IMG/VR virus record: IMGVR_UViG_3300035180_001302 | Location: 1 to 37,295 of that record | Length of the DNA: 37,295 bases | Origin: a virus | Reading direction: 5' to 3' (one strand) | Shown here: piece after piece, positions 1 to 37,295 of the stretch | Numbering within the stretch: the first letter of the stretch is position 1 | Layout: each line of letters opens with the position of its first letter | Translations under genes and position numbers: made by a program | The notes under the pieces: generated by a model | What the model was told of the DNA's origin: nothing | Database searches by the model: none | What the model saw: only the letters and a program-made list of their open reading frames with translations

Positions 1-143
1 GTGATTTCGGTAATCTTTACTTTGGTTGGACAATCGTATTTTCTAATCCTCAAAACATAACGAAACCATATTCTAATGATTGGCACATTTAACAGCCACA
101 ACAATTTTCGTTGATGTTTTTTGAAAAAATTTTTATCAAACAT
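1..143 (-). CDS. Fibre-associated protein, copy 1, N-terminal part (runs off the left edge)
   Basis: The reading frame starts at the CAT at 141-143 and runs left out of the window, giving 47 residues that begin MFDKNFFKKHQRKLL. It is nearly identical to the start of the 337-residue gene at 35777-36790: three base differences in 143, of which two are silent and one changes Ala to Val. It follows a fibre-tip gene (145-507) by one base, just as the second copy follows another fibre gene. Its role is presumably the same as that of the full copy, a fibre-linked structural protein. It looks cut by the window or contig edge rather than by mutation. Being a real gene is well supported by the silent changes; its function is inferred only from context. 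Confidence 0.7.
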   Translation of the reverse strand, partial: MFDKNFFKKHQRKLLWLLNVPIIRIWFRYVLRIRKYDCPTKVKITEI

Positions 144-144
144 T

Positions 145-507
145 TTATATCAACACCCAAGTATCCGTCGCCATTTTCCGTATAACCCGTGAGCCATATT
201 GCTCATTGATGTTAGCTGCAGCGCTTGCGGGAGCATTTAGGGTTACCCCCGACCCAGCGGAAATCGTTGTCGCTCCGGCTCCTAACTGCGTAATCATAAT
301 TTTTGTTCCAACAGAAAACGCCACGCTTGAGTTAGGCGGAATAGTCAAGGTGTTCGCCGAAGCATTGTTCATAGTTACACACTTGCCAGCGTCAGAAAGC
401 ACAAGGGTATAAGTAGTCCCCGTCTGGGCGTTCTCGCTGGTGAGAATGTTTTTGTTGGAAAGCGTTTCACCCCTGTCTTGTGTTGCTAATTTATATCTTG
501 TTGCCAT
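145..507 (-). CDS. Tail-fibre C-terminal (tip) protein
   Basis: A 120-residue protein, poor in charge and rich in Thr, Ser, Ala and Gly. Phrases such as GTTYTLVLSDAGKCVTMNN and ITQLGAGATTISAGSG are typical of the beta-rich distal domains of phage tail fibres. It presumably trimerises at the end of the fibre and contacts the host surface. It lies 10 bases downstream of the fibre-base gene (518-994) and 1 base upstream of the MFDK gene, all on the minus strand, so the three are probably one mRNA. The leader is AATAAAACAAAAATGG with no Shine-Dalgarno sequence. The fibre seems to be split over several small genes instead of one long one. Family membership is recognised from sequence style, not from an alignment. 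Confidence 0.7.
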   Translation of the reverse strand: MATRYKLATQDRGETLSNKNILTSENAQTGTTYTLVLSDAGKCVTMNNASANTLTIPPNSSVAFSVGTKIMITQLGAGATTISAGSGVTLNAPASAAANINEQYGSRVIRKMATDTWVLI

Positions 508-517
508 TTTTGTTTTA

Positions 518-994
518 TTATATTGTTATATAAAAATCCGACCCGTCAAATTCTATCGCACCAGTTTCTGGCGTTGTTAGATTTGTTCCAGAAGTCAATT
601 TTAGTGGTGCTTTGGTTGTTATTCCCGCTCTTAAAACTATTGTTTTTGAACTTAAATCCTGACTATCGCTATCTCCTACAACCGTTCCCGAAGGCGGAGT
701 TTTGGTCGCCCAAGTATCTAAATCAGCGTCCCACGCTTGAACATTCGTGCCGATTACTAACCCGAGATTGGTTCTTGCGCCGGATGCGGTTGTCGCCCCA
801 GTTCCACCCCTACTTGCCGGCAAAGTGCTAATTGTCGGCTCATATACAGTATCAAAATATGCTTTCAGTATTGCTTTGATATTAGCCCACGTGATTTTTT
901 TGGTCGTTGCGGTGCCGGTTTCCACAATCGGCTGAACGTCGGCGTCCGTCGGCGTCGACATTTCCGTAAGTTGTGATATTTTTTGGTTTGTCAT
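518..994 (-). CDS. Tail-fibre protein, base/shaft part
   Basis: A 158-residue protein beginning MTNQKISQLTEMSTPTDADV, a start shared by many phage fibre or baseplate-attached proteins. Residues about 50-80 hold PASRGGTGATTASGARTNLG, a motif common in phage fibre shafts. The end (GAIEFDGSDFYITI) often precedes a fibre tip domain. It probably joins the virion at its N-terminus and continues into the product of the next gene, 145-507. It is the first gene of the leftward fibre operon, with a promoter-like pair at 1149-1176 about 160 bases upstream. There is no Shine-Dalgarno sequence: the leader is TAAAACAAAAATATG. Confidence 0.75.
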   Translation of the reverse strand: MTNQKISQLTEMSTPTDADVQPIVETGTATTKKITWANIKAILKAYFDTVYEPTISTLPASRGGTGATTASGARTNLGLVIGTNVQAWDADLDTWATKTPPSGTVVGDSDSQDLSSKTIVLRAGITTKAPLKLTSGTNLTTPETGAIEFDGSDFYITI

Positions 995-1140
995 ATTTTT
1001 GTTTTATATTTTATACCCACACCGCAAATCTCCATTGGAAATCATTTCCCCCCATTTCCTACGTCTTTATTTTACCACCATCCTCAAGAAAAAGAAACCC
1101 CCAATCCCCCCGAAGAATAAATTGAAGGATTGAAGCTCCA

Positions 1141-1181
1141 CTATTTATTAAATAGTACAATGTAAGTAGTTGTCAACTACT
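1141..1181. repeat. Two adjacent perfect palindromes overlapping the fibre promoter
   Basis: CTATTTATTAAATAG (1141-1155, 7+1+7) and AGTAGTTGTCAACTACT (1165-1181, 8+1+8) are both perfect inverted repeats with a central T, and they are 9 bases apart. They cover the -10 and -35 elements of the leftward promoter. Their size and position suit operator sites for a helix-turn-helix dimer; no cognate repressor is recognisable in the window. The loops are too short for either to be a good RNA terminator. Confidence 0.45.
1149..1176 (-). promoter_or_regulatory. Leftward sigma-70-like promoter of the fibre operon
   Basis: On the minus strand a perfect TTGACA (complement of 1171-1176) is followed after 16 bases by TATTTA (complement of 1149-1154). 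This is the only good promoter between the structured RNA region and the leftward fibre genes. Both elements lie inside short palindromes (see 1141-1181), which suggests control by a dimeric repressor. Confidence 0.5.
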
Positions 1182-1274
1182 ATGTATGCTATATCAAAAT
1201 TCAAGAAAAGAGTAAATCAAGTGGGGTAAAAATAGCCCCTGTGTATAAATTAGCTTTTATATCTGATACTAATA

Positions 1275-1283
1275 TGTTATACT
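1275..1283 (+). promoter_or_regulatory. Extended -10 element upstream of structured RNA A
   Basis: TGTTATACT is an extended -10 (TGn plus TATACT, 5 of 6 matches to TATAAT). No good -35 lies 16-18 bases upstream (TTTTAT), which is tolerable for an extended -10. It would start a transcript near 1290, just before the first paired element of the RNA. Confidence 0.4.
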
Positions 1284-1289
1284 GCAACC

Positions 1290-1930
1290 AGTCACAGGTT
1301 GTATTTCGAAGGGCTTGGATTGGGCGATGTCCTAGATTAAATAATTGTGCAGCATATCTTGGGGTTGAGATATGCAATAACTGTAACCGACCTAACAATC
1401 CAAGCCCTTGGGGATAAAACCCCATCGCTACACTTTGTAGCAGATTGATTGTTTGGCTTCCAAGGACGGGTTGGTAACTTTACTGTTTGCGAACCCCATC
1501 CGGCCAGATAATCGCCCTTGATAATATCTATGAGCTTTGACGTGGGGGTTGTGTGGATGGAGATAACAGGATGTTGCTTTATATTTATATAAGTAACATC
1601 GGCAACGCGTTATCGAGGTGCAGTTGCCCGTACATCCACCCCCTCGTCAACGCTTATGGCGTTGAGAACTAATGTTTGCTAAGAAGCTTCGGATCCCCAG
1701 CGCAGTCCACAGGCAATGATGCGGATTGCGCCAGGGATTTCTGAATCCCTTGTTCTTTGAGCGATGGAGGAAAGCTTCGGGGTAGTATGCGACTTCGTAT
1801 TTTTTCTGTGGATTTAATAAATACCCCACGGAATAAACGGTAGTGGTAACGGAGGCGGTATACACGCCCATTGCCTTTATTTATGGTAGAAGCATCTCCT
1901 CCATCGCTCAGGGCACAAACCCTGTTTCTA
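1290..1930 (+). ncRNA. Large structured noncoding RNA candidate A (about 640 nt)
   Basis: No credible gene lies in this stretch, but it is full of base-paired elements. Clear stems are 1310-1322/1396-1408 (13 bp perfect) enclosing 1352-1359/1368-1375; hairpins 1409-1413/1420-1424 and 1427-1431/1437-1441; 1468-1472/1492-1496; 1506-1510/1525-1529; the long arm 1538-1559/1633-1649; 1570-1579/1591-1600; 1648-1653/1659-1664; 1700-1708/1723-1731; 1734-1739/1744-1749; and 1758-1771/1897-1910 (14 bp perfect) enclosing 1779-1784/1822-1827 and 1854-1857/1865-1868. Stems 1562-1567/1609-1614 and 1601-1606/1623-1628 interleave, forming a pseudoknot inside the long arm. The non-Watson-Crick pairs I found inside stems are G-U on the plus strand and would be A-C on the minus strand, so the RNA is most likely rightward. 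Size and complexity recall the GOLLD and ROOL classes found in phages; I could not confirm either. Confidence 0.65.
1909..1927 (+). terminator. Weak terminator-like hairpin at the end of RNA A
   Basis: CAGGG (1909-1913) and CCCTG (1920-1924) form a 5-bp stem with loop CACAAA, followed by TTTCT. It shares two bases with the 14-bp stem 1758-1771/1897-1910, so the two compete slightly. It is weak as a rho-independent terminator but well placed between RNA A and the gene starting at 1961. Confidence 0.3.
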
Positions 1931-1960
1931 AGACTGTCGAGGTGGGAAGCGGCAGGGACT

Positions 1961-2461
1961 TTGAAAAAACTATATACAATTTTACTTCTTGCGCTTTTGG
2001 TAGTAGCCACGCTGACGAAAGTAAGCACGGCGAATCTTCAAGCAAAGAGTAATTCAAATGAAAAGGAAGTCGGCATCCCGAAAGAAAAAGAAGACGGTCT
2101 TGACCGTTGGATTGAGAGTCTCGTCAAAGCGGAAAGTTCCGGTCAAGAAGATATCGAAATTATCGACGCAAACGGGAGGTGGTCGCGCGGCTGCCTCCAG
2201 TTCCAGGATGAAACTATTCGGAGCTATTCCGCTCTCTTGGGCTATTTTGTGGGCACGTCAACAGAAGACATTAGGTCGGTTGCCCTCAGCTGTGAAGCGT
2301 CCAAACGATTAGCCCGTTCAATGCTTTTAGATGATTATAAAAACTGGAGAAACTGGTACACATCAAGCAAAAAAATTGGCCTCCCGCCGAGGGTGGAACC
2401 AAGAGCAGAGGGCTCGACAGAGCGAAAGGCTAATAGCTGTTTATCGCGCAAAGCAATATAA
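1961..2461 (+). CDS. Secreted lysozyme-like (transglycosylase-type) protein
   Basis: A 166-residue protein read from the TTG at 1961. This start puts a typical signal peptide first: KKLYTILLLALLVVATL, then VSTA. A longer version starting at 1871 would bury that signal and overlap RNA A. Residues about 47-115 look like a lysozyme-superfamily fold: IESLVKAESSG carries a probable catalytic Glu (about residue 58), followed by NGRWSRGCLQFQ. It would cut cell-wall glycan outside the membrane. The last 25 residues are basic and poorly conserved-looking, and they overlap the next frame. GGCAGGGA just before the TTG is a weak ribosome site. Family and catalytic residue are inferred from motif shape; degradation of a different glycan is possible. 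Confidence 0.6.
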   Translation: MKKLYTILLLALLVVATLTKVSTANLQAKSNSNEKEVGIPKEKEDGLDRWIESLVKAESSGQEDIEIIDANGRWSRGCLQFQDETIRSYSALLGYFVGTSTEDIRSVALSCEASKRLARSMLLDDYKNWRNWYTSSKKIGLPPRVEPRAEGSTERKANSCLSRKAI

Positions 2462-2645
2462 CACTAGCCCTCAACGATATAAAAAACCAAACGACTGGAC
2501 TACGACATCTATGTTACAGATGTGCAGGTGTCATTTCTGCGGCATAACTTCAAGAGAAACATGGACACTAAAGTACCCCAAATTTCCACAAGACAGAAGA
2601 ATAATTTGCAAAAAATGTCTAGACTCCAGGAGAGGGCAAAGTTAA
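2331..2645 (+). CDS. Small zinc-finger protein 1
   Basis: Up to 104 residues. A zinc-binding pair is clear near the end: CHFC and, 23 residues later, CKKC. The start is uncertain. The first ATG (2331) overlaps the lysozyme-like gene by 131 bases; ATG 2511 would give a 44-residue protein holding just the finger. Before the finger the sequence is very basic and Arg/Gln-rich (RGWNQEQRARQSERL), which could bind nucleic acid. Neither start has a Shine-Dalgarno sequence. It overlaps the next small zinc-finger gene in another frame. Lying between two large structured RNAs, it could be an RNA- or DNA-binding partner, but that is speculation. Confidence 0.5.
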   Translation: MIIKTGETGTHQAKKLASRRGWNQEQRARQSERLIAVYRAKQYNTSPQRYKKPNDWTTTSMLQMCRCHFCGITSRETWTLKYPKFPQDRRIICKKCLDSRRGQS

Positions 2646-2866
2646 CCAATAAGTGGGCCGGTGGTTTGCAAGTACAATGGGTCACCCACAAGCCAGAGAT
2701 TACCCAGGGACTATCCCGAACTAGGTGCGCAATATGCAAAATAGAACTCTGGAGAAAAACAGCATCTCTGCGCAACCTGTGCACAACTTGTCGGCTTAAA
2801 AAGTGGAGAATGTATAGTAGGGCTTATCATTCCTTGCAAAGACGTAAAAAAGCACGGGGCTTATAG
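2615..2866 (+). CDS. Small zinc-finger protein 2
   Basis: The frame is open from 2522. I take ATG 2615 (83 residues) because it overlaps gene 1 only slightly; ATG 2561 is an alternative. CAIC and CTTC, 15 residues apart, form a treble-clef or ribbon-like zinc site, followed by a strongly basic tail (RLKKWR...RRKKARGL). Genes 1 and 2 use different frames, -1 relative to each other, with overlapping ends. A single two-finger protein split by a frameshift is possible, but the second CxxC of gene 1 is read only in its own frame, so a slip would have to fall after it. Function unknown; nucleic-acid binding is the natural guess. Confidence 0.5.
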   Translation: MSRLQERAKLTNKWAGGLQVQWVTHKPEITQGLSRTRCAICKIELWRKTASLRNLCTTCRLKKWRMYSRAYHSLQRRKKARGL

Positions 2867-2871
2867 ACACC

Positions 2872-2901
2872 TTGACATAGAATCCGTAGTTCTATTAGGA
2901 T
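2872..2901 (+). promoter_or_regulatory. Sigma-70-like promoter for structured RNA B
   Basis: A perfect TTGACA (2872-2877) is followed, after 18 bases, by TAGGAT (2896-2901). It starts inside the stop region of zinc-finger gene 2 and points into a 780-base stretch without genes. Predicted transcription would begin near 2908. Confidence 0.55.
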
Positions 2902-2907
2902 AATGGC

Positions 2908-3588
2908 AGGAAATCGTCATATGCTCCTCTTTTCCGAGCCGCTTGTGTTGGTTCCATCTCCGCCCTCTTATAAAGAGGGAGAGGGAAGAGAGGTGGATCC
3001 AACAGAGGCGGTTTTCATTTAACAACTAGCGAGCCAACGCATTCCCGTTCGTGGGCAACTTCTATCTGCAAGACCCACCGGTACGGTTGTTCTGGTTTTG
3101 GTTAAGCGTAAGCGGCAAAGCATAGAAAGAAGAAGTAGGCCTAGGCTGAACCTTTCGCTATGGTTGCCGACCGCCCCATCCTCACCCAACCTATCCGCCA
3201 TCGTTCAGCGCCGTAAGGCAAAGTGCGTGGTCACTCAAACATCCCCGATGAAGTTGCGTCTTTGCGCATAGAACTAAACGGGCGGGGGCCGGTAGTCCGG
3301 ATAACAGTGGCAAGCGAGGCAAGGTCAATCATCACATATGGGTGCTCCCAGGGAGCTGATGGTTAGCCTCGCCCCGCTTTCGCACACAATTCAAAGTTGC
3401 GCGCCCGCTAGCACATAGCTTCAAACCTTCCGTGTTAACAACTTGGAAGGTGCAGTGTGTAGGCTGTCGGGTTAAGAAAGACAAATATATAAAAGTAAAT
3501 GGAAGATTGGTGCGCAGAGAGAGCCAGGATGGTAGGTTCTCTGTCTGCTTCTTCAAAGCTATGCCAACACCAATTGTTTTCAAATTTT
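2908..3588 (+). ncRNA. Large structured noncoding RNA candidate B (about 680 nt)
   Basis: No convincing gene lies between 2867 and 3647. The paired elements are 2939-2960/2990-3011, a long imperfect arm capped by 2963-2969/2973-2979; 3051-3055/3074-3078; 3113-3125/3158-3169; 3279-3284/3402-3407 enclosing 3314-3320/3366-3372, 3327-3334/3357-3364 and 3344-3348/3352-3356; 3425-3431/3445-3451; and 3506-3512/3568-3574 with inner 3514-3522/3538-3548. The last arm is followed by TTGTTTTCAAATTTT, a plausible terminator. Wobble positions in 2939-3011 and 3327-3364 are G-U only when read on the plus strand. With the promoter at 2872-2901 this looks like an independent RNA gene. A shorter RNA ending at the T-run at 3012-3015 is also possible. 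I see no tRNA, tmRNA or RNase P signature in it. Confidence 0.6.
2939..3015 (+). terminator. Long hairpin with T-run, terminator-like
   Basis: Arms CCGCTTGTGTTGG (2939-2951) and CCAACAGAGGCGG (2999-3011), continued by TTCCATCTC/GAGGTGGA and CCCTCTT/AAGAGGG, form a stem of nearly 30 bp followed by TTTTCATTT. It may end transcripts from the zinc-finger genes, or be the 5' domain of RNA B. Its length is unusual for a simple terminator. Confidence 0.4.
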
Positions 3589-3618
3589 ATACGCGTGTGC
3601 ACAACATACCGCTTGAAA

Positions 3619-3624
3619 TATAAT
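3619..3624 (+). promoter_or_regulatory. -10 element before the sigma-like gene
   Basis: A perfect TATAAT 24 bases before the ATG at 3648. No good -35 is seen at 16-18 bases upstream, so it may need an activator or be weak. Confidence 0.3.
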
Positions 3625-3647
3625 ATAGGGTGCTGTATGATGTCGGT

Positions 3648-3860
3648 ATGTACGATTATCAGATGAACTTATCCAAAGAGCGTGGAGAACTAAATCAAGA
3701 AATAGTTAGATTGCGTAGGTAGACGGAACAAACATTAAATAAAATCGGATTACGCTATGGCATAACCCGAGAGAGATTGCGTCAGATATCAAAACTATTA
3801 TCCCCCATAAAAGGTCGAGATAATTGCCACCAAATTATTGTCTATCATATAACTAAATGA
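3648..3860 (+). pseudogene. Sigma-factor region-4-like small protein, broken by an in-frame TAG
   Basis: The frame runs from ATG 3648 to TGA 3858-3860, with a single stop, TAG at 3720-3722, in the middle. Before the TAG come 24 residues (MYDYQMNLSKERGELNQEIV...). After it come TEQTLNKIGLRYGITRERLR and QISKLL, which match the helix-turn-helix of sigma-70 region 4.2 that contacts the -35 box. The frame stays open for 45 codons after the TAG and ends in an ATGA overlap with the next gene, as a living gene in this genome would. No ATG follows the TAG that would restart before the helix-turn-helix. So it is a recent amber mutation, a suppressed codon or a base error. If intact it would be a small transcription regulator of early genes. 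Confidence 0.6.
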
Positions 3861-4024
3861 ACAAAGAAGAAATACCAAACCTCAGTGCAGTAATGAGCGA
3901 GTTAGCAAAAAGGAGCGCTGCGGCGCGTCGCAAGCGAATGACCAAAGCAGAGATAAGCGCATACTATGGTAGGATTTCCATGATGCGCAAAACCTTCGGA
4001 AGAAAAAAGAAGACTAGTGTATAG
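3857..4024 (+). CDS. Small basic protein of unknown function
   Basis: 55 residues starting MNKEEIPNLSAVMSEL, with a strongly basic middle (AARRKRMTKAEISAYY) and a basic end (GRKKKTSV). It overlaps the stop of the sigma-like gene by ATGA, so it is probably translated by coupling. Short phage proteins rich in Arg, Lys and Ala with a 'MTKAE' segment are common, but I cannot give this one a function. A DNA-binding helper is one possibility, from charge alone. It ends in TAG. Confidence 0.6.
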   Translation: MNKEEIPNLSAVMSELAKRSAAARRKRMTKAEISAYYGRISMMRKTFGRKKKTSV

Positions 4025-4045
4025 AAGCCTGTGCATAACTATCAT

Positions 4046-4074
4046 TTGCATACCGCAAGCTATTCTGATATTGT
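4046..4074 (+). promoter_or_regulatory. Candidate promoter of the early operon
   Basis: TTGCAT (4046-4051), 17 bases, TATTGT (4069-4074); each matches four of six consensus bases. It lies in the gap before the long run of overlapping genes that begins at 4147. A small hairpin (CTCCG...CGGAG, about 4111-4130) follows in the leader. Confidence 0.35.
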
Positions 4075-4146
4075 TATCCAGTAAGTTTGATAGTCGAATA
4101 GCCAACCCCCTCCGAGATAGTCGCCGGAGAGGAATAAACAAACCAA

Positions 4147-4341
4147 ATGAAGTTCTTTAATAAAGAGTCAGAGCAGCAATGGAACGCAATGGTGTCCGTT
4201 TCTAAGAAGTACAAGCCCGCGTTAGGCATAGTAGGCAAAGTTACCTCTTACAAGCCAGAGCGAACCGAAACTACGGGCGAGAAAGTATTGGCTACCCTAG
4301 CCTTCCTAGTCGCAATTGCAACCCTGTATTTCCTACTTTAA
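4147..4341 (+). CDS. Small protein with a C-terminal membrane segment
   Basis: 64 residues. The last 20 or so (VLATLAFLVAIATLYFLL) form one hydrophobic helix that would anchor the protein in the membrane with its basic N-terminus (KSEQQWNAM...KKYKPA) inside. There is no signal peptide and no known motif. It is the first gene of the early operon, started from AAACCAAATGA, and its stop TAA overlaps the next ATG (TAATG). Function unknown. Confidence 0.6.
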   Translation: MKFFNKESEQQWNAMVSVSKKYKPALGIVGKVTSYKPERTETTGEKVLATLAFLVAIATLYFLL

Positions 4342-4574
4342 TGACAATCACCGAACGCCACGCATGCGACCTGTGCGCCAAGGAGTACGTTACCCGTAAG
4401 GCAGTATCTGGAGACTTAGCAATCTATGACGGCACGACCCTCACCACCTTCCCAGATGTATGCGCCGTATGCGCGAAGAAAGTAGCCGAGCTGATAGCCG
4501 ACACCTTTCCAAGGTCTAAGCCAATCACCCGCACCGTTGCGACTCAGGGAGTTCCCCTCACAGTCTCCAAATAA
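4341..4574 (+). CDS. Small zinc-ribbon protein
   Basis: 77 residues with CDLC near the start (about residues 9-12) and CAVC about residues 41-44, a spacing that fits a zinc ribbon. The two pairs flank a short beta-like segment (AIYDGTTLTTF). The start overlaps the preceding stop as TAATG. It probably binds nucleic acid or a protein partner; no enzyme motif is present. Small CxxC proteins are frequent in this window (2331, 2615, 34447, 34647, 35414), but this one belongs to the group without Shine-Dalgarno sequences. Confidence 0.6.
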   Translation: MTITERHACDLCAKEYVTRKAVSGDLAIYDGTTLTTFPDVCAVCAKKVAELIADTFPRSKPITRTVATQGVPLTVSK

Positions 4575-4590
4575 ACCAACTAACAAACAA

Positions 4591-4821
4591 ATGGAAGAAC
4601 TTAAAGACCGAGTAGAACAGCGCGAAGCCCAGCAGGAGGAAATCAACCGCATGCTGGCAACCCTATCAGAGCAGACCATAGAAACCCTGGGCGTGCTAAA
4701 CGAGCTTTACCAAAGGGCGCACCAGATTCCGACTCTGGAATCTGTAGCCGTAGACTGGTACGCGATAGTCAAAGATGAGGACGAATTGCAGGAAGAAATC
4801 GGAATACAAACCAATAACTAA
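4591..4821 (+). CDS. Coiled-coil protein of unknown function
   Basis: 76 residues from ATG 4591. Upstream codons in the same frame (from 4537) overlap the previous gene and I reject them; the AACAAACAAATGG leader also fits this start. Residues 1-50 are a run of Glu, Gln, Lys and Leu (MEELKDRVEQREAQQEEIN...) expected to form a coiled coil. The tail is acidic (VKDEDELQEEIG). It sits directly before the recombination genes. Function unknown. Confidence 0.6.
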   Translation: MEELKDRVEQREAQQEEINRMLATLSEQTIETLGVLNELYQRAHQIPTLESVAVDWYAIVKDEDELQEEIGIQTNN

Positions 4822-4826
4822 ACCAA

Positions 4827-5255
4827 ATGATTACATCACCAGAGACTAAGCAGATAACCGCCGCCCTCCTTACCTTCCAAGGTAAGGTGGAGGCAGTCAG
4901 TAAGGACGCTAAAAACCCCTTCTTCAAAAGCTCCTATGCCACCCTTTCCAACATTCTCAAGACCATCAAGAACCCCCTACTTGAATCAGAGTTGACCTTT
5001 GTACAGTTCCCCGATGGCGAGAACGGCTTGACTACCCGCCTTATGCACTCTTCTGGCGAGTGGATGGAGGCAACGTACAAAATGAAACCAGCCAAAGATG
5101 ACCCACAGGGATTAGGAAGCGCAATCACCTACCAGCGCAGGTATTCCCTTGGAGCCGTGCTTGGGCTGGACATAGAGGATGATGACGATGGCAACGCAGC
5201 CAGTACGCCTACAACCTACAAGCAAAGAGCCGCGGTAGACGACCTAGTCTTGTAA
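4827..5255 (+). CDS. ERF-family single-strand annealing protein
   Basis: 142 residues with the hallmarks of the ERF (essential recombination function) family. FKSSYATLSNILKTIKNPLL lies near the start, followed by FVQFPDG...LTTRLMHSSGEW. The end of the domain is the typical GLGSAITYQRRYSLGAVLGL (about residues 96-115) and an acidic tail DIEDDDDG. ERF proteins anneal complementary single strands during phage recombination and genome circularisation. Its stop overlaps the next start (TAATG), and that gene is an exonuclease-like protein, so the two probably work as a Red-type pair. The C-terminal tail is short, ending soon after the annealing domain. Confidence 0.85.
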   Translation: MITSPETKQITAALLTFQGKVEAVSKDAKNPFFKSSYATLSNILKTIKNPLLESELTFVQFPDGENGLTTRLMHSSGEWMEATYKMKPAKDDPQGLGSAITYQRRYSLGAVLGLDIEDDDDGNAASTPTTYKQRAAVDDLVL

Positions 5256-5875
5256 TGCTGTTTGACGAAGTCTCTCACACCTACAGTAAGGACGGCATTG
5301 TTTACACCTCCGTCAGCGAGTTTCTTAACACCCTAGATCCGGAGTTCCCCAAAGAACGCATAGCCGCAGCCACCGCAAAACGGGACGGCGGTAGTGCGGA
5401 TGAGATAATCGGCAAGTGGGACCTGAACTCAGAGATAAGCTCAACCTACGGCACAGCTGTCCATAAGGCGATTGAATACTGGATACGCTATGGCGAAGTA
5501 ACTAAGGTGCCACACCTTGCAGACGCAGTGAAAGCTTTTTCTAAACTACACAGCAGAGAGAAGCTACACGCGGAAGTTATTGTCTACAGTGATGAGTATC
5601 AGCTCGCAGGAACGATAGACCAGCTCATCTCAATCGGCCCCAAACAGGTATTGGTGCAAGACGTAAAGACCAACGTAGAATTAACAGACAAGAAGCTCAA
5701 GAAGTATGCACGGCAACTTTCCACCTACAAGTTACTGCTGGAGATGAAGGGCATCACTGTTGCGGGATTGAATATCCTGCACTGGAATGGCGATACCTTC
5801 AAAAACATCAAAGTAAAACCAATTAACATTCAACCCCTACTAGAACAATGGAAAACAAAGAAAAAGTGTTCGTAA
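5255..5875 (+). CDS. PD-(D/E)XK (RecB/Cas4-like) nuclease
   Basis: 206 residues. Motifs in order: GTAVHKAIEYW (His about 70), LAGTIDQL (Asp about 122), VLVQDVKTN (Asp about 136, Lys about 138) and QLSTYKLLLE (the QxxxY motif, about 154-158). This is the catalytic set of PD-(D/E)XK exonucleases of the RecB/Cas4 kind, which resect DNA ends using a metal ion. There is no iron-sulphur Cys cluster. Coupled by TAATG to the ERF protein, it probably makes the single strands ERF anneals. It overlaps the next gene by 28 bases. The family is clear; polarity and exact substrate are not readable. Confidence 0.8.
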   Translation: MLFDEVSHTYSKDGIVYTSVSEFLNTLDPEFPKERIAAATAKRDGGSADEIIGKWDLNSEISSTYGTAVHKAIEYWIRYGEVTKVPHLADAVKAFSKLHSREKLHAEVIVYSDEYQLAGTIDQLISIGPKQVLVQDVKTNVELTDKKLKKYARQLSTYKLLLEMKGITVAGLNILHWNGDTFKNIKVKPINIQPLLEQWKTKKKCS

Positions 5876-6105
5876 GCGGAATGATATTCAAGCGTCCCCT
5901 TCCTAACGCGCCGGAGTGGGTAAAGGGTAAAATCAGCGTCAATGTGGATAACTTCACCAAGTTCTGTCGGGAGAACGCAGTCAACGGATGGATCAACATT
6001 GATTTACTCAAGAGCAAGGAGAAGGGCACGCTGTACCTAGCCCTCAACACTTACAAAAAGGTCGAACAGCCGAGGGATGATGTAAAACCAGACTACCAAT
6101 TCTAA
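5848..6105 (+). CDS. Conserved phage protein in the recombination operon, possibly single-strand DNA binding
   Basis: 85 residues starting MENKEKVFVSGMIFKRP. It has alternating short beta segments (ISVNVDNF, WINIDLLKS, GTLYLALNTYK) and an acidic-aromatic end (DDVKPDYQF). This layout, next to an ERF and exonuclease pair, is what a small OB-fold single-strand DNA-binding protein would look like, but I see no diagnostic motif, so this is an inference from context. Start and stop overlap the neighbours (28 bases before, TAATG after). Confidence 0.6.
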   Translation: MENKEKVFVSGMIFKRPLPNAPEWVKGKISVNVDNFTKFCRENAVNGWINIDLLKSKEKGTLYLALNTYKKVEQPRDDVKPDYQF

Positions 6106-6452
6106 TGATCCAATCCGAGAGCATACGCGAGATTGTGAAAGAGCTACGGATGCGAGCCCGCGCCGATAATCTAAACCCCGCCGAGGCGCAGGACATTGCA
6201 ATCAAGGCCGCCTCTATCACCGGCAACTGCACCAATGATATACGCGAGGCAGAGTTGGCATACAACCAGGTGCTATTGAAAGCTAGGCGGGAGGAGCGGA
6301 GCGCCAAGGACGGGGAGATTGTGGCCAAGACAACCCCCGAGTATCAGAGATACCGCGAGGCTATAGACACCTTCAATGAAGTGAAAGCCCTTTCCTCCAC
6401 ACTCAAAGCCGTTCTGCGGTACAAGAACGAGGAAATGCGACACGGGCTGTAA
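6105..6452 (+). CDS. Helical protein of unknown function in the recombination operon
   Basis: 115 residues, almost wholly helical in character and rich in Arg, Glu and Ala (KELRMRARADNLNPAEAQDI, LKARREERSAKDGE). It contains a motif-like TTPEYQRYREAIDTFNEV. No membrane segment and no known catalytic motif. It overlaps both neighbours by TAATG. Similar proteins recur beside phage recombination genes as far as I can recall, but I cannot name a function. Confidence 0.6.
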   Translation: MIQSESIREIVKELRMRARADNLNPAEAQDIAIKAASITGNCTNDIREAELAYNQVLLKARREERSAKDGEIVAKTTPEYQRYREAIDTFNEVKALSSTLKAVLRYKNEEMRHGL

Positions 6453-6715
6453 TGGACTACCTTGCCAAGTACAAAACCCTCAAGGTAGCCAAGCCTAACC
6501 ACGTGTCCGCGGCAATGGACAGGCTCAAGGAGATGGGCTTTAACCTTACCCGCTGGCAAATCATGGCTTGTGTGAAGAAGGTAGGCAGCGACCGCCTACT
6601 ACAAGAAGCACACCTCGTGCATTCCAACTTCAAAGACTACCGCTCTCAAATGGAAAACCAATCCGCCGTGCTCTACCGTAGAATTATTCCAAAACACAAA
6701 AAAACCAATGTCTAA
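6452..6715 (+). CDS. Small protein of unknown function
   Basis: 87 residues, basic, with a possible helix-turn-helix-like start ([20 protein letters not shown]) and no catalytic motif. Its last 15 codons lie in a sequence that is repeated before the second pentapeptide gene, so the tail [10 protein letters not shown] is encoded twice in the window. The stop overlaps the next start: ATGTCTAA holds both. Function unknown. Confidence 0.55.
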
Positions 6716-7196
6716 ACCGACCAAACAAGAAGAACTAGCCAGCGGTATCACCATAAGGTCAATATGGGGAGATGTTATCTTCCAATCAACCAAAACAACG
6801 ATAAGGGAAGCCATAGCCGAGAAAGGCGATGCCGACCTGCGCGGTATCGACCTGCGTGGTTCCGACCTGTCTGGTTCCGACCTATCTGGTTCCGACCTGT
6901 CTGATTCCGACCTGCGCGGTGCTAACCTGCGCGGTGCTAACCTGCGCGGTGCTAACCTGCGCGGTGCCGATCTGTTCAATGCCGACATGCGTGGTGTCGA
7001 CCTGCGCGGTGCTAATCTGCCCAATGCCGACCTGCGCGGCGCCGACCTGTACAATGCAAACCTGTTCAATGCCGAGTTGCACGGAGCAAAGTTCTACGGG
7101 CGCGGAGGAGTCAAACGACTCAAGCGTTCTCAGGTTCCAGACTTCCTAGCAGCATTGGGATTCGTGATAGAGGATTAACCCAAATCATACAACCAT
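6665..7196. repeat. Duplicated pentapeptide-gene unit, copy 1 (copy 2 at 7501-8058)
   Basis: The block from CCGTGCT (6665) through ATTCCAAAACACAAAAAAAC, the whole pentapeptide gene, to TAACCCAAATCATACAA (about 7196) is matched by 7501-8058 with moderate divergence. Copy 2 has extra N-terminal codons. The stretch between the copies (7197-7500) holds an amber-interrupted gene. Confidence 0.7.
6708..7178 (+). CDS. Pentapeptide-repeat protein, copy 1
   Basis: 156 residues. Residues about 42-128 are some 17 tandem five-residue units of the A(D/N)LRG or SDLSG type, which fold into a right-handed four-sided beta helix. A conserved cap follows: [20 protein letters not shown] and LAALGF. Compared with copy 2 (7543-8040) it lacks about 26 charged residues near the N-terminus. 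Known pentapeptide proteins such as Qnr and MfpA mimic DNA and shield gyrase; others are of unknown use. A role against host topoisomerase or defence is possible but not shown by sequence. The leader is AAAAAAACCAATG. Confidence 0.8.
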
Positions 7197-7252
7197 CTAG
7201 ATACTGTGCGTTACCTCTCCCCTAAGGTGAACAAACAAACTCAAAAATAACA

Positions 7253-7483
7253 ATGAATAAATACGATTAGATATTCCTTATCGGCATCTTCTTCTGGTTC
7301 ATCGAGACAGCCATCTTCGGATTCAACGCTACCGCGCAGAGCGGGCTAGAGAAAGCGTTAGATGCTCTCGCGTTTGTTTTTACTATCTACGGTGCATTGG
7401 GTGGGGTAGTCAAGGCAGCCAGCCCAAAGATTGTGATTAGTTTCGTCAAGGAGGATAGTGAAGAAAAACAAAACTATGCGTAA
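7253..7483 (+). pseudogene. Small membrane protein broken by an in-frame TAG at codon 6
   Basis: ATG 7253 opens MNKYD, then TAG (7268-7270), then 70 open codons in the same frame to TAA 7481-7483. The part after the TAG is clearly protein-like: IFLIGIFFWFIETAIFGFN is a membrane segment, and a second hydrophobic stretch is AFVFTIYGALGGVV. No ATG lies between the TAG and the membrane segment, so restart is unlikely. By the pattern of aromatic residues the lost codon may have been TGG (Trp), one base from TAG; that is inference. It sits between the two pentapeptide copies. Either a fresh pseudogene, a suppressed amber, or a base error. Confidence 0.6.
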
Positions 7484-7500
7484 TTTCATTATGGTAATCA

Positions 7501-8058
7501 CCGTGCTATACTGTCTAATTATTCCAAAACACAAAAAAACCAATGTCTAAACTAACGAAACAAGAAGCACTCGCCAAGATAGAAGAACTAAAACAGTACA
7601 TTGCAGAAGAAGATAAGAAAGAGTCTAAGACCGTTGGTATCGCCATAAAGTCAACACTAGGCGATATTATCTTCCAATCAACCAAAACAACGATAAAGGA
7701 GGCCATAGCCGAGAAGGGCGATGTCAACTTGTTCAATGCCGACCTACGCGGTGCAGACCTGTCCGGTTCCGACCTACGCGGTTCCGACCTGTTCAATTCC
7801 GACCTGCGCGGTTCCGACCTGTCTGGTTCCGACTTGCGCAGTTCCGACCTGCGCGGTTCAGACCTACGCGATTCCGACTTGTCCGGTGCCGACTTGCGCG
7901 GTGCCGACCTGTACAATGCAAACCTGTTCAATGCCGAGTTGCATAAAGCAAAGTTCTACGGACGTGGAGGGGTTCAACCACTCAAGCGTTCTCAACTTCC
8001 AGATTTCCTAGCAGCATTGGGATTCCTGATAGAGGAATAACCCGAATCACACAATCAG
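7501..8058. repeat. Duplicated pentapeptide-gene unit, copy 2 (copy 1 at 6665-7196)
   Basis: Same block as 6665-7196. At its left edge a 24-residue frame (7476-7550) ends [10 protein letters not shown], the same tail as the gene at 6452-6715. This shows the duplication carried over the 3' end of that gene. Confidence 0.7.
7543..8040 (+). CDS. Pentapeptide-repeat protein, copy 2
   Basis: 165 residues. The N-terminal part has a charged helix (KIEELKQYIAEEDKKES) missing from copy 1. It then has the shared KTVGIAIKSTLGDIIFQSTK and [13 protein letters not shown], about 15 five-residue units dominated by SDLRG and SDLSG, and the same cap AKFYGRGG...[15 protein letters not shown]. Repeat units differ from copy 1 in number and in Ser versus Ala at the first position, so the array has been reshuffled since duplication. 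The structure should be a right-handed beta helix with a negatively charged face (many Asp), suiting DNA mimicry. Function not known. Confidence 0.8.
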   Translation: MSKLTKQEALAKIEELKQYIAEEDKKESKTVGIAIKSTLGDIIFQSTKTTIKEAIAEKGDVNLFNADLRGADLSGSDLRGSDLFNSDLRGSDLSGSDLRSSDLRGSDLRDSDLSGADLRGADLYNANLFNAELHKAKFYGRGGVQPLKRSQLPDFLAALGFLIEE

Positions 8059-8060
8059 GA

Positions 8061-8210
8061 ATGAAGAAATACAAGATAATTTACGCAGATCCACCGTGGA
8101 GTTATCAGAATGGGGGTGTACCAGAGGGTACAGAAGGTTGGGATGTCTGGGGCGACGAAGTAGAAAGCGACATTGCCCTCACCCCCAAGAACCAGTCAAA
8201 AACCAATTAA
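8061..8210 (+). pseudogene. MT-A70-type DNA methyltransferase with its middle deleted
   Basis: 49 residues. It starts MKKYKIIYADPPWSYQNGGV, the N-terminus of MT-A70-family adenine methyltransferases with the catalytic DPPW. It then jumps to EGWDVWGDEVESDI, which is how the C-terminus of the same family looks (GWDVWGNEV). A normal protein is about 180-200 residues, so roughly 130-150 residues are missing, in frame. The junction lies at GAGGGTACAGAAGGT, which could reflect recombination at short repeats. The cofactor and target parts are lost, so no methylation activity is expected. The next two genes are also methyltransferase-related. Either an inactive relic or an assembly join. Confidence 0.7.
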
Positions 8211-8220
8211 ATACAGGAGA

Positions 8221-8313
8221 ATGAATCAAGTAATACAAGGAGACTGTTTGGGAGTAATGAATGATATTCCTGATAAGAGTATTGATATGATACTTTGCGA
8301 TTTACCTTTATGA
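8221..8313 (+). pseudogene. N-terminal stub of a second DNA methyltransferase
   Basis: 30 residues: MNQVIQGDCLGVMNDIPDKS, then IDMILCDLPL and a stop. This is the start of a beta-type N4/N6 methyltransferase up to its catalytic (D/N)PP(Y/F)-like site (usually CDLPYG); the frame ends right at that motif. The TGA overlaps the ATG of the next gene (TTATGA). The stub thus looks like what remains after a deletion joined it to the neighbouring methyltransferase. It has no independent activity, though its translation may feed ribosomes to the next start. Confidence 0.6.
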
Positions 8314-8882
8314 AACAAATGAAATCTTGGCTAAAAACTGGAAGTTTCAACGAAAAAGATGAGTATTATACTCCTGCGATTTTAGTTAAACCTATCCTGA
8401 AGTATGTAAAAGAAAACGCTATTGTGTGGTGTCCGTTTGATACAGAAAACTCAGAGTTTGTTATTGCTTTGAAAGATAAGGGGCATACAGTAATTAATTC
8501 ACATATTTGGCAAGGGCAGGATTTCTTTAACTATGAGCCAGAAAGATATGATTGTATTATTTCAAATCCACCTTTTACAAGAAAACTAGAGGTATTAGAT
8601 AGACTTTATAAATTGAATAAACCATTCGCAATGATATTTGGTTTGCCAATATTAAACTATCAAGAAGTTGGTGATTTCTTTTTAGATAAGGATTTACAAC
8701 TACTAATAGTTGATAAAAAGGTTAGTTTTGATGGGAATACTGCGAGTTTTAATAATAGCTATTTCTGCCATAATTTTTTACCGAAAGATATTATCTTTGA
8801 ACACTTAGAAAATAACAATAGTAAAAAATACTTTATTGGTTCTGGTATGGCTAGCGATAATCCACTTGCAAGGTCGATATAA
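8310..8882 (+). CDS. AT-rich DNA adenine methyltransferase-like protein
   Basis: 190 residues from ATG 8310, which overlaps the TGA of the stub before it. The motif IISNPPF (about residues 90-96) is the catalytic NPPF of N6-adenine methyltransferases; WCPFDTENSEFV earlier resembles a cofactor-binding strand. It starts MKQMKSWLKTGSFNEKDEYY, in the style of phage-borne methyltransferases. Base composition is much more AT-rich than the genes on either side, with many TTA, AAT and AAA codons, so recent transfer is likely. It may protect phage DNA from restriction. Family assignment is good; specificity is unreadable. Confidence 0.7.
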   Translation: MKQMKSWLKTGSFNEKDEYYTPAILVKPILKYVKENAIVWCPFDTENSEFVIALKDKGHTVINSHIWQGQDFFNYEPERYDCIISNPPFTRKLEVLDRLYKLNKPFAMIFGLPILNYQEVGDFFLDKDLQLLIVDKKVSFDGNTASFNNSYFCHNFLPKDIIFEHLENNNSKKYFIGSGMASDNPLARSI

Positions 8883-8943
8883 TCAAAAAACGCCTTACCT
8901 CCCCAAGTTATGCAGAAACAGTCGATAAACAATAAGAAAAGAA

Positions 8944-9075
8944 ATGAAGGATAAATTAACAGACCTAGCCCTCCGCACAGCGCTCATTGTCTTCTTCCTT
9001 GGGCTATCAACAACAAGTAAAATAGGAATGTTCGGGTTCTTATTTATTTGGTGGCTTACAGACTCTAATGATTAA
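8944..9075 (+). CDS. Small membrane protein
   Basis: 43 residues, MKDKLTDLALRTALIVFFLG..., with one or two hydrophobic stretches (ALIVFFLGL and IGMFGFLFIWWL) and short charged ends. Its stop overlaps the start of the next gene (ATGATTAA). Leader AAAAGAAATG. No family recognised; it could be an early membrane peptide that interferes with the host. Confidence 0.55.
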   Translation: MKDKLTDLALRTALIVFFLGLSTTSKIGMFGFLFIWWLTDSND

Positions 9076-9358
9076 CCTCCTCCTTCTAGCCTCCACTCTC
9101 TGCGCCTTCAACTCTATGCCCCTAGATAACGGCACGCTCTGCTACCGCCTACAAGACTCTGCATATACCGCCGATTATCAAGGAATGAAACAGGAAGTCG
9201 AGGCTATAGAATTTAACGCAGACGGCACAATCGTAGAGGCCATAACAACGCAGTGGAACGACCCACTGGAGATGCAGACCTTTTACTACACACCAAACAC
9301 TGGCTGTCGAACCTGGTATGGGGAAAACGAAAACGAATCATCAACTTGTCAACTATAA
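9068..9358 (+). CDS. Small secreted Cys-containing protein
   Basis: 96 residues starting MINLLLLASTLCAFNSMPLD, which reads as a short signal peptide or lipoprotein-like leader. The mature part has three further Cys (LCYRL, NTGCRTW, SSTCQL) that could form a disulphide outside the cytoplasm, and is beta-rich and acidic. No known motif. It overlaps both neighbours (ATG inside the previous stop region, TAATG after). A periplasmic or surface role, such as exclusion of other phages, is a guess. Confidence 0.55.
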   Translation: MINLLLLASTLCAFNSMPLDNGTLCYRLQDSAYTADYQGMKQEVEAIEFNADGTIVEAITTQWNDPLEMQTFYYTPNTGCRTWYGENENESSTCQL

Positions 9359-9564
9359 TGAAAGGATTTAGCATAACACTTGTATTTGGTAGATATGGTG
9401 GATTCTACGCGAGTGTTTCTTCTATATCTGTGCGCCTTTGTCTTGGATGGGTAGCGTTTACTATTTACTACCGACACGATATTGAAGAATTTATAACAGC
9501 GTTGCAAAAACTGGCAAATAGACAACGCCCCTCTGTCGGGAAGGAGACAACAATAATACAATGA
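9358..9564 (+). CDS. Small protein with a hydrophobic middle
   Basis: 68 residues from the ATG in TAATG at 9358. The frame is open further upstream but that part overlaps the previous gene. Sequence MKGFSITLVFGRYGGFYASV, then a hydrophobic stretch VRLCLGWVAFTIYY and a basic tail. It is possibly a membrane-associated peptide. No family recognised. Confidence 0.5.
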   Translation: MKGFSITLVFGRYGGFYASVSSISVRLCLGWVAFTIYYRHDIEEFITALQKLANRQRPSVGKETTIIQ

Positions 9565-9734
9565 CAGTGAAGAAAGGGCAGGTGTGGGAGTCCAAAAATA
9601 GTTCCAAAACTATTCGCATCGTGCGTCGCTTCAGCGGCAATAAGCACTGGACGGTGGAGGATGAGAAGCGCAAGAACACATCCCACAAGATTCACGAAGG
9701 AACACTAACCAAGTATTACGACCTCCTGAAATAA
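9561..9734 (+). CDS. Small basic conserved phage protein
   Basis: 57 residues: MTVKKGQVWESKNSSKTIRI..., ending YYDLLK. Rich in Lys, Arg and Ser, with alternating beta strands (IRIVRRF, HWTVEDE). Proteins opening 'KKGQVWESK' recur in phages and look like small Tudor- or SH3-like barrels, but the function is unknown to me. The start overlaps the previous TGA (ATGA). Confidence 0.55.
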   Translation: MTVKKGQVWESKNSSKTIRIVRRFSGNKHWTVEDEKRKNTSHKIHEGTLTKYYDLLK

Positions 9735-9759
9735 CTACCTACACCAACCCAACAATGTA

Positions 9760-9861
9760 ATGACCCGCCCACTCCTTATAGCCGTACCCCCACTCATCCT
9801 AGGTTTCTTATTCCCCCCGCTATTTCTCGTCTACATAGCGGCCATAGCTTACCAATGGTAA
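9760..9861 (+). CDS. Very small membrane peptide
   Basis: 33 residues, MTRPLLIAVPPLILGFLFPP, then LFLVYIAAIAYQW, nearly all hydrophobic with two helices broken by Pro. Stop and next start overlap as TAATG at 9859-9863. Its real expression is supported by this coupling and by position in a tight operon. Role unknown. Confidence 0.5.
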   Translation: MTRPLLIAVPPLILGFLFPPLFLVYIAAIAYQW

Positions 9862-10166
9862 TGAAAGAGCATCAGATTCAAAATACTATCCTAGATTATC
9901 TGGCATACAAGCACATCTTCCACTACCGCAACAATTCCGGCGCAATGGCCGGAGAACATAATGGCAAACGATGGTTTATGAAATTTGGGGCTGTAGGCAG
10001 TCCTGACATAATATGCGTAATCAAGGGGCAATACGTAGGCATTGAAGTAAAATCTCCCAATGGCAAACAGACAGATAACCAAAAGGACTTCCAGAACAGA
10101 CTCGAAATGGCCGGAGGACGCTACATCCTTGCCAGGTCGCTGGAGGATGTAATAAATGCTTTATGA
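9861..10166 (+). CDS. VRR-NUC domain nuclease
   Basis: 101 residues. I chose ATG 9861, in the TAATG overlap, over ATG 9855. Motifs of the VRR-NUC family (a PD-(D/E)XK type): KEHQIQNTILDYL at the start, GAVGSPDIICV (Asp about 49) and GIEVKSPNGKQTDNQ (Glu 62, Lys 64), then QKDFQNRLEMAGG. Stand-alone VRR-NUC proteins in phages cut branched DNA or flaps and are thought to act like Holliday-junction resolvases. Overlaps the HNH-like gene by 4 bases. Confidence 0.85.
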   Translation: MKEHQIQNTILDYLAYKHIFHYRNNSGAMAGEHNGKRWFMKFGAVGSPDIICVIKGQYVGIEVKSPNGKQTDNQKDFQNRLEMAGGRYILARSLEDVINAL

Positions 10167-10468
10167 GACGTATACCGCTTGCAATGCGCCACAAGATGGC
10201 AGATGACCCTTATTATGCGAAGTGTGCCCGCGCTAAAGATGGGGGATGCTCTGGACGAATTACCTGGGAGCACGTCTGGATATACGCAGGACGACAGATA
10301 AATGAGATATGGGCTATAATTCCTCTCTGCTGGTTTCACCATCTGGGGGATGGATTTAATAAGAAGATTAACGAGATGCTTTCCCTAGACCGAGCAACCG
10401 CAGCCGATCTTGCTAAATATCCTAAAAAGAAATGGCCACGACACACATCTATAACCTCCAATGACTAA
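10163..10468 (+). CDS. HNH-like nuclease or recombination-associated protein
   Basis: 101 residues. Cys-bearing start (YYAKCARAKDGGCSGR), then ITWEHVWIYAGRQINEIWAI and IPLCWFHHLG. The EH...N...HH pattern with Cys pairs resembles a zinc-supported HNH (His-Me finger) fold. It follows the VRR-NUC nuclease by ATGA overlap and precedes a small membrane protein, an order seen in other phages as far as I recall. It may cut DNA during packaging or recombination. Whether all catalytic residues are there cannot be judged without alignment. Confidence 0.65.
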   Translation: MRRIPLAMRHKMADDPYYAKCARAKDGGCSGRITWEHVWIYAGRQINEIWAIIPLCWFHHLGDGFNKKINEMLSLDRATAADLAKYPKKKWPRHTSITSND

Positions 10469-10595
10469 AATATTCCCCACCATCTTAATAGCGCTAGACC
10501 TAGCAGCCTCCTTGACCTATACTATTTATGGCGAATATAAACACGCCCTATACTGGCTTGCCGCAGCCATACTAACCATTTGTGTAACCTTTTAA
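10461..10595 (+). CDS. Small membrane protein
   Basis: 44 residues: MTKIFPTILIALDLAASLTY, then TIYGEYKHALYWLAAAILTI and CVTF. Two hydrophobic helices separated by a short polar loop; a small integral membrane protein. Linked to both neighbours by overlapping start and stop codons (TAATG at 10593-10597). Conserved-looking but without a known role. Confidence 0.6.
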   Translation: MTKIFPTILIALDLAASLTYTIYGEYKHALYWLAAAILTICVTF

Positions 10596-10924
10596 TGAAC
10601 AGAGAATCATTCTTCTCATTTATAGAAGACTCCATGAACCAAGGGTTGGAAATTATTAAAAAGAAAAACCAAGACTACGCCCAGGGCGAAGACCCCTTCC
10701 GAAACTTCCGCAACTGTGAGGCGATAGGAGTGCCATTGGCAAGGGGAATATTGGTGCGTATGATGGATAAGATGTCGCGCATAGGTAATCTTTTGGATAA
10801 TGAGGCCGCGGTAGAGGATGAAAAGATAGACGACACCCTGCTCGACCTAGCAAACTACGCCCACATTCTAAGAGCCTACACGGCGAATGAGTCCAAATAT
10901 AAAAGTTTTTCGGATAATAAATAG
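10595..10924 (+). CDS. DUF1599-like (nucleotide-modification-associated) protein
   Basis: 109 residues from ATG 10595. The signature KKNQDYAQGEDPFRNFR is followed by RMMDKMSRIGNLLDNEAAV and DEKIDDTLLDLANYAHIL. These match phage proteins of the DUF1599 group, all-helical and related in style to MazG-type nucleotide-binding folds, and often found near DNA-modification genes. It could bind or prepare a nucleotide; activity is not established. It is the last gene of the early operon and ends in TAG. Confidence 0.7.
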   Translation: MNRESFFSFIEDSMNQGLEIIKKKNQDYAQGEDPFRNFRNCEAIGVPLARGILVRMMDKMSRIGNLLDNEAAVEDEKIDDTLLDLANYAHILRAYTANESKYKSFSDNK

Positions 10925-11103
10925 AAACCGACTTTGTTTTTACTAAATTTATTACCGACCAAATAGCTAGAATCCAAATTCTCTCGCACCCGGGGAAATA
11001 TCGGAAGCGTACTTATGTTCCAACCTACTCATCTCCATTTACAGCACGTTGTTTTAGGGCATAAAAATAATAAAATATTGTGCGACAGGACTATAATGCA
11101 AAA

Positions 11104-11130
11104 AAACCGGCCAGCTGTATTGGTCGGTTT
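11104..11130. terminator. Two-way terminator between converging operons
   Basis: AAACCGGCCA (11104-11113) pairs with TGGTCGGTTT (11121-11130) around loop GCTGTAT. The stem is A-rich before and T-rich after (GGTTTATTGCTTTTT), so it can stop both the rightward early operon and the leftward genes at 11152-12312. Confidence 0.75.
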
Positions 11131-11151
11131 ATTGCTTTTTGACGTTTAGGC

Positions 11152-11427
11152 CTAGGCCTCGTCTTTTTGCTGTTTACCTTTTATATTTATCAGTTCCCTA
11201 TAGGCGCATACTCCTCTCTCTCCTGCAATCCTACCATAGTTTGAGCGGTCAAGCTGTAGCAGAATGCCATCGTTTACGGGTAGCAGTCGCACTGTGCCTA
11301 TTTCGTGCCGTATTGCGTTGCGCTTGTCGTCTGGGTTGTCGGTTATGGTTAGCTTTATATCAAGCCAATTATTCCCACCCTGCCCCTTGCTGGCTCGTTC
11401 GCTGGTTACCTGCGCGTATAGTTTCAT
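11152..11427 (-). CDS. Conserved small phage protein of unknown function
   Basis: 91 residues starting MKLYAQVTSERASKGQGGNN, an opening that recurs in small phage proteins I recall but that has no known role. It is beta-rich (WLDIKLTITDN, GTVRLLPVND) with a basic end. It is the last gene of the leftward operon, 4 bases after the 153-residue gene. No Shine-Dalgarno sequence. Confidence 0.6.
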   Translation of the reverse strand: MKLYAQVTSERASKGQGGNNWLDIKLTITDNPDDKRNAIRHEIGTVRLLPVNDGILLQLDRSNYGRIAGERGVCAYRELINIKGKQQKDEA

Positions 11428-11431
11428 TCTT

Positions 11432-11893
11432 TTACTTCTCTTTAGTCTCTATGATGGCCTTTAGGTTTTTGGCGATAGCATGCACCATGTTATCTATGGC
11501 GTAATACCAGCCCAGCGCGGCGCGTTCCATACTATTTTTATCCCACCCGCCTAATTCTTTACAAGCCGTATCTACAACGTGCGAATTTTGGGCGTATATT
11601 CCAGCCAGTTCGTAATTGTATACTGGAACGGCAGCGTCCACCGCCTCGCTTATTTGATCCGGATCATCCCAGTCTTCGCAATCAGCTAAAATATTCGCCG
11701 CACGGCTTGCAATTTGGAAAGAAAAATGGAACGTTAGCTCGCTTTCTATTTGTGCATCTCTTACGGCTAGAAATATTTTATGATTCGGCGCGGTATCGTC
11801 CCAAAACTCCGAACTAAAATAAACACCACCCGATTCTTTGGCACGTGGCACAAATAGGCGGGATAACACCCATCGCACTTCTGTTTTATTCAT
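11432..11893 (-). CDS. Helical protein of unknown function
   Basis: 153 residues starting MNKTEVRWVLSRLFVPRAKE. It is acidic in the middle (ILADCEDWDDPDQISEAVD) and helical at the end (LGWYYAIDNMVHAIAKNLKA). No membrane segment, no catalytic motif. Second-last of four leftward genes whose direction is opposite to both flanking operons, so they may be expressed at another time. I recognise no family. Confidence 0.55.
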   Translation of the reverse strand: MNKTEVRWVLSRLFVPRAKESGGVYFSSEFWDDTAPNHKIFLAVRDAQIESELTFHFSFQIASRAANILADCEDWDDPDQISEAVDAAVPVYNYELAGIYAQNSHVVDTACKELGGWDKNSMERAALGWYYAIDNMVHAIAKNLKAIIETKEK

Positions 11894-12001
11894 TTTTCAA
11901 GTAGTCACCGGCTACAGCAACCGGCGCAGGGCTTTGGTTAATCTGCCCCCGCAAGGCCGTATAAACGGCCAGGCGGCGAAAGACTAGCGGGGTCGCAATG
12001 G
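11894..12001 (-). other. Gene-free hairpin region upstream of the 153-residue leftward gene
   Basis: On the minus strand GGCCGT-TTAT-ACGGCC is a perfect tetraloop hairpin (about 11960-11975). A GC-rich segment around 11907-11926 has repeated ACCGGC. There is no gene here. It may be a structured leader or a processing site within the leftward mRNA. Confidence 0.35.
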
Positions 12002-12136
12002 TTAAAATGCTATCAAATACACGAACATCACGGCGAAAAAAAGAAGAAAAAGCACCACTGCGCCCACCACCTCACTTACAATAGCCCACTGCCTACGACT
12101 CACGTCCCTCCTATAGTTTTCTATGCCTGTATTCAT
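12002..12136 (-). CDS. Small single-span membrane protein
   Basis: 44 residues: a charged start MNTGIENYRRDVSRRQW and then one long hydrophobic helix (VVGAVVLFLLFFAVMFVYLI). The basic N-terminus should stay in the cytoplasm. It is the second gene of the leftward operon. Small membrane proteins next to such genes can act in superinfection exclusion, but nothing here proves it. Confidence 0.55.
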   Translation of the reverse strand: MNTGIENYRRDVSRRQWAIVSEVVGAVVLFLLFFAVMFVYLIAF

Positions 12137-12153
12137 TGATATATCACTATTAG

Positions 12154-12312
12154 TTAGTTCGATACTGCCGCGATTATCTGTACGGCCTCCTTTATATCTA
12201 CCGCGTGGCCAAGGACTAGCTCGTTTTCAATCAATAGAGCCATTTCTTGCTGCTGCGCCAGGCTTAAGCTCGTAGCAGCTTGCGATAGGATACTTTTGGC
12301 TGCTTGTGTCAT
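12154..12312 (-). CDS. Small helical protein
   Basis: 52 residues from the ATG at 12310-12312: MTQAAKSILSQAATSLSLAQ, then QQEMALLIENELVLGHAVDI and a short tail. Amphipathic helices, no Cys, no known motif. The frame stays open further upstream but that part lies in the divergent promoter region and has no good start. First gene of the leftward operon. Confidence 0.5.
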   Translation of the reverse strand: MTQAAKSILSQAATSLSLAQQQEMALLIENELVLGHAVDIKEAVQIIAAVSN

Positions 12313-12396
12313 TGGTTCATTTTTTGTTGCCGCGACCTTTATCACCAGAACAGTAAAGCATACCGCACGATGCAATGTAAAGGGGCGACAAGTGTC

Positions 12397-12425
12397 TTGA
12401 CTGTGCATAACTTGTAGCCGATTAT
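12397..12425 (+). promoter_or_regulatory. Late-region promoter before the terminase genes
   Basis: TTGACT (12397-12402), 17 bases, GATTAT (12420-12425), followed by an AT-rich start region. The same layout, TTGAC-, 17 bases, GATTAT, recurs at 23075-23103, so it may be a shared late promoter type. Confidence 0.5.
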
Positions 12426-12494
12426 ATATATATAAATAAAGGGTATAAGCGCATCTACCCATAAATCGCGGCGAAAAAGAACGAAATAACCACA

Positions 12495-13148
12495 ATGCCC
12501 CACGTGAGCACAGAAAAGAAAGAAGAGGACACAAAGCACACACAAGAAGCTACTCCGGTGATTGTAAAAATCGGCGGGGAGGAGGCTAAAAAGCCAGCCA
12601 TACCACCTAAAAAGACCCCCAGAAAGAAGAGACTAAGAGGAATAGGAGCAGGAAGACATAGTAGGCTAACAGAGGAGCTCCTGGCAGAAATAAGGGAGGA
12701 GCTAGAAAAGGGTAAGCCAAAAGAGGTGGTACAGAAACAGCTTAAAATAGCGGGAAGTACTTGGAGATTATGGGAAGGACAGAATTATGGCGGTTTCAAA
12801 GATATGGTTTTAAGTAGCCGATACGCGTATATGGTTCGCAAGGCAGAGGAGAAATCGGCACAGCTTTTGAGTTATGACATTGACCCGAAAAACTCAAGAT
12901 TTACAAGCATTATTCAGAAAGAGGCGGAGTATTTACGATCAAATCTTGCACGTGGAACATACTCCACTCGCACAGAAGTAGACGGCAACAACACCATAAC
13001 AGTGCAAATAGCGAGCTACCTCTCTAAGCCTCGTAATTTGGAGAGCGTGATAGATGTATCAGCCAATGAAAAAACGCCTCTCCTGGGCAACCCTGGTGAA
13101 GTTGATACACCACTTAATGCCAATGAGGTGGGCGATGATGTAGTCTAG
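12495..13148 (+). CDS. Terminase small subunit (candidate)
   Basis: 217 residues. A charged, low-complexity N-terminus (EKKEEDTKHTQEATP, PPKKTPRKKRLRG) is followed by a helix-turn-helix-like region (LTEELLAEIREELEKGKPKE, then VVQKQLKIAGSTWRLWE). A helical stretch with KNSRFTSIIQKEAEYLRSNL comes next, then an acidic tail. Position directly before the large subunit, a DNA-binding N-half and an oligomerising helical C-half fit a small terminase, which recognises the genome for packaging. Sequence identity alone does not prove it. The leader ATAACCACAATG has no Shine-Dalgarno sequence; the gene stops at TAG. Confidence 0.65.
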   Translation: MPHVSTEKKEEDTKHTQEATPVIVKIGGEEAKKPAIPPKKTPRKKRLRGIGAGRHSRLTEELLAEIREELEKGKPKEVVQKQLKIAGSTWRLWEGQNYGGFKDMVLSSRYAYMVRKAEEKSAQLLSYDIDPKNSRFTSIIQKEAEYLRSNLARGTYSTRTEVDGNNTITVQIASYLSKPRNLESVIDVSANEKTPLLGNPGEVDTPLNANEVGDDVV

Positions 13149-13177
13149 TGTCGTAAAATACACCTTGTGCGACATAT

Positions 13178-13276
13178 CGATTGACAACCCCCTGGGGGGA
13201 CCCGATTGACAAAACCTTCGAAGTAAGCGCCTGTCACATTTTCCCCCCACCAATTTTCACAACCCCTTATTGACAA
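13178..13276. repeat. Triple ATTGACAA repeats between the terminase genes
   Basis: CGATTGACAA occurs at 13178-13187 and 13203-13212, and ATTGACAA again at 13269-13276. Between the first two lies the GC palindrome CCCCCTGGGGGG. TTGACA (13181-13186), 17 bases, GATTGA (13204-13209) could be a promoter. The cluster lies in the usual place for a packaging-start or control site. It is also where the large subunit start must be chosen. Confidence 0.4.
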
Positions 13277-13287
13277 AACATTATAAA

Positions 13288-14571
13288 ATGGTAAAAAAAA
13301 GTATTATATCGCTGCCGTATAAGTTCACACCAAGGCCATATCAAATGCCTTTCTTAGAGGCTATGAGAGATGGCTGCCGCCGCGCGGTATTAGTGTGGCA
13401 CCGCAGAAGCGGTAAGGATAAGACGGTGGTTAATTTTACCGTTGCCCAGATGCTTCAAAGAGTTGGTACGTACTACCACTTTCTGCCCTTTTACAGCCAG
13501 GGACGTAAGGCTGTATGGGATAACGTGGACAAGGACGGCTTGGCTCTGCTTTCCCACTTTCCAGAGGAGCTGATTAAATCCAAAAATGAGCAAGAAATGC
13601 GCATTGAATTTAAGAATGGCTCTGCTTGGCAGGTTATGGGCTCGGACAAGGCAGACTCTATCGTAGGTACTAACCCCGTGGGTGTTACTTTCTCCGAGTA
13701 TTCTCTGTGCGACCCTACCAGTTGGGATTTGGTGCGCCCCATTTTAGCTGAGAATGGCGGGTGGGCTGTGTTTATCTATACTCCCCGCGGTATGAACCAC
13801 GGCTTTAGTCTTTATTCCTCGGCGAAGGCTAATCCTTTTGACGCCAAGACGGGAAAGGGTTGGTTTTCACAGATTCTAACCGTGGAGGATACCCACGCCA
13901 TTAGCGATGATGCCCTGCGAGATGAGTTGGCTCAAATGCCGCGCGATATTTATGACCAAGAGTACTTCTGTAAGTTTCTGGATGGCTCTGGTGCATTCTT
14001 CAGGAATATATTAGAGAATACCTATACTGATTATCGCGACCACCAGGGGCACTCCATACAGTTGGGTGTTGATTTGGCAAAGTATCAGGATTTTACGGTC
14101 TTAACTCCTTTTTGCCGGACTTGTTTCAGGGCGCTGCCCCAGGATTCTTTTAACTTAATTGACTGGTCTATGCAGAAGGCGCGCATAGAAGCCCTAGCCC
14201 GTAGGTATAATGCAAATATTGTGATTGATTCAACCGGTGTTGGAGACCCAATTGTTGAGGATTTAACCAACTCTGGACTACGGGTAGAGCCTTTTAAGTT
14301 CACCCAGATAACCCGTAAGAACTTACTTAATAATTTATCCGTGCTGTTAGAGCAGGGGCGTATTAAGATCCCCTATCAGGAGGAGTTAATTGCTCAATTG
14401 CGCTCCTTCGCCTACACCACCACAGACTCTGGCGCAATCAAAGCTGATGTCCCATCTGGTATGCACGATGACCGCGTTATGTCTCTTGCCCTGTCTGTGT
14501 GGGGAGACCAGCGTCCGGATGAGGAGGAATTGGAGGATATTCCATTTTATGCCTCCCAGTCATTCTCTTGA
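13288..14571 (+). CDS. terL: Terminase large subunit
   Basis: 427 residues from ATG 13288; a TTG at 13270 is in frame but lies in the ATTGACAA repeat. ATPase domain: VLVWHRRSGKDKTVVNF holds the Walker A (about 36-50), VGVTFSEYSL the Walker B (about 131-140), and a coupling-like region follows (WAVFIYTPRGMNHGF). The nuclease domain has acidic residues in LGVDLAKYQDFTVL (Asp about 261), IVIDSTGVGDP (about 314) and MHDDRVMSLAL (about 393). It drives DNA into the prohead and cuts the concatemer. Length is normal for this group. Confidence 0.9.
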   Translation: MVKKSIISLPYKFTPRPYQMPFLEAMRDGCRRAVLVWHRRSGKDKTVVNFTVAQMLQRVGTYYHFLPFYSQGRKAVWDNVDKDGLALLSHFPEELIKSKNEQEMRIEFKNGSAWQVMGSDKADSIVGTNPVGVTFSEYSLCDPTSWDLVRPILAENGGWAVFIYTPRGMNHGFSLYSSAKANPFDAKTGKGWFSQILTVEDTHAISDDALRDELAQMPRDIYDQEYFCKFLDGSGAFFRNILENTYTDYRDHQGHSIQLGVDLAKYQDFTVLTPFCRTCFRALPQDSFNLIDWSMQKARIEALARRYNANIVIDSTGVGDPIVEDLTNSGLRVEPFKFTQITRKNLLNNLSVLLEQGRIKIPYQEELIAQLRSFAYTTTDSGAIKADVPSGMHDDRVMSLALSVWGDQRPDEEELEDIPFYASQSFS

Positions 14572-14604
14572 CGTATTATTCAATTAACCAATACTTACTA
14601 GTAA

Positions 14605-16413
14605 ATGGCAAAGAAGCCCAAAGACTCCACCAATTTAGAGCTTGAGAGCAAGGCGCTGCAGCTGGTTATCACAGAAAAAACAAGATACGAAACTGCCACT
14701 GCGTTCATCACTCGTAGGGTAGCGTTCCAGATGCGCAACCTGATTGAGTTGCTGCGTAAAAACTACTGGGGTGTGTTTGATGAGCAGAACGACCCCGTTA
14801 GCGGACAAAAGAAAATATGGATTCCCCTAACCGAGTACCTCGTTGAGGGTGCGATTAAATCTATTGATTTAGATACGAAGGACATAAACTTCCGATCCAA
14901 GAACGCCTCGAAGGTTGGGTTGGTTTCTTTGGTGCGCAATATCGTTCGAGCCAAGTTGGATGATATGAACTTCGGGGAGAAATTAGATTTATTCGAGAGG
15001 TACTTAGCTATCGACGGTACGGCGGTGTGGTCTACGGAAGAGAAAAAAGAAAAGGATGGAGTATGCGCCGAGGTACGTAACGTAGATATTTTGAATGTAT
15101 ATATAGACCCCACCGCTCCATCTATCGCGGAGGCGTCCTCTTTCATTGAAAGAATTATTCTGCCAATCTCGGAGGCACGGGACATAGGTGTGGCAGATAA
15201 GTGGGTAAATATGGATAAACTAACTGGCTCCACTCGCGTAGATAGGAACAACACCTATGGAGTATCGACAGATACCGGAGAAACGCCAATGGTAGAGTTG
15301 TTTAAGCGTAGGGGTTGGGCTTCTAAGGACATAATCACCGGTAAAAAGGAAGACGCTGAAACATATATTCCAACCGAGATAATTTGTTCTGGTACTAATG
15401 GCAAGTGGGTTTTCCACGCTGCTTCGGTTCGAGACGACAACAAGAATAAGGGCTATGAGGAGGCTTGGTACTCTAGAGTTCCAGGACGTTGGTACGGACG
15501 TGGAGTAGCAGAGAAGGTCATGGGTCTACAATTGTACGCCAACATGACTGCGAATCTTAGGTTGAATCGTGCCCGTATCGCCCAACTTGGAATATTCAAA
15601 CTACGCGCTGGTTCTGGTCTTACCTCCCAGGCGGTAAACAAATTAGGTTCTAATGGAATTGTGACCCTAAAGAATATGGACGACCTGCAACAGTTCGTGG
15701 TGCAGGATGTTCCTCAAAGCTCTTACAACGATGAACAGGTTATAAATACCTGGGCACAAAGAGTTACCTCGGTGTTTGAAACCACAACTGGAGAGCGTAT
15801 GCCCAGCTCTATGCCAGCAACTAACGCTGCCATTTCTAACTCCTCCCAACAATCATCGTTTGGATTCATTAGGGAGGGTATAGGAATGTTCTTACAGAGG
15901 TGGCTAAGGAACCAGAGTATGCCAATCTTCTTCAAAGACATTAAACCAGGAGACATCATTAGAATCACTGGTGACGTAGACCAACTGCGAGTATGGGATG
16001 AGTCTATGGTGAACCAGATGGTTTATGAACAACTCGAAGCTATCAACAAGATGGGTTGGTCTGTGGATCCAGTACAAGTAGAGATGGAACGACAGAATGC
16101 CATAGCGAAGCTATCTAAAATGGGCTCTGACCGTTTTGTGGCGATGGACGAGTCTATAGATTTTCTTGAATATGACGCTTATATAGATGTTACCAATGAG
16201 AGTTATGATAAATCAGTCCTGGCTAATAATCTTGTTACTGCACTGCAGGCGGCTCCCGAGTATCGTGAATCAATTTTGAAGAATCTATTTGATATCATGG
16301 GTCTTAACTCTTCCGACCTAAAGGCTAGCCAGCCAGCCATGCAGGGTTCCGCACCACAGCAGGTGACATCTGGGCAGGCAGCACAGACAGCCGCAATGAC
16401 TCTGACTAGATAA
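14605..16413 (+). CDS. Portal protein
   Basis: 602 residues. It has the layout of large portal proteins of podovirus-like phages: a helical start, MRNLIELLRKNYWGVF, conserved AIDGTAVWST and DILNVYIDPTA in the wing, YSRVPGRWYGRGVAEKVMGL before the stem, and a Gln/Ala-rich tail (SAPQQVTSGQAAQTAA). Twelve copies would form the DNA channel at one vertex, bound by terminase outside and connector proteins below. It follows the large terminase directly and overlaps the next gene by one base (TAATGG). Confidence 0.85.
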   Translation: MAKKPKDSTNLELESKALQLVITEKTRYETATAFITRRVAFQMRNLIELLRKNYWGVFDEQNDPVSGQKKIWIPLTEYLVEGAIKSIDLDTKDINFRSKNASKVGLVSLVRNIVRAKLDDMNFGEKLDLFERYLAIDGTAVWSTEEKKEKDGVCAEVRNVDILNVYIDPTAPSIAEASSFIERIILPISEARDIGVADKWVNMDKLTGSTRVDRNNTYGVSTDTGETPMVELFKRRGWASKDIITGKKEDAETYIPTEIICSGTNGKWVFHAASVRDDNKNKGYEEAWYSRVPGRWYGRGVAEKVMGLQLYANMTANLRLNRARIAQLGIFKLRAGSGLTSQAVNKLGSNGIVTLKNMDDLQQFVVQDVPQSSYNDEQVINTWAQRVTSVFETTTGERMPSSMPATNAAISNSSQQSSFGFIREGIGMFLQRWLRNQSMPIFFKDIKPGDIIRITGDVDQLRVWDESMVNQMVYEQLEAINKMGWSVDPVQVEMERQNAIAKLSKMGSDRFVAMDESIDFLEYDAYIDVTNESYDKSVLANNLVTALQAAPEYRESILKNLFDIMGLNSSDLKASQPAMQGSAPQQVTSGQAAQTAAMTLTR

Positions 16414-16733
16414 TGGCTAAACAAAAACTAGACGCCGAAACACAAAAACTTCTAGCAGAAGGACAAAAGAGGGTGGATTTCGTGAAGTCCGAAGAATGGG
16501 CTTATGCGAAAGCTAAACTATACGCCTCCATGGGAACGTTAAATTCTATTGTCTCTCTTCCCGTTGGAGTAGACGAGTCTACTTTAGCACGAGAGGTGTT
16601 AACTCGCTTTGGGGCAATTGATTTAGTAATGAAGTGGATTCAAAATATTGAAGGAGAAGCCGCTCAAGCTCAAAACACTCTTGACGAATTGCAGAAACAG
16701 ACTGACGATACCATTGTCACGTACTATCAGTAG
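16413..16733 (+). CDS. Small helical head-region protein
   Basis: 106 residues, coiled-coil-like at both ends (KLDAETQKLLAEGQKRVDF, EAAQAQNTLDELQKQTDD), with a central WAYAKAKLYASMGTLNSI. Starts in the TAATG overlap with the portal gene and stops at TAG. Position between portal and scaffold suggests a head-assembly factor. The function is not known to me. Confidence 0.65.
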   Translation: MAKQKLDAETQKLLAEGQKRVDFVKSEEWAYAKAKLYASMGTLNSIVSLPVGVDESTLAREVLTRFGAIDLVMKWIQNIEGEAAQAQNTLDELQKQTDDTIVTYYQ

Positions 16734-16759
16734 GAGATTGACTAAAGGAGCATTCTTTT

Positions 16760-16794
16760 AGCCAGTCCCGTACCAAAATCGTAAGGACGTGGCT
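16760..16794 (+). promoter_or_regulatory. Stem-loop in the leader of the scaffold gene
   Basis: AGCCAGTCC (16760-16768) pairs with GGAC-g-TGGCT (16785-16794) with one bulged G. No T-run follows, so it is not a classic terminator. With the hairpin at 18356-18421 it brackets the scaffold and capsid genes, as mRNA-processing or stabilising elements do. Confidence 0.4.
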
Positions 16795-16820
16795 GGGAAG
16801 TACAAATCAAATAACTTCAA

Positions 16821-17387
16821 ATGGAAGATAACCATAACCAAACTTCCTTACCTGAATCTCTGGGAGGAGAATCAGACGGAGGGGGGTCGGTATCTGACGT
16901 AAGCATTGCTGCTGCCATATCCAAGGCAACTGGCAAAAGTTTTACTTCTGATGAGCAGGCCCTAAAATCAGTCGCCGACACATTCAAATATGTGGGAGCA
17001 AAGATAGATGCGGCCAAACCAGTCGAAAAAATAGTAGAAGCACCCGTAGACACGAGTAAGTTTGTGTCTCGGGAGCAATACGAAACTGATACTTTCTTTG
17101 CTAATAACCCAGACCTAAAACAATTCCAACCGGTTCTTTCTGCGCTAAAGTCGCAGAACCCCGACAAATCATTCGATGATTTGATTGGTATGGATTCGGT
17201 CAAACCTATTATCGAGAAAGCGTCTGCTTACGATAAACAAGAGAAGACACGCTCTGTACTTCAAAGTAATCCGCGACTTGGTGCTGTTTCTGATAAAATC
17301 ACCCAGGCACGCGCCGAGGGAGTTAGTCACGCCGAAGGCTCACGACTAGTTACCGAAGCCGTACTGGATGCTTTTGAAATAAAATAG
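16821..17387 (+). CDS. Scaffold protein (candidate)
   Basis: 188 residues, acidic and helical, with a Gly/Ser-rich flexible start (LPESLGGESDGGGSVSD), no Cys and a helical end (AEGSRLVTEAVLDAFEIK). This composition and its place directly before the capsid gene are typical of assembly scaffolds, which fill the prohead and then leave. No protease motif is seen, so it probably exits whole. Leader AATAACTTCAAATGG; stop TAG. Confidence 0.75.
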   Translation: MEDNHNQTSLPESLGGESDGGGSVSDVSIAAAISKATGKSFTSDEQALKSVADTFKYVGAKIDAAKPVEKIVEAPVDTSKFVSREQYETDTFFANNPDLKQFQPVLSALKSQNPDKSFDDLIGMDSVKPIIEKASAYDKQEKTRSVLQSNPRLGAVSDKITQARAEGVSHAEGSRLVTEAVLDAFEIK

Positions 17388-17405
17388 CATTTAAGTCCTT
17401 CCTAA

Positions 17406-18326
17406 ATGGCAGTAGATTCTATTTTACGAACCTATGCGGATGCATCCGTCCGCGAAGACGTTGTCTTGAACGCCATTGAATACCTAACTGCTAATGAGCA
17501 GTCGGTATTTAATATGTTGGGCAAGACAATCGCTATCGCTCCGGTGCATTCTTTCCTAACTGACACTTACGCAACCGCCGGCTCGCTGGCCGTTGGCGAA
17601 GTTGAAGATTTCGCAGCCTCTAGTCTTACCACCCCTTCGCGTTTAACCAACATCGTTCAACAGGTTGCTCGCAACTTCAAGGTGGGTAAGATGCAGCAGG
17701 CAATTCAGCACTATCAGGGCGAGAACGAACTCCAGCGTCAGACCAACAAGGCTCTGAAGGATTGGGGTAACGCCGCTGAGTATGACTTGCTGTTGTCCAC
17801 CCTAGTGTCTGGTCAGTCTGGTACGACTGCAAAGATGTCTGGCATTATCCAGGCCATCTCTAAGTCCACCAACTACACCTCTCACAACTCCGGTACTGTT
17901 TTTTCCGCTACTATCTTGGATTCCTTGATGGTGAACTGCTGGACTAACTCTAACGGAGATGTCGCTACCGAGCTTTTTGTTGGTGGTATAATCCGCCGAC
18001 AGATCGATGGTTTCATTCAGAAGTCTAATGTCGTAGTGAACGCCCCAGGTGTTTCGACCATTGTCCGCACCGTGTCTTCCTACGAGACTTCTATGGGAAC
18101 ATTGAACATCCGTAAGCATCGTTATGTGCAGCAGGGTGCAACTGGCCGCATCTTGGCCATCAACCCAGACAAGTTGAAGGTTGCCTTCTTACAGAAGCCG
18201 TATGTAATGACCGACCTCGCCAAGAGCGGTCCTTACGACAACTACGCTGTGGTTGGTTCTTTCACTCTGGAGACACGCAACCAGGATTCCAACTTCTACG
18301 CCGACGGTTTCAACCTCGCGGTATAG
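17406..18326 (+). CDS. Major capsid protein, SU10 (DUF5309) type
   Basis: 306 residues. Features of the SU10-like capsid group are VARNFKVGKMQQAIQHYQ in the first half, and, in order near the end, ELFVGGIIRRQIDGFIQKSN, SSYETSMGTLNIRKHRYV, LAINPDKLKVAFL and FTLETRNQDSNFY. These proteins have the HK97 fold. Codon use here is more GC-rich at third positions than in the neighbours (many AAC, GGC, TCC), as expected for a gene expressed at the highest level. It ends in TAG and is followed by a long hairpin. Confidence 0.88.
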   Translation: MAVDSILRTYADASVREDVVLNAIEYLTANEQSVFNMLGKTIAIAPVHSFLTDTYATAGSLAVGEVEDFAASSLTTPSRLTNIVQQVARNFKVGKMQQAIQHYQGENELQRQTNKALKDWGNAAEYDLLLSTLVSGQSGTTAKMSGIIQAISKSTNYTSHNSGTVFSATILDSLMVNCWTNSNGDVATELFVGGIIRRQIDGFIQKSNVVVNAPGVSTIVRTVSSYETSMGTLNIRKHRYVQQGATGRILAINPDKLKVAFLQKPYVMTDLAKSGPYDNYAVVGSFTLETRNQDSNFYADGFNLAV

Positions 18327-18355
18327 TGTTGGGGAGTTTCTAGCTACTTGAATAA

Positions 18356-18421
18356 CTAGGTTGTTGCTCGTTTCCCTTCGTCTTTTTCGGGGGAAGTGAG
18401 CGCAAAAAGACAGCAACCTAG
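18356..18421 (+). terminator. Long stem-loop after the capsid gene
   Basis: CTAGGTTGTTG (18356-18366) pairs with CAGCAACCTAG (18411-18421), 11 bp with one G-U, and inner arms TTTCCC/GGGAA and GCTC/GAGC extend it. There is no T-run, so partial termination or 3'-end protection of the capsid mRNA is more likely than full stop. Confidence 0.5.
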
Positions 18422-18440
18422 ATAATTAAAATCCATATAT

Positions 18441-18749
18441 ATGGACGACATTAAACAAAAACTAAAGACGTTAACTGAACAGTATAAACGTATCCTTCCC
18501 GATGAATATGTTTCAGTAGTTGCTGCGATAGCCCAAAACCGCAAGAAATTAAAAGATGAGTGGGCACAGATGAAAGGTTCCGACATGATTCAACGCCACC
18601 TCCTGGAAATGCCGGAGATGTTGGATAACTTAATTACCATGAACCTTACAGATGAGGAGCTAAAAGTATGGAACCAGGATAAGGAACACAAATTAAGACG
18701 TTGGTACGCAAAGGAATACCCCGAGTTTAGAGTCAGTAAATCAATTTAA
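18441..18749 (+). CDS. Helical protein of unknown function after the capsid gene
   Basis: 102 residues, MDDIKQKLKTLTEQYKRILP..., highly charged and helical, ending RRWYAKEYPEFRVSKSI. No known motif. Position between the capsid gene and the glycosyltransferase leaves its role open: head completion, or partner of the transferase. Confidence 0.6.
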   Translation: MDDIKQKLKTLTEQYKRILPDEYVSVVAAIAQNRKKLKDEWAQMKGSDMIQRHLLEMPEMLDNLITMNLTDEELKVWNQDKEHKLRRWYAKEYPEFRVSKSI

Positions 18750-18753
18750 TATC

Positions 18754-21090
18754 ATGAAATTAGCTTTGGCATTGATAATTAAAAACACAGACGAGGAGGC
18801 TGAGTTATTGGAGAATGGATTATCCGCATCGTACTTCGATGTGGACGGTATATTCATAACCACTACCCCCAAGAGTGAAGACGAGCCCACGTCTCCAAGG
18901 TTGCTTGAGTTGGCTAAAGATTGGAACGCTACCATATCCAGATTCGTTTGGCGTCATGACTTCGCGGCGGCTCGCAACTTCAACTTCTCTCAAGTACCAG
19001 AGGACTACACTCATATTTTGTGGATGGACGCCGATGATGCAATACGCGGGGCAGATAAGATACGGGAAACCATTACAAAGAATCCAGACGTAGACGTGTT
19101 CTATCTCACTTACCTATATGCATTTGATGAAGAGCGGAGACCGACAATCGTTCACCAAAAAGCACAGATAGTTAAGCGTGGGTGTGTGGAGTGGGTAGGG
19201 AGATTGCATGAAGACTTCCGCCCATTACGCTCGGTTATAAATAAATATATTAAAGGCATAGAGCGCCTCCACCTATCAACCCCAGAGCACTTTGAGTCGG
19301 CTAAGGGGCGCAATCTAGAGGTTGCTCTAGCACAAGTATTGTCTGACCCCGATGACCCACGTTCCTACTGGAACTTGGGCAACTCCTACAGTGCCCTTGG
19401 AGAAAGCACTAAGGCAATACACGCATTTGATACCTTCTTAGAGAAATCACAGTCGGACGATGAGAAATATATCGCCAGGATTAGACGGGCGGAGGCGTAT
19501 ATGCTTCTTGGCGATAAGGATAAGGCACTAGCAGAAACACAGTACGCCATAGGCTTAAAGCCCATGTTCCCAGACGCCTATCACCTTGCGGGGAATATTC
19601 TCTACTCTCAGGGCAAATGGGATAAGGCAGCCACGATGTATCGCTCTGGTTTATCCCAACCACCGCCAAACCTAGATATTTTAGTATTTAATCCCCGCTC
19701 ATATGATTATGATCCGATGATAAATTTAGCTAAGTGCTATTTTCAGATGTCTATGCCAACCCTTGCCCTGCCGCTAATTAAGGGAGCATATAAGGTCAGC
19801 CCATCTCCGTCATTAAAGAAATTAGTTACCGAGATGACTCGTGAGGCGAAAAATTTTGATGAGGTTGTTGCGCTCATTAAAAAGTTGGGCAAGATAGCCG
19901 ATAAGGAGAAACTACGTACAGCCCTAGCTAAAATTCCCAAGAAGTATCAGTCTCACCCAGCAGTATGCAACCTACGCAATAACGTCTTTATAAAGAAAAC
20001 ATCCAGCGGGAAAGACATATCTATTTATTGTGGGTTCACCGAGGAGGTGTGGAACCCAATTACCGCAAAAACTAAGGGAATAGGGGGAAGTGAGGAGGCG
20101 GTTATTTGGTTGTCTCGACTACTTACTCAAATGGGCTGGAATGTTGATGTATATAACAACTGTGGCTACGCAACTAAAAAGTACGACGGGGTTACATATC
20201 ATCCGTTCTGGGAGTTTAATCACCGCGATAAGACAGACATACTATGGATTTGGCGTAGCCCTAAGCTATGTGATTATGAATTAAACGCCTCAAAAATTAT
20301 TGTAGACGTACACGATGTTATTCCCCCTGGAGAGTTCACTCCCGAGCGACTCAAGAAGATAGACCATGTGTTTGTAAAGTCGAAGTTCCATAAGTCTTTA
20401 TTCCCCAATGTGCCAGATGAGAAGTTTGTCGTTATACCGAATGGAATAGACTCTCAATTATTCGCGGGTGAATTTAAGAAAGACCCCAACTTGGTCATTA
20501 ACACTTCCTCCCCAGACCGCTCCATAGAGGCGTTTTGCGAGATAGCCGAGAGAGTTAAAAAGGTTATCCCCGAAGCCAAGTTCAAATGGGCTTATGGATG
20601 GAACGTTTTTACGCCAGCTCACGCTAATGATTCTATTGCCATGAAGTGGAAGGAGGGCATGGAGAAAAAGATGGTAGAAGTCGGAGTAGAGGAGCTGGGA
20701 AGATTGGGACACGATGAAGTAGCCAAAATGTATCAGGATGCCAACATATTCCTTTATCCTTCCGAGTTTGCGGAGATTGACTGCATATCACTATCTAAAT
20801 CTATGGCTGCTGGGGCAATACCAGTAACGACCGATTTCTCTGCTATGGGAGATAAGGCTGGACACGGTGGGTACTTCTACCATTCCGATAAGACCAAGGA
20901 TACGTGGGGAAAGACCCTAGAGCATTCAGTCCACGATGATAAAATGATTGCCGAGATGTCGGATAAGGTAATAGAGCTCATCCGCCACCCAGAAACAAAC
21001 AATGGTATGCGTCAGTGGGCGCAAAAAACGTTTGATTGGAACCATATTGCCAAGGTGTGGGATGGAGTGTTTAATGAATCCAATGGATGA
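18754..21090 (+). CDS. Two-domain glycosyltransferase with TPR linker
   Basis: 778 residues. Residues 1 to about 190 form a GT2-like (GT-A) domain, with LALALIIKNTDEEAELLENG at the start and the DxD-type ILWMDADDA near residue 92, which binds metal and nucleotide sugar. About 200-310 are TPR repeats (YWNLGNSYSALGESTKAIHA and two more). About 422-778 form a GT-B (GT4-like) domain: GIGGSEEAVIWLSRLL, FVVIPNGIDSQLF, and the donor-site SEFAEIDCISLSKSMAAGAI with the spaced Glu pair. It should transfer two kinds of sugar onto one acceptor. Inside a virion gene cluster the acceptor may be a structural protein or host surface glycan. Both catalytic cores look intact. Confidence 0.85.
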   Translation: MKLALALIIKNTDEEAELLENGLSASYFDVDGIFITTTPKSEDEPTSPRLLELAKDWNATISRFVWRHDFAAARNFNFSQVPEDYTHILWMDADDAIRGADKIRETITKNPDVDVFYLTYLYAFDEERRPTIVHQKAQIVKRGCVEWVGRLHEDFRPLRSVINKYIKGIERLHLSTPEHFESAKGRNLEVALAQVLSDPDDPRSYWNLGNSYSALGESTKAIHAFDTFLEKSQSDDEKYIARIRRAEAYMLLGDKDKALAETQYAIGLKPMFPDAYHLAGNILYSQGKWDKAATMYRSGLSQPPPNLDILVFNPRSYDYDPMINLAKCYFQMSMPTLALPLIKGAYKVSPSPSLKKLVTEMTREAKNFDEVVALIKKLGKIADKEKLRTALAKIPKKYQSHPAVCNLRNNVFIKKTSSGKDISIYCGFTEEVWNPITAKTKGIGGSEEAVIWLSRLLTQMGWNVDVYNNCGYATKKYDGVTYHPFWEFNHRDKTDILWIWRSPKLCDYELNASKIIVDVHDVIPPGEFTPERLKKIDHVFVKSKFHKSLFPNVPDEKFVVIPNGIDSQLFAGEFKKDPNLVINTSSPDRSIEAFCEIAERVKKVIPEAKFKWAYGWNVFTPAHANDSIAMKWKEGMEKKMVEVGVEELGRLGHDEVAKMYQDANIFLYPSEFAEIDCISLSKSMAAGAIPVTTDFSAMGDKAGHGGYFYHSDKTKDTWGKTLEHSVHDDKMIAEMSDKVIELIRHPETNNGMRQWAQKTFDWNHIAKVWDGVFNESNG

Positions 21091-21379
21091 AATACCGACA
21101 AACAACCTAGAGGCAGGAGTAGCCCTATTCCAAGCCCTCAACCTATCAATTAGCGATAGGGCAGACCCTATAAAAATGGATCAGGTTAAAGAAATAGGCG
21201 AGTATCTTAACTCTCACCCAGAACCAACATGGCTAATAAGAACACTGGTGGATAAAAATAAAGTTCCTAATCGTTCCAACCTAGAACATATCCTTTCCTA
21301 TGTGCGCATGGATAAGGAAAGAATGGCGAAACAGGCGGAAATAGATGCATTAACCAATGGCTTAAGATACTACCTATGA
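21074..21379 (+). CDS. Small helical protein of unknown function
   Basis: 101 residues from ATG 21074 (ATG 21083 is an alternative), overlapping the end of the glycosyltransferase gene by 17 bases. Acidic start (MNPMDEIPTNNLEAGVALFQ), helical end (MDKERMAKQAEIDALTNGLR). No motif recognised. It overlaps the next gene by ATGA. Confidence 0.55.
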   Translation: MNPMDEIPTNNLEAGVALFQALNLSISDRADPIKMDQVKEIGEYLNSHPEPTWLIRTLVDKNKVPNRSNLEHILSYVRMDKERMAKQAEIDALTNGLRYYL

Positions 21380-21753
21380 GCGAATTTATGGTTCCGTCGT
21401 CCGTAAAGATAAATCCCATTGGCACTTCTTCTTCCGCATCATCGTCGTCGGTAGAGGTTACAAATTTCCCGAGTAATCAGTTGGTATCTTTATCCATACC
21501 AACCACCATAGCTACCTACTCTGTGAAGATAACAGCTACTGCCCAAATTGTTGCTACTGATGCTACCACCAAGGAAGTCTCTATCATCAACACCTCTGAT
21601 ACTGATACTCTCTATGTTGGAGCGTCTGGCGTATCAACCTCTACTGGTATACCGGTACTACCGTTTAGTTCAGTAACTCTTAAAACCACCGCCGCCATTC
21701 ACGGCGTGTCGAACGGTGGCGAGATAGATGTGCGTTATATTAAATATTCATAA
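21376..21753 (+). CDS. Small Ser/Thr-rich virion protein (candidate)
   Basis: 125 residues. Ser-rich start (GTSSSASSSSVEVTNF), then a beta-sandwich-like run typical of small phage surface or fibre-associated proteins (VSIINTSDTDTLYVGASGV, LPFSSVTLKTTAAIHGVS). It could decorate the capsid or sit on the tail. The many Ser and Thr residues are possible sugar acceptors for the nearby transferase (speculation). Confidence 0.6.
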   Translation: MSEFMVPSSVKINPIGTSSSASSSSVEVTNFPSNQLVSLSIPTTIATYSVKITATAQIVATDATTKEVSIINTSDTDTLYVGASGVSTSTGIPVLPFSSVTLKTTAAIHGVSNGGEIDVRYIKYS

Positions 21754-21757
21754 ACAC

Positions 21758-22978
21758 ATGCGTAAATTTATTCTTTGGCTCATATTGGTCGTCGCTTTGG
21801 TTCTATATGCCATCGGTCTTTCGAGGGTCGGTGCGCAGGTTGCCTCTCCCAGCTACTGGTTACTTCAGGGTAGTACGCTCAAGCCAATTAACTCAACGTA
21901 TCGTATAGCTTCTTCTTCAATCTCGACATCTACTCCGATAAGTAAATTCATAAATGACGTTGGCTACTCCACCTCTACCGGTGGTGGCGGTGGTGTTCCG
22001 TCGGTGAACGGTATTTCTTCAGCGGTGAATATCAATGGTTTCAATGGCATAACCGTTTCAGCATCTTCCGCAATCAACCTAGTCTGGGGTGATGTCTATG
22101 GGTTTGCGGCGTCATCCAGCGTACCCACATCAACGGCGGGATTGGTAAACAACTCCGGATTTACCACGTTGGCAACGGTAGGAGCAAACTATGTCGCAAC
22201 ATCTACGCTTACCGCCTACAACACAGCGGCACAAGAGTACACCGTAGACGCTGCCAATTGGGTTTCTACTACGACAATCAAAAACTATCTGCCATCTTCT
22301 ACAATCGCTGCGAATTATGTTTCGACAAGTTCTATGAAATCTGACATTCTATACACTAAGCGAGAAATGCAGATACTGGCCCGTCCAGGTGGAACGACTA
22401 TTGATGTTGCGGGTACTTACTCCCCCACCATAACTGGAAACTCTACCAACGTTAACAACAGCGTTGCGCCGTTTATCCAATACATCGCAGCATCAAGCAC
22501 CGCATTAAACTTCAAAGCCTCACTTAGTACAAGCTATACAGCCATACGCGGAGGTTGGGATCCAGAAATAGCCTTCTCAATGTCCGCTATCGCTGCAACC
22601 TCTACTCGTCTATGGGCTGGTCTATTCTCTGCCGCCCCTGGGTCATCCACTAACCCCACGATATCAATGGCTGCGTTTCGTTATGACGATTCTTCAGATA
22701 CTACTCCATTTTGGAGAATGGTTACCAAAGACGGCTCAACTATTAACGTAATGACTTCAACTATACCGTTCTCTACAACAACAAAGACAGACTTACGAAT
22801 TGGTATCGCATCAACAACTGGAATGGTGTCCTTCTACTGGAATAACATTCTACAAGCCACGACTACTACCAATGTACCGGCTAGTAGCACACAGCTTGGT
22901 TTTGAAATAAGTAATACCAACCTTGCCACGTCTGCGAGGGGGTTCTGGTTTGACCGAGCCGCAATCTGGTATAACTAA
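21758..22978 (+). CDS. Membrane-anchored or secreted Ser/Thr-rich protein
   Basis: 406 residues from ATG 21758. The start MRKFILWLILVVALVLYAIG is a signal peptide or anchor, unusual for a virion protein. The body is rich in STST and SSS runs, with fibre-like phrases (GFAASSSVPTSTAGLVNNSG, ANYVATSTLTAYN). The last 200 residues resemble a beta-jelly-roll (LGFEISNTNLATSARGFWFD). It may be displayed on the infected cell or be a fibre exported through the membrane. Similar Ser/Thr style is common in Patescibacteria surface proteins (general knowledge, not proof). Function unknown. Confidence 0.6.
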   Translation: MRKFILWLILVVALVLYAIGLSRVGAQVASPSYWLLQGSTLKPINSTYRIASSSISTSTPISKFINDVGYSTSTGGGGGVPSVNGISSAVNINGFNGITVSASSAINLVWGDVYGFAASSSVPTSTAGLVNNSGFTTLATVGANYVATSTLTAYNTAAQEYTVDAANWVSTTTIKNYLPSSTIAANYVSTSSMKSDILYTKREMQILARPGGTTIDVAGTYSPTITGNSTNVNNSVAPFIQYIAASSTALNFKASLSTSYTAIRGGWDPEIAFSMSAIAATSTRLWAGLFSAAPGSSTNPTISMAAFRYDDSSDTTPFWRMVTKDGSTINVMTSTIPFSTTTKTDLRIGIASTTGMVSFYWNNILQATTTTNVPASSTQLGFEISNTNLATSARGFWFDRAAIWYN

Positions 22979-23074
22979 TATCCACTGAATGACCAGATAC
23001 AACAACTGGAGACGTGAATATATCGGACAATATATAGTATAGAGTATTTCTGTGTATTGCCCCTGCCCATTCTC

Positions 23075-23103
23075 TTGACGAGTTTGGGTAGTACTACGAT
23101 TAT
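23075..23103 (+). promoter_or_regulatory. Second late promoter
   Basis: TTGACG (23075-23080), 17 bases, GATTAT (23098-23103), seven bases upstream of ATG 23110. It shares its -10 box and spacing with the promoter at 12397-12425. Transcripts would have a very short leader or none. Confidence 0.5.
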
Positions 23104-23109
23104 TAAAGT

Positions 23110-23853
23110 ATGGTATTTTCTGACACCACAGGCAAAAGCGGACTCATTCAACTGTGCGAGAACTACACTGGACTAAAGGATGGTGCAATATCGGGTAATG
23201 CTACATCCCTAGCTCAATTTACGGCGTTCCTGAATAACGCGGTACAAAAGACCGTCTCAATGATTATTTCCTCGCAAGGGGATTGGGACTTTGACGACTC
23301 AGCTAACTCTGATTATCCGATTTCAACAACCCCAGGCACCACGAACCGAGATTATTCTTTCCCAGTCTCGCTAAAGATACTAAAGGTTAAACGAGTTGAT
23401 GCGTCATATGATGGTTCCAACACCTATCAGGCTAGACCATTAGACTCCGCCTCTCTGCCCGATACCCAGGTTGGAAATGACGCAGCCCTAGATGCTTTCT
23501 TCTCCACGGGCAGTCCCGTGTATGACCTAAAGTCCAATGCTCTTTGGTTATATCCAAGGTTCACCCAAGACCAAGTAGATGCCGGTGCTTTTCTGCGGGT
23601 AGAGTACGTAAGAGAGGTTTCTGGGACATTTGCAACAACCGACACAACCAAGGTTGCACCAATTGATTCCTACTTCCATCCCCTCATAGCATTGCTTGCC
23701 TCCTATGATTGGTCTATCGCCAATCTACCAAATCAGTTGGGCATACTCGCTCCACTTATTGTAGACTGGGAGGCTAGACTAAAGGAGTACTACGGTAAGA
23801 AACAAATGGAACAGGCTATGTCGATTACCGCTAATCCAGTCAACTATCTCTAA
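23110..23853 (+). CDS. Head-tail connector (adaptor) protein, candidate
   Basis: 247 residues. N-terminal helical region (FSDTTGKSGLIQLCENYTGL, then LAQFTAFLNNAVQKTVSMI), a conserved-looking GDWDFDDSANSDYPIST, beta-rich middle, and a helical end (APLIVDWEARLKEYYGKKQM). This order matches adaptor or gatekeeper proteins that sit under the portal in short-tailed phages. The evidence is layout and position in the late operon. Confidence 0.6.
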   Translation: MVFSDTTGKSGLIQLCENYTGLKDGAISGNATSLAQFTAFLNNAVQKTVSMIISSQGDWDFDDSANSDYPISTTPGTTNRDYSFPVSLKILKVKRVDASYDGSNTYQARPLDSASLPDTQVGNDAALDAFFSTGSPVYDLKSNALWLYPRFTQDQVDAGAFLRVEYVREVSGTFATTDTTKVAPIDSYFHPLIALLASYDWSIANLPNQLGILAPLIVDWEARLKEYYGKKQMEQAMSITANPVNYL

Positions 23854-24032
23854 TGGCTACTTGGACACCCCTAACTAAATCTCCAAATGCGGTGTTTACA
23901 CCGGTTGTTAAAACATATTCCTCAAATAACTTTCTGCTCGCGGAGGATGGGTCTTATCTCCTATTGGAAACTGGCGACAAGATAATCATAAGCGGTTCGG
24001 ACGAAGGTTGGACAAACCAAACTAAAAACTAA
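23853..24032 (+). CDS. Small conserved phage structural protein
   Basis: 59 residues: MATWTPLTKSPNAVFTPVVK, then LLAEDGSYLLLETGDKIIIS. The 'LLLETGDKIII' beta motif recurs in small phage proteins encoded beside connector and tail genes. Starts in a TAATG overlap with the connector gene. Probably a virion component; exact place unknown. Confidence 0.6.
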   Translation: MATWTPLTKSPNAVFTPVVKTYSSNNFLLAEDGSYLLLETGDKIIISGSDEGWTNQTKN

Positions 24033-24061
24033 TGGCAGGCTAATTAACCTAATATCTTGTC

Positions 24062-24316
24062 ATGAAGACCAGTGATCGTGATAATTTTATAGCAATGCAG
24101 CAAGATATTACCTACCTAAAAGAGGGACAGAATGAAATGAAAACAGATATTAAAGAGATCAAAGACACTATACGCAAGTTCGTCGAGGATGACGCGCCGA
24201 AACGCTTTGCTCCCATGTTTTCTTGGGATTTACAGAGGTCAGTTTATGGAATTATAGCCGCCGCCGTAATTACCTATGCCGTAAAAGTTATTCTTTCACA
24301 TAACTTAACTTTCTAG
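24062..24316 (+). CDS. Coiled-coil membrane protein, XhlA-like
   Basis: 84 residues. Residues 10-45 are a coiled coil (QDITYLKEGQNEMKTDIKEI, KDTIRKF). The C-terminus is one hydrophobic helix (YGIIAAAVITYAVKVIL). This is the design of haemolysin XhlA-type phage proteins that work with holins. It sits inside the tail genes rather than with the M23 and holin genes, so a virion-linked role is an alternative. Its TAG stop overlaps the GTG of the next gene. Confidence 0.6.
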   Translation: MKTSDRDNFIAMQQDITYLKEGQNEMKTDIKEIKDTIRKFVEDDAPKRFAPMFSWDLQRSVYGIIAAAVITYAVKVILSHNLTF

Positions 24317-25626
24317 TGGATAATCCAAGCCTTACCTCCAACCCAAACGTAGACCCGAATGTGGCAGCTGTCTTACAACAGCAGATTGCTATACCGTATA
24401 CCACAACAATCCCAACGCTTACACCAAATTCAAATGGGGTAAGATATGTATATTTTGACGGAACAGATTATTGGCTTTACGTTTATGCAAATAATGCATG
24501 GAGAAACACGAAATTAAACGGTACTGGTGGGTACATAGAGAAACAACTCCAAACATTCTATTGTATTGATAATACAATCGCCGCTGGGGACGTAGTCTCC
24601 CTTCTTGGTTACACTTCTGCTAGGGATGTGATATTTAACGACAGCAACGTAGATGTGGACGGCAATCTTTATGCTACTAACGAAACTATCCCCCTTTCAT
24701 TTGTCGCTCCAATTACCATGGGTGCTGGCTGGACGTTTACTATATATCTTAAAAAGACAGGTACTCCAGTAACTGGGGTATATTTTTCCATTAAGCAGGA
24801 CACCACAATCTGTCAGACGTTAAATATTTATCTAGATAGTATTGGAACTTCTTACTCGGCATTTACCATGACTGGAACTTTTCAGTTGGTTCAGGGTACT
24901 ACTTATACGGTCAGCCTAACGGGCATGGGAGCCTATGGAGATGGTAGAGACTCCAGCAACTTCTTCTCCTATAAGGCAAATTCCGGTGGACAGTTTAGTG
25001 GATTGAGCTTCACGTTGAACGCAGGGTTCTCGGTGGCTGGACTAGTGAAAGCGTTGGACGTACCAAACAACCTTGGTATGCAGGGGTCTACCATAGGCAT
25101 TGTGGAGTCGGTTGACGGCACACAGGCTACTGTTTTAATGGGAGGAATAAGACAATCAGCTGGAAATCCCTATACTGTTAATCAAAGCTATTGGTTATCC
25201 GACACCACCCCAGGAGCACTTACCAGCACTAAAAAGTCTGTGTATATTGGTAAGGCTACTACAACGAGCACTCTTTATACGCCATATCTAAAACCCATAA
25301 AGAAAGCATTTACCTTAATGAACGGATACGTCAATAGTAACTCCAACAACTCATTCACCCTGTTTACGGGTTTTATACCCTCCACCATCAAGGGTATGTC
25401 AAGCCGCGTCGTTTCAAGTGTCACATATACCTGTATGGGCGATTATGATACTGGTCAAAGCTACTCGCCGAACTTCCCACCTGGGGCAAGTACTGGGTTC
25501 AACCTAGCCATCAACGGAATGAGCATCGGTATCGGTTCTTATAATAAGGAGAATATGTCAGTCAGTGTTCAGTACAACAATGCCTCCACTAATAATTATA
25601 CTGCCTCAATAATACTATTCACTTAA
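24316..25626 (+). CDS. Tail or fibre protein, beta-rich
   Basis: 436 residues from GTG 24316 (TAGTGG overlap). The start (MDNPSLTSNPNVDPNVAAVL) is followed by a phage-typical GVRYVYFDGTDYWLYVYANN. The rest is rich in Thr, Ser and Gly with long beta stretches and no catalytic motif. Ends directly at the next ATG. Probably a tail or receptor-binding component; which one cannot be told. Confidence 0.6.
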   Translation: MDNPSLTSNPNVDPNVAAVLQQQIAIPYTTTIPTLTPNSNGVRYVYFDGTDYWLYVYANNAWRNTKLNGTGGYIEKQLQTFYCIDNTIAAGDVVSLLGYTSARDVIFNDSNVDVDGNLYATNETIPLSFVAPITMGAGWTFTIYLKKTGTPVTGVYFSIKQDTTICQTLNIYLDSIGTSYSAFTMTGTFQLVQGTTYTVSLTGMGAYGDGRDSSNFFSYKANSGGQFSGLSFTLNAGFSVAGLVKALDVPNNLGMQGSTIGIVESVDGTQATVLMGGIRQSAGNPYTVNQSYWLSDTTPGALTSTKKSVYIGKATTTSTLYTPYLKPIKKAFTLMNGYVNSNSNNSFTLFTGFIPSTIKGMSSRVVSSVTYTCMGDYDTGQSYSPNFPPGASTGFNLAINGMSIGIGSYNKENMSVSVQYNNASTNNYTASIILFT

Positions 25627-27168
25627 ATGTCACAAACAAAAAGAATAATAGACCCAGCACCGATAGTACTAGATGGAAATTCTTTCTCTGGTGGATTGGT
25701 AAAGAACCCAAATTATAATGTGGGAATTGGAATGTACTGTCCAGATAACCAGTTTTCTTCTGGACTGGGAGTGACTACTCGCCGTTTCATAAATGATAAA
25801 TATGTCATATCGCTATCGCCTGGGGAGGGGTTATCTAGAATCGCAGATAATAATAATTATGTTACAAGTCTGCCAATATCTGCCACATCCGACAGTTCGG
25901 GTTTATTCTATGCAGCACTAGATGGTGGGTCAATCGTTAGTTTTAATATAAATGGCGTATCGGCAACCCATACACCAAATAATGGGAGTGCCTCTATTCA
26001 CGCAGACGACATACTTTCTTTCGTAGACCCCAGTGGGGGAGAATATATTTTGGCCTCTTATTACACTCTCAATGATTGGGATATAGCTCGAAGAGAAAAA
26101 TCTTCTGGCACTTGGACTGATAACTGGTTGTCCGCTCAATCGCCAACAGGTTCTGCCGATTCAGCCCTCAACACAAATAAGTCTTTACCGCATAAGTTAT
26201 GGCAGGGCCCAGATGGTAAAATATATTTCACCAATGGACAGTTTATTGGGCAGTATAACCCAGCAGGAGGTACTCCGTCTCGAGATGCGCTAAACCTTGG
26301 GTCTGGTTGGGTGGCTACCGCCGGATGTTCTTATGGAATATATAGTGCTATATCTGCCTACAAACGCACATCATCTGGAAATTCCTCATTCGGAAGGGTG
26401 CGAGTATATCTTTGGAATGGATCTTCCCCATTAGCGAATCATGTTTATGACATACAAGACAATAAATGTGGAGCCATATATAACAATAATGGGATACTGC
26501 ACCTATGGACAATGGGAAGGGGCGGTACATCGAAAACATGGTCTCTCGGAGGATATTTTGAAGGACAGTCTATTGGTGGGTTTGCATTAACAACGGAACA
26601 GGCATTATGGACTGGAGTACCGCAATCTGGTGGCGTAGAGTCCATAGACGGGGCTGTGCTATTCACCACCAACGGTAACTTTATAAACGAGTTAAGGAAT
26701 GGAATATTCAATCGTTGTGTTAGCAACACTGCGCATGGATTTATAAAGAATCTTGAAACAACTACAGTATACGTCGGAATATATGATTCCGGTGGTTATG
26801 GTATAGCAACATTAAATCAAAACGATTACCCAACAGGACAGATATTTTCACGCTACATACAACTACCGCCTAAATCCACTATTGAGTATGTGCGGGTTTT
26901 CTTCTCTGCTTTTGACCCCGCCGCCAAACTAGACGTTGAGGTGTGTAAGGTTGGTACACAATGCACCTTTGCTAACATCTATGATACTATTTCGGTTGCC
27001 AATTATCCCAGAGTAACCACCGAACTACAGGCTAGAATTTATAACAACATCCCCGACATAACCACTTTCTTTGTGGGTCTACGCTTCAACTATGGAGTCT
27101 CTCCCTCAAATAAACCAATTGCGGTTGACCGTATTGAGATAGCTTACTCGCTCACTGGAAATCCCTAG
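25627..27168 (+). CDS. Large beta-rich tail protein
   Basis: 513 residues, ATG immediately after the previous stop. Alternating Gly/aromatic blocks (PHKLWQGPDGKIYFTNGQFI, GILHLWTMGRGGTSKTWSLG) look like a beta-propeller with kelch-like blades. The last 120 residues look like a beta-sandwich (LPPKSTIEYVRVFFSAFDP). It may be a nozzle-like or tail hub protein. Assignment is by fold style only. Confidence 0.6.
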   Translation: MSQTKRIIDPAPIVLDGNSFSGGLVKNPNYNVGIGMYCPDNQFSSGLGVTTRRFINDKYVISLSPGEGLSRIADNNNYVTSLPISATSDSSGLFYAALDGGSIVSFNINGVSATHTPNNGSASIHADDILSFVDPSGGEYILASYYTLNDWDIARREKSSGTWTDNWLSAQSPTGSADSALNTNKSLPHKLWQGPDGKIYFTNGQFIGQYNPAGGTPSRDALNLGSGWVATAGCSYGIYSAISAYKRTSSGNSSFGRVRVYLWNGSSPLANHVYDIQDNKCGAIYNNNGILHLWTMGRGGTSKTWSLGGYFEGQSIGGFALTTEQALWTGVPQSGGVESIDGAVLFTTNGNFINELRNGIFNRCVSNTAHGFIKNLETTTVYVGIYDSGGYGIATLNQNDYPTGQIFSRYIQLPPKSTIEYVRVFFSAFDPAAKLDVEVCKVGTQCTFANIYDTISVANYPRVTTELQARIYNNIPDITTFFVGLRFNYGVSPSNKPIAVDRIEIAYSLTGNP

Positions 27169-27201
27169 ACAAAGGCACCCACGAATACAATTATTATATA
27201 A

Positions 27202-28572
27202 ATGGCAAACTCGGCTAATATATTCGGCTTTCCAGCAGAAGCTACTCCTACAAATTACGGTGGTGGAACAATAAACGCACCGATGCCCACGGCATCTCCA
27301 GTGGTTGCGCCGGTGGCGTCCAACTTCATCAACCCCTTTGCACCCACGCCATCTCCAGCAGCTGCACCGGTGGTGTCCGGTTTCAACAACCCCTTTGCGC
27401 CCACGGCACCCCAAGCTACTTCTACTCAAGCGACTACACCCCCAAATACCGCACAACACACCGCCACAACTTCCCACAGTGTGTATGCCAATCAGACTGC
27501 GCCGGTAAATGCCGATGCTATACGCTACGCCGTAACAACACCAGGAATTACAATGGGTAGTAAATTTTTCTACGGTGGACAGCAATATGTCTATAATGGG
27601 GCGGGTAGTATAACTCCCATAGCGAATCCAATCACACAGCCCGTAGCCACCAATATAACACCATCCCTGCAAACAACCTCTAACTCACTGGCTAGTACCA
27701 CAACCGCTTTTGATATACAGAAGATAATGGATCAGATGGCGGCAGACCGTAATGCAGTTCAGTCCGCCACCACGCTTTCACCAGAGTATCTTGCACGACT
27801 CCAGGCTCAAAAGGACGCAGAAAATGCCCTCTATAGTAATCAGGAAGCATTAAATGCGGGTAAAGACCAAATACTATCCCAGGATAGATCCCTAGGTACT
27901 CCGCTTGATTTAGCCCTAGGACAACAAGACGAACTAGCTCGACAAAATCAACACCAGCAAGCCGTTCTAGCACTTAAGGCAAATGCTGCGAACAACTCGC
28001 TATCGGTTGCGGAATCCCAGCGCCAAGCAGCACTGGATGCCGCTAAGATTGGTTTATCTACGGACCAATCCATGGCGCAGATGGGCATGACACTAAATCA
28101 ACAAAATAGGTCATTCGCCCTCTCTCAATTATCTTCTCTTGTTGATGCCTACGCTCGCAATGGAACATCTTACGACAACCTAGACTCTGCATCTAAGGCG
28201 CAAGTAGACGCTATCGCTGCCGTAGCGGGTATGACACCATCCATGGTTCGCCAGGGTATGAACAACGACGCAGCCAAATTAGCTGAGGCGCAAAGGAATA
28301 AGGCTCTATCACTACAGATGGAACAGCAGAGGCTGGAAAACGCAAACTCACAAGCCTCCCAGGATGCATCTTTGCGTAAAAGAATGTCCGACTTCACGTC
28401 TGCGTTTAATGCTTTTGCGAAGAATGCAGATGGAACATTAAAAGACCCTACTTCCTATATGGACTCCTATATTAGATACGTAGCCCTTAATCCTGGTAAG
28501 GGAAAAGAGTTCAAAGAACAATTTCCTCCCTCTGTATACCTCAATCAATCCGACGCTCAAAAATGGCAATAA
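27202..28572 (+). CDS. Internal virion (ejection) protein A, candidate
   Basis: 456 residues. First 200 are Pro/Ala/Thr-rich and disordered, with a repeated block (FINPFAPTPSPAAAPV and FNNPFAPTAPQATS). The remainder is Gln/Ala-rich helix (LARQNQHQQAVLALKANAAN). Such long, helical, low-complexity proteins after tail genes are usually ejected with the DNA. No enzyme motif. The internal repeat (27313-27402) is a 15-codon duplication of similar codons. Confidence 0.55.
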   Translation: MANSANIFGFPAEATPTNYGGGTINAPMPTASPVVAPVASNFINPFAPTPSPAAAPVVSGFNNPFAPTAPQATSTQATTPPNTAQHTATTSHSVYANQTAPVNADAIRYAVTTPGITMGSKFFYGGQQYVYNGAGSITPIANPITQPVATNITPSLQTTSNSLASTTTAFDIQKIMDQMAADRNAVQSATTLSPEYLARLQAQKDAENALYSNQEALNAGKDQILSQDRSLGTPLDLALGQQDELARQNQHQQAVLALKANAANNSLSVAESQRQAALDAAKIGLSTDQSMAQMGMTLNQQNRSFALSQLSSLVDAYARNGTSYDNLDSASKAQVDAIAAVAGMTPSMVRQGMNNDAAKLAEAQRNKALSLQMEQQRLENANSQASQDASLRKRMSDFTSAFNAFAKNADGTLKDPTSYMDSYIRYVALNPGKGKEFKEQFPPSVYLNQSDAQKWQ

Positions 28573-28575
28573 AAT

Positions 28576-30198
28576 ATGGTAACAGACGACCTTATCAAAA
28601 AGTACGGTGGCACGATTGAGCCTACCAAACCATTAGGCCCAGCCTTCGCGTTACCAGAAGAATCGAAAAACGCCCTAGCAGACATTATAGCCCGTGATAG
28701 ATTCAGGGCGGCTGTATCCTCTCCAGACGTTCCATCTGCCCCAACGGCAACCAATTTAGTTCCAGGAACAATGGCTACGTATGCCAGTTTGCAGGAAGAC
28801 CCACTCAACCTGAAGGCAAATATCTGGAACGCACCTGGAGACGCCTGGAATGCAGTCTCCGGTGCCTTTTCCAACCTAGGCAATAAACTATCGAACAGTT
28901 TTGACACAACAGACACATCGGCCGGTTCCCTGCTTGGAAAGGGATTGGAGAATGTGGGTGCATTGGCTGGTGCTGTATTCTCCCCCATCTCTGCCCTATT
29001 CGAGGGTGCTAAAGATATTCCCATATTGGGTTCAATTAGTAAGGCCATCTCCGCTCCCTTTGAAGCCGCTGGAGAACTATCCGGCCACGCAGGCGCTGCA
29101 TTACTTAATGATATCCCAGACTTTATCATGTCTGAAAAAACTAAAAGAGACCTAGAGCCAGGTGTGAGGGATATATTCTCCTTGGCGGGTCAGATTGCTC
29201 TTGGGGGAGCGGCGGATGGTATTGGTAAAAAAGTTATCCCCAGCGAAATAGATGGTACTAAGTTTGAACAGATAAAAACAGAGATAGGGAATACCAACCC
29301 AGAGTTTCTGCCAGAGGTAGATAAACTTGGGGCAAAAACAGTTGCTAATATGGTAGACAAACACGGACCCTTAGATGCCAAGGAAATAATTATTGCCTCC
29401 ATACGCAAGGCAAAGGGAATACCTGACCCAACAGTATCAGAACTAAAACCAGGGGTTGAAACTAACCCAGCGGTGTCAGAACTAGGGTCGGGGGTTGAAA
29501 CTAACCCAACCGTTGCACAACCCGAAATTATTGCACCCGAGCCCAAAACAAACGTGGTTGCAACCGATAAAACTGCTGACGCAATAGATAATATCCCCGA
29601 ATCTAAAGCGGTGGAGAATGTAGTTACTGAAACACCTCCGGATGCTGCTCCAATGACGCGCGAGTATATACCGAATAAAATGGCACTGGATATACAGGAT
29701 AAAGCAGTCAAAAATGACCTACTTGCAGACCCTGTGCAGGCAGCAGCACATGAGAAAATGAACGTAGACTTGGCCAAAAAGTATGCGGTTGACTTGGCCA
29801 ACTTAGACCAGCCCAGAGCTATGCGTATCTTGACCGGAGAGGAGGCCGTTCCGCCCAATACGACTATTGGTGCGATAACAAAAGCGTTGGCAGACAAAGC
29901 AACCATAGACAGAGACCAGGCGACTATAGATTTTCTATCTAGCTCGCGGAACCTTGCTCATAAATCAGTAACCTCTGGAGCGCAAGAGTTGCGTGTTTTG
30001 CAAGAGTTCAGCGATTCCCCAGTTGATGCTATACGCGAGATAAATAAAGCTGCCACCGAATATGTGGCTAAGAGAGATAAGATAAGCAGTCCCGAAAAAG
30101 CAGTAAATGCCGAGAAGGATAAAATAATAGAGTCAACACGCAAATCTATGCCCACAAAACAAAGTTGGTCGGACTTTATAGATAGTATAAAATGCTAA
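28576..30198 (+). CDS. Internal virion (ejection) protein B, candidate
   Basis: 540 residues. Hydrophobic/Ala-rich segments at about 105-200 (LGKGLENVGALAGAVFSPIS, IALGGAADGIGKKV) could insert into a membrane. About 285-320 hold a tandem repeat (GVETNPAVSELGSGVETNPT). The C-terminal half is charged helix. Together with A and C it forms the usual set of three large proteins that build a channel for DNA entry. Inference from order, size and composition. Confidence 0.55.
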   Translation: MVTDDLIKKYGGTIEPTKPLGPAFALPEESKNALADIIARDRFRAAVSSPDVPSAPTATNLVPGTMATYASLQEDPLNLKANIWNAPGDAWNAVSGAFSNLGNKLSNSFDTTDTSAGSLLGKGLENVGALAGAVFSPISALFEGAKDIPILGSISKAISAPFEAAGELSGHAGAALLNDIPDFIMSEKTKRDLEPGVRDIFSLAGQIALGGAADGIGKKVIPSEIDGTKFEQIKTEIGNTNPEFLPEVDKLGAKTVANMVDKHGPLDAKEIIIASIRKAKGIPDPTVSELKPGVETNPAVSELGSGVETNPTVAQPEIIAPEPKTNVVATDKTADAIDNIPESKAVENVVTETPPDAAPMTREYIPNKMALDIQDKAVKNDLLADPVQAAAHEKMNVDLAKKYAVDLANLDQPRAMRILTGEEAVPPNTTIGAITKALADKATIDRDQATIDFLSSSRNLAHKSVTSGAQELRVLQEFSDSPVDAIREINKAATEYVAKRDKISSPEKAVNAEKDKIIESTRKSMPTKQSWSDFIDSIKC

Positions 30199-30199
30199 C

Positions 30200-32131
30200 A
30201 TGAACTTTTGCTTACCAGAGGTATTGGTTAATAAATTTAAGGAGGCACTTAAAAACGGAGAAATCGACCCCGCAAAGTTATCTGAAATGTCCTCCCAAGA
30301 GAGACACTCCTTCTTATCAAAGTATGTGGGTGAGGAAAACGCAAGACGAGTAAACGCCGATTTTGAGAGTCGACTTCTACTCAAAAGCCAACAGACTGGA
30401 ATAATAAACTGGGCTAAGAGTGTGTCGGGTATGAAACCCGAGACACTGCGCGATATCGTATCCCGCGTGGATCGCATGACTGAAATTTTACAACCCAAAG
30501 AAATGGATGATTTCCTTAGCGACCTAGCAGAACAGAGGTTGGGATTTAAGATTTCTCGTGGAGACGCTGCCCTGGTTTCTGAGGCTGCTCGGGAGGTAAT
30601 GCTGGCCAAAGACAAAATGGTTACTAGGGATACGTTCGCATCTGATGCGGATAGATTAGATTATGGGGCTAAATTTGTTGCTTTCAAAAACTTAGTAGGA
30701 GAACTAAAAGATAAAGTAACTGAACAAAGCGCAATAGAACAATTAAAGTCTCCAGCCAAAGCAGTTATCAATCTGGGGGGAATAGCTAAGTCGGCTAAGG
30801 CGGCACTCGATGTCTCAATGTTACTACGCCAGGGGTTTAAGGCATCTATAACCGAACCAAAGATATGGCTAAAGGAGGCTAAACAAGTGTTTTCAGATAT
30901 CGTCAAAACATTTAAGGGTGAAAACGTATTAGATGGAGTTAAGGCTGATATATATTCTCGTCCCAACGCACTCAATGGATCTTATGCCAGGGAAAAACTA
31001 GCCATAGGAATAAAAGAAGAGGCATACCCAAGTTCCGTGCTTGAGAAAATTCCAGCCGGAATTGGCACTATGTTCAAAGCGTCCGAGCAATCATTCACGG
31101 CGTTTCAGTATAGGCTTCGCGCTGACATATTCGATAAATTACAACAGTCTATAACCGCATCCCATGGCAGTACGGAGGGTCTGGGTAGATTTGTTAACTC
31201 TCTAACTGGCCGTGGAAGTCTGGGTAAACTAGAACCGGCAGCCAATGCAGTAAATAATTTATTCTTCTCTCCCCGTAACGTATGGAGTAACGTAGAGTTT
31301 CTTACCGCGCATCAGTTCGACCGCTCTATGTCTCCTGAATTACGAATAAGGGCGGCCACCAATCTATTAAAAGTTATAGGAACTGTAGCCACTGTGCTTA
31401 CCATAGCCAAGGCACTAGACCACAAGAGCGTGGAAGAAGATCCTCGAAGTTCTGATTTCGGGAAGATACGAATTGGCGATACGCGGTTTGATGTAACTGC
31501 CGGTATGTCATCTCTGGCGGTTTTAGCATCTCGCCTATTAACAATGTCTAGTAAGAGTGGAACGACTGGGAGGGTTAGTGGGTTAAACTCTGGGCAGTAT
31601 GGCTCCCAAACCTTGGAAGATGTTTTAATCAACTATACCGAGGGAAAACTCTCCCCCTTAGCGTCGGTGGTGAAAGACATGATGAAGGGTCAGGACTTCT
31701 CTGGTAATAAGCCCACATTATCTAGAGAGGCAATAAACCTTATGGCACCCCTACCTATAACAAACGCTTACGAGGCGTACAGCAACCCCAAGGCTGCCCC
31801 CCTCATCCTCACCATCATCGCCGATGGTCTTGGTATTGGTGCCAATACATATTCCCAAACTACCAACTGGAATCTCAATCCTGGTAAGGAATTACAGGCA
31901 TTCAAATCTAAGGTTGGTGAGGAAAAATTCACCCAGGCAAATAACGACTACAATAAGGAATTTTCCAAGTGGTATGAGTCTGTCAGGGAAAATCCATCTT
32001 ACAACAAACTCTCCCCCGAAGAGCAGACATCTGTTATAAATAAAAAGAAGTCCGACCTCAAGGACCAGGTTCTACGTTCCTACAACTTTGTGTATACCCC
32101 ACCACGCACCAAGAAATTGCCCAATTTCTAA
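30200..32131 (+). CDS. Internal virion (ejection) protein C / large polyvalent-type protein
   Basis: 643 residues starting MNFCLPEVLVNKFKEALKNG. Largely helical. The conserved-looking part is FFSPRNVWSNVEFLTAHQFD and a hydrophobic stretch LLKVIGTVATVLTIAKALD. It reads like the C-terminal module of large phage polyvalent proteins delivered into the cell. Starts one base after the previous stop. No methylase, helicase or protease motif is seen in it. Confidence 0.6.
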   Translation: MNFCLPEVLVNKFKEALKNGEIDPAKLSEMSSQERHSFLSKYVGEENARRVNADFESRLLLKSQQTGIINWAKSVSGMKPETLRDIVSRVDRMTEILQPKEMDDFLSDLAEQRLGFKISRGDAALVSEAAREVMLAKDKMVTRDTFASDADRLDYGAKFVAFKNLVGELKDKVTEQSAIEQLKSPAKAVINLGGIAKSAKAALDVSMLLRQGFKASITEPKIWLKEAKQVFSDIVKTFKGENVLDGVKADIYSRPNALNGSYAREKLAIGIKEEAYPSSVLEKIPAGIGTMFKASEQSFTAFQYRLRADIFDKLQQSITASHGSTEGLGRFVNSLTGRGSLGKLEPAANAVNNLFFSPRNVWSNVEFLTAHQFDRSMSPELRIRAATNLLKVIGTVATVLTIAKALDHKSVEEDPRSSDFGKIRIGDTRFDVTAGMSSLAVLASRLLTMSSKSGTTGRVSGLNSGQYGSQTLEDVLINYTEGKLSPLASVVKDMMKGQDFSGNKPTLSREAINLMAPLPITNAYEAYSNPKAAPLILTIIADGLGIGANTYSQTTNWNLNPGKELQAFKSKVGEEKFTQANNDYNKEFSKWYESVRENPSYNKLSPEEQTSVINKKKSDLKDQVLRSYNFVYTPPRTKKLPNF

Positions 32132-32184
32132 CTGTGCAAAACTAATCTATTCCCAAACGCACATTTCTGTTATTTACTTATAGC

Positions 32185-32772
32185 ATGCAAACGTTTGAAC
32201 TCTTTTACCCCGTAAGGATCCCACAGGAAGCCTACATCTCCCAGGGTTTTGGTGATTCGCCTGATTTCTATAAAGAGAAATTGGGCATTAATGGTCATAA
32301 CGGCATCGACTTCGCCTGCCCCGTTGGTACTCCCGTGTTAGCCGCCCACGATGGCGTTGTTACCTATTCCGGCTTTGATAAAAACGGCGGCAATATGATT
32401 GAGGTATGTACTATCGAAGACCATATCCTTCAAGGCGTAGTATGTCGTCCCTACACCGTCTATTGCCACTTTAATGGGCCAGCCGAAAAGAAGCTGGGGG
32501 ATAATGTATCGTGTGGTGATGTTTTAGGTTTTTCTGGTAACACCGGTTTATCTACCGGCCCACACCTGCACTTTGGACTCAAGGGCAACCTCAACGGGGT
32601 TGACCCATTCCAGGAAAACGGCTTCAAGGGAGCCATAGACCCGTCTCCCTACTTCAACGGTATATATGCGGGCGACTGGAAGCGCATCTACTTCCCAGCC
32701 TTTACTGCAATCATTGAAAAAGCCAACCGCATTATAGCTCTCCTCAAAGGTCGTTTACAGAACACATCGTAA
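32185..32772 (+). CDS. M23-family metallo-endopeptidase (endolysin)
   Basis: 195 residues. The LytM/M23 core is complete: GHNGIDFACPVGTPVLAAHD supplies the first zinc His and Asp (about 39 and 43), the middle is VYCHF, and GPHLHFGL supplies the final HxH (about 129-131). It would cut peptide cross-links in the wall. No signal peptide, so it needs the holin next door to reach the wall. Ends at the base before the holin ATG. Confidence 0.88.
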   Translation: MQTFELFYPVRIPQEAYISQGFGDSPDFYKEKLGINGHNGIDFACPVGTPVLAAHDGVVTYSGFDKNGGNMIEVCTIEDHILQGVVCRPYTVYCHFNGPAEKKLGDNVSCGDVLGFSGNTGLSTGPHLHFGLKGNLNGVDPFQENGFKGAIDPSPYFNGIYAGDWKRIYFPAFTAIIEKANRIIALLKGRLQNTS

Positions 32773-32961
32773 ATGTCCTTAACTATCTATTCTTTAGTCT
32801 CCCTCGTCATTGGGCGCCTACTTCAAAACGCAGGCATCACCACAACTGACCAGGAGATTTCTACCTTTCTCGGTGTGACGATGCAGATTGTAGGAGCATT
32901 GGGTGTCTGGTACGGGAGATATCGCAGAGGTGATATCACTTGGTACGGAAAGAAAATCTAA
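32773..32961 (+). CDS. Holin-like small membrane protein
   Basis: 62 residues: two hydrophobic stretches (TIYSLVSLVIGRLL and FLGVTMQIVGALGVWYG) and a basic end RYRRGDITWYGKKI. Directly after the M23 endolysin and of holin size and shape. Overlaps the next small gene (TAATG). Holin function is inferred from position and topology. Confidence 0.7.
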   Translation: MSLTIYSLVSLVIGRLLQNAGITTTDQEISTFLGVTMQIVGALGVWYGRYRRGDITWYGKKI

Positions 32962-33050
32962 TGCGCAGTGTCTTGGCTGTCTGGAGAGACATACATTCCA
33001 ACGACCGCTGGGTAACTATCCCACAAGCTATTCAGTGGGCCAAGACCTAA
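32961..33050 (+). CDS. Tiny protein after the holin gene
   Basis: 29 residues: MRSVLAVWRDIHSNDRWVTI, then PQAIQWAKT. Starts in TAATG with the holin stop and ends just before the terminator. Too short to classify; coupling supports translation. Confidence 0.4.
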   Translation: MRSVLAVWRDIHSNDRWVTIPQAIQWAKT

Positions 33051-33052
33051 AT

Positions 33053-33082
33053 AGCCGGTACTATCACCAGTGCCGGCTTTTT
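33053..33082 (+). terminator. Rho-independent terminator of the late operon
   Basis: AGCCGGTACT (33053-33062) pairs with AGTGCCGGCT (33069-33078), 10 bp with one G-U, loop ATCACC, followed by TTTTT (33078-33082). Confidence 0.88.
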
Positions 33083-33209
33083 AATACACAAAACTAAAAC
33101 CCTCATCCTCGTTGCCTAAGAACGGCACGAGAAAGATGAAACATATAACGGGGCGTCGTATATCCCCCATAAGGTTATCAGTAAACTAAAGTATCTAGAC
33201 TAAAATAAT

Positions 33210-34343
33210 ATGGCTGATACGCTTAAGCCAGCAGACATTGAAAGACTAATAGCGACTGACGATGATCTTCTGACACATGAATTTCCTGGGTACAGCCGAG
33301 GACAGCTAAGGACTATAAAGAAGGAGGCCAAGATGGCACGAAAGAAACTCTCGCAAGAACTAGAACTAGACCGCAAAGCGATGGAGTCGCGGCGATTGGC
33401 CAAGTTCTCTGAGGAGAAATACAAACAACTGCTAGAGGAGAACGGGAGGCTGCAACAGGAGCAAAACGCAATCCTGCAAATCAGAAAGACTCCCCAAGAG
33501 TTCACTATCCGACCCAAGGATAGGTCGCACTCCGAAGCTACTGCGTTTATGGTTGCATCCGATTGGCACATTGAAGAGCTGGTGAGGGCAGAGACCGTCT
33601 CTGGTCTCAACTCCTACACGCTCGACATCGCCAAGGAGCGGGCAATTCACTTCTTCCAGAATGGAATGAAACTGGTGCAGATGTGCGGACGAGATGTCAC
33701 AATCAAAACCGTTGTTATTCCACTTCTCGGAGACTTCATTTCGGGAACCATTCACGAAGAGTTGGCAGAGAACAATCAACTGATGCCAGCTGACGCCGCC
33801 TGGACAGTTCAGGGCTGGATAATCTCTGGAATAAATTTCATTCTCAACAACTCCAACTACGAGGTGATAGTGCCTTGCTCCTCTGGCAATCACGGCCGGA
33901 TGACTAAGAAGATCCACCACTCCACAGAACAGGGCAATTCTCTCGAGAATTACATGTATCACAACCTTTCTCTTCACTTCCGCGACAACAAGCGCGTGAA
34001 GTTCCTGATTGCAGAAGGCTATCACATCTATATGGATGTCTATGGTTTGCAGATTCGCCTGCACCACGGGCACTCCATCAAGTATGGAGGAGGAGTCGGG
34101 GGAATCTATATCCCCGTCAACAAATCCATTGCTCAGTGGAATAAGGGCAGAAGGGCAGACCTGGATGTCTTTGGCCACTTTCACCAACAGCGCGACGGAG
34201 GAAACTTCCTCTGCAATGGTTCGCTCATTGGCTACAACTCATTTGCTCTTTCCATCAAGGCCGACTATGAGAAGCCACGCCAATCCTTTTTCCTCGTGGA
34301 TAGGGACCGCGGTAAGACCATCGTTGCGCCAATCATTGTGTAA
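33210..34343 (+). CDS. Calcineurin-like metallophosphoesterase
   Basis: 377 residues. A charged coiled coil (about 35-95) precedes the enzyme. Metal-site motifs follow in order: SDWHIEE (Asp 118, His 120), LLGDFISG (Asp 175), SGNHGR (Asn 227, His 228), HHGH (about 285-288) and GHFHQ (about 322-326). All five blocks are there, so the enzyme should be active on phosphoester or phosphodiester bonds, with two metal ions. Phage members are often DNA- or RNA-directed, substrate unknown. It lacks a Shine-Dalgarno sequence, unlike the genes that follow it. Confidence 0.85.
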   Translation: MADTLKPADIERLIATDDDLLTHEFPGYSRGQLRTIKKEAKMARKKLSQELELDRKAMESRRLAKFSEEKYKQLLEENGRLQQEQNAILQIRKTPQEFTIRPKDRSHSEATAFMVASDWHIEELVRAETVSGLNSYTLDIAKERAIHFFQNGMKLVQMCGRDVTIKTVVIPLLGDFISGTIHEELAENNQLMPADAAWTVQGWIISGINFILNNSNYEVIVPCSSGNHGRMTKKIHHSTEQGNSLENYMYHNLSLHFRDNKRVKFLIAEGYHIYMDVYGLQIRLHHGHSIKYGGGVGGIYIPVNKSIAQWNKGRRADLDVFGHFHQQRDGGNFLCNGSLIGYNSFALSIKADYEKPRQSFFLVDRDRGKTIVAPIIV

Positions 34344-34345
34344 AA

Positions 34346-34420
34346 CCCAGGGCTGACACATGTCAGCCCCAGAGGGGAGGGAGTGCGACTATCACTCCTT
34401 CCCCCCTGGGATTACCCAGG
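34346..34420 (+). promoter_or_regulatory. Three stacked hairpins with an alternative pairing
   Basis: Hairpin 1: GGGCTGACA/TGTCAGCCC (34350-34358/34361-34369). Hairpin 2: 34374-34385/34393-34404, 12 bp with one G-U. Hairpin 3: CCTGGG-ATTA-CCCAGG (34405-34420). CCCAGGG at 34346-34352 can instead pair with CCCTGGG at 34404-34410, which breaks hairpins 1 and 3. Such exclusive structures are seen in attenuators and switches. It lies between the phosphoesterase gene and the SD-using block. Confidence 0.55.
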
Positions 34421-34446
34421 TTGAAAATTTAATATAGGAGTTAACT

Positions 34447-34644
34447 GTGGCTACGCAGAAATTCTTTTGCGCCAGACATCAACGGGAGCTTACGATTGTG
34501 CACCAAGAGCTCACCGAAGACGGTAACGTGCGAACCGAGATGTTGTGCAAGGAATGCCAAGCGGAGCGTGAACCGAAGCCCGCGAAGCAACTCTCCTTGC
34601 GCTACAATCCCGAATTGGACTACACGTCCGATGAAAGGAACTAA
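34447..34644 (+). CDS. Small zinc-ribbon protein
   Basis: 65 residues from GTG 34447, fixed by AGGAG at 34436-34440. FCARH and CKECQAERE form a probable zinc site. Acidic-basic tail (EREPKPAKQLSL). No family recognised. First of five genes that all have good Shine-Dalgarno sites. Confidence 0.6.
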   Translation: MATQKFFCARHQRELTIVHQELTEDGNVRTEMLCKECQAEREPKPAKQLSLRYNPELDYTSDERN

Positions 34645-34646
34645 CA

Positions 34647-34880
34647 ATGTCCGAGATCAATTGGCACAGACTGACCTTCCCATGCCCCAGCTGCGAAAGG
34701 CAAGTCGCCATTCTTGAAATTGATGCGGCATCAGACGGTGAGATTGCCATTGTTGGAATATGTGTTAGTTGTGGCAAACAACTCACCTTCAATACCGATA
34801 TCCGGAAAATCCTCTCAACCTGTGTGCAGGCAGACATCCTTTGTCCTATGGAGGAGGACTTGGCCGATGACATTCAATGA
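34647..34880 (+). CDS. Small zinc-ribbon protein
   Basis: 77 residues, AAGGA eight bases before the ATG. CPSCERQ and CVSCGKQ are 23 residues apart, a zinc ribbon; further Cys follow near the end (STCVQADILC). Acidic tail. Possibly binds nucleic acid or protein; no enzyme motif. Overlaps the next gene by 14 bases. Confidence 0.6.
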   Translation: MSEINWHRLTFPCPSCERQVAILEIDAASDGEIAIVGICVSCGKQLTFNTDIRKILSTCVQADILCPMEEDLADDIQ

Positions 34881-35085
34881 AGCGGTCAAGAAGTACCCAT
34901 TATTGGATATGCGAGTCATATCCAAAAATGGAACATTCCAAATCCTGCGATGTTGGTTTGAGGGTTGGCATCCTGAACTCTTAGAGCTGGGCAGAATCAA
35001 GATGATTCCTGACGGCTTGCGGGGCAAGGAAACAATCCTAACCATGGAAATCATACGCCCGATACAGGAGGTACAAGTTGAGTAG
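34867..35085 (+). CDS. Small protein of unknown function
   Basis: 72 residues from ATG 34867, with GAGGAGG (34851-34857) upstream. Starts MTFNEAVKKYPLLDMRVISK; short beta strands, no Cys pair. The frame is open further upstream but that overlaps the zinc-ribbon gene and lacks a ribosome site. Overlaps the next gene by 8 bases. Confidence 0.55.
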   Translation: MTFNEAVKKYPLLDMRVISKNGTFQILRCWFEGWHPELLELGRIKMIPDGLRGKETILTMEIIRPIQEVQVE

Positions 35086-35404
35086 AATATCACCCAACCT
35101 ACCTGGCGAGCGGCGCAAGGTTTACCGCAACGAACGGAAACCCAACCGCCGAGCCAAACAGATGAACCGGCACCACATCACCCCCAAAGCCCGAAACGGC
35201 AGGAGCGATGAGTCCAATCTTCTGCGTATCAAAATCACGCGCCACGCACTCCTGCATAAGCGTTTCGGCCTGATGACCTTGGAGGAAATCAGAGACGAAC
35301 TGCGCTACATCTTTGCGGTTCCTCCCTCCATCGAGGCACCGGAAACGCACGTTCCAGCATTCATTGACCGTCTCTGCTCTATGAAGGGCAGGATGGCCAG
35401 CTAG
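35078..35404 (+). CDS. HNH-type endonuclease (candidate)
   Basis: 108 residues from TTG 35078, placed by a perfect AGGAGGT (35066-35072) five bases upstream. The core NRHHITPKARNGRSDESNLL with RHALLHKRFG resembles HNH nucleases (HH, then N, then H...H). Very basic start (GERRKVYRNERKPNRRAKQM). Could be a homing-type or packaging nuclease. All family residues seem present, but this needs alignment. Confidence 0.6.
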   Translation: MSRISPNLPGERRKVYRNERKPNRRAKQMNRHHITPKARNGRSDESNLLRIKITRHALLHKRFGLMTLEEIRDELRYIFAVPPSIEAPETHVPAFIDRLCSMKGRMAS

Positions 35405-35413
35405 GAGTCCGCT

Positions 35414-35527
35414 ATGAGAGTAGGCGGCACTCTCCGCTACTGCCACCGGTGCCAGCGTCAAACCTGGCACTGGATATACCACGTCAAGCAGTTTCTGGTA
35501 TACCGATGCCGGATATGCTTTCCATAA
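35414..35527 (+). CDS. Tiny zinc-ribbon protein
   Basis: 37 residues with CHRC and CRIC, 18 residues apart, and many aromatics between (WHWIYHVKQFLVY). AGGAG (35403-35407) six bases before the ATG. Last gene of the SD-using block, directly before a terminator. Function unknown; a minimal zinc ribbon. Confidence 0.6.
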   Translation: MRVGGTLRYCHRCQRQTWHWIYHVKQFLVYRCRICFP

Positions 35528-35531
35528 CCTA

Positions 35532-35554
35532 AGCCCCACGTTCTGTGGGGCTTT
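35532..35554 (+). terminator. Rightward rho-independent terminator
   Basis: AGCCCCAC (35532-35539) and GTGGGGCT (35545-35552), loop GTTCT, then TTTCT. Ends the rightward SD-using block. Confidence 0.85.
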
Positions 35555-35607
35555 CTAATCCCCCCGCATTTGCACCAGGATGCCCCAGGAGGCACGAAAA
35601 AACAAAA

Positions 35608-35641
35608 ACCGTCCCTTTATGCCTTTGATTGGCGGGACGGT
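35608..35641 (-). terminator. Leftward rho-independent terminator of the fibre genes
   Basis: ACCGTCCC (35608-35615) and GGGACGGT (35634-35641) pair perfectly, with an inner GCC/GGC. On the minus strand the stem is followed by TTTTTGTTTTTT, so it stops transcripts of the leftward fibre genes. Confidence 0.85.
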
Positions 35642-35705
35642 GAAAATGGACTGTTTTGCTTCATCGCAAAATTGAGCACAATAAATTATTCTTCCCTGGT
35701 TAGCA

Positions 35706-35774
35706 GAGCGCGGCGCCACGAACCCCACGCCCCTCAAAAATACTGATTATTTTGTTTATTATAATGTTTTTCAT
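35706..35774 (-). CDS. Possible tiny gene after the fibre-associated gene
   Basis: 22 residues: MKNIIINKIISIFEGRGVRG, then AALC. Its ATG lies two bases after the stop of the 337-residue gene, in the same operon. No ribosome site. May be untranslated; low support. The rest of 35555-35776 shows only the two terminators. Confidence 0.25.
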
Positions 35775-35776
35775 GA

Positions 35777-36790
35777 TTACATACTCATTACAAAACCACG
35801 ACAAGTGGAGCTAGATAGGATTGCATTGGTTATTACCAATTTGGGATCTTGAGACGTGCCTGTTTGGTCGGCATAATAAGCATCTATAATATTGAAGTCA
35901 GTTGGCGCAGAATTATCTATATCCAATGAGCTTCTTGTCATAAACTTGCTAATTCCAGTTTTTGCAATCGCAGAAATACCGTTTGCATTGAAACTTATAT
36001 CGTTATAAGCGGATGTGCTCCAAGAAGAAAAAGCAAACCTTGTATTGTATTCTGTCGGTGAGTTTAATGTTATCCCTGCACTATAATCTCCGACCGCAAT
36101 ACTTGAAGTGGAGGCGGGGTTGCAACCAACAAAAGAGAAAGAGACCGAATTGGCGTTATATACTGAACCAAGACCATAGAGACTTAGGGTGGCGGCAGAA
36201 ATCGTAGCACTGGAGCCAAGAGAAGAAGTATCAAACATATAAATTGAGCGGGAAAGATACCAGTTTCCACCCGTTAGAATCGCTCTTACGGTATTTCCCC
36301 CTCCAGGGCTGCTTACCGCTACATTGTCCGCATAGGTACCATTCGCTAAGCTTCTCGTGTTTGACCAGCTGACGGTATTGCCTTGAACATCTGTATAGCC
36401 ATCGCAGGGACTTACCGAACCTGCGGCTGGATAAGCAGTCAAAGTTGAAAACCCAAAACTCAATTTCGGATATAATACCCTATCCCCCATAACCCAATCC
36501 CATGCATGGAACAGGTACCATAATGCCTTAAAAGCATAATACAAACGCTTGCCATACTTATTATGCCCCCTAAAATCAGTCGTCCTTTCTAAGTACCATT
36601 CGCCATTTTTCTTGAAATGTCTGTCGCCATAAGAAAAACTATTTGGAGTGATTTCGGTAATCTTTACTTTGGTTGGACAATCGTATTTTCTAATCCTCAA
36701 AACATAACGAAACCATATTCTAATGATTGGCGCATTCAACAGCCATAACAATTTTCGTTGATGTTTTTTGAAAAAATTTTTATCAAACAT
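35777..36790 (-). CDS. Fibre-associated protein, copy 2 (complete)
   Basis: 337 residues. The first 100 are basic and aromatic (MFDKNFFKKHQRKLLWLLNA, FKALWYLFHAWDWVMGD). From about 115 the protein is a Ser/Thr/Asn-rich beta domain, with RSIYMFDTSSLGSSATISAA and ATLSLYG recalling DNRLRE-type carbohydrate-linked beta-sandwiches. It probably sits at the fibre, the C-terminal half facing outward. The N-terminal 47 residues are duplicated at 1-143. It follows a fibre-tip gene by five bases, as copy 1 does. Confidence 0.65.
   Translation of the reverse strand: MFDKNFFKKHQRKLLWLLNAPIIRIWFRYVLRIRKYDCPTKVKITEITPNSFSYGDRHFKKNGEWYLERTTDFRGHNKYGKRLYYAFKALWYLFHAWDWVMGDRVLYPKLSFGFSTLTAYPAAGSVSPCDGYTDVQGNTVSWSNTRSLANGTYADNVAVSSPGGGNTVRAILTGGNWYLSRSIYMFDTSSLGSSATISAATLSLYGLGSVYNANSVSFSFVGCNPASTSSIAVGDYSAGITLNSPTEYNTRFAFSSWSTSAYNDISFNANGISAIAKTGISKFMTRSSLDIDNSAPTDFNIIDAYYADQTGTSQDPKLVITNAILSSSTCRGFVMSM
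36648..36790. repeat. 143-bp near-identical repeat (partner at 1-143)
   Basis: 140 of 143 bases agree with 1-143; the three differences are all transitions, two of them silent. Identity ends exactly at the ATG of the gene; sequences upstream differ (TTTATATC versus ATCTTTTA). The other end cannot be seen because the window starts there. This points to duplicated genes, not to a terminal repeat of the virion DNA. Confidence 0.9.
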
Positions 36791-36795
36791 ATCTT

Positions 36796-37293
36796 TTATA
36801 TGTTATTTAGCAATGCCAGCAAATCCCACTTAGAATCCGTAGAGTTGTAAATGAAGCCCAAATACAAAGTTTTACTAATCACCGTTGTCGTGGGTAAAGC
36901 CAAATCAGAGGAAGCACGATAGATGGCGTTCCAAGACAAAGCCCTTGCCGTACCATTATCTTTTATTCTTATGATTAGCTTTTGACCTTGAACTGGCGTG
37001 CCTGTTGGGGCGGCGAAAGTTGCCGCCGCAGCCAAGGCAGTGAGCGTATAAATATCCGTGCTGTCGCTTGTAGGAGTAGGCGTTGCATTGCTTGCTTCTG
37101 TTTGCTCACGAGGGTTTATTCTTTTATTTGTGAGTGTTTGAGTTCCACTTACCGTTGCTACGTTTACCCCCTCTATGGCTACTACCCCAGCGGAAACCCG
37201 AGTAATAGTTGTGTCGCTTGCGTGGCCAAGTTCAATTGCTCCTACGCCTATGGACGTTGTAGTTGATGCGACTAGGCCAGAAATTGGAAGTCC
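36796..37293 (-). CDS. Tail-fibre C-terminal protein (start beyond right edge)
   Basis: The frame is open from the right edge for 165 residues: GLPISGLVASTTTSIG at the left, SGTQTLTNKRINPREQ in the middle, and the phage-typical end SDSTDIYTLTALAAAATFAA, TGTPVQGQKLIIRIKDNGTA, TLYLGFIYNSTDSKWDLLAL. This end domain is widespread on phage tail fibres. The N-terminus lies outside the window. An internal ATG would give just the final 79 residues, but the longer frame is clearly coding. Confidence 0.8.
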   Translation of the reverse strand, partial: GLPISGLVASTTTSIGVGAIELGHASDTTITRVSAGVVAIEGVNVATVSGTQTLTNKRINPREQTEASNATPTPTSDSTDIYTLTALAAAATFAAPTGTPVQGQKLIIRIKDNGTARALSWNAIYRASSDLALPTTTVISKTLYLGFIYNSTDSKWDLLALLNNI

Positions 37294-37295
37294 AG

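Follow-up and report, generated by a model that had tools for sequence, protein, structure and literature searches.

A strongly structured gene-free region in an uncultured SU10-like phage and a candidate large noncoding RNA

Positions 1290-1960 of the virus record analysed here form a real, statistically strong structured zone that contains no credible gene. We interpret this zone as a large free-standing structured noncoding RNA that would be transcribed rightward and act in trans, with a function that we can only infer; this interpretation stands at about an even chance. The RNA is most likely of the same kind as GOLLD, ROOL and the noncoding RNA of Vibrio phage ICP1, but would form a class of its own, so far with a single member. 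The record, in its full length of 37,295 bp referred to as the window, comes from an uncultured phage and encodes a major capsid protein of the SU10 type, a terminase, Erf and an exonuclease. Its nearest capsid relatives found in IMG/VR are ~67% identical or less, and those among GenBank phages ~26%.

Fold, strand and boundaries of the region

The plus strand of 1290-1960 folds with an energy of -266.1 kcal/mol, compared to a mean of -205.1 kcal/mol (sd 6.9, best -223.7) for 100 dinucleotide shuffles, which corresponds to a z of -8.8 with 0 of the 100 shuffles as stable. The minus strand reaches a z of -5.7, and the difference between the strands, in favour of plus, is matched by one shuffle in 100. 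Three coding control segments of the window have z values from +0.4 to -1.6. In a 600-nt fold scan covering five related genomes, the segment from 1201 onwards is the most extreme of the window (z -7.5) and ranks third of 1202 overall, with values of -6 to -7 also reached elsewhere in these genomes. A 200-nt scan does not single out the region because its structure is long-range. Short ORFs overlapping 1290-1960 gave 0 PHROG matches, and a conserved protein frame through the region, which the first-pass annotation had named in advance as counting against an RNA, was looked for in PHROG and not found. The earlier description of a heavily structured stretch lacking a credible gene is thus confirmed, by the fold statistics as well as by two perfect 14-bp stems. 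In being gene-free and structured far above chance over a length within ~500-1000 nt, the region resembles large structured phage ncRNAs in general.

The region occupies the gap where leftward and rightward gene blocks diverge. The genes at 145-994 are leftward and most of those beyond 1961 rightward, early genes followed by structural genes. The features of the region and its flanks, all on the plus strand, are as follows.

1256-1283 (+): extended -10 promoter-like site from a consensus scan, TTTATA-16-TATACT with TG preceding the -10
1290-1960 (+): predicted large structured RNA (fold z), with a 3' end at ~1930, 1960 or beyond
1290-1308 (+): 5' side of the weak helix that closes the MFE fold, pairing with 1943-1960
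1309-1409 (+): arm 1, perfect 14-bp stem 1309-1322/1396-1409 and inner 9-bp hairpin 1352-1375
1374-1397 (+): 24-nt stretch GCAATAACTGTAACCGACCTAACA, 22/24 identical to the variable part of the ICP1 ncRNA, same strand
1410-1445 (+): two small hairpins in the predicted fold (1410-1423, 1424-1445)
1446-1514 (+): arm 2, 13-bp stem 1446-1458/1502-1514 with four G-U pairs
1528-1659 (+): arm 3, with pseudoknot 1562-1567/1609-1614 and 1601-1606/1623-1628
1682-1745 (+): arm 4, stems 1688-1697/1734-1745 and 1700-1708/1723-1731
1750-1918 (+): arm 5, 17-bp stem 1755-1771/1897-1913 (14 bp Watson-Crick) and branched interior
1909-1929 (+): weak terminator-like hairpin CAGGG-CACAAA-CCCTG followed by TTTCT, competing with the base of arm 5
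1961-2461 (+): downstream ORF of 166 aa with a TTG start and a hydrophobic N-terminus, the next plausible gene
Motif of the RNA region: TGTAACCNACCTAACA

The stems that had been listed from the sequence alone are present, with coordinates accurate to within one base. The stem given as 13 bp (1310-1322/1396-1408) is in fact a perfect 14 bp, and the perfect 14-bp stem 1758-1771/1897-1910 extends to 17 bp when G-U pairs are included. These two stems anchor arms 1 and 5; a stem of at least 13 bp occurs in 0 of 300 dinucleotide shuffles. The closing helix is weaker, with pair probabilities of 0.58-0.92 and many G-U pairs. An alternative pairing joins 1418-1423 to the inner loop of arm 1, GGGGTT at 1361-1366. 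All four segments of the nested pseudoknot in arm 3 are perfectly complementary as claimed, but chance alone readily yields pseudoknots of this kind: a 6+6 H-type pseudoknot occurs somewhere in the region in 71% of shuffles, and within arm 3 in 3.8%, and we rejected it as strong stand-alone evidence. The region holds nine 6+6 pseudoknot pairs, which is unusually many (8/600 shuffles).

The first-pass annotation also held that non-Watson-Crick positions inside stems are G-U on the plus strand. This is mostly the case, but not exclusively, as there are seven one-by-one mismatches, one of them A-C. The predicted fold contains 32 G-U among 235 pairs, and the choice of an MFE structure itself tends towards G-U anyway. 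The proposal that the RNA is read rightward is nevertheless well supported by the fold statistics, the strand asymmetry and the position of the promoter. The extended -10 announced just upstream lies at 1256-1283, and the start predicted from it, ~1290, is the first base of the predicted closing helix; promoter-like sites overall occur at a chance-level count. Upstream of this promoter, two palindromes at 1141-1184, CTATTTATTAAATAG and AGTAGTTGTCAACTACT, are operator-like in appearance.

At the other end, the weak terminator noted in the first pass corresponds to CAGGGCACAAACCCTG TTTCT at ~1909-1929 and scores below the threshold of the terminator scan. That scan found no strong terminator between the RNA region and the 1961 ORF, and downstream a strong hairpin followed by a T-run appears next at 2939-3015. 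The latter belongs to a separate plus-strand element at 2872-3015, a promoter-like TTGACA-18-TAGGAT followed by a near-perfect 73-nt hairpin (2939-3011) and the T-run, possibly a small RNA or an attenuator. The 1961-2461 ORF has a lysozyme-like motif recognised by eye only, and Pfam, PDB sequences, phage tblastn and PHROG gave it no family support; a single comparison with a protein of the related phage G006 showed a 31-aa similarity (E 0.037).

Known RNA families and the ICP1 RNA

The suggestion that the RNA might belong to GOLLD or ROOL found no support when checked with Infernal against Rfam. A cmscan of all families, at gathering and at permissive thresholds (E up to 5), returned only chance miRNA and snoRNA matches. 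A direct search of the record with the GOLLD model RF02032, run up to E 10, found nothing, in agreement with cmscan, and the ROOL model RF03087 gave none in cmscan or in a direct search, the latter lacking a positive control match. OLE RNA (RF01071) was likewise not matched in the cmscan. The group I intron model RF00028 is silent in the window record, and the identical search finds the group I intron of the related phage G010 (G010:C1:12205-12428, minus strand) at E 3e-21. The first pass had also stated that the window lacks a tRNA, and indeed none was found. With neither a model match nor a tRNA, we therefore do not class the region as GOLLD, ROOL, OLE or an intron.

There are nonetheless likenesses in kind. 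GOLLD is also a large, ornate phage RNA, but the window RNA is shorter and has neither a match to the model nor a tRNA nearby; a location near tRNA genes is usual for GOLLD, not obligatory. OLE resembles the window RNA as a large multi-arm RNA of ~600 nt, and differs in that the window RNA lies in a phage, not in a bacterial ole locus, and has no Rfam match. ROOL is ~600 nt long, multi-arm, pseudoknotted and phage-encoded (PMC12286853), all of which the window RNA resembles, again without a model match or nearby tRNA. A further trait by which a ROOL or GOLLD RNA would be recognised is an RNA-only homo-oligomeric cage, assessed by mass photometry or cryo-EM as in PMC12286853.

The nearest analogue and best studied parallel is the ncRNA of Vibrio phage ICP1 (HQ641347). 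This RNA of ~800 nt between gp139 and gp140 is the phage's most abundant transcript; it is gene-free and highly expressed, and ICP1, whose lysis cluster it adjoins, carries no tRNAs (PMC7567579). Like the window RNA it has no Rfam match above the gathering score, and both are large gene-free regions in phages without tRNAs. The ICP1 RNA adjoins lysis genes, and the window RNA possibly does so too, provided that the 1961 ORF encodes a lysis protein. In contrast to the window RNA, the ICP1 RNA has a strong terminator, and its fold z is only -2.2 compared to -8.8. Fold z-scores are thus no reliable identifier of such RNAs.

The two RNAs have in common the 24-nt stretch at 1374-1397. Its ungapped score of 18 exceeds the best score of 15 among 1500 shuffled pairs, with a p of about 5e-5 for one comparison, or about 1e-3 once the couple of dozen RNAs in the comparison are allowed for. 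The stretch sits where the ICP1 RNA's own relatives show no conservation, and the conserved blocks of the ICP1 type (ICP1 RNA 142-352, 502-683 and 814-900) are absent from the window, including GGTAAAGCAA..GCAATGCACCTGAGTGACAA and CCAGAAGTAAGACACTGTGAAT, which Vibrio and Shewanella phages have in common. Membership in the ICP1 type, considered on the 24-nt match, was rejected as these blocks are missing; with the shared stretch in the variable part, the match is therefore a lead and not a sign of membership. A resemblance of the same stretch to the conserved segment of 23S rRNA at helices 69-71 was judged to be at chance level.

Clear relatives of the ICP1 ncRNA locus (L100:4098-5108, minus strand) occur in further Vibrio and Shewanella phages (L101-L113). 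They carry conserved blocks such as CCAGAAGTAAGACACTGTGAATRTCTAG, often lie next to tRNAs or HNH genes, and in one case (L103) have two of the blocks in swapped order. The ICP1 ncRNA and its relatives look like an undescribed large RNA family without an Rfam entry.

Homologue searches and structured zones in related phages

A blastn search of 50,697 phage records and of plasmids found no DNA homologues of the region, or only short chance matches with E near 1. Relatives sought through the adjacent protein and through the exonuclease gave none. The major capsid protein led to 27 related loci in IMG/VR, many of them fragments, among which blastn detected no similarity to the RNA. Covariance models of arms 3 and 5, each built from the single sequence, also found no homologue among the capsid relatives, these being weak models that could miss diverged relatives; as a control, covariance model R1 recovers its own source sequence. 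Four 16-mers scanned as exact patterns against IMG/VR gave 42 loci with local matches around the probe only, all inside ORFs. A capsid search of GTDB had no match, and five isolated matches in a GTDB pattern scan were read as chance. With no homologue among the records searched, from which near-identical ones may be missing, the stems stand as predictions, covariation being the standard proof.

Three capsid relatives each have an extreme structured gene-free zone of their own, lying on the same strand as the early recombination genes that follow it (RecT and Erf are named by eye from translations).

G006, 28884-29664 (= L034:8884-9664) (+): zone before a RecT-like gene
G011, about 20960-21472 (= L048:6960-7472) (-): zone of ~500 nt directly upstream of tRNA-Gln (TTG)
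G024, 7593-8376 (L041) (-): zone beside a degenerate tRNA, before an Erf-like gene

The window RNA is no more similar to these zones than to shuffles. By eye, the G006 zone, in a divergent gap before the early genes, is a pair of neighbouring units, and each combines a promoter-like site with a ~90-nt pseudoknot-capable RNA and a T-run. The G011 zone has arms of 18 to 24 bp, and Rfam matches only its tRNA. In G024 the tRNA-like sequence is rejected by ARAGORN; it keeps the acceptor and T arms while the other arms are odd, and is followed by a terminator and then a further structured zone before the Erf-like gene. By analogy, the recurrent position in these relatives favours a free-standing RNA over a leader specific to one gene.

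Interpretation of the region

The main competitor of a free-standing RNA is a giant 5' untranslated region that would act in cis as the leader of the 1961-2461 gene, a gene possibly encoding a lysozyme-like lysis protein. The closing helix would cover 1943-1960 before the TTG, and the timing of translation would depend on folding, a ligand or a protein. The ORF does begin immediately 3' of this helix, and the first strong hairpin and T-run beyond the region lie only at 2939-3015. However, a 670-nt leader would be very long, the helix that would do the gating is weak and G-U-rich, the ORF lacks family support, and the structured zones of the related phages precede different genes. We regard the leader as unlikely, though it is the strongest of the alternatives.

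Two other readings are improbable, to a similar degree. The inverted repeats could work as hairpins of single- or double-stranded DNA, for example in a replication origin or a packaging site, which would fit the better-than-shuffled fold of both strands and the location at a divergence of gene blocks. The preference for the plus strand beyond composition argues against this, as do a GC-skew with no clear turn here and the lack of iterons or direct-repeat arrays. Alternatively, the inverted repeats could have built up by chance and without function while an intergenic stretch decayed. This is consistent with the absence of a homologue and of covariation and with the z of -6 to -7 at other sites in these genomes, but not readily with a stability distributed across several arms, two independent 14-bp stems and a favoured plus strand. 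A divergent or decayed group I or II ribozyme or intron-like element missed by the Rfam models, which the size, multi-arm layout, pseudoknots and intron-bearing relative G010 might suggest, is very improbable given the silent group I model, the lack of any other Rfam match at E up to 5 and surrounding genes that show no interruption.

The free-standing RNA is preferred because no shuffle comes close to its fold and the plus strand is favoured, because of the two long perfect stems and the most extreme 600-nt segment of the window, and because no protein family falls in the region. The predicted start at the very beginning of the closing helix, the structured zones kept by three capsid relatives, one of them directly before a tRNA, and the parallel of the large, gene-free, highly expressed ICP1 RNA point the same way. 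Against it weigh the lack of a homologue and hence of covariation, the comparably extreme values elsewhere in these genomes, a promoter match within chance counts, and the missing strong terminator, so that a discrete RNA is only a prediction. In the mechanism we propose, transcription would proceed rightward from the 1256-1283 promoter at the head of the early gene block, and the RNA would adopt a fold of five or more arms, enclosed by a helix between its 5' and 3' ends. It would be stable enough to accumulate during infection and may act in trans as a machine or scaffold, as suspected for GOLLD, ROOL and the ICP1 ncRNA. Its 3' end, its oligomerisation or host target and whatever advantage the phage gains would likewise be presumed parts of this model.

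A more far-reaching version, which we put forward tentatively, places the RNA in a new class of giant ornate phage RNAs. This class would have no sequence relationship to GOLLD, ROOL, OLE or the ICP1 type, and would have its site in the early region of a group of uncultured SU10-like phages. Such a class would possibly have one short functional site (GCAATRACTGTAACCKACCTAACA) in common with the ICP1 RNA, and several members of the phage group would keep structured RNAs unrelated to each other. To our knowledge, the large structured RNAs described from phages number no more than a handful, none with a known function. If the interpretation is correct, a further unrelated class, together with varied early-region RNAs, would suggest that phages have resorted to large RNAs repeatedly, and would provide new material for studying their structure and function.
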